Shown: positions 1 to 64,000 of the stretch, in pieces | Position numbering within the stretch: position 1 is the stretch's first letter | How the letters are laid out: each line of letters begins with the position of its first letter | Origin: Selenomonas timonae | GTDB taxonomy: Bacteria; Bacillota; Negativicutes; Selenomonadales; Selenomonadaceae | Assembly (NCBI RefSeq): GCF_014250475.1 | Contig: NZ_CP060204.1 | Span: 620,001-684,000 of the forward strand | Reading direction: 5' to 3' | DNA: 64,000 bases | Notes under the pieces: generated by a model | Seen by the model: only the letters and a program-made list of their open reading frames with translations | What the model was told of the DNA's origin: nothing | The model's database searches: none | Position numbers and translations under genes: made by a program

Positions 1-1064
1 GGGAAATATGCCGCGTCGGTTGCGGTGATGAATGTTTGGATCTGCTCGCTCTCGATGAAGGAGAGGAGCGCAGACCTGCGTGCGGCATCCAACTCGCTCA
101 TCACATCGTCAAGCAGTAGGATGGGTGCCTCGCCGACGTGCTCGCGCAGGTAGAAGAGCTCGGCGAGCTTCAGCGCGAGCGCGCCCGTGCGCTGCTGTCC
201 CTGCGAGCCGTAGCTCCTGAGGCTCATGCCGGAGGTGCTGAGGACGATATCGTCGAGATGCGGCCCTATCCCCGTTGTGGCGCGTGCAATGTCGCGCGTA
301 CGCCCATCATGCAACATCTCATTATACCATAGTTCGAGGCGTTCTGTCATGCCATCTTTATCACGCGTGAGTTCTGCAGGCGCATGCGCGATCTCATAGG
401 AGAGCGCGAGCTCCTCGCCCGCCGCAAGCACCGCCTGCACGCGCGCGGAGAGCGCACCGAGCTGCTCCGTTGCTGCGATGCGGCGCGTGACGATGTACGC
501 CGCACTCTTTGCGAGCTGTGCGTCCCACGGGAGAAGTGCATCGGGCGGGATAAGCCGCTCGCGAATGTCCTTCAGGAGAGCTCCGCGCTGGCGCAGGATG
601 TGCGTATAGCGCAGGAGCTCGCCGTAGTAGGCGGGGCTTGCCTGAGAGAGCTCGGCATCCAGATAGCGACGACGCAGTGCAGGCGCGCCCTTGACGAGGA
701 AGAGATCCTCGGGGGAAAAGAGCACCATTGGCAGGATGCCGACCAATTCGCGCTGTTTCAGATGCTCCCCCGCGTACTCGATGCGCCGCCGCATGCCGCG
801 CCGAAAGGTAAAGGAAAGCTCCGCAGGAACATCGTGCCGCAGAAAGGAGAGCGCGATATGCGCTCCGTCCGTACCCATGCGAATAAGCTCCGCATCGCTC
901 GAGGTGCGATGGGAGCGTCCAAAGGCGGCATAGTAGAGCGCCTCGATGATATTCGTCTTGCCCTGCGCGTTCGCACCGAGAAAGATCTGCACACCCGCAT
1001 CGAAGTCGAGGTGCAGTTCATCATAGTTACGGTAGGAACGCAGTTGTAACGATGTAATTCGCAT
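1..1064 (-). CDS. recF: DNA replication/repair protein RecF (3' end cut by window edge)
   Basis: SMC-like ATPase that binds gapped DNA and helps load RecA through RecOR. The visible 354 residues start MRITSLQLRSYRNY. They carry the Walker A motif GANAQGKTN near residue 30, the ABC-type signature SQGQQR near 285 and a Walker B ILLLDDVMSELD near 315. RecF proteins are usually 360-375 residues, so only the extreme C-terminus is missing beyond base 1. The ATG at 1064 lies 2 bases after the yaaA stop, the usual dnaA-dnaN-yaaA-recF order. The frame is open throughout. Identification is secure. Confidence 0.96.
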   Translation of the reverse strand, partial: MRITSLQLRSYRNYDELHLDFDAGVQIFLGANAQGKTNIIEALYYAAFGRSHRTSSDAELIRMGTDGAHIALSFLRHDVPAELSFTFRRGMRRRIEYAGEHLKQRELVGILPMVLFSPEDLFLVKGAPALRRRYLDAELSQASPAYYGELLRYTHILRQRGALLKDIRERLIPPDALLPWDAQLAKSAAYIVTRRIAATEQLGALSARVQAVLAAGEELALSYEIAHAPAELTRDKDGMTERLELWYNEMLHDGRTRDIARATTGIGPHLDDIVLSTSGMSLRSYGSQGQQRTGALALKLAELFYLREHVGEAPILLLDDVMSELDAARRSALLSFIESEQIQTFITATDAAYF

Positions 1065-1066
1065 AA

Positions 1067-1282
1067 TTACGCACGCGTAACACGGTAAATATCTGTACCA
1101 TCTACTGTAATGATGTCACCTTGGACAAGTTTACGGCGGCGTGCAGTCTCGACCTCCCCATTGCGCAGGATAGCTCCCTCTGCAATGAGTTCCTTTACGA
1201 CGCCGCCGCTTGGTACAGCGCCCGCGAGCTTTAGGAATTGGTCGAGCTGGATATTCTCAGTGTGAATCTCGATGTCTGTCAA
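1067..1282 (-). CDS. yaaA: S4-domain RNA-binding protein YaaA (RlbA-like)
   Basis: A 71-residue protein made of one S4 RNA-binding fold: the core around LDQFLKLAGAVPSGGVVK is followed by the basic stretch ETARRRKLVQGD. Small S4 proteins of this type sit between dnaN and recF in many Firmicutes and are thought to act in ribosome or RNA metabolism; no precise role is visible here. Its ATG overlaps the dnaN stop (ATGA, 1279-1282) and its stop is 2 bases from recF, so translation of the three genes is probably coupled. Confidence 0.9.
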   Translation of the reverse strand: MTDIEIHTENIQLDQFLKLAGAVPSGGVVKELIAEGAILRNGEVETARRRKLVQGDIITVDGTDIYRVTRA

Positions 1283-2421
1283 TGTGTCCTCACAGGCGTT
1301 ACAACGTAGATATAGTTTGGATCGGCTTCCTCACGGATCGTGATCGGCGAGAGGTTCATGCCCTGTGCGTTCGCCCCCTGCAACGAGAGGATGAAGGTAT
1401 CGCTGTCGAGGGACTTCACAGCATCCATGAGATAGGAGGCGTTGAATGCAATCGTCACATCATCGCCCGTAACCTCTGCGGCGATGGTCTCCTCTGCCTC
1501 GCCGATCTCGGGGCTGTTCGAGGAGATGCGCATGAGCCCCTGCTCGAATGCGAGTTTGACGATGTTATACTGATCGGTGCGTGCGATAAGCGAGGCGCGT
1601 TCGACCGCCGAGGCAAAGGTAGCAGCGTCGAGTGTGACGCGCGTGCGGATGTTCTCCTCCTGCGGGATGACGCGGCGGTAGTCCGGGAATGCGCCCTCGA
1701 TGAGGCGTGATGTCATGTAGATGCTGCCGGATGACATGCTGATCTGGTTATAGGAGCAGGTGACGTGGATGTCGGTCGGTACGTCGCCCGTGATGGTACG
1801 CGTGACCTCCTCGAGGAATTTCGCAGGGATGATGATGCGGATCTGCCCTGCATCCTCTTCGAGCAGCTCGCTCTTGACGGCGAGACGGTGGACGTTCGTG
1901 GCGGCAAATGTGACTTCCTTGCCCTCGACTTCGAGCTGGCAGCCCGTGAAGATGGGACGGCGGTCACGCTGCTCCTCGCGCAGGCAGGCGAAGGTTGATT
2001 TCTTGACAAGGCGCGCGAGCGTACGGTCTTTGATAGTAAACTGCAGTGTTCCTTCCATACGGTGTAGGACTGGGAAGTCACTAACCTCCATTGTACGGAG
2101 GGTGAAGCGTGCGCTGCCGGAGCGGATGACGGCAAGTCCGTCAGAGCTGCCTGTGTCGATGGAGACTTCCTCTGCGGGCAGTTTGCGTGCGAATTCTGTG
2201 AGGTATTTGCCGGGGAGGACTGCGGTGCCGATGGTGTGGATCTCGGCGGGGATGGTGACGATGAAGCCGAGCTCGTAGTTTGTGGATTGGAGTTCGAGCT
2301 GTCCTTCCTTTGCTGTCATGTAGATGCCTGAGAGGATTGGGGTCTGCGGCTTGGTGGAGAGTCCCTTGCTGACAATTTGCAGCGCGGAGATCAGATCGCT
2401 CTTTGCAAGCGTGATGTTCAT
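1279..2421 (-). CDS. dnaN: DNA polymerase III beta subunit (sliding clamp)
   Basis: Ring-shaped processivity clamp of the replicative polymerase. A longer frame reaches 2460, but the start at 2421 (MNITLAKSDLISALQ) is preceded by AAAGGAA at 7-bp spacing and matches the conserved clamp N-terminus, giving 380 residues, the normal family length. The three repeated clamp domains are covered without interruption and the end (YVVTPVRTH) has the usual M/TPVR-type tail. It lies downstream of dnaA across the unwinding half of the origin and is coupled by overlap to yaaA. Confidence 0.97.
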   Translation of the reverse strand: MNITLAKSDLISALQIVSKGLSTKPQTPILSGIYMTAKEGQLELQSTNYELGFIVTIPAEIHTIGTAVLPGKYLTEFARKLPAEEVSIDTGSSDGLAVIRSGSARFTLRTMEVSDFPVLHRMEGTLQFTIKDRTLARLVKKSTFACLREEQRDRRPIFTGCQLEVEGKEVTFAATNVHRLAVKSELLEEDAGQIRIIIPAKFLEEVTRTITGDVPTDIHVTCSYNQISMSSGSIYMTSRLIEGAFPDYRRVIPQEENIRTRVTLDAATFASAVERASLIARTDQYNIVKLAFEQGLMRISSNSPEIGEAEETIAAEVTGDDVTIAFNASYLMDAVKSLDSDTFILSLQGANAQGMNLSPITIREEADPNYIYVVTPVRTH

Positions 2422-2474
2422 AGTATTTCCTTTCCAATGGGAGGAGAGCGTTTTGCTCATCCGTGTACTCGTTT

Positions 2475-2703
2475 TTCTATAAATGCGTGTAGTAAATAAA
2501 TTTAGTAGTGATAGTAGTAGGGGCTGTGGATTGGTTGAAAAGTGGAAAATGCCCTAGAAAATCACGGGGAGGGCTGTTGATAAGTTGGGCGGAGTTATGC
2601 TTTAGTTATCCACAGTTTACACAGATGAGCGGTGGATGGACTATTATCCACAAAACATCCACATGAAATGCGGCGTGATGTGAACAGGGATATCCACAGG
2701 TCG
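2475..2703. other. Replication origin, unwinding half (oriC2)
   Basis: Gene-free stretch between dnaA and dnaN. Perfect DnaA boxes TTATCCACA occur at 2606-2614 and 2644-2652, with a one-mismatch box at 2690-2698. Further left, a degenerate box TGTGGATTG (2525-2533) is followed by GGGC and then by the plus-strand trinucleotides TAG TAG TGA TAG TAG TAG (2503-2520, listed left to right). An AT-rich stretch follows at about 2477-2502. Box, GC clamp, DnaA-trio repeats, then AT-rich DNA is the published layout of the basal unwinding system in Bacillus subtilis. The function is inferred from layout. Confidence 0.82.
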
Positions 2704-4140
2704 CTAGATCCCCTTGATCTGGATGGTGAGCGACTCGATCAGCGCCTTGGTGGCGCCGTCGGACTCCGTGAGGTTCTGGATCTTTTTGTGCGCGTGGATG
2801 ACGGTCGAGTGATCGCGGTTGAAGAAGCCGCCGATGGTTGGCCACGAGACCTCGGTCAGCTCGTGGCAGAGGAACATTGCAATCTGACGCGGGTAGGCGA
2901 TGTCATTGCTGCGTTTGGTCGAGCGGATGTCCTCGCTCGTTACTTTGAAGTGGGTGCAGACGATGCGTTCGATCATCTCCATTGTGATGCGGCGCCCCTT
3001 CTCGCCGTGCAGATAGTTGCCGAGTGCGGCGACGCAGGTGGTCTCGTCGATCGGCATGCGCATCATCGAGGCGTATTTGATGAGACGCGTGAGCGCACCC
3101 TCAAGTTCACGGATGTTGCTGTCGACGCGGCTTGCGATATAGGTCACAACATCCTCGGGGATGTCGACCTGTTCGGTCTGCGCCTTCTTTTGGAGGATCG
3201 CAACGCGCGTCTCGAACTCCGGCGGCTGGATGTCCACGACTGCGCCGCCCGCAAAGCGCGAGATGAGGCGATCCTCGAGATCCTTAACGTCCTGTGGCTG
3301 TCGATCAGAGGTCAGGATGATCTGCTTGCCGCTGTCGCGCAGCTTGTTGAATGTCTGGAAGAACTCGGTCTGCGTCTGCTCCTGCCCCGCGAAGAATTGG
3401 ATATCGTCGATCAGCAGCATGTCGATGTTGTAGTATTTCTCACGGAATGCGTCCATGCTCTTCTCGCGGATGGAGCGGATGAATTCGTTCGTGAAGTCCA
3501 TGCTCGCGATGTAGAGGACGCGCTTCTCGGGATGGTCTGCGAGAATCTTGTGTCCGACTGCGTGCATGAGATGGGTCTTGCCGAGTCCCACGCCGCCGTA
3601 TATGAAGAGCGGGTTGTGCGCGGGCAGTCCCGGCGCGTCTGCGACCGCCTTTGCCATTGCGTATGGGAATTGGTTCGAGCGTCCCATAACGAAGGCATCG
3701 AAGGTGTATTTCGAATTCAGCGTTGTCGCGTCGTCGGGTGCGGGCGCATGCGTCCCCTCCGATGCGAGCGGGAGGCTGCCCTGTGTAGGTGCGCTCTCCT
3801 CCTCTGCCTCTGCGGTTTCGGTTTTTTCTGCGGGCGCTTCCTTTTGTGCGGATGGTTCTTTCTGTGCGTCGGCGATCGCGGGGTCGACGATGATCTTGAA
3901 TGTATAGCCTGCGCCGAGCGCCTGCTGTACGGCATCGCCGAGCAGGACGAGGTAGCGCTGCTCGATGTACTGTTTCGTGAAGATGGTATCTACGGCGAGA
4001 ATGAGCTCCTTGTTTTCGAGAGCGACGGGGATCATGGGCGCGATCCACTTCTTCACGGCATCCTCGTGGATGATACCTACGGTCTTTTCAAGTACCTTCT
4101 GCCATTCCTGCGCGAGGGCGGCGGTCTGTTCTACGGACAT
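2704..4140 (-). CDS. dnaA: Chromosomal replication initiator DnaA
   Basis: AAA+ initiator that binds DnaA boxes and melts the origin. 478 residues from the ATG at 4140, chosen over an upstream ATG because AAGGGA sits 8-9 bases before it and the upstream codon overlaps that Shine-Dalgarno. Domain I spans about 1-90; an acidic Ala/Glu/Pro-rich linker (domain II) runs to about 140. Walker A GGVGLGKTH lies near 182-190 and Walker B LLIDDIQF near 250. The C-terminal helix-turn-helix signature includes the FNRDHSTVIHAHKKI stretch. DnaA boxes flank the gene on both sides, suggesting autoregulation. Confidence 0.98.
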   Translation of the reverse strand: MSVEQTAALAQEWQKVLEKTVGIIHEDAVKKWIAPMIPVALENKELILAVDTIFTKQYIEQRYLVLLGDAVQQALGAGYTFKIIVDPAIADAQKEPSAQKEAPAEKTETAEAEEESAPTQGSLPLASEGTHAPAPDDATTLNSKYTFDAFVMGRSNQFPYAMAKAVADAPGLPAHNPLFIYGGVGLGKTHLMHAVGHKILADHPEKRVLYIASMDFTNEFIRSIREKSMDAFREKYYNIDMLLIDDIQFFAGQEQTQTEFFQTFNKLRDSGKQIILTSDRQPQDVKDLEDRLISRFAGGAVVDIQPPEFETRVAILQKKAQTEQVDIPEDVVTYIASRVDSNIRELEGALTRLIKYASMMRMPIDETTCVAALGNYLHGEKGRRITMEMIERIVCTHFKVTSEDIRSTKRSNDIAYPRQIAMFLCHELTEVSWPTIGGFFNRDHSTVIHAHKKIQNLTESDGATKALIESLTIQIKGI

Positions 4141-4184
4141 ACATCTGCGTCCCTTCAAAAAAATTTTTGGTATGATATGAGCGT

Positions 4185-4335
4185 TTATCCACAGACTTAT
4201 TCACAGTTGTTGATAAATGCGGCGACGAACAAGGAGAGATAAAATGTGAAGAGACAAAATTATGCACGTCTTTTTCACAGGTTTTCCACAAATACAATGA
4301 GGATATTTTAGCAAAAAAATGGCGACTTATCAACA
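4185..4335. other. Replication origin, upstream DnaA-box cluster (oriC1)
   Basis: The 354-base gap between dnaA and rpmH holds TTATCCACA at 4185-4193, TTATTCACA at 4197-4205, an inverted TTATCAACA-type box at 4208-4216, TTTTCCACA at 4282-4290 and TTATCAACA at 4327-4335. Two are consensus boxes and three differ by one base. Together with the cluster beyond dnaA this makes a bipartite origin of the Firmicutes type. Because the cluster lies in the dnaA 5' region, it is also a likely site of DnaA autorepression. The rest of the gap is the rpmH promoter and leader. Confidence 0.8.
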
Positions 4336-4387
4336 GGGGCTTTTGCCTCATCCGGCGAAAAAAACGCGTAAATACCGTGTCCACGCC

Positions 4388-4417
4388 TTGACAGTGCCGG
4401 TTTTTTTCGTCTATAAT
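4388..4417 (+). promoter_or_regulatory. Sigma-70-type promoter of rpmH operon
   Basis: Perfect -35 TTGACA (4388-4393) and perfect -10 TATAAT (4412-4417), separated by 18 bp, about 75 bp upstream of rpmH. Both hexamers match consensus, fitting a highly expressed ribosomal protein gene. Confidence 0.85.
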
Positions 4418-4494
4418 GTCGCCTAGCAATCTATTTTATTGAATCGCCGCACGGCATATGCCGCGAAGCGCGGCAGCAAAGGAGGTGACGTGAG

Positions 4495-4629
4495 GTGAAG
4501 AGAACATTTCAGCCCAACAATCATTGGAGAAAGAAGACACATGGTTTCCGTGAGCGCATGAAGACGAAAGGCGGCCGCCTCGTATTGAAGAGAAGGCGTC
4601 AGCGCGGACGAAAGAAGCTGTCGGCGTAA
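4495..4629 (+). CDS. rpmH: 50S ribosomal protein L34
   Basis: A 44-residue, very basic protein beginning [18 protein letters not shown] and ending [12 protein letters not shown], the textbook L34 sequence. The start is GTG at 4495, preceded by AAAGGAGGTGA about 7 bases upstream. Located beside dnaA and before rnpA, as in nearly all bacteria. It is driven by the consensus promoter at 4388-4417 and followed at once by a strong hairpin terminator that separates it from rnpA. Confidence 0.97.
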
Positions 4630-4643
4630 GCCCTCAGACGATC

Positions 4644-4671
4644 AGAGGTCACCGCGGGTGACCTCTTTTTT
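4644..4671 (+). terminator. Intrinsic terminator or attenuator between rpmH and rnpA
   Basis: A perfect 10-bp stem (AGAGGTCACC with GGTGACCTCT, loop GCG) is followed by six T. It ends only about 6 bases before the rnpA ATG and occupies the place where an rnpA ribosome binding site would be. It probably limits read-through from the strong rpmH promoter. Confidence 0.85.
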
Positions 4672-4677
4672 AACGAT

Positions 4678-5064
4678 ATGGAAAAAAAACTCACACTGCC
4701 GCGCGCAAAGATGATCAAGCGCCGCAGCGATTTTCAACATGTCTATCAAAAGGGGACATCCTTCGCGGGGCGGCGGATGATCCTCTACGTTCTGCGTGAC
4801 GCGCGCGTTGCGGGCAAGGTCGGCTTCGCCGCAGGGAAAAAGCTCGGCTGTGCCGCTGTGCGCAGTCGTACGAAGCGCCTCCTGCGCGAGGCATATCGCC
4901 ATATGCAGCACGAGCTGCGCGGTGATGTTGGGATACTCCTCATCGGGCGCGCAGGACTCTCTGCGGGCAAAATGCAGGACGCCGCCGCAGAGCTCAGAAT
5001 GCTCGCACGCCGCGCCAAGATCTTTGCGGACGGACGGGAAAAGAGCCGCACGGGGGAGCAGTGA
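4678..5064 (+). CDS. rnpA: Ribonuclease P protein component
   Basis: Protein cofactor of RNase P, which matures tRNA 5' ends. 128 residues, with the RnpA signature as [13 protein letters not shown] (about residues 61-73) preceded by [10 protein letters not shown], and the N-terminal [12 protein letters not shown]. The ATG at 4678 is accepted by homology; it has no convincing Shine-Dalgarno, because the preceding terminator hairpin fills that space. It overlaps yidD at TGATG. Expected to be co-transcribed with rpmH by terminator read-through. Confidence 0.95.
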
Positions 5065-5273
5065 TGAAGCGGCTGCTCCTCCTTCTCGTGCACGTTTATC
5101 GGAGCGGCATCTCGCCGCTCCTCCCCCCATCGTGTCGCTACTATCCGACCTGCTCGGCATATGCGTTGGAGGCGATTGAGCGCTACGGCGCATGGCGCGG
5201 CGGCTGGATGGCACTCCGGCGCATCCTGCGCTGCCATCCGTTTCACAAGGGGGGCTACGACCCCGTACCATGA
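5064..5273 (+). CDS. yidD: Membrane protein insertion efficiency factor YidD
   Basis: 69 residues from the ATG at 5064 (a GTG one codon earlier, at 5061, is possible). The family signature is clear: [22 protein letters not shown] followed by [15 protein letters not shown] and GGYDPVP. YidD helps YidC-dependent insertion and sits between rnpA and yidC across bacteria. The N-terminus has a short amphipathic or hydrophobic helix that probably associates with the inner membrane. Its start overlaps the rnpA stop, so translation is likely coupled. Confidence 0.95.
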
Positions 5274-5336
5274 AAATTTTTATTGCGTATTTTGAACGAA
5301 ATAACACATACTTCCGCACAGTAGGAGGAACTACAG

Positions 5337-6008
5337 TTGATCGAATTTTTTAGCAATCTCTTTCAGCCGATCATTCATATTTTGCAGTTTATTCTCGGGG
5401 GATTCTACACCGTCACGAGCGCTGCAGGCCTCGTCAGCTACGGCTTTCCCATCATTCTTCTCACCATCCTCATCAAGCTTGTGACCTACCCGCTCACCGT
5501 CAAGCAGATCAAATCCATGAAGGCGATGCAGGAAATCCAGCCGAAGATGAAAAAGATCCAGGAAAAGTACAAGAACAACCCGCAGATGCTCCAGCAGAAG
5601 ACGGGCGAGCTCTTCCGCGAGTCGGGCGTCAACCCGCTCGCCGGCTGTCTGCCGCTGCTCGTGCAGATGCCGATCCTCATGGGCATGTACTACGCGCTGT
5701 TTAACTTCACGTTCCCAAGCCCGGAGGCGGCGGCGTTCTTCTGGCTGCCGAACATGAGCGAGCCCGACCCGTTCTACATCCTGCCCGTGCTCTCGGCGGC
5801 GACCACCTATCTCCAGCAGAAGATGACCTCCACCGAGATGAATGCACAGATGAAGATCATGATGACCGTCATGCCGCTCTTCATCGGCTGGATCAGCCTC
5901 ACATTCCCCTCGGGACTCGTGCTCTACTGGGTCACGATGAACATCGTGCAGATTACGCAGCAGTGGTGGATGTACCGCGGCGAGGGCGCAGCGAAGGAGG
6001 CACACTGA
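5337..6008 (+). CDS. yidC: Membrane protein insertase YidC (Oxa1 family)
   Basis: 223 residues, starting at TTG 5337 behind TAGGAGGA. About five transmembrane segments of the Oxa1 core are visible, starting at HILQFILGGFYTV and YGFPIILLTILIKLVTYPLT. The charged cytoplasmic hairpin rich in Lys/Gln and the motif GCLPLLVQMPILMGMYYAL follow. The hydrophilic-groove residue usually written Arg in the second segment appears as Lys (LTILIKL). No lipoprotein signal is seen, unlike Bacillus SpoIIIJ. It inserts membrane proteins with or without Sec. It is followed 1 base later by jag. Confidence 0.95.
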   Translation: MIEFFSNLFQPIIHILQFILGGFYTVTSAAGLVSYGFPIILLTILIKLVTYPLTVKQIKSMKAMQEIQPKMKKIQEKYKNNPQMLQQKTGELFRESGVNPLAGCLPLLVQMPILMGMYYALFNFTFPSPEAAAFFWLPNMSEPDPFYILPVLSAATTYLQQKMTSTEMNAQMKIMMTVMPLFIGWISLTFPSGLVLYWVTMNIVQITQQWWMYRGEGAAKEAH

Positions 6009-6009
6009 C

Positions 6010-7128
6010 ATGGCAGAGATCATCGAGACCACCGGCAAGACCGTCGAGGATGCACTCTCGCATGCGCTTGACAAACTCGGCTGCGGCAGAGCCGAGGTCA
6101 CCTACGAGATCGTACAGGAGCCGTCGGGTGGATTCCTCGGGCTCTGGGGCAAACGCGAGGCGCGCATCCGCGTCACGACGCGCCCTGTCATTCCGCCGCA
6201 GCGCACGGAGATCCAGACCCCTGCGCCGCCGACCGTGATCGCATCGTCCCCTGCTCCTGCATCTCAGGAGCAGGGACAGCAGGAGGATGGATTCGGCGTA
6301 CGCAAGCGTTTCCATACCGATCTGCGCTCCTCGGCGCGCAAGAGTTCGGAGCAGTCTGTCTCACGCGGTGGATATGGCGACCGTCAGGAGCGGCCTGCGC
6401 GTACGAGCGAGGATCGTCGTGCGCCGCGCGAGGGCAGCGGGCAGGGCGGCTATGGAGAGCGGCGGGAGCGTTCCGCACGCGGCGGCTACGGTGAGCAGCG
6501 CCGCAGTCAGGGACAGGATTTCCGCAAGGAGCGGAGAGAACGTCCCTCCTACGAACGCAGCGATGCGAACTATGAGGAGCGCAGCCACCGCGAGCGGACG
6601 GACAGTCAGCTCATCCCGCTTACCGATGAGATGCATGCAGCCGCAGAGGCATTCCTTGGCGATATATTCGCCGCGATGCATCTCAGCGTCACGCTCACGC
6701 GCACGGACACGCCTGTGGGCACGATCTTTAACATGGAGGGCGAGAACCTCGGCATCCTGATCGGCAAGCATGGAGCGACGCTCGACTCGCTCCAGTACCT
6801 CACGAACCTCGTTGTGAACAAGATTCCCGAGACGGGCTATGCGCGCATCATCCTCGATGTGGAGGACTATCGTGCGCGCCGTGAGGAGACCCTCACGCGC
6901 CTCGCGGGGCATCTCGCGGACAAGGCATGCCGCATCGGCGAGGAGATCCACCTCGAGCCGATGAGCCGCCACGAGCGCAAGATCATCCACATGGCGCTGC
7001 AGGACAACCGCCGCGTCACCACCTACAGCGCGGGCGACAATCCGCGCCGTTACGTTGTCATCGTGCCGCGTCGCCGGCGCTACACGCGTGACTACGAGGA
7101 GCCGAGCTACGACCGCTACGAGCGGTGA
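6010..7128 (+). CDS. jag: RNA-binding protein Jag/KhpB with long disordered insert
   Basis: 372 residues: Jag-N domain (about 1-60, with SGGFLGLWGKREA), then an unusually long Arg/Gly/Ser/Glu-rich disordered stretch (about 85-195) with repeats such as GGYGERRERSARGGYGEQRR. A KH domain (GILIGKHGATLDSLQYL) and a C-terminal R3H domain (MSRHERKIIHMALQDNRRV) follow. KhpB proteins bind RNA with KhpA and affect cell elongation in Firmicutes. The RGG-like insert could add RNA binding. Starts one base after yidC. Confidence 0.94.
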   Translation: MAEIIETTGKTVEDALSHALDKLGCGRAEVTYEIVQEPSGGFLGLWGKREARIRVTTRPVIPPQRTEIQTPAPPTVIASSPAPASQEQGQQEDGFGVRKRFHTDLRSSARKSSEQSVSRGGYGDRQERPARTSEDRRAPREGSGQGGYGERRERSARGGYGEQRRSQGQDFRKERRERPSYERSDANYEERSHRERTDSQLIPLTDEMHAAAEAFLGDIFAAMHLSVTLTRTDTPVGTIFNMEGENLGILIGKHGATLDSLQYLTNLVVNKIPETGYARIILDVEDYRARREETLTRLAGHLADKACRIGEEIHLEPMSRHERKIIHMALQDNRRVTTYSAGDNPRRYVVIVPRRRRYTRDYEEPSYDRYER

Positions 7129-7227
7129 AGATAGGAAAAGGGGTGTTGTACGAAGCGAGGGAACTTCGTACAGCACCTCTCTTTGCATGATTTCAGTATC
7201 GGGGAGAGAAAGAGCGCTGCCCAAAAG

Positions 7228-7363
7228 CGAACCCTAGTGGAGCAAGCGGAAGCGAGGGCACGTTCTGCCCCCTGCGGATTTCTACCGTTCAAGCGAAGCG
7301 CGTTTAGGAATCCGCAGGTATTTAGGCAGATAAGTGCCCGACCGCTTGCGTAACTAAGCGTTC
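7228..7363 (+). repeat. Repeat family A, copy 1 (structured, about 140 bp)
   Basis: Begins AGCGAACCCTAGTGGAGC and ends near CTAAGCGTTCGCG. Nested inverted repeats: GCAAGCGG (7242-7249) with CCGCTTGC (7342-7349), GGGCAC (7256-7261) with GTGCCC (7334-7339), and CCTGCGGATT (7271-7280) with AATCCGCAGG (7309-7318). The ends form a GCGAAC/GTTCGC terminal repeat. Four other copies lie at 20309, 27681, 58969 and 63050. It fills most of the jag-mnmE gap; no gene is seen in it. Confidence 0.9.
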
Positions 7364-7420
7364 GCGTTGGGTGCGCTCTTCTATAAACTACATATGGAAA
7401 CGGGAACAGGGGATTGGAAA

Positions 7421-8797
7421 ATGACAGAGGATACGATCAGCCAGATCGCCACCGCATACGGCGCGGGCGGCATCGGCATCATTCGCGTGAGTGGAGCGGA
7501 CGCATTTGCCGTTGCACGGCAGATCTTCCGCCCTGTGCGGGGTGATCTTGGGGAGATCACGCCCTACCGCGCGCACTATGGACAGATCACAGCGGCGGAC
7601 AGCGGCGTCATTGACGAGGGGATCTTGCTGCCCATGCGTGCACCGCACTCGTATACGGGCGAGGATGTCGTGGAGCTGCAGTGCCACGGCGGGAGCATCG
7701 TCCTGCGTGAGGTGCTGCTGCGGACGTGGGAGGCGGGTGCGCGTCCTGCCGAGGCGGGCGAGTTCACGAAGCGCGCCTTTCTGAACGGACGGCTCGACCT
7801 CACGCGTGCCGAGGGCGTCATGGAGCTCATCGCGGCAAAGAGCGCACGCAGCGCCCGCGCCGCACGCGAGCGCATGGCAGGCGCCCTCTCGCAGGAGATC
7901 GCAGCGATCCGCCACCGCCTCCTCGGCGCGATTGCGCGCATCGAGGCGGGCATCGACTTCCCCGAGGACGACATCCCCGCCGCCTCCGCTGCCGCACTCA
8001 GAGAGGATATTACGGCGGCGGCATCAGCTGTTCGGCGTCTCCTCACGGGGGCAAATGCGGGGCGTATCCTGCGTGAGGGTGTCAAGACCGTCATCGTCGG
8101 GCGTCCGAACGTCGGCAAGTCGAGCCTCCTCAACGCCCTCGTCGGCACAGAGCGTGCCATTGTGACCGATGTGCCGGGCACGACGCGCGATGTCATCGAG
8201 GAGGAGATCAGCATCGAGGGCATCCCCCTGCGCCTCCTCGACACGGCAGGGCTGCGCGCGGCAGAGGATGCGGTGGAGCAGATTGGCGTCGCGCGCACAG
8301 AGCAGCATATGCGGGACGCGGAGCTCGTGCTTGCCGTCTTTGACAGCTCCAGTGAGCTCACAGAGGAGGATCATGAGCTCATTGCACGTCTGCGCGAGAT
8401 GAACGCCGAGACCATCATCCTCTGCAACAAGGAGGACTGCGCGCGCGTCCTGCGCGTCGCGGACTTTGACGGTGTGAATGCGCCCGTCCTCATGATCTCC
8501 GCACAGGCGGGGACGGGACTCGATGCCCTGCGCGAGACCATCGCCGCGCGCGTGCAGATGATGGAGGGCGATCTCAGCGACGGTGCACTCCCGAACAAGG
8601 AGCGCGAGGTAGAGGCGCTGCAGCGCGCCGCACGTCACCTCTCCGAGGCGGAGAAGACCCTCGCGGCGGAGATGGGCACGGACTTTATCTCCATCGACCT
8701 GCGCGGTGCCTACGACACCCTCGGCGCGATTCTCGGCGAGACCGTCGACACCGACCTCATCGACCGCATCTTCAGCGAGTTCTGCATTGGGAAATAA
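7421..8797 (+). CDS. mnmE: tRNA uridine-5-carboxymethylaminomethyl modification GTPase MnmE
   Basis: GTPase that with MnmG modifies the wobble uridine of several tRNAs. 458 residues from ATG 7421 (MTEDTISQIATAYGAGGIGIIRVSG), the family N-terminus; the frame opens further upstream but only into repeat DNA. The G domain has GRPNVGKSS, DVPGTTRD, DTAGLR and NKED; the C-terminal CIGK with the catalytic Cys is present. The partner mnmG, usually adjacent, is not in this window: a convergent transporter follows instead. Confidence 0.95.
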   Translation: MTEDTISQIATAYGAGGIGIIRVSGADAFAVARQIFRPVRGDLGEITPYRAHYGQITAADSGVIDEGILLPMRAPHSYTGEDVVELQCHGGSIVLREVLLRTWEAGARPAEAGEFTKRAFLNGRLDLTRAEGVMELIAAKSARSARAARERMAGALSQEIAAIRHRLLGAIARIEAGIDFPEDDIPAASAAALREDITAAASAVRRLLTGANAGRILREGVKTVIVGRPNVGKSSLLNALVGTERAIVTDVPGTTRDVIEEEISIEGIPLRLLDTAGLRAAEDAVEQIGVARTEQHMRDAELVLAVFDSSSELTEEDHELIARLREMNAETIILCNKEDCARVLRVADFDGVNAPVLMISAQAGTGLDALRETIAARVQMMEGDLSDGALPNKEREVEALQRAARHLSEAEKTLAAEMGTDFISIDLRGAYDTLGAILGETVDTDLIDRIFSEFCIGK

Positions 8798-8810
8798 AGA
8801 CACAAAACAA

Positions 8811-8835
8811 AAAGAGCCGCAGAGCGGCTCTTTTC
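8811..8835. terminator. Bidirectional terminator between mnmE and SLC13 gene
   Basis: AAGAGCCGC and GCGGCTCTT form a stem around a short AGA loop, with A-rich and T-rich flanks (CAAAAAG on one side, TTTTCTTG on the other), so it can serve mnmE and the convergent transporter gene. Confidence 0.85.
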
Positions 8836-8854
8836 TTGTGTACGAAAAGAAGTA

Positions 8855-10349
8855 TTATCCCACGACCCAGACGACGAAGTAGAGGACGAGCGGGATGGTG
8901 ACGCAGAAGATGCCGATGAAGTCGATGTAGACACCGGTCTTGATCATCTTCGTGATCGGGATGTAGCCGGACGCGTAGACAATGGCGTTCGGCGGCGTCG
9001 ACACGGGCAGCATAAAGCCCAGTGAGGACGACAGTGCGATGCCGACTGCGACGTGCACGGGGCTGAAGCCCGCAGCAACTGCTGCCGTGATGCCGAGGGG
9101 GCCAATCATGTTGGTCGCTGCCGTGTGGCTTGTGAGCTCAGAGAGGAGCAGCGCCATGACGCAGAAGATCGCAACGAGTGCGAACTCGGAGGGCTCACCG
9201 CCGAGCATGCCGACGATCTTGTCGCCGACCCACTGCGAGAGGCCGGTCTTATACATCATGCCGCCCATCGCAAGACCACCGCCGAAGAGGATCAGCGTGC
9301 CCCACTCGACACCTGCAACAGCCGACTTCCACTCGAGCGTGAACTGACGCTCCTTGAAGTTGATCGGCATGAGGAAGAGGAGTAGCGCACCGAACATCGC
9401 CGCAACCGCCTCGGGGAAGAGATGGTTATACATCTTGAGCACAGGGCTCGTGCTGCCGAGCGTCATCGAGAGAATGCCCGGGAAGACCCAGAGGACAACA
9501 GCGACGAGGAAGCAGACGAGCGTGTTCTTCTGCGCCGTCGATGCGCTCCACATCGGGCGGGAACATGCGGATGAGGATAAAGTATGTGATGACGAAATAG
9601 ACGACCATTGCGATAACGCCCCACGTCATCCACTCGAAGAACGAGATATGGATGTTCGCCATCTGATCGAGGAAGCCGAGCATGATGATGTTCGGCGGTG
9701 TGCCGATCGGGGTGAGAACACCGCCGATCGAGCAGGAGTACGCGGTCATCAGCATGAGACCCGTTGCGTATTTATAGTCGTGGAGGTCGATCTCCTTGCC
9801 GTTGGCGGCCATCATTTCCTTGATGGCGCCGAGGAGACCGAGGGCGATCGGGAACATCATCGCGGCAGTTGCCGTGTTGCTGACCCAGCCGGAGCAGAGC
9901 GCTGCGGCAAGACCGATCGCGAGGAAGATGCGGCGCGGGTTCGAGCCGACCCATGAGCGCGAGAGCAGCCAGTAGGCGAACCGCTTGTCCAGCCCGTGAT
10001 CCATCATCGCCTTGGCGAGGATGAATCCGCCCATGAAGAGGAATATCATCGGGTTTGCAAAGGCGGCGTAGGCATCCTTTGCCGTGACAACACCGGTGAC
10101 GACGGCGAGCGTCGGACCGATCAGGGAGGTAACGGGGATGGGAACGGGTTCGGTGATCCACCAGAGAGCAACGAGAACCATGATGGCGAGCAGCTTGTGT
10201 GATGCGACAGTCAGTCCCTCAATGGGTGTCAGGAACACCAGCAGGGCAAGCACTGGTGCGCCGAACAATCCGACGAGACGTCGTGTCCGATCAAACTTTT
10301 GTTCTGCCTCATGAATTCTTTGGGCTTCTTTGCTTTGATCAGCACTCAT
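8855..10349 (-). pseudogene. SLC13/DASS-family dicarboxylate transporter, frameshifted
   Basis: Two overlapping frames together encode one SLC13 permease. The N-terminal half starts at ATG 10349 behind AAGGAGG and contains PVPIPVTSLIGPTLAVVTG and SNTATAAMMFPIAL. The C-terminal half (in frame to 8855) contains SELTSHTAATNMIGPLG and GFMLPVSTPPNAIVY. Both substrate-binding S/T-N-T-type motifs are present. The frame changes at about 9524-9552: reading on gives GAEEHARLL and then nonsense, while the productive frame resumes as AQKNTLVCFLV. The protein would import di- or tricarboxylates with Na+. As read the gene is broken, unless this is a sequencing error. Confidence 0.85.
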
Positions 10350-10399
10350 TTTTTCAGCCTCCTTATACATTTAGGTAATAATTTCCTTGCCCGATTATT

Positions 10400-10429
10400 A
10401 TTATACGAAATTTTCAACCCTTTTGGCAA
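10400..10429 (-). promoter_or_regulatory. Promoter of SLC13 transporter gene
   Basis: On the minus strand, -35 TTGCCA (plus 10424-10429) and -10 TATAAT (plus 10400-10405) are 18 bp apart, about 50 bp upstream of the start codon. The divergent alcohol dehydrogenase promoter lies 50 bp away. Confidence 0.75.
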
Positions 10430-10472
10430 CTATTTTCTGTTGGATAGATTAACTTTTTTTTTCTGCGTTTTC

Positions 10473-10481
10473 TGCTATAAT
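10473..10481 (+). promoter_or_regulatory. Extended -10 promoter of iron alcohol dehydrogenase
   Basis: TGCTATAAT at 10473-10481 is a perfect extended -10 element, about 40 bp before the start codon. No good -35 is visible; a T-rich tract lies upstream. Confidence 0.65.
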
Positions 10482-10520
10482 GAAGGGGTAAATTTGTGCA
10501 GGATACAGAGGAGGATTTTC

Positions 10521-11705
10521 ATGCAAAGCTTTACCTTTCACTGCCCCACCGAGGTTGTGTTCGGGCGGGGCGCGGAGAATGCGGTCGCCGAAAAACTGCG
10601 CGCGTTCGGGGCGAGCCGCGTGCTCATCCTCTACGGGGGCGGCAGCGCCGAGCGCTCGGGGCTGCTCTCGCGCATCGAGAAGAATCTGACGTCTGCGGGG
10701 CTCGCGTTCCTCGTCATGGGCGGTGTCCGTCCGAATCCGCGCGTCTCGTTCGTGCGTGAGGCAATCCGCGAGGGGATTGCGGCGGATGTGAACTTCGTCC
10801 TCGCGGTCGGTGGCGGCAGTGTCATCGACTCGGCAAAGGCGGTCGCACACGGGATTGCGAACCCGACCGTCGATATCTGGGACATCTGGACGCGCAAGGC
10901 AGAGCTGACGAAGACCATGCCGTTTGGCTCCGTCCTCACAATCCCCGCTGCGGGCAGCGAGACGAGCGACTCGGCGGTGCTGACGAACGAGGATACGGGG
11001 CGAAAGATCGGGCTGAACACGCAGCTGAACCGTCCCGTCATCGCCTTTATGAACCCCGAGCTCGCCTTCACCCTGCCGCGTGAGCAGATCGCGGCGGGGG
11101 CGGCGGACATCATGATGCACACGATGGAGCGCTACTTTACGAGTGTCAAGGAGACGAATCTCTTTACCGACCGCATTGCCGAGCAGTTGCTCCTCACCGT
11201 CATGGAGTCGGTCAAACGCCTCCTCGTCAGCCGCAAGGACTACGACGCGATGAGCGAGCTCATGTGGGCGGGCAGCGTCTCGCACAGCGGACTCACGGAG
11301 CTCGGGCGCAGAAAGGACTTCTCTGTGCACAAGCTCGGTCACGAGTTCTCCGCGCGCTACGACGCGACGCACGCGATGACGCTCACCGCGCTCTGGGGAT
11401 CGTGGGCGCGGCATGTCTATCACGACGACGCGGCGCGCTTTGCCCACTTCGCCGCTGCCATCTTCGGCGTCGATGCGGGCACGGATGAGGAGCGCGCACG
11501 CGCCGGCATCCGCAAGATGGAGGAGTTCTTCACCGAGATCGGCATGCCCACGAGCCTCGCGGGACTCGGTGTCGGCGTGCTCACAAAGGGCGCGATCGAG
11601 GAGATTGCAAGCGCCGCGACGGCGAACGACACAATCCGCCTCGGCGACTTCCGCCCGCTCACGCGCGCGGATGCCATCGCCATCTACGAGGCGGCGAATC
11701 ACTGA
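10521..11705 (+). CDS. Iron-containing alcohol dehydrogenase (butanol dehydrogenase type)
   Basis: 394 residues from ATG 10521 (MQSFTFHCPTEVVFGRGAENAV), with GAGGAGG upstream. The Rossmann-like NAD(P) site GGGSVIDSAKAVAHG and the group III metal ligands are visible: Asp and His in AADIMMHTMERYF, and two His in FSVHKLGHEFSARYDATHAM. It resembles BdhA/YugJ/YqhD-type enzymes that reduce aldehydes with NAD(P)H, likely a redox sink in fermentation. It is transcribed alone from an extended -10 promoter and ends before a repeat remnant and a terminator. Exact substrate cannot be read from sequence. Confidence 0.9.
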   Translation: MQSFTFHCPTEVVFGRGAENAVAEKLRAFGASRVLILYGGGSAERSGLLSRIEKNLTSAGLAFLVMGGVRPNPRVSFVREAIREGIAADVNFVLAVGGGSVIDSAKAVAHGIANPTVDIWDIWTRKAELTKTMPFGSVLTIPAAGSETSDSAVLTNEDTGRKIGLNTQLNRPVIAFMNPELAFTLPREQIAAGAADIMMHTMERYFTSVKETNLFTDRIAEQLLLTVMESVKRLLVSRKDYDAMSELMWAGSVSHSGLTELGRRKDFSVHKLGHEFSARYDATHAMTLTALWGSWARHVYHDDAARFAHFAAAIFGVDAGTDEERARAGIRKMEEFFTEIGMPTSLAGLGVGVLTKGAIEEIASAATANDTIRLGDFRPLTRADAIAIYEAANH

Positions 11706-11732
11706 GGGATATGAAATGGGACTGCTCTCGGA

Positions 11733-11800
11733 GCGCCCCTATCGGCTCGTTTCACTCGCCACTTCTACACGTCCCGCGCAAGCGGTGGAAGGGGCGCTCA
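11733..11800 (+). repeat. Degenerate copy of repeat family C
   Basis: Ends in GCGCAAGCGGTGGAAGGGGC, matching the right half (GCGAAGCGGTGGAAGGGGC) of the family C copies at 26791 and 51537. The left half is diverged. GAGCGCCCCT near 11740 and AGGGGCGCTC at 11789-11798 are complementary and could pair across it. No coding potential seen. Confidence 0.5.
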
Positions 11801-11825
11801 TGCAGCAGCGCCGTTTCTTCGGCAT

Positions 11826-11862
11826 AAAAAAAGCACTGTGCAGAAAAGCACAGTGTTTTTTT
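11826..11862. terminator. Bidirectional intrinsic terminator
   Basis: CACTGTG (11834-11840) pairs with CACAGTG (11849-11855), flanked by seven A on the left and seven T on the right. It can end the dehydrogenase transcript on the plus strand and the CRISPR transcript on the minus strand. Confidence 0.85.
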
Positions 11863-11864
11863 GT

Positions 11865-11974
11865 TGTCCCATGCCGCACGCAGCATTCTATGTGTTGGGA
11901 CAAGGGATGTACTGTTTGTGGTAGAAAGCATCTTTGAGTTTCAATGCCGCACGCAGCATTCTATGTGTTGGGAC
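11865..11974 (-). CRISPR. Orphan minimal CRISPR array: two repeats, one spacer
   Basis: A 37-base repeat on the minus strand begins GTCCCAACACATAG and ends in the classic ATTGAAAC. The intact copy is 11938-11974. A 36-base spacer follows (11902-11937), then a second copy (11865-11901) identical for 31 bases but degenerate at its 3' end, as expected for the leader-distal repeat. A terminator follows. No cas gene is in the window. Spacer origin is unknown. Confidence 0.85.
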
Positions 11975-12232
11975 TCTGTCGTCCCCAGCCCTTGTCCCAC
12001 GTGGGCTGAGAAGCCATTTTGGAAAGTCGTCCGTTTTTCGCGCTGTTTTTGCTGCCAAAATGCGTTCTCCGAACGGAAAATCGCGTGGCAGATCGCCTCT
12101 ACTCCTTGTGCGGCGCGGGCTGCGCCGTTTTGGAAAATCAGAGCGGTAGAATGCGGCTTGCGCGCCCCTGCGGATCATTTTCCACTTTTTCACTTCGATG
12201 ACGATTATAGCATAGATTTCCTCATTTTTCAA
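11975..12232 (-). promoter_or_regulatory. Putative CRISPR leader with strong promoter
   Basis: Upstream of the intact repeat. On the minus strand -35 TTGAAA (plus 12227-12232) and -10 TATAAT (plus 12204-12209) are exactly 17 bp apart and point at the array, with about 230 bases of leader between. This stretch has an open frame on the minus strand, but it runs into the CRISPR repeats and resembles no protein, so I treat it as non-coding. Confidence 0.65.
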
Positions 12233-12322
12233 TGGGGCTGCTGCACAAAGTCGTTCTGTCTCGTGCAGCGTCCTCTGTTTCACATTCCTAATCGCATATC
12301 AATTCCTCTCACTTCCTGTCGG

Positions 12323-12331
12323 TGCTATACT
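12323..12331 (+). promoter_or_regulatory. Extended -10 promoter of exporter operon
   Basis: TGCTATACT (12323-12331) lies immediately before a short family B element, so the transcript should begin inside that repeat about 95 bp before the hlyD-type gene. Confidence 0.55.
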
Positions 12332-12332
12332 A

Positions 12333-12391
12333 TAGGAAGCACTGATAAATTCAGCACTGCCATCTTGGCGTATTTTTATCAGCGATTCCTA
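12333..12391 (-). repeat. Repeat family B, internally deleted copy
   Basis: About 59 bp. On the minus strand it reads from AGGAATCGCTGATAAAA to TTTATCAGTGCTTCCT, i.e. both terminal inverted repeats of family B. Between them only the right-hand interior remains (CGCCAAGATGGCAGTGCTGA). The left interior of the full-length copies is gone. It sits between the promoter and the ribosome binding site of the exporter operon. Confidence 0.85.
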
Positions 12392-12429
12392 TATGCGATA
12401 TTCCGATTTGGTGAAAAGGGGGAAGCCGC

Positions 12430-13422
12430 ATGCAGACAAAGACGGTGCGGATCGTGCTCGTTCTGATCGCCCTCGCACTGCTCGGCGCATTTGCTTGGCG
12501 TGAATACGCGGCGCAGGAGGAGCGCGCGCATCTCCTCACTGGGACGGTCGAGGCGCGGCGCGTGGAGGTCAGCACGAAGGAGAGCGGCTACATTGAGGAG
12601 CTCTTCCTGGAGGAAGGAATGGCGGTGCACGCGGGCGATGTGGCGGCACGCATTGGGCGCCGCGATCTGGATGCCGCCCTCCTGCGCGATGCGGCGGCGC
12701 TCGCACATGCCGAGACGAGCCTTCAGCGGACGCGCAGCGGGAACCGCGCGGAGGAGATCCGCGCGGCGGCGGAGCGGACACGCGCGGCACGCGCCGCCGC
12801 CGAGAAGGCGAATGCGGACTATGCGCGCGGAACGGCGCTCATCGCAGACGGGGCGATCTCGCAGCAGGCGTTTGATGCCCTGCGTGAGGCACGCGATACG
12901 GCGGACGCGAATCTGCGCGCGCGTGAGGAGGAGCAGCGGCTGATGGAGCGCGGCAGCCGCTCTGAGGACATCCAGATGGCGGAGGAGGATGTGCGGCGTC
13001 AGCAGGCAATCCTCGCAATCGATTCGTCTGCGGTCAGCGATCTCACCGTCCGCGTACCGAAGGACGGCGTCGTCCTCACGAAAAACTATGAGCCGGGCGA
13101 ATTCGTCCGCGCGGGTACGCCGCTCGCAACGCTCATCGATCCGCAGGACATCTGGGTCAAGGTCTACGTGACGACCGACGTGCTCGGCGACCTGCGCATC
13201 GGGAATCCCGCAAAGATTTACATCGACGGGCAGGCGGAGGCTCTTCCCGGCACGGTCACGGAGATCAGCGATGCGGCGGAGTTCACCCTGCGCCAGAGCA
13301 TCACGAAGAACGAGCGCGCGAATCTCGTCTTTGCCGTAAAGGTCGCGGTGGACAATGCCGCGGGCATCCTAAAGCCCGGCATGCCGGCGGATGTCGATCT
13401 GGAGCTGCGCGATGGACAGTAG
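12430..13422 (+). CDS. HlyD-family membrane fusion/periplasmic adaptor protein
   Basis: 330 residues. One N-terminal membrane anchor (VRIVLVLIALALLGAFAW), then a lipoyl half (GYIEELFLEEGMAVHAGDVAARI). An Ala/Glu/Arg-rich coiled-coil hairpin spans about 85-195, followed by the second lipoyl half (VRVPKDGVVLTKNYEPGEFV) and a beta-barrel domain. It resembles YbhG/EmrA-type adaptors that link an inner membrane pump to an outer membrane channel, consistent with a diderm envelope. Its last codons overlap the ABC ATPase gene. Together with the next two genes it forms a YbhGFSR-like exporter; substrate unknown. Confidence 0.88.
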   Translation: MQTKTVRIVLVLIALALLGAFAWREYAAQEERAHLLTGTVEARRVEVSTKESGYIEELFLEEGMAVHAGDVAARIGRRDLDAALLRDAAALAHAETSLQRTRSGNRAEEIRAAAERTRAARAAAEKANADYARGTALIADGAISQQAFDALREARDTADANLRAREEEQRLMERGSRSEDIQMAEEDVRRQQAILAIDSSAVSDLTVRVPKDGVVLTKNYEPGEFVRAGTPLATLIDPQDIWVKVYVTTDVLGDLRIGNPAKIYIDGQAEALPGTVTEISDAAEFTLRQSITKNERANLVFAVKVAVDNAAGILKPGMPADVDLELRDGQ

Positions 13423-14332
13423 GAAAAGCGCCGCAGCCGCGCCCGTCATCGAGACGCACGCGCTCACGCGCGTCTTTGGCAGCTACACGGCTGTCGATCG
13501 GCTGAACCTCGCCGTGCCGCGCGGGGCAATCTATGGGTTCATCGGATCGAACGGCTCGGGCAAATCCACGGCGATCCGCATGATCTGCGGGCTCCTGCCG
13601 CCGACGAGCGGCACGGCGTACGTGCTCGGCTGCGACACGGCCGCGCATCCCGAGCGCGCACGGCAGTCACTTGGCTATATGTCACAGCGATTCAGCCTCT
13701 ATGCGAATATGACCGTAGCGGAGAATATGATGTTCTACGGCGGGCTCTACGGCCTCACGCGCGACGAGCGGCGCACGCGTACACAGGAGGTGCTCGTGCG
13801 GATGCAGCTGACGGACAAGCGCGATGTGCTTGCGGGCGGTCTCTCGGGCGGGCAGAAGCAGCGGCTCGCGCTCGGCTGTGCGATCCTCCATCGGCCGGCG
13901 CTCCTCGTCCTCGATGAGCCGACCTCCGCCGTCGATCCGACCTCGCGGCGGCTCTTTTGGAATCTGCTCTCGGAGATGGCGGGCACGGAGCAGACGACAA
14001 TCTTTGTCACAACGCATTTTATGGATGAGGCAGAGCACTGCGACGAGATCGCCTTTCTGCAGCGCGGCAGGAAGATCGCCTCCGGCTCGCCGACGCGGCT
14101 CAAGGAGGAACTGCCCGCGCGGCTCTACGTCCTCCCAGAGGAGGCTGCGGAGGCGGGGGAGGCGGCGCTCCGTGCGGCGGGGGTTGCCTTCGACGAGGTC
14201 TATGTGTTCGGACGGCAGGTGCGCGCGCTCGTCCCGCGGGATGCCGTCCTGCCCGAGGAGCTGCACGCAGCGCCGTGGGAGCTCACGATGGAGGACGTCT
14301 TTATCTACTACGATCGGCGGCAGAGGGGGTGA
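13412..14332 (+). CDS. ABC exporter ATP-binding protein
   Basis: 306 residues from ATG 13412, overlapping the adaptor gene by 11 bases; a longer frame begins at 13391 but adds only translated adaptor-gene sequence. Walker A GSNGSGKST, Q-loop YMSQRFSLY, signature LSGGQKQRLALG, Walker B LLVLDEPTSAVD and the switch His in VTTHFMDEAEHC are all present, so it should hydrolyse ATP. It is a single nucleotide-binding domain with a C-terminal extension typical of ABC-2 (drug or polysaccharide export) ATPases. Confidence 0.92.
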   Translation: MDSRKSAAAAPVIETHALTRVFGSYTAVDRLNLAVPRGAIYGFIGSNGSGKSTAIRMICGLLPPTSGTAYVLGCDTAAHPERARQSLGYMSQRFSLYANMTVAENMMFYGGLYGLTRDERRTRTQEVLVRMQLTDKRDVLAGGLSGGQKQRLALGCAILHRPALLVLDEPTSAVDPTSRRLFWNLLSEMAGTEQTTIFVTTHFMDEAEHCDEIAFLQRGRKIASGSPTRLKEELPARLYVLPEEAAEAGEAALRAAGVAFDEVYVFGRQVRALVPRDAVLPEELHAAPWELTMEDVFIYYDRRQRG

Positions 14333-14336
14333 GGGG

Positions 14337-15443
14337 ATGATGCGCATATGGGCGCTCCTCGTCAAGGAGCTCATTCAGATGCGGCGCGATCCCATGACGA
14401 TCGGCGTGACCTTTCTCCTGCCCGTCATCTACCTCGTCGTGTTCGGCTTTGCCATCAGTACGGACGTGCGGCATCAGTCGACCGTTGTGTTCGATCAGTC
14501 GCGGAGCGAGGAGAGCCGCAATTTCCTCGCGGCGATGACGGCGAGCGGCTATTTCGACCTGCGCTATATCGCGTGGAGCTATGACGAGCTGAACGCGCGC
14601 ATCGAGAGCGGCGATGCGAAGATCGGCGTCGTCTTTCCGCCCGATCTCGCGCGTGAGGCAAATGCGGGGCATACGGTGCCGATCCAGGTGATCGTCGACG
14701 CCTCGGACTCCATCGCCTCGACCTCCGCCATCGCGGCGGTGACGGGGCTCGGGATGCGGCTGCAGCCCGTCGCTGCACGCGCCGCAACTGCCGCAGCACC
14801 CGCCTACGACGTGCGAATCCGCGCGTGGTACAACCCCGACGCCGTCACCTCCTACTACATGCTGCCCGCGCTCATGGGCATCATCCTCACGATCACGATG
14901 GTGCTCATGGTCTCCATGTCGATCGTGCGTGAGCGCGAGGCCGGGACGCTCGAGCAGCTTCTTGTGACGCCGCTCTCGGTATGGGAGCTCCTCGTCGGCA
15001 AGATCCTGCCCTACATCATCCTCGGCTACATCCAGACGACGATCTGCGTCCTCGTCGCCCTGGCTGTGTTCGGTGTACCTCTGCGCGGGAGCATCGTCCT
15101 CCTCTACGCGCTCACAACCCTCTTTCTCCTCGCCTCCCTCACGATGGGGCTCATGATCTCATCGCTCGCGCAGAACCAACTGCAGGCAGGGCTCATGAGC
15201 ATCGCGACCCTACTGCCGGGCATGCTGCTCTCGGGCTTCATGTTCCCGCGCGCGGCAATGCCCGAGTTCTTTCAATACATCAGCCTCGCGATCCCCATGA
15301 CGCACTATATCGAGATCCTGCGCATGATCTTCCTCAAGGGCGGCGGCATCACGGCACTCTGGGACGAGACCGCCTTCCTCGCGCTCTTCACCCTCGTGTT
15401 CTTCGGCACCGCCGTACGGAAATTCAAGCGGTCGGTGGTATAA
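14337..15443 (+). CDS. ABC-2 type transporter permease
   Basis: 368 residues from ATG 14337 (an adjacent ATG at 14340 is equally possible). One N-terminal transmembrane segment (PMTIGVTFLLPVIYLVVFGFAI) is followed by a roughly 150-residue extracytoplasmic domain. Five further segments in the C-terminal half contain the ABC-2 signature region EREAGTLEQLLVTPLSVWELLVGKI. This is the YbhS/YbhR architecture, but only one permease is encoded, so it probably works as a homodimer. Last gene of the operon; a strong terminator follows. Confidence 0.92.
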   Translation: MMRIWALLVKELIQMRRDPMTIGVTFLLPVIYLVVFGFAISTDVRHQSTVVFDQSRSEESRNFLAAMTASGYFDLRYIAWSYDELNARIESGDAKIGVVFPPDLAREANAGHTVPIQVIVDASDSIASTSAIAAVTGLGMRLQPVAARAATAAAPAYDVRIRAWYNPDAVTSYYMLPALMGIILTITMVLMVSMSIVREREAGTLEQLLVTPLSVWELLVGKILPYIILGYIQTTICVLVALAVFGVPLRGSIVLLYALTTLFLLASLTMGLMISSLAQNQLQAGLMSIATLLPGMLLSGFMFPRAAMPEFFQYISLAIPMTHYIEILRMIFLKGGGITALWDETAFLALFTLVFFGTAVRKFKRSVV

Positions 15444-15445
15444 AA

Positions 15446-15495
15446 ATAGGGGCTATTGCACAAGTCAAAACGACTTCGTGCAATAGCCCTTTTTG
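15446..15495 (+). terminator. Terminator of exporter operon
   Basis: Long stem GGGCTATTGCACAAGTC paired with GACTTCGTGCAATAGCCC around a short AAAAC loop, then TTTTT. A weaker palindrome (AACCGCCCAC with GTGAGCGGTT) lies at about 15537-15565. Nothing else is seen up to 15630. Confidence 0.92.
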
Positions 15496-15631
15496 GTCGT
15501 TGCCACCGGATATCTGCTTACAATAGCAAAAAAGTAACCGCCCACTCTGCCAAGTGAGCGGTTGTTCAAAAACAATTCGCAACCAAGGAAAGATGCCGCA
15601 TAGGACGTTTCCTTCTATTCACATTATAGCA

Positions 15632-15663
15632 AAAGCGCCCTTCTTTGACAAGGGCGCTTTTTA
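15632..15663 (-). terminator. Terminator of DUF457 gene
   Basis: AAGCGCCCTT and AAGGGCGCTT form a 10-bp stem. On the minus strand it is followed by a short T run and lies at the end of the hydrolase-like gene, overlapping its stop codon. Confidence 0.85.
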
Positions 15664-16107
15664 TATGCGTAGAATATATTGTCCTGCATATACAACAACG
15701 ATACAGAAGAGCACGAATGCATATTCACGGAAGGAACCAACAGAGAAGAGGCGGATGCCGACCTTCTGCGTGGGCGTGATGCCGGGGACTTTGCCGCAGA
15801 CGGCGTCCTCCGCGATGTGCAGGAGAGCGCCGATGAAGAGCCATGTGAGGACGGAGAAGAATGCGGCATCATAGAAGAAGTACGCCTTTGCCTGTGCGAG
15901 TCCGCCGATGAGGGCGAGGTAGAGCACGGGCCAGTGCGACCAGCCGCGATGGCGGCTGCGCCATGTACTCCATCCTTGGCTCGCCGGCGTGCCCTCGATC
16001 TTATCGGGGAGGACGGCGCCGAGCGCTGCGGCTGCGGTACACATGGGATCGGCGGTGATGGCGTAGGCGATGGTGCCCGTGAGGGTGACGTGGGATACCC
16101 ACTTCAT
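15661..16107 (-). CDS. Membrane-bound metal-dependent hydrolase-like protein (DUF457/YdjM type)
   Basis: 148 residues with three to four transmembrane segments. The histidines typical of this family are present: SHVTLTG near the N-terminus, HRGWSHWP in the middle and LLHIAEDAVCG near residue 113. Proteins of this family are annotated as inner membrane hydrolases, some under LexA control in E. coli (YdjM); the chemistry is not established. It stands alone, 47 bp downstream of the Rrf2 gene on the same strand, so co-transcription with the regulator is possible. Start ATG 16107 follows AGGAGAC. Confidence 0.75.
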   Translation of the reverse strand: MKWVSHVTLTGTIAYAITADPMCTAAAALGAVLPDKIEGTPASQGWSTWRSRHRGWSHWPVLYLALIGGLAQAKAYFFYDAAFFSVLTWLFIGALLHIAEDAVCGKVPGITPTQKVGIRLFSVGSFREYAFVLFCIVVVYAGQYILRI

Positions 16108-16154
16108 TCAGGAGTCTCCTCTCATGTTGCGTTGATCCGCCCTGCCGCCATTAC

Positions 16155-16595
16155 TCACATTGCGTCGACCTCCACACGCGCCTCGTTCATCACGTCCGCG
16201 AGGGTGGTCTTCTCCATCTCGCGCTCCATTGCGCGTTGGATTGCGGCGAGGTGGCCGTCGAGGATTGTGTGGATGCTGCGGCCGACGGGGCAGGCGGGGT
16301 TCGGGTTCTCGTGGAAGCTGAAGAGTGTGTTGTCTGCGATGCTCTCGACGGCGCGGAATACGTCGGCGAGGGTGATGTCCGCAAGGGGGCGCGCAATGTG
16401 GGCGCCGCCCTCGCGTCCGCGCGCAACGGTGATGAGCCCCGCGCGGCGCAGCTGTCCGAGGATGCGGCGGATGACGACGGGATGTGCACCGATGCTGCCC
16501 GCAAGGCTCTCGCTCGTGGCGGGGGCGTCGTTGCCGTAGAGTTCGACGCAGATGAGGATGTGGATGGCGATGGTGAAGCGGCTTGAGATTTGCAT
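16155..16595 (-). CDS. Rrf2-family transcriptional regulator (YwnA-like)
   Basis: 146 residues: winged helix-turn-helix at the N-terminus (ISSRFTIAIHILICVE through the ESLAGSIGAHPVVIRRILGQLRRAGLI recognition region) and wing GREGGAHIARP. In Fe-S Rrf2 proteins such as IscR or NsrR three cysteines follow residue 90; here only one is present (NPACPVG), so a cluster of that type is unlikely and it groups better with YwnA/Rrf2 proteins sensing other signals. A palindrome overlapping its own -10 suggests autoregulation. Confidence 0.88.
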   Translation of the reverse strand: MQISSRFTIAIHILICVELYGNDAPATSESLAGSIGAHPVVIRRILGQLRRAGLITVARGREGGAHIARPLADITLADVFRAVESIADNTLFSFHENPNPACPVGRSIHTILDGHLAAIQRAMEREMEKTTLADVMNEARVEVDAM

Positions 16596-16614
16596 ATTGT
16601 ACCCTCCGTTGTTC

Positions 16615-16652
16615 TGTATCTATATCATACAATGAATGAAGGGAAAATGCAA
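16615..16652 (-). promoter_or_regulatory. Rrf2 promoter with overlapping palindromic operator
   Basis: On the minus strand, -35 TTGCAT (plus 16647-16652), 17 bp, -10 TATGAT (plus 16624-16629). The dyad TGTAT-N7-ATACA (16615-16631) covers the -10, a natural site for repression by the Rrf2 protein encoded 20 bp downstream. Confidence 0.65.
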
Positions 16653-16696
16653 GTGGGTTCGCTTAGGGACACATCCTTTTCGCAGCCTAATAACGC

Positions 16697-17218
16697 TCAG
16701 CCCAGCTCCTCCGCCGAGCGCAGCTGGCGGCGTACGTCGAGGAGGAGTTTGTAGTGGACGGCGCGCCCCTCCTGAACGAGCTTCTTTACGGTGGGCGGCT
16801 GCCAGAGGGAGTGGATGACGGTGCCGCTCGTGAGGGCAACGTCGGTGCCGTGCGCGCTGTGTGCGACGAGTGGGGCGCGGGCGATGTTGATGTAGCCGAG
16901 TCTGCCGCAGCGCTTCTGTACGGGGCGCACCATGACGGGGGCGAGGACGCAGCCGTGCAGGATGGGGAGGATGATGTTGCGGCGGCGTGCGAGGAGGCGC
17001 GCGGCGTTCCTGCGGATGAGGCGGATCTCCTTGTCCTCGCGCTCGGCGAGGCAGGAGAGGACGTATTCGGTGGTTGCGGGGAGCTTGAGTCTGTCCCCTG
17101 CGGCGGTATGGACGACGGTCTCGCCGGAGCCGTTTGCGCCACTGTCGGGTACGAGTGCGAGAATGTCCGCCGCTGCGGGAAGTCTCTGCATGAGGATTTC
17201 TCTCTTCGTCCGGTTCAT
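16697..17218 (-). CDS. ComK-like putative competence transcription factor
   Basis: 173 residues from ATG 17218, preceded by AAAGGAG; the longer frame upstream is in non-coding DNA. I matched it from memory to ComK: the middle has P-I-L-H...R-P-V-Q-K-R-C-G-R-L-G-Y-I-N-I, then a segment ending TDVALTSGTVIHSLWQPPTVKKLVQ. This parallels the ComK stretch with CGWI and a later T-V-F-S-N-G. Similarity is moderate and untested. No signal peptide or membrane segment. It has its own consensus-like promoter and a roughly 110-base leader, and is divergent from the DUF1659/DUF2922 pair. Confidence 0.5.
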   Translation of the reverse strand: MNRTKREILMQRLPAAADILALVPDSGANGSGETVVHTAAGDRLKLPATTEYVLSCLAEREDKEIRLIRRNAARLLARRRNIILPILHGCVLAPVMVRPVQKRCGRLGYINIARAPLVAHSAHGTDVALTSGTVIHSLWQPPTVKKLVQEGRAVHYKLLLDVRRQLRSAEELG

Positions 17219-17333
17219 TTCGGATCTCCTTTCATTCCCTAACGGGCAGTACCTGCTGCCCCTCCTGCCTGCCGCCGGCGCAGCGCACAGGCACGAGCAA
17301 TTAAAAACAATCACCTGTTCCTTTCTGGATGAT

Positions 17334-17362
17334 ATTATATAGAAAATGTGTTCTTGTGTAAA
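17334..17362 (-). promoter_or_regulatory. Promoter of ComK-like gene
   Basis: Minus strand -35 TTTACA (plus 17357-17362), 17 bp, -10 TATAAT (plus 17334-17339). An AAAA-N5-TCTT sequence between the hexamers (17343-17355) recalls half of a ComK box, but one match in AT-rich DNA means little. Confidence 0.65.
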
Positions 17363-17456
17363 GAATTTTTTGAGTGTGCCTCCTCCTTTTTCTATTTGCG
17401 GCAGGTATCCATGTGTAAAGCGCTTACGGAGAACAAAGAGAAAGGAGTTGATCCAC

Positions 17457-17672
17457 ATGGCACGCAAAGATGCAGCGAGCAAGATCACGCTCAAGGTGAC
17501 GACGGGAGTCGGCGCGGACGGCAAGACGCTCTACAAGAACCGCACGATCAGCGGGATTGCGCCGAGCCTCACGGATGCGGATGCGCTGACGGTGGGCCGC
17601 GGTTTCGCGGGTCTCCAGAAGCACGGCCTGAGCCTCGTGACGCGCACGGACACGGCCGTTCTCGAGGACTGA
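17457..17672 (+). CDS. DUF1659 family small protein
   Basis: 71 residues from ATG 17457, with AAAGGAG upstream; the longer frame is not needed. The sequence MARKDAASKITLKVTTGVG..GKTLYKNRTISGIAPSLTDADALTVGRGFAGLQ matches the DUF1659 pattern as I know it. It is a small, probably soluble beta-rich protein of unknown function, regularly encoded next to a DUF2922 protein in Firmicutes, as here (36 bp downstream). No signal peptide. Both genes end before a terminator at 17945. Confidence 0.8.
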   Translation: MARKDAASKITLKVTTGVGADGKTLYKNRTISGIAPSLTDADALTVGRGFAGLQKHGLSLVTRTDTAVLED

Positions 17673-17708
17673 GAACGCTACTAAGATCATAGAAAGGAGG
17701 GAGTTCAT

Positions 17709-17927
17709 ATGTCGACGAAGAAACAGCTGCGCATGACGATGAAGATGTCGAGCGGCAAGGAGATGACGGTGAGCCTGATGGATCCGAAGGACGGTCTGAC
17801 GAAGGCAGAGGTCACGACCTGCCTGCAGGATGTCATCGATAAGAAGGCGATTGTCGCAGGCGAGGCGTACCCCGTCTCGGTGAAGGACATCGCGATTCAG
17901 ACGGTGGATACGGAGAAGCTCGCCTAA
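17709..17927 (+). CDS. DUF2922 family small protein
   Basis: 72 residues, starting at ATG 17709 behind AAAGGAGGG. The sequence MSTKKQLRMTMKMSSGKEMTVSLMDPKDGLTKAEVTTCLQDVI is typical of DUF2922: a beta-hairpin, then a helix, then beta. Function is unknown. It pairs with the DUF1659 gene as a two-gene operon. The pairing is widespread, which suggests the two proteins interact, but nothing in the sequence shows how. Confidence 0.8.
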   Translation: MSTKKQLRMTMKMSSGKEMTVSLMDPKDGLTKAEVTTCLQDVIDKKAIVAGEAYPVSVKDIAIQTVDTEKLA

Positions 17928-17944
17928 GAGCGCTCCGTCACCCG

Positions 17945-17974
17945 AACCCCGCAGGAATGCCTGCGGGGTTTTTG
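17945..17974 (+). terminator. Terminator of DUF1659/DUF2922 operon
   Basis: ACCCCGCAGG and CCTGCGGGGT form a 10-bp stem around AATG, followed by TTTTT. Confidence 0.93.
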
Positions 17975-17981
17975 TATGCAC

Positions 17982-18010
17982 TTGCATATCGCGCTGTCTT
18001 TTGATAAAAT
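17982..18010 (+). promoter_or_regulatory. Promoter of tRNA-Arg gene
   Basis: -35 TTGCAT (17982-17987), 17 bp, -10 TAAAAT (18005-18010), ending 11 bases before the mature tRNA 5' end. Confidence 0.7.
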
Positions 18011-18021
18011 GCAATAGGCTT

Positions 18022-18098
18022 GCGGTTGTAGCTCAGATGGATAGAGCATCTGCCTCCTAAGCAGAGGGTCGCGCGTTCGACTCGCGCCAATCGCACCA
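18022..18098 (+). tRNA. tRNA-Arg (anticodon CCU)
   Basis: 77 bases with encoded CCA. Acceptor stem GCGGTTG (18022-18028) pairs with CAATCGC (18088-18094); anticodon stem CTGC/GCAG encloses the loop CTCCTAA, giving anticodon CCU for AGG codons. The T arm is GCGCG-TTCGACT-CGCGC. Single gene with its own promoter and a terminator at 18112. AGG is rare in this GC-rich window, so this is a minor tRNA. Confidence 0.95.
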
Positions 18099-18111
18099 TT
18101 TCTTTGATATG

Positions 18112-18144
18112 AAAAAACGCCCCGACGCTTATGGGGGCGTTTTT
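18112..18144. terminator. Bidirectional terminator after tRNA-Arg
   Basis: AACGCCCC pairs with GGGGCGTT (one extra G), flanked by six A and five T, so it can end the tRNA transcript and the convergent zinc-ribbon gene. Confidence 0.88.
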
Positions 18145-18156
18145 GTATGAGTAGAT

Positions 18157-18435
18157 TCAGCCTTTGCCGAAGCCGAAGAGGGATTTGAGTTTGCTGCCGA
18201 TGCCTGTTGGTTTGTCGCTGTCTGTTATGACGATGTCATTATCGGGAACATCGTCATATAGGTCGCTGTCCATGATTTTGCGTGGCTTTGCATCGTTTCG
18301 GCTCTCCGTGTCGTCGTCGCCGAGGTCGAAGCCCGCGCCGTAGTTCGGCGAGAATCCCGTGATGATGGGGATGCCGCAGTTCGGGCAGGCGTTTGCGGAG
18401 GAGGGGACGAATTTGCTGCATTTCGGACAGAACAT
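18157..18435 (-). CDS. Zinc-ribbon protein with acidic tail
   Basis: 92 residues. The N-terminal 25 residues form a zinc ribbon with two CxxC knuckles (MFCPKCSKF and NACPNCGIP). An Asp-rich middle follows (GDDDTESRND, DLYDDVPDNDIVITDSD), then a short basic, Gly/Phe-rich end (KLKSLFGFGKG). Zinc ribbons of this kind often head membrane proteins in Firmicutes; here the ribbon stands alone. It lies 63 bp downstream of two DUF805 genes on the same strand and may share their promoter. Function unknown. Confidence 0.8.
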   Translation of the reverse strand: MFCPKCSKFVPSSANACPNCGIPIITGFSPNYGAGFDLGDDDTESRNDAKPRKIMDSDLYDDVPDNDIVITDSDKPTGIGSKLKSLFGFGKG

Positions 18436-18498
18436 GGTTGCCTCGCTTTCTCTATGAGGTCAGAGAGTATGCGGCAGGAGATGGGAATCTGCCGCACA

Positions 18499-19605
18499 TC
18501 AGGACGATGAAGTGTTATCGTATTCCGCATCTCTGTGCAGCAGCCGCATGATGCCGATGAGGGCGAGGATGCCGCAGAGGATGGAGAGCGCGATCAAGAA
18601 ACTGTTGCCGTCGCTGCTGATGGAGATGTAGTCATACAGAGGTATGCTGTCGAGCGGGGTGGCATCGTCGACGCGGTCGAGTTCGCCGAGGACGGCGGAG
18701 ATCTTCCAGGAGAGGAGGAGGCACGGCAGGAACGGTGCGCATGTGAGCGCCGCCTCCCATTTGCTCCTGCCGAGGGTGCGCAGACGGCAGAGGATGAGCG
18801 GCAGGAGCGCGAGCGGGAAGAGATTCGGGCTGAGGAGGAGGACGAAGAAGTCGAGTCCCGTGGGCAGAATGCGTATGCCGTCCAGCATGAGGACGACGGG
18901 GTAGAGGGTCGCCTCGATGAGGGAGGGGACGAGGATGGCGGCAGCGGCGAGGAGGAGGAGGGAGCGCATGATGAACGGCGTGCGCGCAATCGTTCCCTGC
19001 GTCGGGAAGTATGCCGCGCGGACGGAGGGCAGCTCCTCCTCGACGGGCGGTTCTCCGTAGCGATTTGCCATCGGATCCCCCTTTTTGAGGAAGATCCACG
19101 CGGAAAAGAGGGCAAGCACGAAAATGCCGACAAAGACGAGGAAGATGTAAACGAATGCGAAGCCGCCGAGTACGAGTCCAACCTCCTCGGGGCTGTCAAA
19201 GAAGATGAGGTCGGGGCTGAGGTTCATCATCTCAAGCACGCCAGCGAGAAAGAGGAGAGCGAGCATGGGCAGCCCGATGGGGATGAGACCCGCGAAGAGG
19301 AGGGGAAAGGCGAGGCTGCCGCTGCAGCCGATGTCGTGCAGGCGTCGGACGGTGGCCGGGATGGCGAGCAGCGGGAAGAGGGTGTAGACGAGGGTGATGA
19401 TGAGCGCAAATCCTATGATGAGGAAGATCCAGAACGCGGCGGTCGCCTCGCGGAAGAAGGCTGTTGCCGCAGTATAGGCGGCGGGCACGAGGAGGTAGAA
19501 CGCGATGTTGAGGGCGAGTGTTGTCGCGCCGAAGAGTGCCCCGATCCGGAGGGCGTAGTCGCGGCGCGTGAGCCTGCCTGTTCCGCTGAAAAAATGTTCG
19601 TTCAT
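18499..19605 (-). CDS. DUF805 membrane protein, two DUF805-like halves
   Basis: 368 residues. The N-terminal half is a clear DUF805 domain: SGTGRLTRRDYALRIG, several hydrophobic helices and the hallmark VRRLHDIGCSG near residue 90. After a cytoplasmic link (about 175-205) a second hydrophobic half has a decayed copy of the same motif, CRLRTLGRSKWEA near 270, suggesting internal duplication. About eight membrane segments in total. Function of DUF805 is unknown. It starts 7 bases after the stop of the other DUF805 gene. Confidence 0.82.
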   Translation of the reverse strand: MNEHFFSGTGRLTRRDYALRIGALFGATTLALNIAFYLLVPAAYTAATAFFREATAAFWIFLIIGFALIITLVYTLFPLLAIPATVRRLHDIGCSGSLAFPLLFAGLIPIGLPMLALLFLAGVLEMMNLSPDLIFFDSPEEVGLVLGGFAFVYIFLVFVGIFVLALFSAWIFLKKGDPMANRYGEPPVEEELPSVRAAYFPTQGTIARTPFIMRSLLLLAAAAILVPSLIEATLYPVVLMLDGIRILPTGLDFFVLLLSPNLFPLALLPLILCRLRTLGRSKWEAALTCAPFLPCLLLSWKISAVLGELDRVDDATPLDSIPLYDYISISSDGNSFLIALSILCGILALIGIMRLLHRDAEYDNTSSS

Positions 19606-19611
19606 GCGCGG

Positions 19612-20121
19612 TCAGTCTTTCTGATCGCGCGGCGGTGCGATGTCCGTCGGTGTGTCGCCGTAGGTGGCGCGTGCGTAGGGGTTCTCCGGTCTTTGAGGGG
19701 TGCTGGGTGCAGCTGCTCCAACTGCGCCGCCGAGCGGGTCGGGGCCGTAGGCGTTATCGCCCACTGTGCCCTGCTTGAAGAAGAGGTAGAGAACGAGTCC
19801 GAGATTGACGAAGGGGACGAATGCCGCGAGGCAGAAGTAGCCTGAGAGTCCGACATCGTGCAGACGACGGATCATGAGCATGAAGCTCGCGACGGTGAGC
19901 GGGATGCGCAGGAGCGTGAAGAAGCCGACGACGCCCATGGCGGCGGTCTCGTCAGGGTGTGCGGGGTCGCCGCCAACGAGGAGCGCGAGGAGTGCCATGA
20001 GGATGTAGATGGCGAGGCCTGCGAGGAAGATGACGATGGTGCGGTTGAGGTAGCGCTTGCGGTTGAGGCGGCCCTTCCACTGGAAGAAGTTTTCTTTGAT
20101 GCCGGTATCGATCTGGTGCAT
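19612..20121 (-). CDS. DUF805 membrane protein
   Basis: 169 residues from ATG 20121, behind AAGGAGA; the longer frame upstream only translates repeat DNA. Contains FFQWKGRLNRKRYLNRTIVIFL, about four membrane segments and MIRRLHDVGLSG, the DUF805 hallmark. A Pro-rich cytoplasmic tail (STPQRPENPYARATYGDTPTDIAPP) follows. First gene of a three-gene operon with a duplicated DUF805 protein and a zinc ribbon. Function unknown; DUF805 proteins are usually stress- or envelope-associated by context only. Confidence 0.85.
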   Translation of the reverse strand: MHQIDTGIKENFFQWKGRLNRKRYLNRTIVIFLAGLAIYILMALLALLVGGDPAHPDETAAMGVVGFFTLLRIPLTVASFMLMIRRLHDVGLSGYFCLAAFVPFVNLGLVLYLFFKQGTVGDNAYGPDPLGGAVGAAAPSTPQRPENPYARATYGDTPTDIAPPRDQKD

Positions 20122-20163
20122 TGGATTCTCCTTACTATATCGATGATAGATGAAAACGCCCTC

Positions 20164-20192
20164 ATTGTAGCATATTGCAGGGGTCTTGGCAA
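20164..20192 (-). promoter_or_regulatory. Promoter of DUF805 operon
   Basis: Minus strand -35 TTGCCA (plus 20187-20192), 17 bp, -10 TACAAT (plus 20164-20169), about 40 bp upstream of the first DUF805 start. Confidence 0.75.
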
Positions 20193-20199
20193 AAAAACA

Positions 20200-20250
20200 G
20201 GATGAGAAGAAAATGGAGAGAGCGCCGTCTGCGGAAACGGCGCTCTCTCC
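20200..20250 (-). terminator. Terminator-like hairpin
   Basis: GGAGAGAGCGCCGT (20215-20228) pairs with ACGGCGCTCTCTCC (20237-20250) in a 14-bp stem. On the minus strand it is followed by ATTTTCTTC, so it would end the upstream GGDEF gene, beyond the family A copy at 20309. Confidence 0.75.
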
Positions 20251-20308
20251 ATGTCTATATAGAAGGTTGTGGTATGGGGGCTGCGTCAATGGGTGTCGTT
20301 GTCGTGCG

Positions 20309-20455
20309 AACTCCACGCAAACGCCTCGTTGCGCAAGCAGTCGGGCACTTATCTGCCTAAATACCTGCGGATTCCTAAACGCGCTTCGCTTGAACGGTAG
20401 AAATCCGCAGGGGGCAGAACGTGCCCTCGTTTCCGCTTGCTCCACTAGGGTTTGC
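20309..20455 (-). repeat. Repeat family A, copy 2
   Basis: Inverted relative to copy 1 and nearly identical to it. GCAAGC/GCTTGC, GGGCAC/GTGCCC and CCTGCGGATT/AATCCGCAGG stems are retained. It occupies most of the gap between the hairpin at 20215 and the GGDEF stop at 20545; 20456-20544 shows nothing recognisable. Confidence 0.9.
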
Positions 20456-20544
20456 TTAGGAGTATCGCACGGATACGTTCCGCTTGGACGTAAAATCTGC
20501 TGCCAAGCCGAGGTGTTCCTCAGTCGGGTGCATCTTTTCCGCAT

Positions 20545-22269
20545 CTACGCTGCACCCTCCTCGTTCTCGGCGGAGACGGTGTTGCGTCCCTTTTTCTTCG
20601 AGATGTAGAGGGCGCGGTCGGCGCGGTCGATGAGCGCGCGGAGACGATCCTTCTTGCCGTGCCAGGTGGAGATGCCGAAGCTGAGCGTGACACCGTCGAG
20701 GCGCTGCTCGAGGATGCGTCTGAGATGCTCGCAGAACGCAACCATTGCCTCGAGGTCGTAGTGCAGGGCGAGGAGGACGAACTCGTCGCCGCCGTAGCGG
20801 ATGAAGAGGTGGCGGCGGTCGATCTCCTCGTGGATGGTATCCGCGATCTCCTTGAGGATCTGGTCGCCTGCGAGATGCCCCTTCGTGTCGTTGACGGTCT
20901 TGAAATGGTCGACGTCGAAGATGGCAAACGAGAATTTGAATCCGCGCTTGTAGGCGAGGGCGGAGAACTTTGCAAAGCCATTGCCGAGTTGGTGGCGGTT
21001 GTAGCAGCCCGTGAGGAAGTCACGCTGTGCCTCGTTCTGTGAGATCTCCAACTCGCGTACGAGCTCCTCGTTCTCCTGCGCAAGCGCCGCGTCCTTCAGC
21101 ATTTGCTCGCGGATCGTGTAGAAGATGAAGGGGATGCTCGCATAGATCGAGAAGACGGTGGTCGAGAGCATGACGGAGAGCTGATGATACTCCCAGTGCA
21201 GCGCGTCGATGCCGCCGAATATGACGATCGCGGTCATGGCGAAGGCAGCGTAGCGGCAGGCGGGGTGATACTCCCAGTTCGAGCGGACGAGGGTGTAGAT
21301 GAGGATGAGGCTGCCGATGAGCAGCAGCGGATAGAAGAGGAAGAGGAGCTCCATGTAGCCGTCGAGGCCTGCAATCTCCGTGATGGTCGCCGTGACAAAG
21401 AGCAGGGCGAACACCTTCATTGTTGTTTTTACATGCGTGACGAACTGCGGCGAGACGACCTCCTGCGTGATCTGCGCACAGATCAGGGGCATGACGTAGA
21501 GCGTGACGAGGTGGAGCTCCCACCAGAAATTTGCCATGCCATAGATGCGCGGGAAGAAGGAGGAGGTGCCCGTTGTCCACAGGATAAAGCCCGCGAGATA
21601 GGCAATGAGGTAGAGCTGCATGCGGCGCCGCCGTGCATGAGCGCCGCGCCAGGCGAGATCCATGACGAGGAAGACGATCAGCGCGACTGCGACCGACAGG
21701 CTCGAGATGTAGATTGCATCGGCGAGGCTGAGGTTCCGCAGAAAGAGGTGCGAGGAGCCGATCATGAAGTAGTCGATGCTGCCGAGCCAGTTCGGATAGC
21801 CCGAGTGCAGCATGATCGTTAGGCGTTTGCCCGCCAGATCTTGATCGAGATGCACGTAGTGGAACGCGCGCCCGCGTGAGTCCGTGAGCTTGCTCCAGTC
21901 GCCGTGCATATAGATGAGCTCGTCATCGAGGTAGACGTAGGCATCCTGATTCGTCGTCGCAAATAGGATGTGGTCGTTCACAAAGCGCGCGGAGAGCGGG
22001 ATGCGCCACGAGAGGTAGACCGTCGTGGTGTCATCCGGCATAGGCGGCGGCGCCGGGTAGTCATACTCCTGCCAGTCGAAATTGCCCGCACGAAATCCGA
22101 TGATGTCCTTGTACTCCGGGTTCCCCTTCATGACGGCGTACTCGGCACGCATATAGGGATCGAGCGGTGTCGCAAGGAGGCTCCACGCGAGCGCCGTTGC
22201 TCCAATCAGGAGCGATACACAGAGCAGTGTGAGTACATTCCCCCGCAGAAACACAAGTATTTTATTCAT
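20545..22269 (-). CDS. Membrane diguanylate cyclase with extracytoplasmic sensor (paralog 1)
   Basis: 574 residues from ATG 22269 behind AAGGAGG (a GTG three codons earlier is less likely). A signal-anchor helix leads to a roughly 170-residue extracytoplasmic beta domain, including NQDAYVYLDDELIYMHGDWSKL. Seven membrane segments (7TM-DISM type) and a short coiled coil follow, then a GGDEF domain. RDFLTGCYNRHQL, DVDHFKTVND and RYGGDEF are intact, so it should make cyclic di-GMP. The RxxD inhibitory site is absent. 60-70% similar by eye to the next gene. Confidence 0.9.
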   Translation of the reverse strand: MNKILVFLRGNVLTLLCVSLLIGATALAWSLLATPLDPYMRAEYAVMKGNPEYKDIIGFRAGNFDWQEYDYPAPPPMPDDTTTVYLSWRIPLSARFVNDHILFATTNQDAYVYLDDELIYMHGDWSKLTDSRGRAFHYVHLDQDLAGKRLTIMLHSGYPNWLGSIDYFMIGSSHLFLRNLSLADAIYISSLSVAVALIVFLVMDLAWRGAHARRRRMQLYLIAYLAGFILWTTGTSSFFPRIYGMANFWWELHLVTLYVMPLICAQITQEVVSPQFVTHVKTTMKVFALLFVTATITEIAGLDGYMELLFLFYPLLLIGSLILIYTLVRSNWEYHPACRYAAFAMTAIVIFGGIDALHWEYHQLSVMLSTTVFSIYASIPFIFYTIREQMLKDAALAQENEELVRELEISQNEAQRDFLTGCYNRHQLGNGFAKFSALAYKRGFKFSFAIFDVDHFKTVNDTKGHLAGDQILKEIADTIHEEIDRRHLFIRYGGDEFVLLALHYDLEAMVAFCEHLRRILEQRLDGVTLSFGISTWHGKKDRLRALIDRADRALYISKKKGRNTVSAENEEGAA

Positions 22270-22326
22270 GGGGTGCACCTCCTTCGAGAGAGGAGCAGAG
22301 ACGATCGTTCACTTATATTTATCTTG

Positions 22327-22355
22327 ATTATATCATCCTATTAGATAGAGAACAA
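22327..22355 (-). promoter_or_regulatory. Promoter of first GGDEF gene
   Basis: Minus strand -35 TTGTTC (plus 22350-22355), 17 bp, -10 TATAAT (plus 22327-22332). It lies after the terminator of the upstream paralog, so the two are transcribed separately. Confidence 0.7.
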
Positions 22356-22406
22356 TAGGAAAATGAAAAAGAATACGAATTTTGCTAAGCAAGAACGAGG
22401 TATACA

Positions 22407-22450
22407 CGAAAAAAGACTGCCACATGAGAGCAAATGCTTTCATGTGGCAG
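22407..22450 (-). terminator. Terminator of second GGDEF gene
   Basis: CTGCCACATGA (22417-22427) pairs with TCATGTGGCAG (22440-22450); on the minus strand TCTTTTTT follows. Confidence 0.9.
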
Positions 22451-22498
22451 CTATGTTTTGTATTTATGGGGAAAGTTACGCTATTGTTATGCCGCGCG

Positions 22499-24232
22499 TC
22501 AAACTGTCTCGGGCTCCTCCAGACATTCGTCCTCGCCGGAGACGGCGTTGCGCCCCTTTTCCTTCGAGCGGTAGAGGGCGCGGTCGGCGCGCTCCATGAG
22601 CGCCGCCATATGATCCGCTTCGCCGTGCCATGTCGAGACGCCAAAGCTCAGGGTAACGCCGTCCAATGTCTCCGCGAGAGTCTGGCGCAGCGCGTCGCAG
22701 AATGCGACCATCTCCTTGAGATTGTGATGGAGGGCGAGGAGGACGAATTCATCGCCGCCGTAGCGGATGAAGATATGGCGGCGGTCGATGTGTGCGTGAA
22801 CCGTATCCGCGATCTGCTTCAGCACGCGGTCGCCCCCAAGATGGCCGCGCGTATCGTTGACCTCTTTGAAGTGATCCACGTCGAAGATGGCGAACGAGAA
22901 GTTGAATCCGCGCGTGTTGGCGAGTGATCCGTATTTCGTAATGCCGTCTGCGAGTTGATGGCGGTTGAACGCACCTGTGAGGAAGTCGCGGCTCGCTTCG
23001 TCCTGCGACTCCTGCAGCTCGCGCGCGAGCACTTCATTCTGCTGTGCGAGCTGCGCGTCCATCTGCATCTGCTCGCGGATGAGGAAGAAGACGAAGGGGA
23101 TGACGGCGTAGATCGAGAAGATCGTGGTCGAGAGCATAGATGCGAGGAGGTGATACTCCCAATGCAGGGCATCGATGCCGACGAAGATGGTCAGCGAAAG
23201 CATTGCAATCACGCCGTAACGACAAGCAGGATACTGCGACCAATCTGAACGGAAGAGCATGTAGATGAGCGCGAGGCAGCTGACGAGGAGAATCGGATAG
23301 AAGAGGAAGAGCAGGTTCATATAGCCGTCGAGCCCGCAGATTTCAAGGATCGTGGCAATTGCAAAGAGGCTTGCATATGCGATGATGACGACTCGCACGG
23401 CTTTCTTATATTGTGGTGCCGTGATCTCCTGCGTGATCTTGGCGAATGTGATCGGCATGATGTAGAGCATCATGAGGTGGAGCTCCCACCAGAGCTCAGG
23501 GATGCCGAGGAGGCGCGGGAAGAAGGACGATATGCCCGCCGTCCACAGGATGAAGCTCACGAGGAAGGCAATGAGGTAGACCTGTATTTTGCGCCGTGTA
23601 CGGATGTCGCGCCAGACGAGATCCATGACGAGGAAGACAATGAGGGAGAGTGCGATCGAGAGACTCGCGATGTAGATTGCATCCGCCGTGCTGATCTTGC
23701 GGATGAGGGATTTTTCGCTGCCGATGAGGAAGTAATCGAGGCTGCCGAGCCAGTTCGCATAGCCCGTGTGCAGCATGATTGTGACGCGCTTCCCCGCGAG
23801 ATCCTCGTCTACGTGGAGGAAATGAAGCGTCCGCCCGCGTGAGTCCGTGAGATCGGACCAGTCGCCGTGGATGTAGATGAGCTCGTTGTCGAGGTAGACG
23901 TAGGCGTCCTGATTTGTCGTCGTAAAGAGGACATGGTCGACAAAGAGTGGTATTGTTGCAGGAATCTGCCACGAGAGGTAGACCGTGGTCGTCCCCGGCG
24001 GCATGGGCGGCGGGATGGGATAGTCATACGGCTGCCAATCGAAATGCGCGGGGTCGAAGCTGATGATGTCCTTGTACTCGGGTTCTCCCTCGAGAACGGC
24101 ATACTGCAAATGGGTTGGCGTGTACGGCGCATGCGAAAGCGTCTGCCATGTGTGCGCCGCAAGCGCTGCAATCAGCGCGCCGCACAGGAGCAGAACACGG
24201 CTGTCCCATATGTTGTGAAAGAATTTTGTCAT
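22499..24232 (-). CDS. Membrane diguanylate cyclase with extracytoplasmic sensor (paralog 2)
   Basis: 577 residues with the same architecture as the downstream gene: membrane anchor, extracytoplasmic domain (NQDAYVYLDNELIYIHGDWSDL is almost identical), seven membrane helices and GGDEF domain. RDFLTGAFNRHQL, DVDHFKEVND and RYGGDEF are intact; no RxxD site. Divergence is greatest at the N-terminus and in the membrane part, least in the sensor core and GGDEF. This is a tandem duplication with separate promoters and terminators. Start ATG 24232 follows a weak AGCAGGA. Confidence 0.9.
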   Translation of the reverse strand: MTKFFHNIWDSRVLLLCGALIAALAAHTWQTLSHAPYTPTHLQYAVLEGEPEYKDIISFDPAHFDWQPYDYPIPPPMPPGTTTVYLSWQIPATIPLFVDHVLFTTTNQDAYVYLDNELIYIHGDWSDLTDSRGRTLHFLHVDEDLAGKRVTIMLHTGYANWLGSLDYFLIGSEKSLIRKISTADAIYIASLSIALSLIVFLVMDLVWRDIRTRRKIQVYLIAFLVSFILWTAGISSFFPRLLGIPELWWELHLMMLYIMPITFAKITQEITAPQYKKAVRVVIIAYASLFAIATILEICGLDGYMNLLFLFYPILLVSCLALIYMLFRSDWSQYPACRYGVIAMLSLTIFVGIDALHWEYHLLASMLSTTIFSIYAVIPFVFFLIREQMQMDAQLAQQNEVLARELQESQDEASRDFLTGAFNRHQLADGITKYGSLANTRGFNFSFAIFDVDHFKEVNDTRGHLGGDRVLKQIADTVHAHIDRRHIFIRYGGDEFVLLALHHNLKEMVAFCDALRQTLAETLDGVTLSFGVSTWHGEADHMAALMERADRALYRSKEKGRNAVSGEDECLEEPETV

Positions 24233-24374
24233 GTTCCTGCTTTCCCTCTGGTCTCGGGTGGGGAGGCTCCGATTCCTTTAGAATAATGAATAGTATATCA
24301 TAAAATAAGGATAATGCATACTATAATATGGAGCGCAAATTGTAAAATGAGACTGTGGGGCTAAGTGAGGATAG

Positions 24375-24406
24375 AAAAACTGCCGCATGAGTGCGTCATG
24401 CGGCAG
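24375..24406 (-). terminator. Terminator of phosphohexomutase operon
   Basis: CTGCCGCATGA (24380-24390) pairs with TCATGCGGCAG (24396-24406) around GTGCG; TTTTTC follows on the minus strand. Confidence 0.92.
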
Positions 24407-24419
24407 TCTGTGTGTATAT

Positions 24420-25928
24420 TTAGTTCTGGAAGCCCGAGAGGTCGAGGGCGTCAAAGCCTCTGATGAGCTCCTTGACCGTGCGCTCGATCTCGTCTGCGCC
24501 GCCCGCGGCATCCGCCTCGATGTTGAGCGGCATGTTCGGGTCGTGTAGGGACATGCGCAGCAGTGCCCAGCCGCCGTCAAAGACGATGCGCACGCCCTCG
24601 TAGGACGGCTCTGCAATCGTGAGGCCCTTTGCCTTTGCTCGTTCCTCGAACGCGGCGAGGACTTCCTTGCCGTACGCTTTCACATCGTCCACATCTTTGA
24701 TTTTGATGCGGATTTCGCGTGCCTCAGCCGGCTGGCGGAGGTTTACGATGAGGTTGTCGAGCGTTCTGTCTTCGGCGCGTGCCTTTGCGGCTGCAATGAT
24801 GAGCTTCACGGCGAGGTAGGCGCCGTCGTCGAGGTAGTAGTTCTCAGAGAGTGCGCCGTGCCCCGAGGTCTCGATGGCGAGTGGTGAGACCTCGCCCGCC
24901 TCGTTGCGGCGGATGCACTCGTTGATGACGTTCTTGTAGCCGCGCATGTAGCGCAGATGCTTTAGGTGCAGGTCGTTCTCGAGGAAGTCGTGCAGGCCGT
25001 CGGAGGTGACGGAGTCCGTGATGATGGTGGAGCCGGGGTAGTCGGGCGCGAGGATTGCCGCCATCATGGCAATGAGTGCGTTGCGGCTGACATCCGTACC
25101 GTCCGCGAGGACGGCGCTCATGCGGTCGACGTCGGTGTCGAAGATGAGTCCGAGGTCGGCGTCGTTCTCGATGACGGCTTCCTTGATGGCGAGCATTGCC
25201 TTCGGATCCTCGGGGTTCGGGATGTGGTTCGGGAAGTGTCCGTCGGGGTTGAGGTAGCGGCTGCCCGAGGTGTCCGCGCCGAGCGGGGTGAGGATGCGCC
25301 CCGCGAAGAATCCGCCCGCACCGTTGCCCGCGTCGACGACGATGTGCATGCCCGCGAGCGGCTTTTCCTCTCCGCCGAGTGCTGTGCGGATTTTCTGGAC
25401 GAGGTGCTCGCTGTAGCGGCCAATGAGGTCGAATTTCAGCACGTTGTCGAGGGTGCCGTGCGCCTCCTCGGCCTCAGCAGCGTAGGTGAGGATCTTCTGG
25501 ATATCGGATTTTTCCGCGCCGCCCACTGAGGTGAAGAATTTCAGCCCATTGCGGTTGTAGGGGAGGTGGCTCGCGGTAATCATGATGGAGCCGTCCGCCG
25601 CTGTGTCCTCGAAGATGGTCGCCATGAACATGGCGGGGGTGGAGGCGAGGACGCAGTCGATGCCGTGTGCGCCCGTGTGGGTGATACCTGTGAGCACACA
25701 GTCCTTGATCGCGAGCGCAGAGATGCGCGAGTCGTGGCCGACGGCGATCTGCAGTTCCTCGGGCTTCTTGCCGGTCTTCTCCGTGAGCAGGCGGACAAAG
25801 CCCGCCGCGATGCGGTTCGCAGCCTCGGGGGTGAGGGTGACGGGCTCGCCTTCGACGCCCGCGACGGCGACGCCGCGGATGTCACTGCCGTTTGCGAGCT
25901 TCATGAAATCCTCGTGGGTGAGTGGCAT
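24420..25928 (-). CDS. Phosphomannomutase/phosphoglucomutase family protein
   Basis: 502 residues from ATG 25928, behind AAAGGAGG; upstream extension of the frame only translates the GmhA-type gene out of frame. All four alpha-D-phosphohexomutase signatures are visible: the phosphoserine loop MITASHLPYNRNG, the metal loop DTDVDRM, the sugar-specificity loop ETSGHGALSENYYLDDGAY and a phosphate-binding end. It interconverts hexose 1- and 6-phosphates for LPS or exopolysaccharide precursors. It lies 22 bp downstream of a GmhA-like isomerase, probably one operon for envelope sugars. Confidence 0.92.
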   Translation of the reverse strand: MPLTHEDFMKLANGSDIRGVAVAGVEGEPVTLTPEAANRIAAGFVRLLTEKTGKKPEELQIAVGHDSRISALAIKDCVLTGITHTGAHGIDCVLASTPAMFMATIFEDTAADGSIMITASHLPYNRNGLKFFTSVGGAEKSDIQKILTYAAEAEEAHGTLDNVLKFDLIGRYSEHLVQKIRTALGGEEKPLAGMHIVVDAGNGAGGFFAGRILTPLGADTSGSRYLNPDGHFPNHIPNPEDPKAMLAIKEAVIENDADLGLIFDTDVDRMSAVLADGTDVSRNALIAMMAAILAPDYPGSTIITDSVTSDGLHDFLENDLHLKHLRYMRGYKNVINECIRRNEAGEVSPLAIETSGHGALSENYYLDDGAYLAVKLIIAAAKARAEDRTLDNLIVNLRQPAEAREIRIKIKDVDDVKAYGKEVLAAFEERAKAKGLTIAEPSYEGVRIVFDGGWALLRMSLHDPNMPLNIEADAAGGADEIERTVKELIRGFDALDLSGFQN

Positions 25929-25950
25929 GGGAATTCCTCCTTTAATAAAA

Positions 25951-26616
25951 TTATGCGCCGAAAAACTCCTCCTCGACGGCAATGCAGAGGGTGTGGTAGA
26001 TGGGGAGGTGGTACTCCTGAATCTTGTACGTCTCCTCCTCGGGTGCTTTGATCGTGATGTCGGCGTAGCCGCCCGTCGCGCATTTGCCGCCCGAGGCGCC
26101 TGTGAGGGCGATGGTTGTGAGTCCGAGCGCCTGCGCCATGCGGAACGCATAGAGCACGTTCGTCGAGTTGCCCGAGGTTGTGATGCCGAGGAGGACGTCC
26201 TCGGGCTTTCCGAGTCCCAAGACCTGCTGGGCAAAGGTGAGGTCGGGCGCCTGATCGTTCGAGAATGCCGTGCTGATCGCGAGCTGGGAGGGCAGGGAGA
26301 TTGCAGGGAGTGCGCCCTGGAGGTTCTGCATGAAGTAGTCGACCGTCCTGGGATCGGTTGCGTCGCACGCTGCGTGGAGTTTTGAGAGGATGTGCTCATC
26401 GAGGTGACGCGGCAGGAGGAAGCCCTTCATCAGCTCGCCGACGATGTGCTCGGCATCCGAGGCAGAGCCGCCGTTGCCGCAGACGATGAGTTTGCCGCCC
26501 GCACGGTAGCAGAGGGTGAGCGCCTCTATCGCGGCGCGGATATCTCCGCCGCAGGGCTCGAGCGCGGGATAGCGCGCAATGAGGGTGTCGACGGCGGCGA
26601 GGGCTGATGCTTTCAT
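25951..26616 (-). CDS. SIS-domain phosphosugar isomerase, GmhA-like
   Basis: 221 residues with one SIS domain. It has GGKLIVCGNGGSASDAEHIVGELMKGF (about 40-66), the GmhA hallmark, then GITTSGNSTNVLYAF and LTGASGGKCA. GmhA converts sedoheptulose 7-phosphate to D-glycero-D-manno-heptose 7-phosphate, the first step to LPS inner-core heptose, in keeping with a diderm. The C-terminal YHLPIYHTLCIAVEEEFF matches the family. First gene of a two-gene operon with the hexomutase. The length is slightly longer than the usual 190-200 residues, so related phosphosugar specificity is possible. Confidence 0.85.
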   Translation of the reverse strand: MKASALAAVDTLIARYPALEPCGGDIRAAIEALTLCYRAGGKLIVCGNGGSASDAEHIVGELMKGFLLPRHLDEHILSKLHAACDATDPRTVDYFMQNLQGALPAISLPSQLAISTAFSNDQAPDLTFAQQVLGLGKPEDVLLGITTSGNSTNVLYAFRMAQALGLTTIALTGASGGKCATGGYADITIKAPEEETYKIQEYHLPIYHTLCIAVEEEFFGA

Positions 26617-26651
26617 ATGATATTCTCCTTTACAAATCCTAGCTGTCTCTT

Positions 26652-26680
26652 ATTATGGACGATATGAAAGTCTTTTTCAA
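26652..26680 (-). promoter_or_regulatory. Promoter of isomerase/hexomutase operon
   Basis: Minus strand -35 TTGAAA (plus 26675-26680), 17 bp, -10 CATAAT (plus 26652-26657), about 35 bp upstream of the isomerase start. The adjoining 26690-26785 is very AT-rich and otherwise empty. Confidence 0.65.
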
Positions 26681-26790
26681 GGGGAAATCTGTGGGAATGC
26701 AGGTATTTTCTATCGTTATTTATTCTAATTTATAGATATTTATTGTTATTTTATATAATTGTTTTTTATTTATCATAAAGCTAGGGAAAT

Positions 26791-26871
26791 AAAAAGCCTC
26801 CCCCGTCAGTACGGGGGAGGGGAACCATGCGAAGCATGGTGGAAGGGGCGCTCTCAGAGCAGCTCCTTTTT
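26791..26871 (-). repeat. Repeat family C, copy 1 (double hairpin, terminator)
   Basis: Hairpin one: CCTCCCCCGT with ACGGGGGAGG. Hairpin two: ACCATGC-GAA-GCATGGT, then GGAAGGGGCGCTC. Read on the minus strand, hairpin one is followed by CTTTTTA, so the repeat is the intrinsic terminator of the exported-protein gene ending at 26875. Confidence 0.85.
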
Positions 26872-26874
26872 ATT

Positions 26875-27579
26875 TTAGCGGTTCCGATAATGGTCGGCAA
26901 TCGTGCGCGGGCTTTCGCCGGCAACATCCATCTGCGTGTGTGCAGGGGATGCCATACGCGGCGCAGGTGCGCCCTGCGGACGGATGTCCGTGATGGGCGG
27001 CTGCGGTGCTGCTGCCTGCTGCGGACGCGCCGCATTCTGGTAGACGTTCTCTTCCTTGCGTCCGCGGAAACGGTTCCAGAGCCAGCGGATCGCGATGAAT
27101 GCGACGAATACCATGGCGACGTTCGTGAGGACACCGAGGATGTCGGCGAGCATTCCGCCGCCCATGCCGAACATGGAGGCGAGGAGTCCGCCGAGCATCA
27201 TACCGCCCGCGAGGAGTCCGATGTTGCGCAGGGTGTTGCCCCAGCCCGTGCCTCTCTGCGCTGCGTTTGCGGCATTTGCTGCGCCGGGCGTATTCGCCTT
27301 TGCCCCTGCAGTGGGTGCGTTCTTATCGAGCTGGCTTGCGTTCTTGGACGGTGCATATCCCTCACCATTGCCGGAGACGGACTTGCTCTGGCTGCCGCTC
27401 TGCGTGCTCGGCGCTGCCTTCGGCGCGGGCGCAGACTTCGGCGCGATGCGTGCGCCGCCCTTTGCTGCCTCTGCCTGCGAAACGATGACGCTCTGCACGG
27501 CGTTCGGCGCAATGATGGGGGCGGTGGCAACGGTCAGCGAGCCGACCATCGCCGCAGCGATAAGTTTCTTTAGTTTCAT
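26875..27579 (-). CDS. Exported membrane protein, Tim44-like N-terminal type
   Basis: 234 residues. N-terminal signal peptide (MKLKKLIAAAMVGSLTVATA, probable cleavage after SQAEA), then a long Ala/Pro/Ser/Lys-rich low-complexity stretch (about 38-115). Two hydrophobic segments follow: GLLAGGMMLGGLLASMFGMGGG and VLTNVAMVFVAFIAIRWLWNRFRGRK. A Pro/Gln-rich tail completes it. The Gly/Met-rich helix plus WLWNRFRGRK resembles the linker part of bacterial Tim44-domain proteins, but the Tim44 domain itself is absent. Function unknown. ATG 27579 follows AAAGGAGA. Confidence 0.7.
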   Translation of the reverse strand: MKLKKLIAAAMVGSLTVATAPIIAPNAVQSVIVSQAEAAKGGARIAPKSAPAPKAAPSTQSGSQSKSVSGNGEGYAPSKNASQLDKNAPTAGAKANTPGAANAANAAQRGTGWGNTLRNIGLLAGGMMLGGLLASMFGMGGGMLADILGVLTNVAMVFVAFIAIRWLWNRFRGRKEENVYQNAARPQQAAAPQPPITDIRPQGAPAPRMASPAHTQMDVAGESPRTIADHYRNR

Positions 27580-27680
27580 TCGATGTTCTCCTTTAATATA
27601 TCATTCGATACGGGGATAACCCCGGTATTCGTAACTGAATTGAAAAACGCAAATTAATACCTTGACGAGCGGTGCTCCGT

Positions 27681-27992
27681 AGCAAACCCTAGTGGAGCAA
27701 GCGGGAAAAAGTGTGCGACCCGCCCCCTGCGGATTTTGACCGTTCAAGCGAAGCGCGTTTGAAATCCGCAGGTATTGGGGAATCACGAACGCAATGATGC
27801 TGTTCAGATTGGTGCAGATTTTCCGTCCTATCAAGGAGATAAACCGGAAGCATAGCGGTGGCTATGCTGAGGATTTATCGACACAGAGAGGGCGAAAAAG
27901 ATGTGCCAAGATGGACAACTGAATGCGTCCGTGATTCCCTTGCGGACGAGCACACGACCGCTTGCGTAACGAGGCGTTCTGCGAGGAGCACG
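27681..27992 (+). repeat. Repeat family A, copy 3, split by a family B insertion
   Basis: The left part (27681-27776) starts AGCAAACCCTAGTGGAGC and includes the CCTGCGGATT/AATCCGCAGG stem. The right part (27941-27992) continues GCGGACGAGCACACGACCGC and ends near the GCGTT border. The two parts join into one family A copy that best matches copy 5 at 63050 if 27777-27940 is removed. The rest of the 27580-28002 gap holds only a small CGGGG-ATAA-CCCCG palindrome at 27611. Confidence 0.88.
27777..27940 (+). repeat. Repeat family B, full-length copy nested in family A
   Basis: About 164 bp bounded by perfect inverted ends GGGAATCACG (27778-27787) and CGTGATTCCC (27930-27939). It contains the family landmarks TTCAGATTGGTGCAGATTTT, the CATAGC/GCTATG hairpin and TGTGCCAAGATGGA. 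Its position inside a family A copy shows it was inserted. Confidence 0.9.
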
Positions 27993-28002
27993 CGAGGATG
28001 CC

Positions 28003-28278
28003 TTACTCCCGATAGGACTTCACGTCCTCGGGGAAGGCGTAGATCTCGCCGACCGTGTCGAGCTCGCCCGAGAGATAGCGGTCGATGTCGTCCACGTCGA
28101 TGTAGAGCTTGCAGTCAATGTCGAGATAGCCCTGCTCGCGCCCGTCCGAGAGGTCGCGGATCGCCATGAGCTTCTCGCGCAGCTTCAGCAGGTCGGTGCG
28201 CGTCGCGTGCACGTCGAGGCGCAGTTGCGGGACGCCGTATTCTTTGAGGACTTCCTCCATGGTCATGCGTTGTGACAT
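28003..28278 (-). CDS. Hypothetical small protein
   Basis: 91 residues, starting at ATG 28278 behind AAAGGAAA. Soluble, acidic, with a helical N-terminal half (MTMEEVLKEYGVPQLRLDVHATRTDLLKLREKLMAIRDLSD) and a short beta/acidic second half (YLDIDCKLYIDVDDIDRYLSGELD). No domain recognised; no signal or membrane segment. Preceded 33 bp upstream by another small helical protein on the same strand, so probably co-transcribed. The stop is close to the right end of a family A repeat. Confidence 0.7.
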   Translation of the reverse strand: MSQRMTMEEVLKEYGVPQLRLDVHATRTDLLKLREKLMAIRDLSDGREQGYLDIDCKLYIDVDDIDRYLSGELDTVGEIYAFPEDVKSYRE

Positions 28279-28311
28279 CGTAATTTCCTTTCTTTCTCAT
28301 CAAACATCTGA

Positions 28312-28533
28312 CTATTTGTCTTTTATCCTATCCGACGATACTGAATTTTGACTGAAATTTTCCTCCCGTTCCCGGCGTTTTCGGAGGGCGAGGAGGGCGG
28401 CGGTGAGGGCGCGCTTCTCGTGGAGATAGGACTCGTAGTCGAGGTCGCCGACAGCGTGCTGCATGCGTCGCTCGAGGATCCGCATGGCTTCCTCCGTGCG
28501 TCGGATGGCAGCGTCCAAATCATGCAAGAGCAT
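28312..28533 (-). CDS. Hypothetical small coiled-coil protein
   Basis: 73 residues if started at ATG 28533; an in-frame ATG at 28551 lies against the -10 element and is probably upstream of the transcript start, while TTG 28527 has the best-spaced GGAGGG. Composition is highly charged and helical (DLDAAIRRTEEAMRILERRMQHAVGDLDYESYLHEKRALTAALLALRKRREREE), suggesting a coiled coil. No known domain. Its promoter is consensus-like. It is followed by another small protein gene. Function not known. Confidence 0.65.
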   Translation of the reverse strand: MLLHDLDAAIRRTEEAMRILERRMQHAVGDLDYESYLHEKRALTAALLALRKRREREENFSQNSVSSDRIKDK

Positions 28534-28551
28534 CCCTCCAATCTCCTGCAT

Positions 28552-28580
28552 ATTGTAACAGTTTTGGGAAAAATTGTCTA
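28552..28580 (-). promoter_or_regulatory. Promoter of small-protein operon
   Basis: Minus strand -35 TAGACA (plus 28575-28580), 17 bp, -10 TACAAT (plus 28552-28557). Confidence 0.7.
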
Positions 28581-28598
28581 CATGAGGTGCTGATCCTG

Positions 28599-28607
28599 TG
28601 TTATAAT
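28599..28607 (+). promoter_or_regulatory. Extended -10 promoter of MutS-like gene
   Basis: TGTTATAAT (28599-28607) about 95 bp upstream of the coding start; a short family B element fills the leader. Confidence 0.6.
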
Positions 28608-28625
28608 AAAAATTATTGTAAAAAT

Positions 28626-28688
28626 CAAGGAATCACTGGTAATAATGAGGCCGTCAGATTGGTGCAGAATTTATCAGTGCCTCCTTAT
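28626..28688 (+). repeat. Repeat family B, internally deleted copy
   Basis: About 63 bp. Starts CAAGGAATCACTGGTAATAA, keeps the left interior (CCGTCAGATTGGTGCAGAAT) and ends TTTATCAGTGCCTCCTTA. The whole middle and right interior is gone; the join GCAGAATTTATCAG matches fusion of GCAGAATTTT and GCTGAATTTA at a shared GAATTT. It lies in the 5' leader of the MutS-like gene. Confidence 0.88.
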
Positions 28689-28702
28689 GAAGGAGTCTCC
28701 TC

Positions 28703-30484
28703 TTGAATAAATTGTTCTATGAAAATGTGCGGGAGAATACCCTTGCGCTCGAGCGCTCACAGAATGCGCAGCGCACGCGCTATATTCTGGCGCGCACCGT
28801 TGTCTTTCCCGCGATGCTCATCACGCTGATTCACGGCTATGATGTGGAGTCGGCGGCAGAACTCATGCTGGGCGGCTTTCTCCTGCTGCTCTTCGTCGTG
28901 CTCGTGGCGCGCCATCGGAAGCTGGAGCGCCTGCGTCTCCTGACAAAGGCGTATCTCGCGGTGACGGCGGGCTATCTCGAGCGGTTCTCGGGAGCGTGGA
29001 AGAATCTGCCCGAGGACGGTGCTGCCTATGGAAAGGAAAAGCGTCCGCCCGACCGCGATCTGCATATCTTCGGCACGGCATCCCTCTATCAGTATCTCTG
29101 CGCGGCGCGTACACAGGCGGGGCGCGAGCGGCTGGCGGCGGCGCTCACGGCGACGCCGCGCGATCTGGATCGCACGCGGCGTCGTCAGGCGGCGGTGGCG
29201 GAGCTCCTCGCGCATCCCCTGCTCTGCATCGAGCTTGAGGCACGCGGGGCACGTCTGCCGGATGGGCACGATACACGCGAACTGGCAAAGGAGCTCGCAC
29301 ATCCTCTTAAAGGCTCGCTAAAACTCATCTCTTGTATTGGCATTGTATTTGCAAATGCGTTCGTTCTTTCCTTTCTCTGGGCGGCGTTCTTTCATGGCGC
29401 GTGGACGATTCCGATTGTGCTCTTCATGTTCAATCTGACGGTGGCAATGGCGTTCTACACGCGCACGCAGCGCGAACTCGCCCCGCTCGGACATATGGCA
29501 CGAGAACTCAGGCTCTACGGGCGGATCTTTCGCACGCTCGAGCGCGCACCCCTGCGCGGGGAAGCGTTCCGCGAGGTGCTTGCGCCGCTCTTTGCGCCCG
29601 TGCGTGCGACACAGGCGCAGAGTCGTCTGACGACGCTCGCGCAGTGTGCGGCTACGCGGCGGAACATTGTCTTCTTCTTCCTTGCGAATGGAATTCTGCT
29701 CTGGGATCTGCACTGCATGGCGTATTTTTCGCATTGGCGGATACAGGCGGGAAAAGCTGCTGCAGGCTGGCTGAAGGTCTGGGCAGAGGTGGAGGTGCTG
29801 CTCTCACTCGCGCGCATCGGACATACGCGTGCAGTGCATGCCTTCCCGACGTTCCTGGAGGGGGATGCGCCGCAGCTCATGGCAGAGGGGGCAATGCCGC
29901 TCGTGATCTCCGAGGAGGCGGCGACGCCGAACGATGCGCATCTCTCTGCGGGCACGCTCGTCATCACGGGCTCGAATATGTCTGGCAAGACAACGTATAT
30001 GCGAACGCTGGGCTCTAACGCTGTCTTGGCATACGCTGGAGCTCCTGTGTGCGCACAGTCCTTTGCCCTCACCCCGATGGCAGTCTACACCTCCATTCAG
30101 ATCAGCGACGATCTCGCGGGCGGCATCTCGACGTTCTACGCAGAACTCCTGCGCATCAAGAAGATGATGACGTACAGCAAGCGCGGGCGTCCCATGCTGA
30201 TCCTGATTGACGAGATCTTTCGCGGGACGAACTCTGCCGACCGCATTGTCGGCGCGCGCGAGGCGATCCGTCGTCTGACCCTGCCGCACGCGATCACAAT
30301 TGTGACGACGCATGACTTCGAGCTCTGCGATCTCGGGAGCGAGGGCGTGCCCGTGGAGAATGCGCATTTTGAGGAGCACTACGAGGGGGACAAGATCCTC
30401 TTTGACTTCAAGATTCGCGAGGGGCGCTGCCGCACGACGAATGCGCAGTACTTGCTCAGGATGGCGGGCATTATGGGGGACTGA
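28703..30484 (+). CDS. Membrane-anchored MutS-family ATPase
   Basis: 593 residues from TTG 28703 behind AAGGAG. Two hydrophobic pairs of segments (about 30-66 and 208-250, plus FFLANGILLWDLHC near 330) are followed by a MutS-type ATPase: Walker A ITGSNMSGKTTYMRTLG (about 415-431), DLAGGISTFYAELLRI and Walker B LILIDEIFRGTNSADR, then TTHDFELC. No mismatch-recognition domain (FxE) is present, so it is not canonical MutS. Such membrane MutS-like proteins are widespread in Firmicutes and Bacteroidetes with unknown function. Stop lies 9 bp before the promoter of the yybS operon. Confidence 0.85.
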   Translation: MNKLFYENVRENTLALERSQNAQRTRYILARTVVFPAMLITLIHGYDVESAAELMLGGFLLLLFVVLVARHRKLERLRLLTKAYLAVTAGYLERFSGAWKNLPEDGAAYGKEKRPPDRDLHIFGTASLYQYLCAARTQAGRERLAAALTATPRDLDRTRRRQAAVAELLAHPLLCIELEARGARLPDGHDTRELAKELAHPLKGSLKLISCIGIVFANAFVLSFLWAAFFHGAWTIPIVLFMFNLTVAMAFYTRTQRELAPLGHMARELRLYGRIFRTLERAPLRGEAFREVLAPLFAPVRATQAQSRLTTLAQCAATRRNIVFFFLANGILLWDLHCMAYFSHWRIQAGKAAAGWLKVWAEVEVLLSLARIGHTRAVHAFPTFLEGDAPQLMAEGAMPLVISEEAATPNDAHLSAGTLVITGSNMSGKTTYMRTLGSNAVLAYAGAPVCAQSFALTPMAVYTSIQISDDLAGGISTFYAELLRIKKMMTYSKRGRPMLILIDEIFRGTNSADRIVGAREAIRRLTLPHAITIVTTHDFELCDLGSEGVPVENAHFEEHYEGDKILFDFKIREGRCRTTNAQYLLRMAGIMGD

Positions 30485-30492
30485 TGGACTCC

Positions 30493-30521
30493 GTGACAGC
30501 ACAGCTAAAATCTGCTATAAT
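30493..30521 (+). promoter_or_regulatory. Promoter of yybS-gdpP-rplI-lonB-dnaB operon
   Basis: -35 GTGACA (30493-30498), 17 bp, -10 TATAAT (30516-30521), also extended (TGC before the -10). About 55 bp upstream of yybS. Confidence 0.8.
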
Positions 30522-30577
30522 AGGTAAGTCTTTCAACATGTAACGATATGCGGACAAATCCGCTGAAAGGATATGGA

Positions 30578-31534
30578 ATGAGTGAGCAAGGTGCAAGACC
30601 CGCCGCGACGGCGGGGGTGATGACTGCCGCGGCGGTGGTCTACGCGCTCGCGGCAATCTATCTGCCCATGCTGACAATGATGATGGGGATGTTCTGGCCG
30701 GTCTTTATCGCGCTCGTGACTGTGCGCGAGGGTCTGCGCTGGGGGATGCTTGCGGCAGCGGCATCTCTCATCCTTACGATGCTCTTTGCAACGCCCGTGA
30801 CGGGGGCGTTTTTCGTCCTCTCGTTTGCGCCGACGGGGCTTGTCCTCGGGGCGCTCTTTCGGCGCGGTGCGGACACCGTACGCGCCCTTACAGGTGGGGC
30901 GCTTGCCTCACTCGCGGGCAAGGCGGCTGCTGCGGGGATGATGCTCCTGATCTTCGGGCTGAATCCGTTCGCGATGGATGTCTCGATGGCAAATGAGACG
31001 ATGGATGAGACCCTTGCTATGTACCGTTCCCTCGGAATGGACGAGGCGCAGCTGGAGGAGACACGCGCGGCGTCGACGCAGGTGCTTGAGCTCTTTGTGC
31101 TGATGCTGCCCGCGCTCTTCCTCGGGAGTTCCGTGATTGAGGTCACGGCATCGTTTGTCGTGCTGCGCAAGGTACTCGTCCGCCTAGGGATTCCGGCGAA
31201 GGGGCTGCCGGCCTTTACAGAGTGGCGGCTGCCGATCTTCTTCTCCTATCTCTTTGCGTTCTCGCTGATCGGGATTTACTGGGGCACAACCCGCGATATT
31301 TCGTGGCTCTATCAGGCGGCGCTGAACGGCTATCTCATTTCGTTTGCTGCGGGGCTCGTGCAGGGGCTCTCCCTCGTGCAGTTCCTGATGAAGCGGTTCA
31401 ATGTGTCCTCGTTCATGCGCATCATCATCTATATCTTCATTGCGGTGAACGGCTTTATGACGCAGATCGTTTCGTGGACGGGGCTGTTCGACATCGCGTT
31501 TGACTATCGAAAGAAGTTCCGTGAACGTCAATAA
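30578..31534 (+). CDS. yybS: DUF2232 membrane protein (YybS)
   Basis: 318 residues from ATG 30578, behind AAAGGA. About eight hydrophobic segments, starting MTAAAVVYALAAIYLPMLTMMMGMFWPVFIALV and ending FMRIIIYIFIAVNGFMTQIVSW, fit the DUF2232/YybS family. It is upstream of gdpP and rplI in Firmicutes in general. Some relatives look like S-components of ECF transporters in topology; function is not established. First gene of the operon leading to dnaB. Confidence 0.85.
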   Translation: MSEQGARPAATAGVMTAAAVVYALAAIYLPMLTMMMGMFWPVFIALVTVREGLRWGMLAAAASLILTMLFATPVTGAFFVLSFAPTGLVLGALFRRGADTVRALTGGALASLAGKAAAAGMMLLIFGLNPFAMDVSMANETMDETLAMYRSLGMDEAQLEETRAASTQVLELFVLMLPALFLGSSVIEVTASFVVLRKVLVRLGIPAKGLPAFTEWRLPIFFSYLFAFSLIGIYWGTTRDISWLYQAALNGYLISFAAGLVQGLSLVQFLMKRFNVSSFMRIIIYIFIAVNGFMTQIVSWTGLFDIAFDYRKKFRERQ

Positions 31535-31578
31535 GAAATATATTGTATATACGTTATCCATATAAAGAAGGTGATTCT

Positions 31579-33591
31579 ATGCCGCGGAATTTATCCGCGT
31601 GGGTCGATCTCATGGTCCACCTGATCGTCATGCTCGCGCTTGCACTTGTGACGTTCTGCTACAACTCCTACGTGGGGACTGCCGCGCTCCTTTTGTGGGC
31701 GTTGCTTGCGGCGTTTGCGTGGGAACGATGTCGTGACAGGGAACGGCGATTTGAACGCTATTGTATGGGCATTATCCGCAATGTCAACGATGTGATGAAC
31801 TACGCTGTGGATCGGCTCCCGCAGGCGATCCTCGTGGTGGAGAAGGACGGACACCTCGAATGGTGCAACCGTCAGGTCGAGGAGTATCTCGGCGGGATAA
31901 AGCCGGAGCAGGGGACGCCGGTTTTGGATTTCTGGCCGGATTTCAAAATCGAGGAGATCTGGGGCACGGAGGGGGAGTATCGCTTCGCACATGAGGGGCG
32001 CACCTATCATGTCTACCATCGTACGGTGCCGACGCCGCCGCAGATGGATCCTCTGATGGCGTTTTACGTCGAGGATGAGACGGAGCTTGCCGATCTCAAG
32101 CAGCGCTTCCGCGCAAGCCGTACTGCCCTCCTCTACATTCAGCTCGACAACTACGATGAGATCATGCAGGGGCAGTCGGAGGCGGAGAAGTCCATGCTGC
32201 TGCTCGCTGTGCGTGAGCGTTTGGATGCCTGGATGAATGGACTCGGCGGATTTATGCGCAGCATCTCCGATGGAGAGTTCGTGGCGATGCTGGATCGCTC
32301 TTCGCTCGATCACGCGATTGCGGAGAAATTCGATATCCTCGATCAGGTGCGCAAGATTGTCAACTCGAAGGGGCTCCCCGTGACGCTCTCGATCGGGCTC
32401 TCGCTCGCGGACGATCAGTCGCTGAAGGAGCTCGGCGAGGAGGCAGAGGCAAAGCTCGATCTCGCACTCGGACGCGGCGGCGATCAGGTGGCGCTCGATA
32501 TTGGTGGCAAGACGCAGTTCTTCGGCGGCAAGGCAAAGGCGGTCGAGAAGCACACACGCGTCAAGGCGCGCGTGGTGGCACATGCTCTGCGCGACATTAT
32601 GGAGGGTGCGGACGAGATCTACGTCATGGGGCACCATAACGAGGACTACGACTGCTTCGGCGCTGCGATGGGCGTTGCCTGCATGGCACGCGCGCTCGGC
32701 AAGCCCGTGCACATCGTCCTCAGTGATATGAACGAGGGCATCGACCGCATTCTTGACATGGTGCAGAAGGATGAGGCATACGACGGTCTCTTTGTCCGTC
32801 CCGGCGATATTGCGGGCGTTGCATCCCTCTCTGCGCTGCTCGTTGTGGTGGATGCGCATATCCCGCACATCCTTGCCGATCCGACGCTGCTCGACCGCAT
32901 TCCGAAGATCGTTGTGATCGACCATCACCGCCGCAGCGAGAATTTCGTCAAGAATCCGCTGCTCGTTTACATCGAGACAGCATCCAGCTCGGCGAGTGAG
33001 CTGGTGACGGAGCTGCTCATGTACTTTGGCGACAGTGTGCGGCCGACGCGTCTCGATGCGACGGCGCTCTACTCGGGTGTGGTCGTAGATACGAAGAATT
33101 TCAACGTCGGCGCGGGTGTCCGCACCTTTGATGCGGCGGCGTACCTCAGACGTGCGGGCGCAGATCCCGTGCTCGTCCGGGCGCTGTTCCAGAGTGACTA
33201 TGAAACGACGGTGGCGCTCGCCCGCGCGAAGGCAAATGCGGAGTATTTCCCCGGCGGGCTGATCGTCGGAAGCATTCCCGAGCGTCTGCCGAATGGGCAG
33301 ATCATCGCGGCGCAGGCGGCGGACGGCATGCTGCGCGTGGACGGGGTGCGCATGAGCATCTACGTCTTCCAGCTGCCCGGCGATGTGGTCGGCATCAGTG
33401 CGCGCTCGACGGGCGAGATGAATGTTCAGGTGATTATGGAGGCGTTCGGTGGCGGCGGGCACGCAAATGTGGCAGGCGCGCAGGTGAAGGGCGTGCCGCT
33501 CAGCGTGGTGCGGGGCAATGTCGTCGAGCGCGCTAGGGCATATATAGAGGAGAGTGACAACCATGAAGGTCATACTGCAGGCGGACGTTAA
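31579..33591 (+). CDS. gdpP: Cyclic-di-AMP phosphodiesterase GdpP
   Basis: 670 residues from ATG 31579, behind GAAGGTG. Two N-terminal membrane helices, a PAS-like sensor (about 75-165), then a degenerate GGDEF domain (the loop reads SDGEFVAM in place of GGDEF). A DHH domain (MGHHNEDYDCFGA, VIDHHRR) and DHHA1 with FGGGGHANVAGAQ follow. It hydrolyses cyclic-di-AMP and controls osmolyte and wall homeostasis. All metal-binding His and Asp residues of DHH look present. Its last 29 bases overlap rplI. Confidence 0.95.
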   Translation: MPRNLSAWVDLMVHLIVMLALALVTFCYNSYVGTAALLLWALLAAFAWERCRDRERRFERYCMGIIRNVNDVMNYAVDRLPQAILVVEKDGHLEWCNRQVEEYLGGIKPEQGTPVLDFWPDFKIEEIWGTEGEYRFAHEGRTYHVYHRTVPTPPQMDPLMAFYVEDETELADLKQRFRASRTALLYIQLDNYDEIMQGQSEAEKSMLLLAVRERLDAWMNGLGGFMRSISDGEFVAMLDRSSLDHAIAEKFDILDQVRKIVNSKGLPVTLSIGLSLADDQSLKELGEEAEAKLDLALGRGGDQVALDIGGKTQFFGGKAKAVEKHTRVKARVVAHALRDIMEGADEIYVMGHHNEDYDCFGAAMGVACMARALGKPVHIVLSDMNEGIDRILDMVQKDEAYDGLFVRPGDIAGVASLSALLVVVDAHIPHILADPTLLDRIPKIVVIDHHRRSENFVKNPLLVYIETASSSASELVTELLMYFGDSVRPTRLDATALYSGVVVDTKNFNVGAGVRTFDAAAYLRRAGADPVLVRALFQSDYETTVALARAKANAEYFPGGLIVGSIPERLPNGQIIAAQAADGMLRVDGVRMSIYVFQLPGDVVGISARSTGEMNVQVIMEAFGGGGHANVAGAQVKGVPLSVVRGNVVERARAYIEESDNHEGHTAGGR

Positions 33592-34006
33592 GAATATCGG
33601 AAAAAAGGGCGAGATCGTGGAGGTTGCGGACGGCTACGGACGCAATTTCCTCCTGCCGAAGAAGCTCGCGCTGCCCGCGAGCAGCGAGAATGTGAATGTT
33701 GCAAAGGCGCAGGCGGGCGCAAAGGCGCGCAAGGACGCGATGGCGGTCGATGAGGCGAAGCTGATGGCCGCCCAGCTCGAGAAGGTCGAGGTGGAGATTC
33801 CCGTACGCATCGGCGAGAACGGGCGCCTCTTCGGCGCTGTGACGGGCAAGGATGTCGCCGAGGCGCTGAAAAAGAAGAACATTGACGTGGATCGCCGGAA
33901 GATTATGATTCGCGGCGAGGTTGTGGGTGAGGGGCTGTACGAGGCAATCGTCAAGGTGCATCCGAACATCTCCACCACGATCAAGATTCACGTGAAGAAA
34001 GAGTAG
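33563..34006 (+). CDS. rplI: 50S ribosomal protein L9
   Basis: 147 residues from ATG 33563, behind GAGGAG, inside the end of gdpP. MKVILQADVKNIGKKGEIVEVADGYGRNFLLPKKLA is the L9 signature; a long central helix rich in Ala/Lys and a C-terminal domain follow, ending HVKKE. L9 binds 23S rRNA at the L1 side and affects frame maintenance. Overlap with gdpP implies translational coupling. Confidence 0.97.
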   Translation: MKVILQADVKNIGKKGEIVEVADGYGRNFLLPKKLALPASSENVNVAKAQAGAKARKDAMAVDEAKLMAAQLEKVEVEIPVRIGENGRLFGAVTGKDVAEALKKKNIDVDRRKIMIRGEVVGEGLYEAIVKVHPNISTTIKIHVKKE

Positions 34007-34083
34007 GAAGTATAACAATTTCATCCATCGGGCTGATGAGGATCATCTCATCAGCCTCTCTTATACAAAAGGAAACATTTTCT

Positions 34084-36126
34084 ATGTCATTTTTTAAGGA
34101 CTTATTCGGTGGCGACGGGCACAAGGAGAAGCCGCCCGAGCTGTCACCCGAGGCGCGCATTGATGCGGAGATTGCGGTGATCTTTCGCATGCTTGCCGAC
34201 TCGATGGGTACAGAACGACTCGTCATTCAGGCGGGTAAGATGAACGCAATGGCGCTCATGCGCTCGGAGAACCGACGTGAGCGTGTGTTGGCGCTCATGC
34301 GCATTCTCGAGGAGGATCCGCTGCTCTCGCCGCCGCCGTCGGAGGCAGAGCTTCCCGAGATCCTGAACCGCATGACGGAGCAGCTTGCGGGTATCCTCGC
34401 ACGCCGTGATCTCGAGGATCGGATCGAGCGCAAGGTAAGCGAGAAGCTCGAGAAGGATCACGAGGAGTATGTGGACGACATACGCCGGCAGGTGATCTCC
34501 GAGGAAAGCCCGGGGACGGAGTCGCCGCACGACAAGAAAAAGCGTGAGGATCTCGAGGAGCTCGAGAGTATCCGCCTTACACAGTCTGTTATGGAGCTCC
34601 TGCGTCCGCAGAACTTCGATGAGATTGTGGGGCAGGAGCGCGCTGTGCGCTCGCTCATGGCAAAGCTCTCCTCGCCCTATCCGCAGCATCTCCTCCTCTA
34701 TGGGCCGCCGGGTGTGGGCAAGACTACGGCAGCGCGCCTCGTGCTCGAGGCGGCGAAGAAGCGTGCCGTATCGCCGTTCGGCGAGAGGGCTCCCTTTGTG
34801 GAGACGGATGGGACGACGTTGCGCTGGGATCCGCGCGATATGACGAACCCCCTGCTCGGCTCCGTGCATGACCCCATCTATCAGGGTGCACAGAAGAGCC
34901 TCGCGGACAGCGGCGTCCCCGAGCCGAAGCCGGGACTTGTGACGGATGCGCACGGCGGTATTCTATTCATCGACGAGATCGGCGAGATGGACGAGATGCT
35001 GCAAAACAAATTGCTTAAAGTGCTCGAGGACAAGCGTGCCTACTTCGAGTCGGCGTATTACGATCCCGACGACAAGCGCGTGCCTCCCTATATTCGCAAG
35101 CTCTTTGAGGAGGGTGCGCCTGCGGACTTTGTCCTCATCGGTGCGACAACGCGTGACGCAGAGCATATCAACCCTGCGTTGCGCTCACGCTGTGCGGAGA
35201 TCTACTTCGAGCCGCTGACACCCGCGCACATCCTGACGATTGTCGAGAATGCGGCTGAGAGGCTGAATGTCAGGCTTGGCGACGGCGCGGCGCAGCTTAT
35301 CAGCGAGTATACGATTGAGGGTCGCAAGGCGATCAACATCCTCGCGGACGCCTACAGTCTCGCGCTGAACCGCCTTGCAGATACGGAGATCGAGCAGATT
35401 GTTTCACGTGAAACAATCGTGCCGCAGGATACGGAGCAAAGCGAAGGCAATGTTTCACGTGAAACATCATCCGCCCCCGCCGCGCCCCCTCTCCTCGTCA
35501 CAAAGGACGACATTTACGAGGTCGCCCAGGTCAGCCGCCTCTATCAATTTGGGCGGAAAAAGGCATCAGATACACCCGCCGTCGGCAGAGTTTTTGGCCT
35601 CGGTGTTGCGGGCTTCCTCGGATCGATCATCGAGATCGAGGCGGTCGCCTTTCCTGCGGCGGAGAAGGGGAAGGGAACCGTGCGCTTCAATGAGACGGCG
35701 GGCTCTATGGCGAAGGACTCCGTATTCAATGCAGCGTCCGTCATGCGACAGCTCACAGGACGAGACATCCACGACTATGACATCCACGTAAACGTGATTG
35801 GCGGGGGCAACATCGACGGCCCGAGCGCGGGTACGGCAATTCTCGCTGCAATCGTGAGTGCCGTGACGGGCGCAGCGATTCGGCAGGATGTGGCTGTGAC
35901 GGGCGAGATCTCCCTGCAGGGAGAGATCAAACCCGTGGGCGGCGTCTTTGAGAAGGCGTACGGCGCACGGCAGGCGGGTATCTCAACGCTCATCATCCCG
36001 TGGGAGAACAAGAAGGACATCCCCGAGGAGCATCTAGGGCTCACAATCCATCGCCTGAAGAAGGCGGAGGAGGCGTTTTCCGTGCTCTTTGCGGATGAGA
36101 AGTGGAAAGAGAAGGAGGGAGAATGA
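34084..36126 (+). CDS. lonB: Lon family protease LonB, with two parS sites in its linker
   Basis: 680 residues from ATG 34084, behind AAAGGAAA. N-terminal helical region, AAA+ module with Walker A LLYGPPGVGKTTAAR (about 210-225) and Walker B ILFIDEIGEMDE, then a Ser-type Lon protease domain with catalytic Ser in DGPSAGTA and Lys in GGVFEKAYGARQAG. The linker at about 440-462 contains VSRETIVPQ and VSRETSS, each VSRET encoded by a parS palindrome. In an operon with rplI and dnaB; its stop overlaps dnaB. Probably a soluble ATP-dependent protease. Confidence 0.92.
   Translation: MSFFKDLFGGDGHKEKPPELSPEARIDAEIAVIFRMLADSMGTERLVIQAGKMNAMALMRSENRRERVLALMRILEEDPLLSPPPSEAELPEILNRMTEQLAGILARRDLEDRIERKVSEKLEKDHEEYVDDIRRQVISEESPGTESPHDKKKREDLEELESIRLTQSVMELLRPQNFDEIVGQERAVRSLMAKLSSPYPQHLLLYGPPGVGKTTAARLVLEAAKKRAVSPFGERAPFVETDGTTLRWDPRDMTNPLLGSVHDPIYQGAQKSLADSGVPEPKPGLVTDAHGGILFIDEIGEMDEMLQNKLLKVLEDKRAYFESAYYDPDDKRVPPYIRKLFEEGAPADFVLIGATTRDAEHINPALRSRCAEIYFEPLTPAHILTIVENAAERLNVRLGDGAAQLISEYTIEGRKAINILADAYSLALNRLADTEIEQIVSRETIVPQDTEQSEGNVSRETSSAPAAPPLLVTKDDIYEVAQVSRLYQFGRKKASDTPAVGRVFGLGVAGFLGSIIEIEAVAFPAAEKGKGTVRFNETAGSMAKDSVFNAASVMRQLTGRDIHDYDIHVNVIGGGNIDGPSAGTAILAAIVSAVTGAAIRQDVAVTGEISLQGEIKPVGGVFEKAYGARQAGISTLIIPWENKKDIPEEHLGLTIHRLKKAEEAFSVLFADEKWKEKEGE
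35400..35415. promoter_or_regulatory. parS centromere site 1 (inside lonB)
   Basis: TGTTTCACGTGAAACA, a perfect 16-bp parS palindrome bound by ParB, about 3.9 kb upstream of parB and about 32 kb from the origin. Confidence 0.93.
35451..35466. promoter_or_regulatory. parS centromere site 2 (inside lonB)
   Basis: A second perfect TGTTTCACGTGAAACA, 51 bp after the first and in the same reading frame of lonB; both encode VSRET. Confidence 0.93.
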
Positions 36127-37448
36127 TGCCGGAAGGACGCGTTCCACCGCAGAACATCGAGGCGGAGCTGTCCGTGCTCGGGGCAATGATGCTGAAGAAG
36201 GAGGCTGTCACGCAGGCGATTGAACTCCTGCGTTCAGATGAGTTTTATCGCCAGGCGCACCGCGTTGTCTTCGAGGCGATGGAGAGCTTGGTGCGTGAGG
36301 GCGAACCCGTAGACATCGTGACCGTGACGGAGTCGCTTAGAAAGAGCGGGCTCCTCGAACAGGTCGGCGGAATTACCTTTCTCGCAAATCTGACGAACAG
36401 TGTGCCAAGTACGGCGAATCTCGCCCACTATGCGAAGATCGTCAAGGAAAAGGCGATCCTACGCTCACTCATCGATGTGAGTACGGAGATTGCGGGCATG
36501 GCGTACGAGGGGAGCGAGGATATTGCTGTCCAGCTGGATGGTGCCGAGCAGAAGATCCTTGCGATTGCGGGCGGGCGTACAACAGGCACCTTCACGCCGA
36601 TCAAGGACGTTGTCTTTGATGCCGTGGATCGTGTGAATCAGCTCGCGCAGTCCAAGGGCGGCATTACGGGCCTATCGACGGGGCTGGCTACCCTCGACTC
36701 CGTCACGCGTGGCCTCCAAAAATCCGACCTTATCATCGTTGCGGCACGCCCCGCAATGGGCAAGACGGCGTTTGTTCTCAACCTCGCGACCCATGTCGCC
36801 CTGCAGGGGGGCACGGTTGCATTCTTCTCCCTCGAAATGCCGCGCGAGCAGCTGATGCATCGTATCTTTTGTGCCGAGGGGCAGATTGATGCAACCCATC
36901 TGGCACGCGGAGAGCTGGATGAGGAGGAGTGGAGCCGCCTCGTCAAGGTCGCAGACCGCATGATAAAGACGAACCTCTACTTTGACGATACGAGCAGCAC
37001 GACGGTGATGGACATTCGCACGCGCGCACGTCGTCTGAAGGCGGAGCGCGGACTCGATCTCATTGCAATCGACTACCTCCAGCTCATCCAGGCACCGGGG
37101 CGCGCTGAGAACCGCACGCTTGCCGTTGCAGAGATGACGCGCTCACTCAAGGTACTGGCGCGCGAGCTGAGTGTGCCGATCATCGTCCTCTCGCAGCTCT
37201 CACGTGCAACGGAGGGGCGTTCGGATAAGCGACCGATGCTTTCCGATCTGCGCGAGTCCGGCTCCATTGAGCAGGACGCTGACATCGTCATGTTCCTCTA
37301 TCGCGAGGACTACTACAATCAGGACACGGAAAATGCAAATATCACGGAGCTGAGCATTGCAAAGCATCGTAACGGCGCGACCGACACAGTGAAGATGTTC
37401 TTCCAGAAGGAATACACGCGCTTCCGTGATCTCGCACGTGAAGGATGA
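36123..37448 (+). CDS. dnaB: Replicative DNA helicase DnaB
   Basis: 441 residues from ATG 36123 (or the next codon, also ATG), directly behind AAGGAGGGAGA and overlapping the lonB stop. N-terminal DnaB domain (PPQNIEAELSVLGAMML), then RecA-like helicase: Walker A AARPAMGKTAFVLN, GGTVAFFSLEMPREQL, Walker B LIAIDYLQLIQ and LSQLSR. Hexameric helicase loaded at oriC by DnaA and a loader not seen here. The last gene of the yybS operon; followed by parS site 3 and a terminator. Confidence 0.96.
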   Translation: MMPEGRVPPQNIEAELSVLGAMMLKKEAVTQAIELLRSDEFYRQAHRVVFEAMESLVREGEPVDIVTVTESLRKSGLLEQVGGITFLANLTNSVPSTANLAHYAKIVKEKAILRSLIDVSTEIAGMAYEGSEDIAVQLDGAEQKILAIAGGRTTGTFTPIKDVVFDAVDRVNQLAQSKGGITGLSTGLATLDSVTRGLQKSDLIIVAARPAMGKTAFVLNLATHVALQGGTVAFFSLEMPREQLMHRIFCAEGQIDATHLARGELDEEEWSRLVKVADRMIKTNLYFDDTSSTTVMDIRTRARRLKAERGLDLIAIDYLQLIQAPGRAENRTLAVAEMTRSLKVLARELSVPIIVLSQLSRATEGRSDKRPMLSDLRESGSIEQDADIVMFLYREDYYNQDTENANITELSIAKHRNGATDTVKMFFQKEYTRFRDLAREG

Positions 37449-37451
37449 AAT

Positions 37452-37467
37452 TGTTTCACGTGAAACA
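37452..37467. promoter_or_regulatory. parS centromere site 3
   Basis: Perfect TGTTTCACGTGAAACA, immediately after the dnaB stop and before its terminator. Confidence 0.93.
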
Positions 37468-37476
37468 ATTTCATGC

Positions 37477-37506
37477 AATCCTCTCAAAAAAGAGGGGATT
37501 TTTTTT
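37477..37506 (+). terminator. Terminator of yybS-dnaB operon
   Basis: AATCCTCTC pairs with GAGGGGATT around an A6 loop, followed by eight T (one G-T pair in the stem). Confidence 0.92.
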
Positions 37507-37593
37507 GTCATTTATGATATGATGAAGGAAGTTCAATGAATATGGAAGCGCATTTTTTGTGCGTATATACAAATGGGCAGGGGAGGAAGAGTC

Positions 37594-38556
37594 GTGTTAA
37601 AGAGTATTGCAATCATGACGAGCGGGGGAGACAGCCCGGGGATGAATGCGGCAGCGCGCGCGGTTGCACGCACTGCACTCTACGAGGGTGTGAAAGTTTG
37701 GGGAATCAACGACGGCTATCACGGGCTGCTTGAGGAGGATCTGCGTGAGTTGGAGTCCAAGGATGTGGGCGACATCATCCAGCGTGGCGGCACCTTTCTC
37801 GGGACGGCGCGCTGCAAGCGCTGGCAGACGCCTGAGGGACGCCGCCTTGGCCATGAAAATCTCATTAAACGTGGGATAGAGGGGCTCTGCGTCATCGGTG
37901 GTGACGGCTCTCTGCGCGGCGCGCAGCTGCTCTCGGAGGAATATGGCTTCCCCATCGTCGGCCTGCCGGGCACGATCGACAACGATGTCTGGGGCATGGA
38001 CTACACGATTGGCTGCGATACGGCTGCGAACACAATCATCGATGCAATCAACAAGCTGCGCGACACGGCGTCGGCACACCGCCGCGTCATTGTCCTCGAG
38101 GTCATGGGGCGCAACTGCGGCTGGCTCGCACTCGTTGCGGGCATCTCGGGCGGCGCGGAGTACATCCTCGTTCCTGAGGAGGAGTTCGATCTTGAGGAGA
38201 TCACGAACAGCCTGACTGCCGCGTATGACAGGGGCAAGCGCTACATCCTCATTGTCGTTGCCGAGGGGGCGGCGAGCGGGCAGGAAGTCTGCGACTACAT
38301 CGCGAAGCATACGGACATCGAGACGCGCGTCTCCGTGCTCGGGCACATTCAGCGCGGCGGCGCACCGACGGTCATCGACCGCGTCCGTGCGAGCCAGCTC
38401 GGTGAGCAGGCGGCTCTTGCTCTGATCTCGGGTCTCTCGGGCGTTGTCTTCGGATACAGCAAGGGGCATGTCGTCTCGGTCAACCTCTACGATGCCGTGA
38501 ACAACAAGAAGCAGCTCGACCCTGAGTATCTGCACCTCGCGAAGGTGCTGTTCTAA
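37594..38556 (+). CDS. pfkA: ATP-dependent 6-phosphofructokinase
   Basis: 320 residues from GTG 37594, with GGGAGG 7 bp upstream; an earlier ATG at 37573 would add an atypical N-terminus. LKSIAIMTSGGDSPGMNAAAR matches the bacterial PfkA start. It has GGDGS (ATP rather than pyrophosphate type), the catalytic loop GLPGTIDNDVWGMDYTIG, MGRNCGWLAL and GHIQRGGAPTVIDR. It commits fructose 6-phosphate to glycolysis. It lies between the dnaB terminator and parA; no link in function. Confidence 0.95.
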   Translation: MLKSIAIMTSGGDSPGMNAAARAVARTALYEGVKVWGINDGYHGLLEEDLRELESKDVGDIIQRGGTFLGTARCKRWQTPEGRRLGHENLIKRGIEGLCVIGGDGSLRGAQLLSEEYGFPIVGLPGTIDNDVWGMDYTIGCDTAANTIIDAINKLRDTASAHRRVIVLEVMGRNCGWLALVAGISGGAEYILVPEEEFDLEEITNSLTAAYDRGKRYILIVVAEGAASGQEVCDYIAKHTDIETRVSVLGHIQRGGAPTVIDRVRASQLGEQAALALISGLSGVVFGYSKGHVVSVNLYDAVNNKKQLDPEYLHLAKVLF

Positions 38557-38594
38557 AAAGAAAGATTCCACATCCGCGCAGAAAGGATGATCCC

Positions 38595-39359
38595 GTGGCA
38601 AAGATCATAGCGATTGCCAGCCAGAAGGGCGGCGTCGGGAAGACGACCACAGCCGTCAACCTAGCCGCTGCTGTCGCACGCGCAAAACGCCGCGTCCTGC
38701 TCGTCGACATCGACCCGCAGGGGAACGCGACGAGCGGCTTCGGTATCGACAAGAATATGCTCATGTCCACGACCTATCGCGTCCTCATTGAGGGGCGCAG
38801 CCTTCGGGAATCTATCGTCGCCTCGGAGTATCGCGTCGATGTCCTGCCCGCGAACGTCGAACTCGCGGGTGCGGAGGTGGAACTCGCGGGGATGGAGCGG
38901 CGGGAGACGCGCCTTCGAGACGCCCTGACTGTCGTGGAGCATGACTATGACTACATCTTCATCGACTGTCCGCCGTCCCTCGGCTTCCTCACGCTGAACG
39001 CGCTCGCGGCGGCGCACGCCGTCCTCATCCCGATCCAGTGCGAGTTCTACGCGCTCGAGGGGGTGGCGCAGCTGATGAACACAATCAGCCTCGTGCAGGA
39101 GAGCGTGAATCCTGCGCTCACCGTGCAGGGAGTCGTCATGACCATGTACGACAGCCGCACGCGCATCGCGACACAGGTGGTCGATGAGGTGAAAAATGTC
39201 TTCGGTGCGGCACTCTACGAAACCCTGATTCCGCGCAACGTGCGCCTCTCGGAGGCACCGTCCTTCGGGCAGCCGATCACCTCCTACGACATCACATCGC
39301 GCGGCGCGGAGACCTATATCGCACTGGCAAGGGAGGTCATGAAGCGTGAAGAAAGCTAA
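38595..39359 (+). CDS. parA: Chromosome partitioning ATPase ParA/Soj
   Basis: 254 residues from GTG 38595, behind AAAGGAT. Deviant Walker A SQKGGVGKTTTAVNLAAA, DIDPQGNATSGFG and Walker B FIDCPPSLGFLT. Standalone Soj-type ParA without an N-terminal DNA-binding domain. It moves or loads ParB-parS complexes and in Firmicutes also influences DnaA. Its end overlaps parB by 14 bases. Confidence 0.96.
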   Translation: MAKIIAIASQKGGVGKTTTAVNLAAAVARAKRRVLLVDIDPQGNATSGFGIDKNMLMSTTYRVLIEGRSLRESIVASEYRVDVLPANVELAGAEVELAGMERRETRLRDALTVVEHDYDYIFIDCPPSLGFLTLNALAAAHAVLIPIQCEFYALEGVAQLMNTISLVQESVNPALTVQGVVMTMYDSRTRIATQVVDEVKNVFGAALYETLIPRNVRLSEAPSFGQPITSYDITSRGAETYIALAREVMKREES

Positions 39360-40350
39360 GACAGGCGGACTCGGGCGCGGACTCGGTGCACTCGGGCTTG
39401 GGAAAAATGCCCTTGCAGGCGCGTCGAAACCGGCAGAACAGCCCGCTCCCCCGGAGACAGAGGCGCCTGCGGCGCAGACGGGAAAACCAGCAGAGCTGCC
39501 CGTGGACGCCATCGTTCCGAACCGCTTCCAGCCGCGCCGCGAGTTCGACGAAGCTGCGCTCGAGGAGCTGCGTGAATCCATCGTGCGCCATGGCATCCTC
39601 CAGCCCCTCTCCGTGCGCGATATTGGCGGAGGGAAGTACGAGCTCATCGCGGGCGAGCGCCGTCTGCGCGCGGCACGACTCGCAGGGCTCGCGACTGTCC
39701 CCGTCGTCTTTCGCACGGCATCGGATGCAGAGCTGGCGGAGATGGCACTCATCGAGAACATCCAGCGCGAGGATCTGAACCCGATCGAGGAGGCGCGTGC
39801 ATACGAGCGCCTCTTGACGGAGTTCCGCCTCTCACAGGAGGAGCTGGCGCGACGCGTTGCGCGCAGCCGCTCGGCGATTGCAAACAGCGTCCGTCTCCTG
39901 CGGCTCGCCGATGAGGTACAGGCATTTGTTGCAAATGGTGTCCTCACGATGGGACAGGTACGTCCCCTCCTCACACTCGGCAGTGCGGCACTACAGCGCG
40001 AGGCGGCAGAGTATATCCAGGAGCATGAGCTCTCCGCGCGCGGGGCAGAGGCACTTGTGAAGCGTCTCATCAAAGATCCGAACGCACTCAAGAAGACGGC
40101 GCAGCCCGTCACAAAGCGCACCCCGGATATCTTCGTGCGCGAGGCGGAGGAGCGCCTGACACGCAGCCTTGGGACGAAAGTCCGCATACAGGAGGGACGT
40201 GAGCAGGGCAAGGGACGCCTCGAGATCAGCTATTTCTCCGCAGATGATCTTGAGCGTCTGCTGGGACTGCTCACCGGCGCAGACGGCGCGGCAAAGGAGG
40301 ACAAGCGGGCGGCGTTGCGCGCCATCTCCACACAAAAATTTACCGTGTGA
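39346..40350 (+). CDS. parB: Chromosome partitioning protein ParB/Spo0J
   Basis: 334 residues from GTG 39346. N-terminal GLGRGLGALG is the ParA-activating motif. The CTP-binding box is present as GGKYELIAGERRLRAARLAG and ENIQREDLNPIEEARAY. A helix-turn-helix (LSQEELARRVARSRSAIANSVRLLRL) reads parS, and the C-terminal dimer domain follows. Three parS sites lie 1.9-3.9 kb upstream. Together with parA it forms the origin-segregation system. Confidence 0.96.
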   Translation: MKKAKTGGLGRGLGALGLGKNALAGASKPAEQPAPPETEAPAAQTGKPAELPVDAIVPNRFQPRREFDEAALEELRESIVRHGILQPLSVRDIGGGKYELIAGERRLRAARLAGLATVPVVFRTASDAELAEMALIENIQREDLNPIEEARAYERLLTEFRLSQEELARRVARSRSAIANSVRLLRLADEVQAFVANGVLTMGQVRPLLTLGSAALQREAAEYIQEHELSARGAEALVKRLIKDPNALKKTAQPVTKRTPDIFVREAEERLTRSLGTKVRIQEGREQGKGRLEISYFSADDLERLLGLLTGADGAAKEDKRAALRAISTQKFTV

Positions 40351-40387
40351 ACATGCCGAGAAATGTAGGAAAGAAGGGAAGAAAGCA

Positions 40388-40909
40388 TTGTTTCTGAACA
40401 ATCTCGTCAACTATATTGCATCGCATGAGACGACGCTCCTGCTCGCCTCCATGCTGCTGATTTTGGTCTTATTGATACTGGTCATCTACACGATGGTGCG
40501 CCTCTCGACGATGAACAGCCGCTATCGTGCGATGATGCGCGGCTCGGAGACGGAGGATCTCGAGAGCATGTTGATCCAGCACGTTCATGAGGTGGAGAAG
40601 GTCTCTGCGACGAACGCGCGCATCCTCGAGGAAAATGAACTCATTCGCCAGTTCATCCGCAAGGCGCTCGTGCGCGTTGCTTCCGTGCGCTTTCGCGCAT
40701 TCGAGGATATGGGCGGCGATCTCAGCTACTCTGTCGCCATGCTCGACGCGAACAACGACGGCGTGATCTTCTCGAGCATCTTCGCACGTGCGGACTCGCG
40801 CAGCTACATCAAGCCAATCAAGAACGGTTCCTCGGAGTATTCGCTTACGGACGAGGAAAAGGGCGTGCTGAAAGAGGCAATGTCTCAGCCCCTGCCGATT
40901 CAGTATTGA
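40388..40909 (+). CDS. DUF4446 family membrane protein
   Basis: 173 residues from TTG 40388, with AAGGGA about 9 bp upstream (no ATG fits). One N-terminal membrane helix (TLLLASMLLILVLLILVIYTMV), a helical segment (MRGSETEDLESMLIQHVHEVEKV) and a conserved C-terminal domain (VRFRAFEDMGGDLSYSVAMLDANNDGVIFSSI..RADSRSYIKPIKNG) match DUF4446. These genes commonly follow parB in Firmicutes; the function is unknown. A terminator follows, so parA-parB-DUF4446 probably form one operon. Confidence 0.88.
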   Translation: MFLNNLVNYIASHETTLLLASMLLILVLLILVIYTMVRLSTMNSRYRAMMRGSETEDLESMLIQHVHEVEKVSATNARILEENELIRQFIRKALVRVASVRFRAFEDMGGDLSYSVAMLDANNDGVIFSSIFARADSRSYIKPIKNGSSEYSLTDEEKGVLKEAMSQPLPIQY

Positions 40910-40919
40910 GACTCATATT

Positions 40920-40952
40920 AAACCTGCTGACACTCAGCAGGTTTTCATTTTT
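40920..40952 (+). terminator. Terminator of parAB operon
   Basis: AACCTGCTGA pairs with TCAGCAGGTT around CAC, followed by a T-rich run. Confidence 0.9.
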
Positions 40953-41003
40953 TTCGGCTAGGATAGGAGGACGAAATACGGATGACATATAGAGGAGAAG
41001 AAC

Positions 41004-41927
41004 TTGAACGAAGAAGAGAAAAAGCGCTATAAAATCCAATTCATCGACAATGAGGAAGACGTAACACGCACGGTGAAGCTCTCCCTCAGCTCCCTGCGCA
41101 TGATTGCCGTCGGAGCCGGGGCAGCGGTCGCCGTCCTCGCAGCGGCATCCGTGCTCTCTGTCTACACCCTTATGAACGGACAGGCGCATGAGGCGGAGAC
41201 GGCACAGCTGCGCGAGGTAAACCGCATCCAGCAGGAGCAGATCCTGCAGGTCTCGAAAAAGGCAGCCGCGCTCCAGCAGGATCTCGACACGCTCCATCGC
41301 TCCGAGGATGGTCTGCGTGCGCTCATTGGTGCGCCGCCTGCCGAAGCGGACGAGGTGACACCCGTACGGGAGGCGGCAGAGGCACCCACGGGCGGCGCAC
41401 CGCATGACCTGACAACGGACGAACTCGGCGAGGCGCTCGAGATGATCGAGACACGCATGGCAGCACGCCGCTCCTCGCTCGATCTGCTTGCGCAGACGAT
41501 GCGTGCGAACTTCCCGGGCGCAGCCGCCTACACCTCGGACGATGCGGCACATACTGTGCCGTCGATCTGGCCGACATCGGGCTATGTCAGCTCGCCCTAC
41601 GGACTGCGCTGGAACGGGACGGAGTTCCATCAGGGCATCGATATCGCCGCTGAGACGGGCACGCCCATCGTTGCGACGGCAGACGGCGTTGTGACATCAG
41701 CGGGATGGAACGGCAGCGGCTACGGCAACATGGTCGATGTCGACCACGGCGGCGGGATCGTGACGCGCTATGGGCACGCCTCCGCTGTTGCCGTGACGGT
41801 TGGTCAGGAGGTACGGCGCGGGCAGGTGATCGCCTACGTCGGCTCCACGGGCTACTCCACGGGCCCGCATCTCCACTACGAGGTACGCGTCAATGGTCAG
41901 CCCGTCAACCCCGCAGGGTATCTATAA
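41004..41927 (+). CDS. M23-family peptidoglycan metallopeptidase, membrane-anchored
   Basis: 307 residues from TTG 41004, behind GAGGAGA. Short cytoplasmic N-terminus, one membrane helix (MIAVGAGAAVAVLAAASVLSVYTL), a periplasmic coiled coil (about 65-105) and a second helical stretch. The C-terminal LytM/M23 domain (about 190-300) has zinc ligands in EFHQGIDIAA and GPHLHYEVR. All catalytic residues are visible. It should cleave peptide cross-links in the wall, or activate amidases. Stop is 12 bp before the next exported-protein gene. Confidence 0.9.
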   Translation: MNEEEKKRYKIQFIDNEEDVTRTVKLSLSSLRMIAVGAGAAVAVLAAASVLSVYTLMNGQAHEAETAQLREVNRIQQEQILQVSKKAAALQQDLDTLHRSEDGLRALIGAPPAEADEVTPVREAAEAPTGGAPHDLTTDELGEALEMIETRMAARRSSLDLLAQTMRANFPGAAAYTSDDAAHTVPSIWPTSGYVSSPYGLRWNGTEFHQGIDIAAETGTPIVATADGVVTSAGWNGSGYGNMVDVDHGGGIVTRYGHASAVAVTVGQEVRRGQVIAYVGSTGYSTGPHLHYEVRVNGQPVNPAGYL

Positions 41928-41939
41928 GGAAGGAACACA

Positions 41940-42731
41940 ATGAAAGCGATTTATTTCCTGCTTGCCGCAGGCATTTTCCTCCTCCCCGCCTACGGGGAGA
42001 GCGCGGAGAAGAAGGACATCCATGCGGTGATGACGGCGGCGGAGTCGGAGGGCACCGCGTCGGATGCGTCTGCAGACACGGCAAAAGCGCCCGAAAAGGG
42101 GGAGTCTGCCCTCGATGAGGAGATGGACGATCTCGGCGATGAGTCTCTCGACGAGCGCGATGAGAACGGCAAGATCATCCCCGTGCCCTATGACGGAGAG
42201 ACGACCGCAAAGGACGCGTCCGCCGAAAAGGCTAAGGACGAAGCCCCGCAGGAGGCGATTGGGTACGGCTACGGTACGGATGAGGGACGCTCCTCCGCCT
42301 ATGATGCCGCTGCCTACGGTGACCTCACTGCAATCATGCCCGTCAGCCTTGCGGGCGGCGACTGGGGCTTCATCGAGGGGGATGAGCGGCGCGGCTGGTT
42401 CTTCGACCGCTCGATGATGGCGAAGAACACGGACGGCACGATCTCCTACTGGCAGCTCATCCTCTACAATGACCTCGGACGGGCACAGTTCGTTGAAGCA
42501 ATGCACGATGCAGAATATGACAAGCTGGCGTATACACTGCAGCGCCGCGTGCTGGATCTCAAAAAGAACACAATCCGCACCTATGAGATCATCGCCTATG
42601 ACGGCGAAAACACGGTCATCACGGACGGCGACCGCGACGGTCATGCTGCCGAGATCCGCCCGAACACCATGGCGGAGAAAGAGCGCGATGCCGTAAAGAA
42701 GGCGGCGAAGAAGCTGAAATACAAGAAATAA
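41940..42731 (+). CDS. Exported protein with adhesin-E-like C-terminal domain
   Basis: 263 residues. Signal peptide MKAIYFLLAAGIFLLPAYG, then a low-complexity acidic/Ala-rich stretch (about 30-110, DEEMDDLGDESLDERDENG). A compact C-terminal domain follows (about 130-235): WGFIEGDERRGWFFDRSMMAKNTDGTISYWQLILYNDLGR through RTYEIIAYDGENTVI. This resembles the surface-adhesin protein E fold seen in many Selenomonas and Veillonella proteins, from memory only. It is probably periplasmic or outer-surface. Paired with the M23 gene; function not established. Confidence 0.75.
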   Translation: MKAIYFLLAAGIFLLPAYGESAEKKDIHAVMTAAESEGTASDASADTAKAPEKGESALDEEMDDLGDESLDERDENGKIIPVPYDGETTAKDASAEKAKDEAPQEAIGYGYGTDEGRSSAYDAAAYGDLTAIMPVSLAGGDWGFIEGDERRGWFFDRSMMAKNTDGTISYWQLILYNDLGRAQFVEAMHDAEYDKLAYTLQRRVLDLKKNTIRTYEIIAYDGENTVITDGDRDGHAAEIRPNTMAEKERDAVKKAAKKLKYKK

Positions 42732-42752
42732 ATCCAAGGCATTGTGAGAATA

Positions 42753-42917
42753 AAGGAAGCGCTGATACAATGAAGTCCGTCAGATTGGTGCAGAATTTTT
42801 GTCCTGCCAAGGAAACAAACCGGACGCATAGCGGGGGCTATGTGGAGGATTTGTTGACACAGGCAGGGCGAAAAGGATGTGCCAAGATGGCGGTGCTGAA
42901 TGTATCAGCGCTTTCTT
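42753..42917 (+). repeat. Repeat family B, full-length copy
   Basis: About 165 bp, AAGGAAGCGCTGATACAATG to TGTATCAGCGCTTTCTTA, with terminal inverted repeats. Inside: GTCAGATTGGTGCAGAATTT, the palindrome CATAGCGGGGGCTATG and TGTGCCAAGATGGCGG. It ends 11 bp before a perfect -35 element. Confidence 0.92.
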
Positions 42918-42927
42918 ATGTCGCATA

Positions 42928-42956
42928 TTGACAGTGCAGGCGATTCCTGTTAGAAT
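42928..42956 (+). promoter_or_regulatory. Strong promoter upstream of noncoding region
   Basis: Perfect -35 TTGACA (42928-42933), exactly 17 bp, then -10 TAGAAT (42951-42956). No open frame of good quality begins within 300 bases downstream. Confidence 0.85.
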
Positions 42957-42962
42957 TAACCT

Positions 42963-43256
42963 GCAATTAAATATGCGGGAGGGCGTCGCATCCCTCCACG
43001 TTTCCGAGCAAAAATATCTAAGGGCTGAGCAGAGCCTATGATATTGCGCCTGCGCTGAGCGGTCTATGCAAAACGCGCACAGGGTTCACACAGAAATGCG
43101 CGGGCCTTCCCCTTGGAGGCTCGCGCCTCCCCTTGAAAAGGAAGCGACAGAATTGCCTCATTACAGAGCGTTGTACGCTGTTTTTTCGGCGTGCGTTCCT
43201 ACCCATCGAATTTTGAAGGCTGTTCGTCGTACCTTTGGTGCGGGGGACAGCCTTTT
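42963..43256 (+). ncRNA. Putative structured noncoding RNA
   Basis: From a consensus promoter to a terminator hairpin at 43208-43256 (AGGCTGT pairing with ACAGCCT, then TTTTT). Between them are hairpins GGAGGG/CCCTCC (42979-42998) and GCGCGGGCCT/AGGCTCGCGC (43101-43130), and GCAATT near the 5' end can pair with AATTGC at about 43152. It could be 6S RNA by size and drive, or a leader for the hydrogenase operon; I found no diagnostic motif for 6S, tmRNA, RNase P or SRP RNA. Confidence 0.45.
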
Positions 43257-43416
43257 TAGGCATAGAAATCGAACATAAAATTAGCTCCTAGAATAGCGAA
43301 AACAATGTTTCTTTTTCGCCCTTCAGGATGTATAATAATAAATATTTTCTATGATTAGTATTGGTTCTCAATAAAGCGCCCAAAAGGACGCCTGTGTATT
43401 TGTTAGGAGGATTCAT

Positions 43417-44505
43417 GTGAGTAAGAGGGAGAGCTTGTGGGAGTCCTATCTCGCGAAGGGTATGAGTCGGCGCAGCTTCTTGAAGGGCTGCGTGACGCTC
43501 ACCTCGCTGATGGGACTCAGCACGGACATGATGACGAAGGTCGTCGAGGCGGCAGAGACGAAGCCGCTGCCGGTCGTGATCTGGATTCACGGGCACGAGT
43601 GCACGGGCTGCGATGAGTCCTTCATCCGCTCGGGTGCGCCGCTCGCATCCGATCTCGTCCTGAACAGCATCGCGCTCGAGTACACGCACGTCCTCAGTGC
43701 GGGCTGCGGCGAGCCGTTCGAGGAGCATCTCGAGGCGACGATGAAAAAGTACTACGGCGAGTACATCCTCGCGGTCGAGGGCGCGGTCGCAACGGGCGAT
43801 CATGCCTACACCTGCATGTCGGGCGGGCATCCCTTCGAGGAGACGCTGAAGCGTGTCGCGGCGGGCGCAAAGGCGGTCATCGCCTACGGCACGTGCGCGA
43901 CGGCGGGCGGCATTCAGGCGGCGGCGCCGAATCCGACGGAGTCCAAGGGCATCCGTGCCTTCATCGGCGCGAAGCCGTATATTGCCGTGCCCGGTTGTCC
44001 GCCGATTGCCGAGGTCATGACGGGCGTCGTCATGCACGTCGCGCTCTTCGGCACGCTGCCCCCGCTTGACGCGGAGGGGCGTCCGCGCCAGTTCTACGGC
44101 AACCGCATCCACGATACCTGCTACCGCCGTCCCTTCTTCGATGCGGGCATGTTTGCCGACCGCTTCGACGATGCGGGCGCAAAGGCGGGCTGGTGCCTCT
44201 ATCATCTCGGGTGCAGAGGCCCTGAGACCTACAACTCCTGCGGCAATCTGCGCTGGTATCAGGGGATGTCCTATCCAATCCAGTCCGGCGCACCCTGTAT
44301 CGGCTGCAGCAATGCAAACTTCTGGGACGATGCGCCCTTCTCGCGGCGTCTGCCTGAGTACGACGGCATCGATGTCGACATGGTCGGCGCAGGCCTTGCC
44401 GTCGCGACGGCAGTCGGCGTTGCGGCGCATGCGGGCGCGAGCCTTGTGCAGAAGAAGCATCATGAGAAGCAGTTGGAGCAAGAGGGAAAGCAGGTGCATG
44501 AATGA
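43417..44505 (+). CDS. hyaA: [NiFe] hydrogenase small subunit with Tat signal
   Basis: 362 residues from GTG 43417, behind TAGGAGGA; the ATG two bases earlier is out of frame. N-terminal Tat signal SRRSFLKG. The proximal cluster site reads ECTGCDESF: Gly stands where oxygen-tolerant enzymes have an extra Cys, so this is a standard oxygen-sensitive type. Medial and distal cluster Cys (HLGCRGPETYNSCG, CIGCSNANFW) are present. A C-terminal hydrophobic helix anchors it. It passes electrons from the active site to cytochrome b. A -10 TATAAT lies at 43331. Overlaps the large subunit (ATGA). Confidence 0.95.
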   Translation: MSKRESLWESYLAKGMSRRSFLKGCVTLTSLMGLSTDMMTKVVEAAETKPLPVVIWIHGHECTGCDESFIRSGAPLASDLVLNSIALEYTHVLSAGCGEPFEEHLEATMKKYYGEYILAVEGAVATGDHAYTCMSGGHPFEETLKRVAAGAKAVIAYGTCATAGGIQAAAPNPTESKGIRAFIGAKPYIAVPGCPPIAEVMTGVVMHVALFGTLPPLDAEGRPRQFYGNRIHDTCYRRPFFDAGMFADRFDDAGAKAGWCLYHLGCRGPETYNSCGNLRWYQGMSYPIQSGAPCIGCSNANFWDDAPFSRRLPEYDGIDVDMVGAGLAVATAVGVAAHAGASLVQKKHHEKQLEQEGKQVHE

Positions 44506-46415
44506 AACACGTAGTCGTAGATCCGATCACCCGCATTGAGGGACATCTGCGCGTCGAGATCCAGGTGGATGAGGCGACGGGCAAGGTGGAGGACGCCATT
44601 TCCTCCGGTACGGCATGGCGCGGGCTTGAGCTCGTCATGAACGACCGTGATCCGCGCGATGCGTGGGCATACATTCAGCGCATCTGCGGCGTCTGCACGT
44701 CGTCCCATGCGCTGGGCTGTCTGCGTGCCGTGGAGGACGCATTCGGCATCACGATCCCGAAGAACGCGCATTACATCCGCAACATCATCGCGGCGTGCCT
44801 TGGGCATCAGGATCATATCATCCATTTCTACCATCTGCACGCACTCGACTGGGTCAGCCCACTCGAGGCGCTGAAGGCTGATCCGGCGGCGACGGCGGCG
44901 CTCCAGAACACGGTGCTCGCGACCTATCGTCTGCCGTTCCGTGGCCCTGCGGGGCTTGAGACGGAGGCGTATCCGCACGACGTGCCCGTCTCGAACCCCG
45001 AGTACTATGCGGCGATCAAGGCGAAGGTGCAGAAGATCGTGGAGAGCGGCCAGCTCGGCATTTTCTCCGCGCAGTGGTGGGATCACCCCGACTATCAGAT
45101 GCTGCCGCCCGAGGTGCACCTCATGGCGATCTCGCATTACCTCGAGATGCTGGACAAGCAGCGCGACCTCGTCGTGCCGCACGTCGTCTTCGGCGGCAAG
45201 AACCCGCATCCGCACTATGTGCTCGGCGGCATGCCCTGCTCCATCTCGATGGAGGACGGAAACGCCCCGATCAATACGGCACGCCTCGCGATCGTGGATC
45301 GCTCGATCCAGTCTGCGCGTCATATGATGAACGACTACTACCTGCCGGACGTGCTCGCCATCGGGCATCTCTACGTGCAGAAGGGCTATGTCTCGGGCGG
45401 CGGCCTCGCCAAGGAGCGCGTGCTCGCCTTCGGTATGTTCCCGCAGGAGCCGTTCAGCGGCGCGACGAACGGCGATTTCTTCAAGGATCTGCTCGTGCGC
45501 TGCAACGGCGTTGTCGAGAACTTTGCGGGCGGCGTGATGCAGGCGAAGGTCTATGATTTTAAGATGGAGGATGTCTCCGACCCCGAGGTTATCAGCGAGA
45601 GCGTCGAGCACGGCTGGTACGAGTACAGCGGCGGCGACAGCAAGGGGCTGCATCCGTGGGAGGGCGAGACGAAGCCGCACTACACGGAGCCGAAGGAAGG
45701 CACGAAGACGGAGTGGAAGGCGCTGAACGAGCAGGGCAAATACTCGTGGCTCAAGACGCCAAAGTGGCGCGGCAAGCTCTGCGAGGTTGGCCCCCTCGCG
45801 CGCTACATCGTCCTCTACACGAAGGCAAAGCAGGGGCTGCTCGGCGACCTCACGTGGGCGGAGCAGATGATTGTCGACCAGATCGACGCAGTGACGAAGG
45901 TGCTCGGCGTTCCCGCCGAGGCGTGGCTGCCCTCGACGGTCGGCCGCACGGCGGCGCGTGCGCTCGATGCGCAGCTGCAGGCGGAGATCAGCAAGTTCTT
46001 CTTTGACAAGCTCGTTGCGAACATCAAGAGCGGCGACACGCGCGTGGTGAACAACGACAAGTGGGATCCCTCGACATGGCCGAAGGAGGCAAAGGGCGTC
46101 GGGTTCTACGAGGCACCGCGCGGCGCGCTCAGTCACTGGGTCGTCATCAAGGACGGCAAGGTGGCGAACTATCAGGCGGTCGTGCCGACGACGTGGAACG
46201 CCTGCCCGCGCGATGATGCGGCGGGACACGGCGCGTACGAGATGTCGATGATGGATACGCCCGTGAAGATCGCGGACAAGCCGCTCGAGATCGTGAAGGC
46301 GGTGCGCTCGTTCGATCCGTGCATGGCGTGCTCGACGCACCTCTTTAACGCGAAGGGGGAGAAGATCCGCGTCGTCACGACCGATCCCTATGCGGGCGTG
46401 CGCGTGGACGAATAG
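44502..46415 (+). CDS. hyaB: [NiFe] hydrogenase large subunit
   Basis: 637 residues. The two Ni-binding motifs RICGVCTSSHALGC (L1, about residue 60) and DPCMACSTH (L2, about 608) are complete. After the L2 His a 24-residue C-terminal extension remains; this is removed by the HyaD-type protease after Ni insertion. DPITRIEGHLRVE at the N-terminus is also conserved. Group 1 membrane-bound uptake hydrogenase: oxidises H2 at the outer face of the inner membrane. No Sec (TGA) codon is needed. Confidence 0.96.
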   Translation: MKHVVVDPITRIEGHLRVEIQVDEATGKVEDAISSGTAWRGLELVMNDRDPRDAWAYIQRICGVCTSSHALGCLRAVEDAFGITIPKNAHYIRNIIAACLGHQDHIIHFYHLHALDWVSPLEALKADPAATAALQNTVLATYRLPFRGPAGLETEAYPHDVPVSNPEYYAAIKAKVQKIVESGQLGIFSAQWWDHPDYQMLPPEVHLMAISHYLEMLDKQRDLVVPHVVFGGKNPHPHYVLGGMPCSISMEDGNAPINTARLAIVDRSIQSARHMMNDYYLPDVLAIGHLYVQKGYVSGGGLAKERVLAFGMFPQEPFSGATNGDFFKDLLVRCNGVVENFAGGVMQAKVYDFKMEDVSDPEVISESVEHGWYEYSGGDSKGLHPWEGETKPHYTEPKEGTKTEWKALNEQGKYSWLKTPKWRGKLCEVGPLARYIVLYTKAKQGLLGDLTWAEQMIVDQIDAVTKVLGVPAEAWLPSTVGRTAARALDAQLQAEISKFFFDKLVANIKSGDTRVVNNDKWDPSTWPKEAKGVGFYEAPRGALSHWVVIKDGKVANYQAVVPTTWNACPRDDAAGHGAYEMSMMDTPVKIADKPLEIVKAVRSFDPCMACSTHLFNAKGEKIRVVTTDPYAGVRVDE

Positions 46416-46427
46416 GGGGCGATCCGC

Positions 46428-47111
46428 ATGAAAAAAGAACAGCGGCAGGAGTACTACCTCTTTAGTCCCTTTCTGCGTATCTTTCACTGGCTGATGGTCA
46501 TTGCGATCATCGTCCTCTTTATCACAGGCTTTCTCATCACGAAGCCGCCCGTGATCCTCGCCTCGGAGCCGACGAATACGCCGCTCCTCATGAACCTCGT
46601 GCGCAACATCCACTTCATTGCGGCGTTTGCGTTCTGTGCGGGCTTCATTGGGCGCGTCTACGGTTTCATCATCAACCGCGGCGACCGCCTCTTCCCGCAT
46701 TTCTGGAAAAAGCAGTATTACCGCGACATGATGGACGTTGGGCTGCACTACATGCTCATCAAGCCGTCGCATGAGCCGTTCCTGCGCAATCCGCTGGCGC
46801 GCGCCTCGTACGCAGGGCTGTATGTGCTCGTTGCCATCGAGGTGCTCACGGGCTTTGCCATGTACTATATGACAGAGCCGTTTGCCCCCGGCGGCATCAT
46901 GTTCGGGTGGGTGAACCGCATGCTCGGCAACGAGTTTATGTCGCACTTCGTCCATCACTATACGGCGTGGGCGATTATCCTCTTCGCGATTGGGCACTTC
47001 TACATGGTTGTGCGTGCCGAGTTCATGGAGGGCGAGGCGGAGGTATCGAGCATGTTCGCAGGCTCGAAGCTCCTGCGTCATACGCCTGTTGATGCGAGGG
47101 ATGTGGAGTAG
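46428..47111 (+). CDS. hyaC: Hydrogenase b-type cytochrome subunit
   Basis: 227 residues with four membrane helices: LRIFHWLMVIAIIVLFITGFLI, NIHFIAAFAFCAGFIGRVYGF, ARASYAGLYVLVAIEVLTGFAMYY and HHYTAWAIILFAIGHFYMVV. His residues placed for two haems (FHW, HFIAA, FVHHYTA and GHFYMV). It takes electrons from the small subunit to menaquinone. Starts 12 bp after the large subunit; a family B repeat separates it from the maturation genes. Confidence 0.93.
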   Translation: MKKEQRQEYYLFSPFLRIFHWLMVIAIIVLFITGFLITKPPVILASEPTNTPLLMNLVRNIHFIAAFAFCAGFIGRVYGFIINRGDRLFPHFWKKQYYRDMMDVGLHYMLIKPSHEPFLRNPLARASYAGLYVLVAIEVLTGFAMYYMTEPFAPGGIMFGWVNRMLGNEFMSHFVHHYTAWAIILFAIGHFYMVVRAEFMEGEAEVSSMFAGSKLLRHTPVDARDVE

Positions 47112-47131
47112 GTGCATTGGGGGCGCGATAT

Positions 47132-47298
47132 TAGGGAATCGCTGATAAAATGAAGTCCGTCAGATTGGCGTAGATTTTTTCGTCCGAACAAGGAGGCAAA
47201 CCGGACGCATAGCCAAAGCTATGTGGAGGATTTGCCGACACAGTGCGGGCAAAAAAGATGCGTCAAGATGATGGTGCTGAATTTATCAGTGCTTCCTT
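47132..47298 (+). repeat. Repeat family B, full-length copy
   Basis: About 167 bp from AGGGAATCGCTGATAAAATG to TTTATCAGTGCTTCCT; flanked on both sides by TTA, a possible target duplication. The interior carries GTCAGATTGG, CATAGCCAAAGCTATG and CGTCAAGATGATGG. It sits inside the hydrogenase island, between hyaC and hyp genes. Confidence 0.92.
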
Positions 47299-47366
47299 AG
47301 CTTCCCCCGTTTCGACGAGGGAGGCGCTTCATCAAGTACGTTGATTTGGAAATAAAGGAGTAAACT

Positions 47367-47609
47367 ATGTGTAAGGAATGCGGCTGCGGGCTCGCGGAGA
47401 GCACGACGCATTTGCAGTTTTTTGTGAAGGGCTATACGGAGGAGAATGCCGCCGCTGTGGAGAAGGCGCTCCTTGGCCTTTCGGGTGTCCTCTATGTGCA
47501 TATCCATACGCATGACGGGGAGACGACGGTGGACTATGACCCGGCAAAGACGAAGATGACGGAGCTCATCAGCACCTTTGCCGCGCACGGTCTCACGGCG
47601 GAGCTCTAG
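47367..47609 (+). CDS. Small metal-binding protein, HMA-like with N-terminal CxxCxC
   Basis: 80 residues beginning MCKECGCGLAES, a CxxCxC cluster resembling that at the N-terminus of many HypB proteins. A ferredoxin-like HMA-type fold follows (THLQFFVKGYTEENAAAVEKALLGLSGVLYVHIHTHDGETTVDYDPAKTKMTELISTF). The HMA metal loop CxxC is lost and the fold has HIHTH instead. It ends 1 bp before hypA. Together with a HypB that lacks its own Cys motif, this suggests the Ni-binding tip has moved to a separate small protein. Confidence 0.75.
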   Translation: MCKECGCGLAESTTHLQFFVKGYTEENAAAVEKALLGLSGVLYVHIHTHDGETTVDYDPAKTKMTELISTFAAHGLTAEL

Positions 47610-47610
47610 G

Positions 47611-47949
47611 GTGCACGAGATGGCGATTGCAGAGGGCATCCTCGATATCGCCCTCGACCATGCGCGCACACACGCGGCACAGCGGATTGAGCGCATCCAT
47701 CTCCTCCTCGGGGAACTCTCGGGGGTGGAGACGGAGGCGCTCTCTCTTGCGTTCTCTTCGGTCATCCGCGGGACGATTGCAGAGAACGCCGCGCTAACAT
47801 GGGAGCGAGTTCCGTTTACGGGGCGCTGTCATGACTGCGGCAGAGAGCGCCGCATACGCCCCGCAGACTACCTCTGCCCCGACTGCGGCGGCGGCATGGA
47901 GATCATCGGCGGGCGCGAGATGCGCGTGGACTATATAGAGATGGAATAG
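47611..47949 (+). CDS. hypA: Hydrogenase nickel incorporation protein HypA
   Basis: 112 residues from GTG 47611. This start is decisive because HypA needs M-H-E at the N-terminus: His2 binds Ni; the longer frame from 47578 would bury it. MHEMAIAEGILDIALDHA, then the zinc domain with CHDCGRERRIRPADYLCPDCGG. It delivers nickel with HypB to the large subunit. Starts 1 bp after the small HMA-like gene and ends 3 bp before hypB. Confidence 0.95.
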   Translation: MHEMAIAEGILDIALDHARTHAAQRIERIHLLLGELSGVETEALSLAFSSVIRGTIAENAALTWERVPFTGRCHDCGRERRIRPADYLCPDCGGGMEIIGGREMRVDYIEME

Positions 47950-47952
47950 GTT

Positions 47953-48624
47953 ATGAAGGTAGTTGTAAAGGCGGACATCCTCGGCAGGAACGAGGTGGCG
48001 GCGGCGGAGAACGCGGCGCTCTTTGCGCGGCACGGGATCTACGCGCTGAACCTCCTCGGATCGCCCGGCTGCGGCAAGACCTCACTGCTCGAGCAGACCC
48101 TCACGGCGCTCGGCAAAGAGCTGCGCATGGCGGTGATCGAGGGCGATCTCTTCACGACGAAGGATGCGGCGCGCATTGAACGCTGCGGCGCCCCTGTCGT
48201 GCAGATCAACACGAGTGGCGGCTGCCATCTGGATGCGGCGATGGTAGCGGCGGCGCTGGAGAAACTCGATCTCACGGCGCTCGACCTCATCGTGATCGAG
48301 AACGTGGGTAACCTCGTCTGCCCCGCCGAGTTTGCGCTCGGTGAGGATCGGAAGGCGGTCGCGCTCAGCATCACGGAGGGGGACGACAAGCCGCTGAAAT
48401 ATCCGCTGATCTTCAAGGAGTCGGCAGTTGCACTCCTCAACAAGGTGGACATCCTGCCCTATACGAATTTCGATATGGAGGCGGCGCGCGCGGACATTAC
48501 GGCGCTCCACCCCGGGATCTCCGTTCTGCCGATTTCGTGTCGGACGGGCGAGGGTCTTGCGGCGTGGTACGATTGGCTGCGCGCGGAGATTGCAGCAAAG
48601 AAGCGCGGAGGAGGGCAGCAGTGA
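47953..48624 (+). CDS. hypB: Hydrogenase nickel GTPase HypB, minimal form
   Basis: 223 residues. G domain with LLGSPGCGKTSLLEQT, the metal-site SGGCHLD, ENVGNLVCPAEF and NKVD. The N-terminal CxxCGC Ni motif and His-rich segment of longer HypB proteins are absent; the neighbour at 47367 has a CxxCxC instead. It hydrolyses GTP to drive nickel transfer from HypA. Its stop overlaps the GTG of the maturation protease. Confidence 0.94.
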   Translation: MKVVVKADILGRNEVAAAENAALFARHGIYALNLLGSPGCGKTSLLEQTLTALGKELRMAVIEGDLFTTKDAARIERCGAPVVQINTSGGCHLDAAMVAAALEKLDLTALDLIVIENVGNLVCPAEFALGEDRKAVALSITEGDDKPLKYPLIFKESAVALLNKVDILPYTNFDMEAARADITALHPGISVLPISCRTGEGLAAWYDWLRAEIAAKKRGGGQQ

Positions 48625-49154
48625 AGAGCATCTATGACGAAATTGTTCCCGTTGCGCCTGTGACGGTGCTCGGGATCGGCAATATCATCCTGCGCGACGA
48701 GGGCTTCGGCGTGCGTGCGATGGAGTATCTCGAGGAACACTACTCCTTCCCGCAGGAGGTGCGCCTGCTCGACGGCGGGACGCTTGGCCCCGAGCTGCTG
48801 CATTTCGTGACGGGCACGGAGAAGCTGCTCATCCTCGACGCTGTTGCGGGTGACGCCGCGCCTGGAACGGTCTATCGCTTCGAGAACGATGCGGTGATGG
48901 CGCATTTTCAGGAGAAGATGTCCTCGCATGAGATCGGGATTCAGGACGTGCTCGCATGGCTGACGGTGACGGGGCGGTCGATTCCGAACGTCGTTGTGCT
49001 CGGCATGCAGCCCTATGAGCTGACGGCGGGGCTGACGCTCAGCCCCGAGATGGCGGCGGCGCTCCCCTCCTTTGCGCATCGTGCGGTGGAGGAGCTCGTG
49101 CGCTTCGGCGTTATTCCGAAGGAGCGCAGTGTGCCGCGCAGGCAGACGGCATGA
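48621..49154 (+). CDS. hyaD: Hydrogenase maturation endopeptidase (HyaD/HybD family)
   Basis: 177 residues from GTG 48621 (GTGA overlap with hypB, GGAGGAGGG upstream). VLGIGNIILRDEGFGVRAMEYLE carries the first Ni ligand Glu; LLDGGTLGPELL the Asp; MSSHEIGIQDVL the His. It recognises Ni in the large subunit and clips its C-terminal tail, here 24 residues long. Overlaps hypF by ATGA. Confidence 0.93.
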   Translation: MKSIYDEIVPVAPVTVLGIGNIILRDEGFGVRAMEYLEEHYSFPQEVRLLDGGTLGPELLHFVTGTEKLLILDAVAGDAAPGTVYRFENDAVMAHFQEKMSSHEIGIQDVLAWLTVTGRSIPNVVVLGMQPYELTAGLTLSPEMAAALPSFAHRAVEELVRFGVIPKERSVPRRQTA

Positions 49155-51487
49155 CGGATTGTGGACATACGCCGCCGGGGCAGAGCCCCGTGAACGGGGG
49201 CGCGCGGGAAAGGCGCGCCTTTCGTGTCTCAGGGATTGTGCAGGGCGTGGGCTTTCGTCCCTTCGTCTATCGGCTCGCTGCAAAATACGGTCTTAGCGGC
49301 TGGGTGCTGAATGACAGCGCGGGCGTTGGTATCGAGGCGGAGGGCACGGCGGCGACACTCGACGCCTTTGCAGATGCCCTGCGCACGGAGGCGCCGCTTG
49401 CGGCGTCGGTGACGGCTGTGACGTTCACGGATATTCCGTCGCAGGGGGAGGAGGCGTTCCGCATTCTGGAGAGCCCGCAGGGGGCGACGGCACGGACGCT
49501 CGTCTCGCCCGATCTTGCGGTCTGCGCGGACTGTCGGCGTGAGATCCTCTCTGCGGCAGATCGGCGGCATGGCTACGCCTTTACGAATTGCACGAACTGC
49601 GGGCCGCGCTACTCCATCATTCGCGGTGTGCCCTACGATCGGCCGCTGACCTCGATGGCTCCGTTTCGGATGTGCCCCGCATGTCAGCACGAGTATGATG
49701 ATCCCGCCGACCGCCGCTTTCACGCGCAGCCGAATGCGTGCGGGGCGTGCGGCCCCTCCTATCGTCTCCTCGTGGACGGGGCGGAGGCAGCGGGTGACCC
49801 GCTTGCGGCGGCGCGGCGCATTGTGGCAGGGGGCGGCACTCTCGCCGTCAAGGGCATCGGCGGCTATCATCTCGCGTGCGATGCGCGCAGCGAGGCGGCG
49901 GTCACGCGGCTCAGACAGCGCAAGCGGCGCGAGGCGAAGGCGCTTGCCGTGATGGCGGGCAGTATGGAGACGGTGCGGGGGCTCTGCACGGTCTCGGATG
50001 AGGAGGAGCGTTGGCTGACATCGCCTGCTGCACCGATTGTCCTTCTGCGTCGGCGCGCCGATGCACGGAACCCGGCGGCGGAGAGTGTTGCGCCGGGGAA
50101 CGCATACCTCGGCGTGCTCCTGCCGTATGCGCCCGTGCATCTCCTCCTGCTTGCGGAGGATGATCTCTGGGTGATGACGAGCGCAAATCTCAGTGGTGAG
50201 CCGATCATCTACGAGGATGACATTGCCGTGCGCGGCCTTGCGGGGATTGCGGATGCGATTCTCGTGCACAATCGGGAGATTGTGCATCGCGTGGACGATT
50301 CCGTCCTGCGCATGACGGCGGGCGGGCGTCAGATCGTACGCCGCAGTCGGGGCTTTGCGCCGACGCCGCTCGCGCTGCCCTTTGATGGGGGGACATCGGT
50401 GCTTGCGGGTGGGGCGGAGCTAAAGAATACCTTTTGCCTGACGCGCGGGCAGGAGGCTTTTCTGAGCGAGCACATCGGCGACCTGATGGAGCATGCCGTG
50501 CTCCGCTCCTACGAGGAGACGATCGCGCACTACGAGGCGTTCTTCGAGGTGCGCCCCGCATTGCTCGCCGCTGATCTCCATCCCGCCTATCTCTCGACGC
50601 AGTATATGCGTGCGCGTGCGGCGCACGAGGGGCTGCCGCTCGTCAGTGTTCAGCATCATCACGCGCATATTGCAGCGGTGCTCGCAGAGCATGATGTGTG
50701 GGAGCGCGTCCTCGGTGTCACGCTCGACGGGACAGGCTACGGCGCGGATGGGGCTTCGTGGGGCGGGGAGTTCCTCGCGGCGGATATGAGGGACTACGAG
50801 CGGCGCGCACATTTCGCCTATCTCCCGCTGCCGGGCGGCGACCGCGCGGCAAAAGAGCCGTGGCGGCTTGCGCTCTGGGTACTGCATACGATGTACGGGG
50901 AGGAAATAGCCCGGCGCGCGCCGAAATTTATTGAGGCGCTTCCTGCGGGCTGGGAGCTGCTCGTGCAGGCGACGGCGGCAGGGGTGAATGCACCGCTGAC
51001 GTCGAGCGCGGGGCGTCTCTTCGATGCGGCGGCGGCGCTCCTCGGCCTGTGCCGCATGAATGCGTACGAGGGGCAGGCGGCGATTGGGCTGGAGCTGCTT
51101 GCACGGCGTGCGCGGCGCGCGGGCGTTATCCTGCCCTATCGTGTGAACCTAACGGCGGCGCCGATCACGGTGGACTTCCTGCCCGTGCTCGCAGCGCTTG
51201 CGGACGGTGTGGAGTGCATCTCGGCGGAAGAACGTGCGGGGCGTGCGCTCGACTTCCATGTGACAATGGCGGCGGCGGTCGCAGAGGTGCTGCATCTGCT
51301 CTCGGCGCTCACAGGGCTGCGCACGGCGGTGCTCTCGGGCGGCGTGTTTCAGAACGCGCTGCTCCTTGAGGAGCTGCTTGCGTATCTCGCGGATTTCCGC
51401 GTGCTTCTGCCGCACGCTGCGCCGCCGAACGATGGTGGGATTGCATACGGACAGGCGGCGGTCGCGTTGGCAAGGATGGGAATGTGA
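49151..51487 (+). CDS. hypF: Carbamoyltransferase HypF
   Basis: 778 residues. N-terminal acylphosphatase domain (RRAFRVSGIVQGVGFRPFVYRLA), two zinc-finger modules (CADCRREIL..NCTNCGPRYS and CPACQHEYDDPADRRFHAQPNACGACGP), a YrdC-like domain with KGIGGYHLACDA, and a C-terminal Kae1-like domain with VQHHHAHIAAVLAEH. It converts carbamoyl phosphate into the thiocarbamate on HypE that becomes the cyanide ligands of the active-site iron. Full length and no missing motif. Confidence 0.96.
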   Translation: MTDCGHTPPGQSPVNGGARERRAFRVSGIVQGVGFRPFVYRLAAKYGLSGWVLNDSAGVGIEAEGTAATLDAFADALRTEAPLAASVTAVTFTDIPSQGEEAFRILESPQGATARTLVSPDLAVCADCRREILSAADRRHGYAFTNCTNCGPRYSIIRGVPYDRPLTSMAPFRMCPACQHEYDDPADRRFHAQPNACGACGPSYRLLVDGAEAAGDPLAAARRIVAGGGTLAVKGIGGYHLACDARSEAAVTRLRQRKRREAKALAVMAGSMETVRGLCTVSDEEERWLTSPAAPIVLLRRRADARNPAAESVAPGNAYLGVLLPYAPVHLLLLAEDDLWVMTSANLSGEPIIYEDDIAVRGLAGIADAILVHNREIVHRVDDSVLRMTAGGRQIVRRSRGFAPTPLALPFDGGTSVLAGGAELKNTFCLTRGQEAFLSEHIGDLMEHAVLRSYEETIAHYEAFFEVRPALLAADLHPAYLSTQYMRARAAHEGLPLVSVQHHHAHIAAVLAEHDVWERVLGVTLDGTGYGADGASWGGEFLAADMRDYERRAHFAYLPLPGGDRAAKEPWRLALWVLHTMYGEEIARRAPKFIEALPAGWELLVQATAAGVNAPLTSSAGRLFDAAAALLGLCRMNAYEGQAAIGLELLARRARRAGVILPYRVNLTAAPITVDFLPVLAALADGVECISAEERAGRALDFHVTMAAAVAEVLHLLSALTGLRTAVLSGGVFQNALLLEELLAYLADFRVLLPHAAPPNDGGIAYGQAAVALARMGM

Positions 51488-51536
51488 GGAAAAAGCGGCT
51501 AATACAGTGTGTTTGCGCCGCTGACGGCAGCACGAT

Positions 51537-51599
51537 ATAAAAAGCCTCCCCCGTGCGACACGGGGGAGGGGAACCGCGAAGCGGTGGAAGGGGCGCCTT
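51537..51599 (-). repeat. Repeat family C, copy 2
   Basis: Hairpin CCTCCCCCGTG/CACGGGGGAGG and second hairpin ACCGC-GAA-GCGGT, then GGAAGGGGCGCC. The second stem differs from copy 1 by paired changes. Its A-run lies on the left, so it could terminate only minus-strand transcripts; here both neighbours are on the plus strand. Confidence 0.85.
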
Positions 51600-51667
51600 G
51601 AACGATTGGGTGCAGCATAACGATAGGATGATACATCCCCATGATGGGTTAAGATAAAGGAGAAAAT

Positions 51668-51907
51668 ATGTGTTTGGCAGTTCCGGCGAAAGTCGTTGAG
51701 ATACAGGATCAGCTTGCCTCGGTGGAGGTGAACGGGGTGCGCCGCGCGGCGAGCCTCATGCTGCTGCCCGAGGCGGCGATTGGCGACTATGTGCTCGTCC
51801 ACGCGGGCTTTGCGATGCAGATCGTCGAGGCGGACGAGGCGGAGCGGATCGAGGCGCTGCGTGCGGAGATGCGTGGTGCACCGCGTACGGTGGTGAGTAT
51901 CCCATGA
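51668..51907 (+). CDS. hypC: Hydrogenase assembly chaperone HypC
   Basis: 79 residues, MCLAVPAKVVEI being the invariant start with the functional Cys2. Carries the Fe(CN)2CO group with HypD to the large subunit. Its stop overlaps hypD (ATGA). ATG follows AAAGGAG. Single HypC in the window, so it probably serves this one hydrogenase. Confidence 0.96.
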   Translation: MCLAVPAKVVEIQDQLASVEVNGVRRAASLMLLPEAAIGDYVLVHAGFAMQIVEADEAERIEALRAEMRGAPRTVVSIP

Positions 51908-53013
51908 GGAGCGCGCAGGACACGCAGACACGTGCGGCGGAAATTATCTCAGAGCTGCGCGATATTGTCGGCACGCACGGAAAGCGCATCCGCCTGATGG
52001 AGGTCTGCGGGACGCATACGGTTGCGATCTTTCGCGCGGGACTGCGTCAGATTCTCCCCGAGGAGGTGGAGCTCGTCTCAGGACCCGGATGCCCCGTCTG
52101 CGTAACGGCGGACGATTACATCGACGCGGCGATTGCGTACGCGGGGATGGAGGATGTCATCATCACGACGTTTGGCGATATGCTGAAGGTGCCCGGCACG
52201 CGTTCGAGCCTTGCCGAGGCGCAGGCGGCAGGTGCGGATGTCCGCATCGTCTACTCGCCACTTGATGCACTCACGATTGCGGCGGAGAATCCGACGAAAC
52301 AGGTTGTCTTCCTCGCCGTCGGCTTTGAGACGACGGCACCGACCGAGGCGGCGGCGGTGCTCGCGGCAGAGGCACAGGGGATTCGGAACTTCTTCCTCTT
52401 TTCGGCGCAGAAGCTTGTGCCGCCCGTCATGCGCGCGCTTCTCGACGGCGGGGAGACGCATGTTGACGGCTTCCTCCTGCCGGGACACGTCTCGGTGGTG
52501 ACGGGGACGGAGACGTTCGAGTTCCTTGCGCGGGACTACTCTGTGCCGGGGGTTGTGGGCGGATTCGAGCCGCTTGAGATCCTGCGCGCGATTCAGCTGC
52601 TCGTGCGCCAGATCGGGGCGGGGGAGGCGCGCATCGAGAACGCCTATGAGACGGTTGTGCGCCCTGCGGGCAATCCCGTTGCGCGTGCGGCAATCGAGCG
52701 CGTCTATAAGCCTGCATCGGTGCGCTGGCGCGGACTGGGCGAGATTCCCGCCTCGGGGCTTGCCATGCGCGAGGAGTACGCGACATTTGACTTTGCACGC
52801 GTGCGCCCGCTCTCGGTGGAGACTGTGGGTGACGGGCGCCACGGCTGCCGCTGCGGCGAGGTGCTGCGCGGGGCGATTGTGCCGCGTGACTGCAATCTTT
52901 TCGGCAAGGCGTGTGTGCCGGAGCACGCCATAGGGCCGTGCATGGTCTCGGTTGAGGGGACGTGCGCTGCATGGTATAAATATGGGGGAGGAAGGTTCCG
53001 CTATGGAGCATGA
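51904..53013 (+). CDS. hypD: Hydrogenase iron-ligand assembly protein HypD
   Basis: 369 residues. Conserved Cys motifs: MEVCGTHTVAIFRAGLR, SGPGCPVCVT, FETTAPTEAA, and the C-terminal 4Fe-4S Cys (CRCGEVLRG, CNLFGKACVPEHAIGPCMVS). HypD with HypC holds iron while CN and CO are added. The end overlaps hypE by 11 bases. Confidence 0.96.
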   Translation: MRSAQDTQTRAAEIISELRDIVGTHGKRIRLMEVCGTHTVAIFRAGLRQILPEEVELVSGPGCPVCVTADDYIDAAIAYAGMEDVIITTFGDMLKVPGTRSSLAEAQAAGADVRIVYSPLDALTIAAENPTKQVVFLAVGFETTAPTEAAAVLAAEAQGIRNFFLFSAQKLVPPVMRALLDGGETHVDGFLLPGHVSVVTGTETFEFLARDYSVPGVVGGFEPLEILRAIQLLVRQIGAGEARIENAYETVVRPAGNPVARAAIERVYKPASVRWRGLGEIPASGLAMREEYATFDFARVRPLSVETVGDGRHGCRCGEVLRGAIVPRDCNLFGKACVPEHAIGPCMVSVEGTCAAWYKYGGGRFRYGA

Positions 53014-54010
53014 GGTCATTACGCTCGCACATGGGGCGGGCGGACAGATGAGTCACGCGCTGATGGAGGAGGTTGTGCTGCCGGAGCTCGGCAATACGAT
53101 TCTCGATACGCTGCATGACGGCGCTGTCCTGCCGCTCGCGGGACGCGCGGCGTTTACGACGGACTCCTATGTCGTGCAGCCGCATTTCTTCCCGGGCGGG
53201 AGCATCGGGCGGCTCGCCGTCTGCGGGACGGTCAACGACCTCGCGATGACGGGCGCAGTACCGCGCTGGCTCTCGCTCGCCGTCATCCTCGAGGAGGGCT
53301 TCCCCATCGAGACCCTACGCCGCATCGTGCGCGATATTCGCGCGGCGGCAGATGAGGCGGGCGTCCTCCTCGTGACGGGCGATACAAAGGTCGTGCCGCG
53401 CGGCTGCGGGGACGGCATCTATATCAATACGGCGGGTGTTGGCGAGATGATTGAGGGCGTGGACATTGCCCCCGTGAATATCAAACCGGGCATGGACATC
53501 ATCGTCTCTGGCACGCTCGGCGATCATGCGGCAACGGTCATGGCGGCGCGGCACAATCTCACGCTTCCGCCCGAGATCATGAGCGACAGCGCACCGCTCT
53601 GCCACATGACGGCGGCGATGCTCGCGGCGGCACCCTCCATTGCTGTCCTGCGCGATCCGACGCGCGGCGGCGTTGCGGCGTCGCTGAACGAACTTGCAGG
53701 AGCGGCGGGCGTCGGCGTTCTCCTCGAGGAGGGCGCGATCCCCGTGCATCCCGCCGTGCAGGGTGTCTGCGATCTCCTCGGATTCGACCCGCTCACGCTT
53801 GCAAACGAGGGCAAGCTCCTCGCCTTCGTCCCGCCCGAGGACACGGCACGCGTGCTGGATGTCATGCACGCCGACCCGCATGGGCGTGCGGCGTGCGTCA
53901 TCGGGCACACAACGGCGGAGGCACCGGGCGAAGTGGGGCTGCGCACCGCTCTCGGCGGCATCCGCATCGTCGATCTGCCCCTCGGGGAGCTTGTGCCAAG
54001 GATTTGCTGA
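53003..54010 (+). CDS. hypE: Hydrogenase expression/formation protein HypE
   Basis: 335 residues from ATG 53003 (MEHEVITLAHGAGGQMSHALMEEV), behind GGGGAGGAAGG; the longer frame from 52952 is just hypD read out of frame. ATP-binding PurM-type fold, DPTRGGVAASLNELAG, and the C-terminal PRIC whose Cys receives the carbamoyl group and is dehydrated to thiocyanate. Last gene of the hydrogenase island, followed by a terminator. Confidence 0.96.
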   Translation: MEHEVITLAHGAGGQMSHALMEEVVLPELGNTILDTLHDGAVLPLAGRAAFTTDSYVVQPHFFPGGSIGRLAVCGTVNDLAMTGAVPRWLSLAVILEEGFPIETLRRIVRDIRAAADEAGVLLVTGDTKVVPRGCGDGIYINTAGVGEMIEGVDIAPVNIKPGMDIIVSGTLGDHAATVMAARHNLTLPPEIMSDSAPLCHMTAAMLAAAPSIAVLRDPTRGGVAASLNELAGAAGVGVLLEEGAIPVHPAVQGVCDLLGFDPLTLANEGKLLAFVPPEDTARVLDVMHADPHGRAACVIGHTTAEAPGEVGLRTALGGIRIVDLPLGELVPRIC

Positions 54011-54030
54011 AATCCTGTTTTCCGCGCACG

Positions 54031-54065
54031 AAAAAAGCGGGCAGTGGTCAGCCGCCCGCTTTTTC
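54031..54065. terminator. Terminator after hypE, bidirectional
   Basis: AAAAAAGCGGGC pairs with GCCCGCTTTTT; can end hypE and the convergent small gene at 54097. Confidence 0.9.
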
Positions 54066-54096
54066 CCTTATCTATCTGTAGTAGGATGATAGTAGG

Positions 54097-54261
54097 TTAC
54101 TTTGTGAGATGCACGTCGGGAATCTGGACATCGTGATGCGTGTCCGGGTCGACGTTGGAATACACGCCCGTCTTTGTCTCGAATGCCTTCAGATTGTCTG
54201 CGTTTGCCTCGAGCATGTCCTCTACGAAACGCTCCACTGCATCTGCGAAATATACTGCCAT
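54097..54261 (-). CDS. Small protein of 54 residues, unknown function
   Basis: ATG 54261 follows AGGGGAACTGAG; the stop TAA is at 54097-54099. It starts MAVYFADAVERFVEDMLEAN, continues with a polar middle and ends IPDVHLTK. Acidic and soluble, amphipathic N-terminal helix, His-containing tail (DTHHDVQ). Codon use matches neighbouring genes. It is too short for common gene callers. It lies divergent from the LysR gene across an AT-rich gap, so it may be the target of that regulator. No family recognised. Confidence 0.7.
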   Translation of the reverse strand: MAVYFADAVERFVEDMLEANADNLKAFETKTGVYSNVDPDTHHDVQIPDVHLTK

Positions 54262-54494
54262 CTCAGTTCCCCTTTTCTATTGCATATTTCTGTAGTGACC
54301 TTACCTTAGCACTTTTTCCGCATAAATAAAAATATTTCTTTACGATAAAATAATAGCCTGCGACTATAAAAATATTTTATCTGTGACTTTTATACTGTTC
54401 TTTTGTTGACATATATAGTAAACTAATAAGCGAAATAGTTTTTCTGAATCATAAATCGAAGGATGCATGGCTCTGTGAAAAGGGAGATGATCGG
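54262..54494. other. AT-rich divergent control region between small gene and lysR
   Basis: Far more AT-rich than neighbouring DNA. TTGACA at 54406-54411 is followed by an imperfect palindrome TAGTAAACTA (54417-54426), a possible LysR site. No -10 at ideal spacing is visible. Otherwise nothing recognised. Confidence 0.5.
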
Positions 54495-55397
54495 ATGACG
54501 TTGGTACAAATGCGGTATTTCTATGAGGTCTGCCAATGGCAGAACATCACGAAGGCGGCAGAGCATCTGCACGTCTCGCAGCCAACCGTCACGGTCGCCA
54601 TGCAGGCGCTCGAGGCGGAGACGGGGCTGAACCTCTTCCACCGCGAGGGGCGCAAGATCACCGTCACAACCGACGGCGCAAAGCTGCTCGGCAAGGTCTC
54701 CTACATCCTCACGGAGGTCTCGCGCCTCGACGATGAGATCCGCAATATGGCACACCGCCACGCAAAGGTACGGATTGCGATGCCCCTGCAGCTCGGCGTC
54801 GTCTTCCTGCCGCACATCCTCGGCGACTTCCGCCGCGATCATCCCGAGATCGACCTCGAGATCATCGAGACGGGCGGCGTGAGCGCCCTGCAGATGGTCG
54901 AGGAGGAAAAACTCGACTTTGCGCTGACGAACTACACCGTCGATTTCAGCGCGCGCCTCTCCTATGCAAAGCTCTTCGACTGCGAGTGCACCTTTGTCAC
55001 GCGGCCCGACCATCCGTTTGCGGAGCGGCATTCACTCAGTATTACAGACCTGCGGGACGAGCCGCTCATCATGCTCGACAGCAACTTCTTCGTTGACCGC
55101 CTCGTGCAGGACGCATACGGGCGCATGGGCGAGAAGCCGAATGTCATCCACTACTCGCCCTATCTGCACACGGTCAAGAACCTTGTGCACGCGGGCATCG
55201 GCTCGACCTTCCTCGCACGCCCGTCCGTGCTTCCGACGGACAACTTCGTCCAGATCCCGCTCATCGACCCGATCTTCATCAACAGCGGGCTCGTCACGAA
55301 GAAGGGACGCCAGACCTTCGACGACGTGCGCCTCGTCATGAACTACCTGCGCGGCCTGACAAAGGAGCTGCTGGGCGGCGGGAAGAAGGGACGCTGA
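54495..55397 (+). CDS. LysR-family transcriptional regulator
   Basis: 300 residues. N-terminal winged helix-turn-helix (MTLVQMRYFYEVCQWQNITKAAEHLHVSQPTVTVAMQALEAETGLNLFHREGR), then a two-lobed periplasmic-binding-like effector domain. Full length for the family. Ligand not predictable; no adjacent metabolic operon. The only divergently placed gene is the 54-residue protein. A toxin-antitoxin pair follows on the same strand with its own promoter. Confidence 0.93.
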   Translation: MTLVQMRYFYEVCQWQNITKAAEHLHVSQPTVTVAMQALEAETGLNLFHREGRKITVTTDGAKLLGKVSYILTEVSRLDDEIRNMAHRHAKVRIAMPLQLGVVFLPHILGDFRRDHPEIDLEIIETGGVSALQMVEEEKLDFALTNYTVDFSARLSYAKLFDCECTFVTRPDHPFAERHSLSITDLRDEPLIMLDSNFFVDRLVQDAYGRMGEKPNVIHYSPYLHTVKNLVHAGIGSTFLARPSVLPTDNFVQIPLIDPIFINSGLVTKKGRQTFDDVRLVMNYLRGLTKELLGGGKKGR

Positions 55398-55399
55398 TC

Positions 55400-55428
55400 T
55401 TTACATTTCGGCTGCGAGGGGCTATGAT
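55400..55428 (+). promoter_or_regulatory. Promoter of AbrB-PIN module
   Basis: -35 TTTACA (55400-55405), 17 bp, -10 TATGAT (55423-55428), about 50 bp upstream of the antitoxin start. Confidence 0.75.
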
Positions 55429-55477
55429 GGGATAGAACGAGCGCTTTTATCTCACGATGCAGAGGCAGGTGTTTCTT

Positions 55478-55747
55478 ATGAATTTGGCGAAAGTTTCCGC
55501 GCGCGGTCAGATTACGGTTCCCCTCGAAATCCGGCGTATGCTCAAGCTAAAATCCGGTGATAAGATCCTCTTTTTTCAAACACATGGCGGCGAAATCGTT
55601 GTGAGCAACGCCTCGACAGCGGCAATCCAGCGGGCACAGGAAGCGTTTGCCGGTGCGGCCGAGGATATGGGCGTACATAGTGAGGATGAGGTGCAGGCGC
55701 TTGTCGATGAACTGCGCTGCGGTGTACGCTATGCGGATACTGATTGA
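55478..55747 (+). CDS. AbrB/MazE-type antitoxin
   Basis: 89 residues from ATG 55478, first residues MNLAKVSARGQITVPLEIRRMLKLKSGDKILF, a swapped-hairpin AbrB DNA-binding domain. The C-terminal half is a helical tail that probably blocks the toxin (QRAQEAFAGAAEDMGVHSEDEVQALVDELR). It overlaps the PIN gene by 17 bases, the normal layout for a type II module. It should repress its own promoter. Confidence 0.9.
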   Translation: MNLAKVSARGQITVPLEIRRMLKLKSGDKILFFQTHGGEIVVSNASTAAIQRAQEAFAGAAEDMGVHSEDEVQALVDELRCGVRYADTD

Positions 55748-56129
55748 TACGAATGTCCTGTTCTCGGCGCTCCTCTTCCCGCGCTCCAAGCCTGCGCTCG
55801 CACTGATTCATGCTGTGGAACATCATCATGTTGTCTTGTGCGAACGCAATGTGAGTGAGTTGCGTGAGATTTTGCAGCGTAAGGCTGTGAGGTATTTGGC
55901 GGCCGCGGAGGAGCTTCTTGCTACGATGGCATATGAATTGATTCCCGAGGAGGAACGCACATCTGAGCGCATTCGGGACGCGAAGGATCAGCCGATTCTC
56001 AATGCCGCAATCGCATCGAATGTGGATGTGATTCTTACGGGTGATAAGGACTTTCTCAGCCTTGCGATCGTGCGTCCCACCTGTATGACGGCGGCTGACT
56101 TCCTCATGCACGAGGGGATTGAAGCGTAG
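55731..56129 (+). CDS. PIN-domain toxin (putative endoribonuclease)
   Basis: 132 residues from ATG 55731 (MRILIDTNVLFSALLFPRSKPALAL). PIN acidic residues: Asp6 (IDTNV), Glu in NVSELREIL, Asp in AKDQPILNAA and the final Asp in VILTGDKDFLSL. All are present, so it should be an active Mg-dependent RNase in the VapC/PilT group. The antitoxin gene overlaps upstream. A hairpin terminator follows. Confidence 0.9.
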   Translation: MRILIDTNVLFSALLFPRSKPALALIHAVEHHHVVLCERNVSELREILQRKAVRYLAAAEELLATMAYELIPEEERTSERIRDAKDQPILNAAIASNVDVILTGDKDFLSLAIVRPTCMTAADFLMHEGIEA

Positions 56130-56183
56130 AAGCAATCTTTTCCATCGCAGTCTACTCAACCAATTCCGTCTTGCAATTCCCTC

Positions 56184-56230
56184 CCGCCCCCGTCTTTGTA
56201 TATTCCCTATGCAAAGGCGGGGGCTTTGTG
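56184..56230 (+). terminator. Terminator of toxin-antitoxin operon
   Basis: GCCCCCGTCTTTG pairs with CAAAGGCGGGGGC with one G-T pair; TTTGTG follows. The secA promoter begins directly after. Confidence 0.85.
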
Positions 56231-56237
56231 TTATAAT
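56229..56237 (+). promoter_or_regulatory. Extended -10 promoter of secA
   Basis: TGTTATAAT (56229-56237), about 63 bp before the secA start. Confidence 0.65.
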
Positions 56238-56299
56238 GAAACGAATATTGTCTTTCAACGAATGGTACGCTATTATCATATACAGGAGTGTGAAACTAC

Positions 56300-58948
<2,649 letters not shown>

Positions 58949-58968
58949 AAGAGGAGGCCACTACCCAA

Positions 58969-59105
58969 CGTGAACGCCTCGTTCTGCAACCGTTCGCGTG
59001 CTTGTATGCTCAAATACCGGCGAATTTCTAAACGCCCTTCGGTTGAACAACGAAATCCGCCGGGGCATACCGCACGCTTTTCCCGGTTGCTCCACTAGGG
59101 TTCAC
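58969..59105 (-). repeat. Repeat family A, copy 4 (most diverged)
   Basis: Inverted. Stems are kept by paired changes: GCAACCG/CGGTTGC instead of GCAAGCGG/CCGCTTGC, GCGTGC/GCACGC and GTATGC/GCATAC instead of GGGCAC/GTGCCC, and an inner stem beginning CCGGCG (with an A-C mismatch) instead of CCTGCGG. Family border AACCCTAGTGGAGC is intact (59090-59103 on the opposite strand). Confidence 0.88.
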
Positions 59106-59178
59106 TTTTGGGCAGTATACCCCACACCTTGACGCGTGTCAGTCTGATACGGAAATAAATGGAGAATTTAAGGAAACT

Positions 59179-60285
59179 ATGCTGGAAGATCTGAAACCGA
59201 TACTGAATGATCTGGGCGAAAAGCTCGATCAGATGCGCATCTCTCTGGAGATCCCCGCGAAGGAGGAGAAGATCGCCGAGCTCGAGTACAAGATGAGCGA
59301 GCCGTCCTTCTGGGACGATGCGGCGGCGGCGCAAAAGCTGAACCAGGAGCTCGCCGCGCTCAAGGGCGGCGTCGATACCTACGAGGAGCTCAAGGCAAAA
59401 TACGAGGATGCCGAGACGCTCTACGAGATGGGCATCGAGGAGAACGATCCTACGATGGAGGGTGACATTCGCGCGGAGCTGACCCTCATTGCCGAGGGGC
59501 TTGAGACACTCCAGCTTGAGGTGCTGCTCTCGGGCGACTACGACGCAAACGACGCCATCCTCACGCTCCATGCGGGCGCGGGCGGCACGGAGGCACAGGA
59601 CTGGACGCAGATGCTCCTTAGGATGTACGGGCGCTGGGCAGAGCGGCACGGCTTTACCGTCGAGACCGCCGACCTGCAGCCGGGCGATGAGGCGGGCGTG
59701 AAGTCTGCAACCCTCTTTATCAAGGGACACAATGCCTACGGCTTTTTGAAATCCGAGAAGGGCGTGCATCGCCTCGTGCGCATCTCTCCGTTTGACTCGC
59801 AGGCGCGGCGCCACACCTCGTTCTCTGCGTGCGATGTGATGCCCGAGATTGACGATGCTGTGGAAGTCCCGATCAATATGGACGATGTGCGCGTCGACTA
59901 TTTCCGTGCGAGCGGCGCGGGCGGACAGCACATCAACAAGACCTCGTCTGCCGTTCGCATGACGCACGAGCCGACGGGCATCGTCGTGCAGTGTCAGAAC
60001 GAGCGCTCGCAGCTGCAGAACAAGGAGCAGTGCCTCAAAATGCTCCGTGCAAAGCTCTTTGAGCTCGAGCAGGAGAAGAAGGAAGAGGAGATTGCCAAAC
60101 TCGAGGGCGTACAGCAGAAGATCGAGTGGGGCAGCCAGATCCGCTCCTATGTATTCCAGCCATATACGATGGTGAAGGACGTGCGTACGAACGCCGAGAC
60201 GGGCAATGTGCAGGCGGTCATGGACGGGGAGATCGATCCCTTTATCCGTGCGTATCTAAACGCAAAGGCGAATCACGAATTCTAA
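59179..60285 (+). CDS. prfB: Peptide chain release factor 2, no programmed frameshift
   Basis: 368 residues from ATG 59179, behind AAGGAA. Domains: helical N-terminus, the tripeptide anticodon SPF (VRISPFDSQARRHTSF) for UGA and UAA, and the catalytic GGQ in GAGGQHINKTSSAVRMTHEP. The usual programmed +1 shift near codon 25 is absent: RISLEIPAKEEKIAELE reads straight through with no in-frame UGA. Next gene begins 10 bp on. Confidence 0.95.
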   Translation: MLEDLKPILNDLGEKLDQMRISLEIPAKEEKIAELEYKMSEPSFWDDAAAAQKLNQELAALKGGVDTYEELKAKYEDAETLYEMGIEENDPTMEGDIRAELTLIAEGLETLQLEVLLSGDYDANDAILTLHAGAGGTEAQDWTQMLLRMYGRWAERHGFTVETADLQPGDEAGVKSATLFIKGHNAYGFLKSEKGVHRLVRISPFDSQARRHTSFSACDVMPEIDDAVEVPINMDDVRVDYFRASGAGGQHINKTSSAVRMTHEPTGIVVQCQNERSQLQNKEQCLKMLRAKLFELEQEKKEEEIAKLEGVQQKIEWGSQIRSYVFQPYTMVKDVRTNAETGNVQAVMDGEIDPFIRAYLNAKANHEF

Positions 60286-60295
60286 GGAGAATCCC

Positions 60296-60970
60296 ATGTG
60301 GAAAGCATCAGCCGTCGTCCTTGCCATCGTTGTTGCCGTCGCTGCGGGCATCTTTGCGCTTCCCACTGTGGTCACGCATATGATTACGGACGCCTTGCGT
60401 GACCGCACGAGCGCGGAGGATGTGCAGATCTCGATCACGGACAGCCCGCGCCTCGTCTTCGGCGAGATCGGTGCACTGGACGGCGTCATCCGACAGGGAC
60501 GCATCGGGAAGGTGTTCGTGCGCGAGCTGACCGTCACGGGCACGAACCTGCGCTTTGACATGAGGCAGCTCCTCTCCGAGCAGCAGCTTGTCCTCACCGC
60601 AGCAGAGAGCGTCGAGATGCGCGGCATCGTCGATGCGGACGCGATTCGCGAGCTCATTACGAATGCAGCGGATAAATTCACCGATGTTGCCGTCACGGTG
60701 CATCCGGGAAGCGTCCTCACAACAGCAAAGACGCGCGCGTTCGGACAGACCTTTGAGGTCACGATTGAGGGAGGCTTCTCCATCGTCAGCGGCGACCTCT
60801 ACTACAAGGCACGCCGTATCTCTGCGCGTGGGATGGGGCTGAATGTGCTGAGTCTCGATGGGCTCTTCCCGGATGTGCTCGTCGCACGAGCTGACACGCT
60901 GCCGTTCGGGCTCGCGTTCCAGACCGTCGAGGAGAAGGACGGCGTGGTTATTCTGACGGCGGGGAAATAA
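60296..60970 (+). CDS. DUF2993 (LmeA-like) exported lipid-binding protein
   Basis: 224 residues. N-terminal membrane anchor or signal (WKASAVVLAIVVAVAAGIFALP), then a predicted beta-rich tubular DUF2993 domain: VQISITDSPRLVFGEIGALDGVIRQGRIGKVFVRELTVTGTNLRFDM through LTAAESVEMRGIVDADAI. LmeA homologs bind phosphoinositide or anionic lipids in mycobacterial envelopes; by analogy this may transfer lipids in the periplasm. Sits between prfB and a DUF5693 protein. ATG follows AAGGAGA. Confidence 0.8.
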   Translation: MWKASAVVLAIVVAVAAGIFALPTVVTHMITDALRDRTSAEDVQISITDSPRLVFGEIGALDGVIRQGRIGKVFVRELTVTGTNLRFDMRQLLSEQQLVLTAAESVEMRGIVDADAIRELITNAADKFTDVAVTVHPGSVLTTAKTRAFGQTFEVTIEGGFSIVSGDLYYKARRISARGMGLNVLSLDGLFPDVLVARADTLPFGLAFQTVEEKDGVVILTAGK

Positions 60971-60980
60971 GGAATCATAC

Positions 60981-63032
60981 ATGAAGAAATTTCACTATCA
61001 TCCGATCCTCTTGGCGGCGATCCTCGTCGGCTTCATCGCGAGCCTCGTGATCGGCATGGAGCGCCACGCTGTAGAGGAGAACTCACGCACGGTGGAGCTC
61101 GCCGTCGACTACGAGGGGCTGCTCGAGCTCGCCGCGCGTGAGGGACTGCCCGCAGAGGATGTGCTTGCCCGCGCCAGGGAAGTGGGCATCACCTCGCTCG
61201 CTGTCTACGAGACGACCTTTGAAAAATTCAACAAAAACGGGAAGGCAAACGCAGTGCAGGGCGCGGATCTCCTTGCCGCCTACCATACGGGAACGCTCAC
61301 CGACCCGCGCTGGCGTGCGCTCGTCGAGGAAGGCAAGATTGTCGGTACGGAGATCTATGTTGTTTCACATGACCCCGTGACCTATGCCGAGCTCAAGGAG
61401 GATCTCTTCCGCCGCTTCGGCGCGGCGCGCGTCACCGTCCACACAGTTGGTGCGGACGAGGTCATCGCCGTCAAGGATCACTACGAAGCATTTGAAAAGC
61501 GCAACATCGGGCTGCCGTCCAATGAGATGCGCGCCGTCAATGCGGCGGGCTTCGACGTGATCGCGCGTCCCTCGAACTACCACGACTGCAGGCCGGACGA
61601 TGTGCGTGCGGTATTTTCACGCATGGACGGGATTGCGGTCTCGGCGATTGTGTTCTCGGGGCAGGAGACCCTCGGTGCACCGAAGGCGCTACAGACGACG
61701 ATCGACGAGATGCGCGCACGCCGTCTCCCCCTCGGTCTCATCGAGGGCGTGACCCAGCTGCAGTTCTACCGCCAGCAGGGCATGGACGAGATCGCGGAGG
61801 GCGTCGGCTACGGCAATGTTGCGCGCCTTTACTCGATCCCGAAGGACGAGCTGAAGAAGCTCAAGATCGCAGATGCCGTCGAGCGCTGGGTGACGACGGA
61901 CGAGGAGCGGAACATCCGCATCAACCTCCTGCGCATCTACGACGAACCCGCGCCGAACATGAGCCTCCTCGAGACAAATATGAAGTACTTCGGAGACACG
62001 CGCGCGGCGCTCGAGTCCCACGGATTCAAGATCGGGCGGGCTGGCATGTTCGCCTCCTATGAACCATCGCGCGTACTGCGCGCCCTCGTCATCATGGGCG
62101 TTGCGGCGGCAGGTGTGCTCTATCTCTCGCTTGTCATTCCTGCGTTCAATCGCCGCAGAAAAGCCGTCCTGCTCTTCTTCGCCGTTTCGGCTCTCATCAC
62201 GATGATGCCGATCCTCATCGGCGCGGGGAGCAAGGTGCGGGTTGTCGCGGCACTTGCGAGTGCAAATCTCTTTCCAACGCTCGCCATCGTTGTGCTTCTC
62301 GATCTCCTGCGTGGTCGGCGCTTCCAGAAGAACGCGCCTACGTGGCGCATCCTCGTCGCAGGTCTTGTGCTGCTCGGTATCACGAGCGCGCTGTCGCTGA
62401 TCGGCGCGTCCTATCTCTCGGGTGCACTCACGGACACGCGCTATCTTCTCGAGTTCGACATCTTCCGTGGGATTAAGCTGACCTTTGTCCTGCCGATGGT
62501 GCTCGTCGCCATTGCCTTCATGCAGCGGTTTGACATCTTTGACGGGCAGTTCGACGCCTCGGCGGGGGTGCTTGGGCAGCTGCGCGAGATCATGGCGACG
62601 CCCGTGCGCGTTGGCTCACTCCTCGGCGGGCTCGTCCTCATCGGGGCGCTCGTCGTGCTCGTCCTGCGCAGCGGGCATACCTCGGGCATGCCTGTGCCCG
62701 GCATCGAGCTGAAGATGCGCGCGGCACTCGAGCAGCTCTTCTACGCGCGCCCCCGCACGAAGGAGTTCCTGATCGGGCACCCTGCGTTCCTGCTCGCGCT
62801 CTATGGTGCGGCGCGCAGGTGGCGGACGTGGATCATCTTCGGACTCGTGCTCGTCGCGACCATCGGACAGGGGTCGATGGTGGAAACCTTTGCGCATATG
62901 CGCACGCCGATCGAGATGTCGCTTGTGCGTGGCATCGGCGGCATCTTCCTCGGTGGTGCAATCGGCGCGGTACTCGTGGCACTTGTCGCCGCATGGAATC
63001 ATCTCTTGGAGCGCGTGAAAAGGGAAGGATAG
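60981..63032 (+). CDS. DUF5693 multi-spanning membrane protein
   Basis: 683 residues. One N-terminal membrane helix, then a roughly 330-residue extracytoplasmic domain (about 40-365) that looks like a TIM-barrel/glycosidase-like fold in family descriptions. Eight or nine membrane segments follow to the C-terminus (from VLRALVIMGVAAAGVLYLSLVIPAF). DUF5693 genes adjoin csaB in Negativicutes and some Firmicutes, as here, which suggests a part in cell-surface polymer attachment. Biochemical role unknown. No catalytic residues can be assigned by eye. Confidence 0.78.
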   Translation: MKKFHYHPILLAAILVGFIASLVIGMERHAVEENSRTVELAVDYEGLLELAAREGLPAEDVLARAREVGITSLAVYETTFEKFNKNGKANAVQGADLLAAYHTGTLTDPRWRALVEEGKIVGTEIYVVSHDPVTYAELKEDLFRRFGAARVTVHTVGADEVIAVKDHYEAFEKRNIGLPSNEMRAVNAAGFDVIARPSNYHDCRPDDVRAVFSRMDGIAVSAIVFSGQETLGAPKALQTTIDEMRARRLPLGLIEGVTQLQFYRQQGMDEIAEGVGYGNVARLYSIPKDELKKLKIADAVERWVTTDEERNIRINLLRIYDEPAPNMSLLETNMKYFGDTRAALESHGFKIGRAGMFASYEPSRVLRALVIMGVAAAGVLYLSLVIPAFNRRRKAVLLFFAVSALITMMPILIGAGSKVRVVAALASANLFPTLAIVVLLDLLRGRRFQKNAPTWRILVAGLVLLGITSALSLIGASYLSGALTDTRYLLEFDIFRGIKLTFVLPMVLVAIAFMQRFDIFDGQFDASAGVLGQLREIMATPVRVGSLLGGLVLIGALVVLVLRSGHTSGMPVPGIELKMRAALEQLFYARPRTKEFLIGHPAFLLALYGAARRWRTWIIFGLVLVATIGQGSMVETFAHMRTPIEMSLVRGIGGIFLGGAIGAVLVALVAAWNHLLERVKREG

Positions 63033-63049
63033 CCTTTTCATGCGTGCTC

Positions 63050-63191
63050 TTCGCGAACGCTTAGTTGCGCAAGCGGTCGTGTGCTCGTCCGCCTAAATAC
63101 CGACGGATTTCAAACGCGCTTCGCTTGAACGGTAGAAATCCGTCGGGGGCGGGTCGCACACTCTGCTCCGCTTGCTCCACTAGGGTTCGCT
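63050..63191 (-). repeat. Repeat family A, copy 5
   Basis: Inverted. Stems GCAAGCGG/CCGCTTGC, GTGTGC/GCACAC and CCGACGGATTTC/GAAATCCGTCGG; the inner stem differs from copy 1 by paired substitutions. It occupies the DUF5693-csaB gap. Confidence 0.92.
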
Positions 63192-63229
63192 CAGAGCATC
63201 GCATCATTTTGTACGGCAATACCGTATAA

Positions 63230-63262
63230 CAAAGCCTTCCCTGCCGCAGCGGGGGAAGCAAT
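63230..63262 (+). repeat. Degenerate fragment resembling repeat family C
   Basis: AAAGCCTTCCCTGCCGC and GGGGGAAGC recall the first hairpin of family C but without the second. Weak. Confidence 0.35.
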
Positions 63263-63300
63263 CATAGGAATGGGAAACGGAACGGAGGGCATTCTACCCG

Positions 63301-64000
63301 ATGAAGCGGATCGTTGTATCGGGGTACTACGGGGCAAAGAACGCAGGCGATGAAGCCATGCTCGCGGCGATGCTCGAGGTACTCGCGGATTTGGACCCGG
63401 AACTTCATATCACCGTCATCACCGCCGACCCTGCTGACACCGAGCGCCGGCACGGCGTGCACGCTGTCGGCTCCTTTGACATGGGCGGCATCCTCGGTGC
63501 ACTGCGCCGCGCCGACCTCCTCATCAGCGGCGGCGGTAGCCTCCTGCAGAACGTCACAAGTCGTCGCAGCCTCTACTACTACATGGGCATTATCCTGCTT
63601 GCCCTCCTCCTCGGGAAAAAGGTCATGCTGTATGCGCAGGGCATTGGCCCTGTCACGGGGCGTTTTGCCTGCCACTGCATGCGCTGGCTCGGCAACCGCG
63701 TCTCGCTCATCACCGTGCGTGACGAGGGTTCGATGGCGGAGCTGCGCCGCCTCGGCATCACGCGCCCGCCGATGGAATGCACGGCGGATCCCGTACTCGG
63801 CATCCATCCCGTCGGCCGTGAGGCGGGGCGCGCCATCCTCAGCAGCTGCGGCGCAGATGGGGCAAAGCCCGTTGTCGGCATCTCCGTGCGCGACTGGCAG
63901 GGCTGGCAGCACTACAAGGAAATCCTCGCCGAGATCAGCGATGCTGTTGTACGCGAACTCGGCGCGCGCGTCATCTTCCTGCCCATGCAGTACCCCGAGG
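63301..64000 (+). CDS. csaB: Polysaccharide pyruvyl transferase CsaB (3' end beyond window)
   Basis: 233 codons visible from ATG 63301, behind GGAGGG, open to the window end. MKRIVVSGYYGAKNAGDEAMLAAMLEVL, LLISGGGSLLQNVTSRRSLYYYMGIILLA and YAQGIGPVTG are typical of CsaB. CsaB adds pyruvate ketals to wall polymers that anchor SLH-domain proteins; in Negativicutes such anchoring ties the outer membrane to the wall, though there cadaverine-modified peptidoglycan is reported as the main ligand. Neighbour DUF5693 supports the assignment. Confidence 0.92.
   Translation, partial: MKRIVVSGYYGAKNAGDEAMLAAMLEVLADLDPELHITVITADPADTERRHGVHAVGSFDMGGILGALRRADLLISGGGSLLQNVTSRRSLYYYMGIILLALLLGKKVMLYAQGIGPVTGRFACHCMRWLGNRVSLITVRDEGSMAELRRLGITRPPMECTADPVLGIHPVGREAGRAILSSCGADGAKPVVGISVRDWQGWQHYKEILAEISDAVVRELGARVIFLPMQYPE

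Follow-up and report, generated by a model that had tools for sequence, protein, structure and literature searches.

A one-spacer CRISPR array of Selenomonas timonae as a probable satellite of a distant type III-D system

Judging from sequence comparison, the short CRISPR array on the minus strand of the analysed DNA (the window, 64,000 nt of the Selenomonas timonae chromosome) is very probably a satellite array working in trans: it would be transcribed, cut by a Cas6 encoded 1.45 million bases away and loaded into the Cas10 complex of the same remote type III-D system, for which it would present a frozen memory. Together with two similar loci, it appears to be all that is left of guide-RNA genes for an otherwise intact III-D system. 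The initial annotation had called the array an orphan. Locally this is correct; at the level of the genome it is not, because both repeat and leader recur and the III-D operon resides in the same chromosome.

Results

Anatomy of the array

The elements named in the initial annotation, i.e. two 37-base repeats, a 36-base spacer, a promoter and a terminator, are all present, and all lie on the minus strand; the annotation had given no strand. The sigma-70 promoter (TTGAAA-17-TATAAT with TG-extended -10 box, 12204-12232) agrees with consensus in 11 of 12 positions. It is the sole promoter-like site in 700 bp (shuffled sequences contain 0.3 on average), and all homologous leaders have a corresponding promoter. 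A leader of about 225 nt follows (11975-12198); it is homologous to the leaders of two other arrays in this genome and of III-D arrays in the genus, and is presumably transcribed. Inspection and folding (z -1.96) place a second TTTCCAAAA..GGC copy and an AGCCC..GGGCT hairpin at its end (11975-12030), where, by the same approach, GGGAC could pair with GTCCC of the first repeat.

Repeat 1 (GTCCCAACACATAGAATGCTGCGTGCGGCATTGAAAC, 37 nt, 11938-11974) contains a Cas6-type stem ending in GCGGC and the tag ATTGAAAC. Upon folding, it forms a 7-bp stem with CGUG loop, which ends in GCGGC (plus AUU) and precedes the remainder of the AUUGAAAC tag; a short stem and then a tag is the form of repeat that Cas6 proteins cut. 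The single spacer (TCAAAGATGCTTTCTACCACAAACAGTACATCCCTT, 36 nt) occupies positions 11902-11937 and the terminal repeat, again 37 nt long, positions 11865-11901. The first 31 nt of the latter are identical to repeat 1, and its tag end is replaced (ATGGGACA), the last six bases being GGGACA as opposed to TGAAAC. Two near-identical repeats around one unique 36-nt spacer identify the locus as a CRISPR array. Search of the window with a 19-nt piece of the repeat, allowing up to 3 mismatches, gave 2 matches where 0 are expected by chance. An intrinsic terminator (11826-11855; stem 11855-11834, T tail to about 11826) closes the array just beyond the range of 11865-12232 originally assigned to it.

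The degenerate distal repeat, regarded as expected in the initial annotation, is indeed a normal trailer end: the Cas6 stem is spared and only the crRNA tag is lost. S. timonae (G000) and its sister species Selenomonas sp. FOBRC6 (G008) have five other satellite arrays between them, and four of these show the same altered end. As the terminal repeats of these four and of the window array keep the stem and lose most of the tag, this pattern would fit avoidance of extraneous crRNA.

Dispersed elements are present on both sides of the array. An inverted-repeat element (GCGCCCCTATCGGCTCG..TCGCCACTT) lies immediately past the array terminator (11718-11817), and a similar element also trails the cas-proximal array of another genome, G010. 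An imperfect inverted repeat (GGAAGCACTGATAAAT...ATCAGCGATTCC, 12325-12392), dispersed and numerous in the majority of genus genomes, resembles a short REP/MITE-type element.

Copies of the unit and the III-D operon

The S. timonae genome was searched by pattern and by family. The 31-nt repeat core is found with 0 mismatches at three chromosomal sites: an array of three repeats and two spacers (C1:570258-570430), an array of one spacer between two repeats, of which the second has 3 mismatches (615680), and the window array itself with its two repeats and one spacer (631871-631974). The same repeat is hence combined with different spacers. From promoter to first repeat, the three leaders are mutually 90-94% identical over 294-295 nt; their homology begins about 12 bp upstream of the -35 box, and outside the promoter-leader-repeat unit the sites look unrelated. 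Membership of the two copies in a longer dispersed repeat had been named in the initial annotation as an argument against a CRISPR. This applies only in so far as the complete unit is present at two more sites, which is how other arrays are dispersed as well.

No cas operon is seen around the array, as initially noted, and weak matches to the Cas10 palm in the window belong to GGDEF diguanylate cyclases. Two adjacent 577-aa GGDEF proteins (20545-24232) give weak scores with the Cas10 palm model; these are not cas genes. The cas operon of interest is located at 2.076-2.087 Mb, 1.45 million bases from the window array, and encodes a RAMP protein (TIGR03986), Csx19 (TIGR03984), a Csx7-like Cas7, Csx10, another Cas7, Cas10 with GGDD motif, Cas6, Csx20 and a CARF-HEPN protein. 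On the basis of Csx19, Csx10, Cas10, Cas6 and Cas7 models, it is of type III-D. Directly downstream of it, on the same strand, there is a leader 74% identical to the dispersed ones (2076004-2076252), followed by one related repeat (GTTGCACCACATAAAATGCTGCGTGCGGCATTGA) without spacer and by a cas2 fragment. The III-D operon with this homologous leader and repeat strongly supports the proposal that cas proteins from another locus serve the array. Stem plus tag start (GCTGCGTGCGGCATTGA) have only five exact copies in the genome, at the three arrays and beside the III-D operon, and are identical in dispersed and cas-proximal repeats. The 5´ ends differ (GTCCCA versus GTTGCA), which speaks against the satellite reading in so far as Cas6 would have to accept both. 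Four spacers belong to this repeat family in S. timonae, all of them in the dispersed arrays.

Loss of adaptation and constraint on the effector

No match to cas1 was found in the S. timonae genome, whereas the gene is present in 13 of the 14 genus genomes searched. The cas2 gene is truncated; its match spans 55 of 74 positions and includes a stop. When eight III-D genes were compared between S. timonae and its sister species G008, dN/dS ranged from 0.11 to 0.30 and no stops were encountered; dS was 0.12-0.19 in seven of the genes and 0.34 in Csx20. Alignment of the CARF-HEPN protein towards its C-terminus contained one stop in G008. Orthologous leaders of the two species diverge by 4-6%, i.e. 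less than synonymous sites. Low dN/dS and leader divergence below dS point to ongoing constraint on both effector and leader.

One could argue that a III-D system deprived of adaptation leaves behind only decaying mini-arrays, whose spacers are no longer used. Lack of detectable cas1, the truncated cas2, the spacerless cas-proximal repeat, the total of four remaining spacers and the erosion of a leader hairpin in the window copy (see below) all agree with such a dead relic. We nevertheless consider it improbable, because the effector genes are intact and evolve at the low dN/dS given above, the leaders are more conserved than synonymous sites, and promoter, repeat stem, tag and terminator of the window array are all preserved.

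Relatives and spacers

A fuller layout is found in a congener (G001), where the III-D operon is accompanied by a homologous leader, a 16-spacer array (about 881290-882462), cas2 and cas1; inspection and alignment show homology of this leader along its length. Csx19 is present in 53 of 189 genomes of the family. In G086, another Selenomonadaceae genome, two Csx19 loci (L161 and L162) go with four arrays that have near-identical leaders, and multi-array III-D therefore extends beyond the genus Selenomonas. Another relative, G011, has arrays of the present kind without Csx19, and possesses another type III Cas10 together with Cas1. Use of these arrays by III-D is thus not obligatory everywhere.

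Some satellite arrays of relatives have particular structures. At locus L036 of G011, two arrays (C1:573486 and 577352) are 4 kb apart, and both leaders lack about 107 nt between the duplicated TTTCCAAAA segments (leader arm copies), with different junctions. In the nine-repeat array of G010 (L035, C14:117520-118126), each of two different spacers has a tandem duplicate.

In the sister species G008, the three sites known from S. timonae are likewise occupied by arrays, and a cas-proximal remnant with one spacer is present. No spacer is common to the two species, and the array orthologous to that of the window holds two unrelated spacers. For the ten spacers of both species, no protospacer was detected in phages, plasmids or 120 relatives. 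Parts of the four S. timonae spacers gave no protospacer in IMG/VR by exact-match scans of pieces, which are insensitive; matches to 17-mers of the window spacer, when extended, cover no more than 26 of its 36 bases. Given this insensitivity and a probably poor sampling of phages of the genus, we regard the absence of protospacers as neutral. A match of a G011 spacer to an ABC-transporter substrate-binding protein gene (29 of 36 bases) was treated as chance.

The window spacer has no self match in its own genome at E<=0.1. This result, together with the unrelated spacers of the orthologous array, counts against the earlier suggestion of a relic whose one spacer was kept for regulation. III-D complexes act on RNA, and a single spacer behind its own promoter might guide the complex, or pair alone, against a host transcript. 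As the sister-species array carries other spacers, no spacer-dependent function is conserved, and we find a regulatory role very hard to defend.

The 615-kb site is common to S. timonae, G010 and G011 with both flanks, and in G008 with at least one side plus leader; flanks of G008 align there at 89-91%. The window site is occupied in S. timonae and G008 and empty in G007, in which an alcohol dehydrogenase and an HlyD-type gene are adjacent with no array between them. Shared sites with different spacers suggest that the arrays were seeded before the species split, that spacers were exchanged at about the time of the split or later, and that adaptation was lost afterwards. That the promoter-leader-repeat-terminator cassette is a mobile or self-copying DNA unit duplicating independently of immunity is quite implausible: although the same unit sits at three sites, its homology starts at a defined point upstream of the -35 box and G007 lacks an array at the window site, neither an encoded enzyme nor a target-site duplication was recognized, spacers turn over like those of ordinary arrays, and the 615-kb site shared by four species (in G008 by at least one flank plus leader) indicates that movement is rare.

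Possible RNA structure of the leader

The window leader contains an eroded copy of a 5´ hairpin, H1 (12128-12188, minus strand), in which the outer 8 bp are kept and folding energy is not distinctive (z -0.2). H1 of cas-proximal III-D leaders is a strong hairpin, with z of -6.0 in S. timonae, -6.5 in G001, -5.0 in G211, -6.7 in G221 and -4.4 in G067. Window leader and repeat as a whole fold somewhat better than shuffled sequences (z -2.3). The H1 stem varies between genera (GGAAAAU..AUUUUCC versus CUGAAAACCUC..GAGGUUUUCAG), the window copy has the loop stretch GCAAGCCGCATTCTACCG in common with G221, and a matching second copy of the 3´ arm is found further downstream.

We may speculate that a structured RNA element is conserved at the 5´ end of III-D leaders in Selenomonadaceae. 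It would consist of a hairpin close to the start of transcription; the stem sequence changes from genus to genus while its pairing is retained, and as a second copy of the 3´ arm follows downstream, the 5´ arm might alternate between two partners. The element might act on transcription or processing of the precursor, the switch having decayed in satellite arrays of S. timonae. We hold this for rather unlikely. Pair counts for H1 covariation within the genus were not clearly above shuffled or slid controls, for which reason we do not claim leader RNA structure as shown, and a repeated DNA-binding motif would also explain the pattern of H1 arms. The leader segment GCCGCATTCTA was considered as a tracrRNA-like anti-repeat and rejected, because on inspection it does not track repeat changes between species. 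No Rfam family reaches gathering score on leader or array; elsewhere in the window (42990-43159), a Molybdenum cofactor (Moco) riboswitch exceeds it.

Discussion

A possible course of events, starting from the satellite array of a remote III-D system, is as follows. RNA polymerase would start at the promoter belonging to the array and stop at the array terminator, yielding a precursor of about 370 nt. The Cas6 encoded in the III-D operon would then cleave both repeats 3´ of their GCUGCGUGCGGC stem, releasing one crRNA composed of AUUGAAAC, the 36-nt spacer and a 29-nt repeat piece. Owing to the altered tag of the terminal repeat, the 3´ end of this crRNA would still be made and no tagged extraneous crRNA would arise. 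The Cas10-Csx10-Cas7 complex would take up the crRNA, and upon encounter with matching phage or plasmid RNA, synthesis of cyclic oligoadenylate might activate the CARF-HEPN RNase. The array presumably received its spacer from a Cas1-Cas2 that has since been lost, and is frozen at present. On this reading, a locally orphan one-spacer array can be working memory of a distant CRISPR effector. S. timonae would offer a natural case of a III-D system without adaptation, in which the effector and a few scattered guide genes are kept under selection.

Regarding known systems, the S. timonae operon has the gene content of type III-D (Cas10, Csx10, Csx19, Cas6), and homologous leader and repeat occur both beside it and in the window array. 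In contrast to usual III-D systems, only one repeat is left of the cas-proximal array, three remote mini-arrays supply the guides and adaptation genes are lost. Isolation from arrays has been reported for 28% of type III cas loci (PMC5294841), and multiple arrays sharing a repeat, at any distance, have been described (PMC12814883). Remote arrays being common for type III, our finding belongs to a known kind of arrangement; like the isolated arrays used in trans, the window array is far from its cas locus and shares its repeat type. Unlike in other such cases, the remote arrays of S. timonae seem to be the sole source of spacers and have their own repeat sub-type (GTCCC start). Dispersed arrays with a long conserved leader and few repeats also occupy many chromosomal sites in Methanocaldococcus jannaschii; this combination is alike, while the host is archaeal and the system types are other.

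The last comparison concerns leader RNAs. In II-A, II-C and VI arrays, structured leader RNAs limit extraneous crRNA (PMC13187072, PMC12080349), which in class 1 systems would come from the last repeat (PMC13187072). The window leader similarly has hairpins and possible leader-repeat pairing, and an altered repeat stands where extraneous crRNA would arise. The differences are that the present system is of class 1 and that its main conserved hairpin is situated towards the 5´ end of the leader and away from the first repeat. If the family-wide leader hairpin works as RNA, the idea of functional leader RNA would be extended to class 1 systems.
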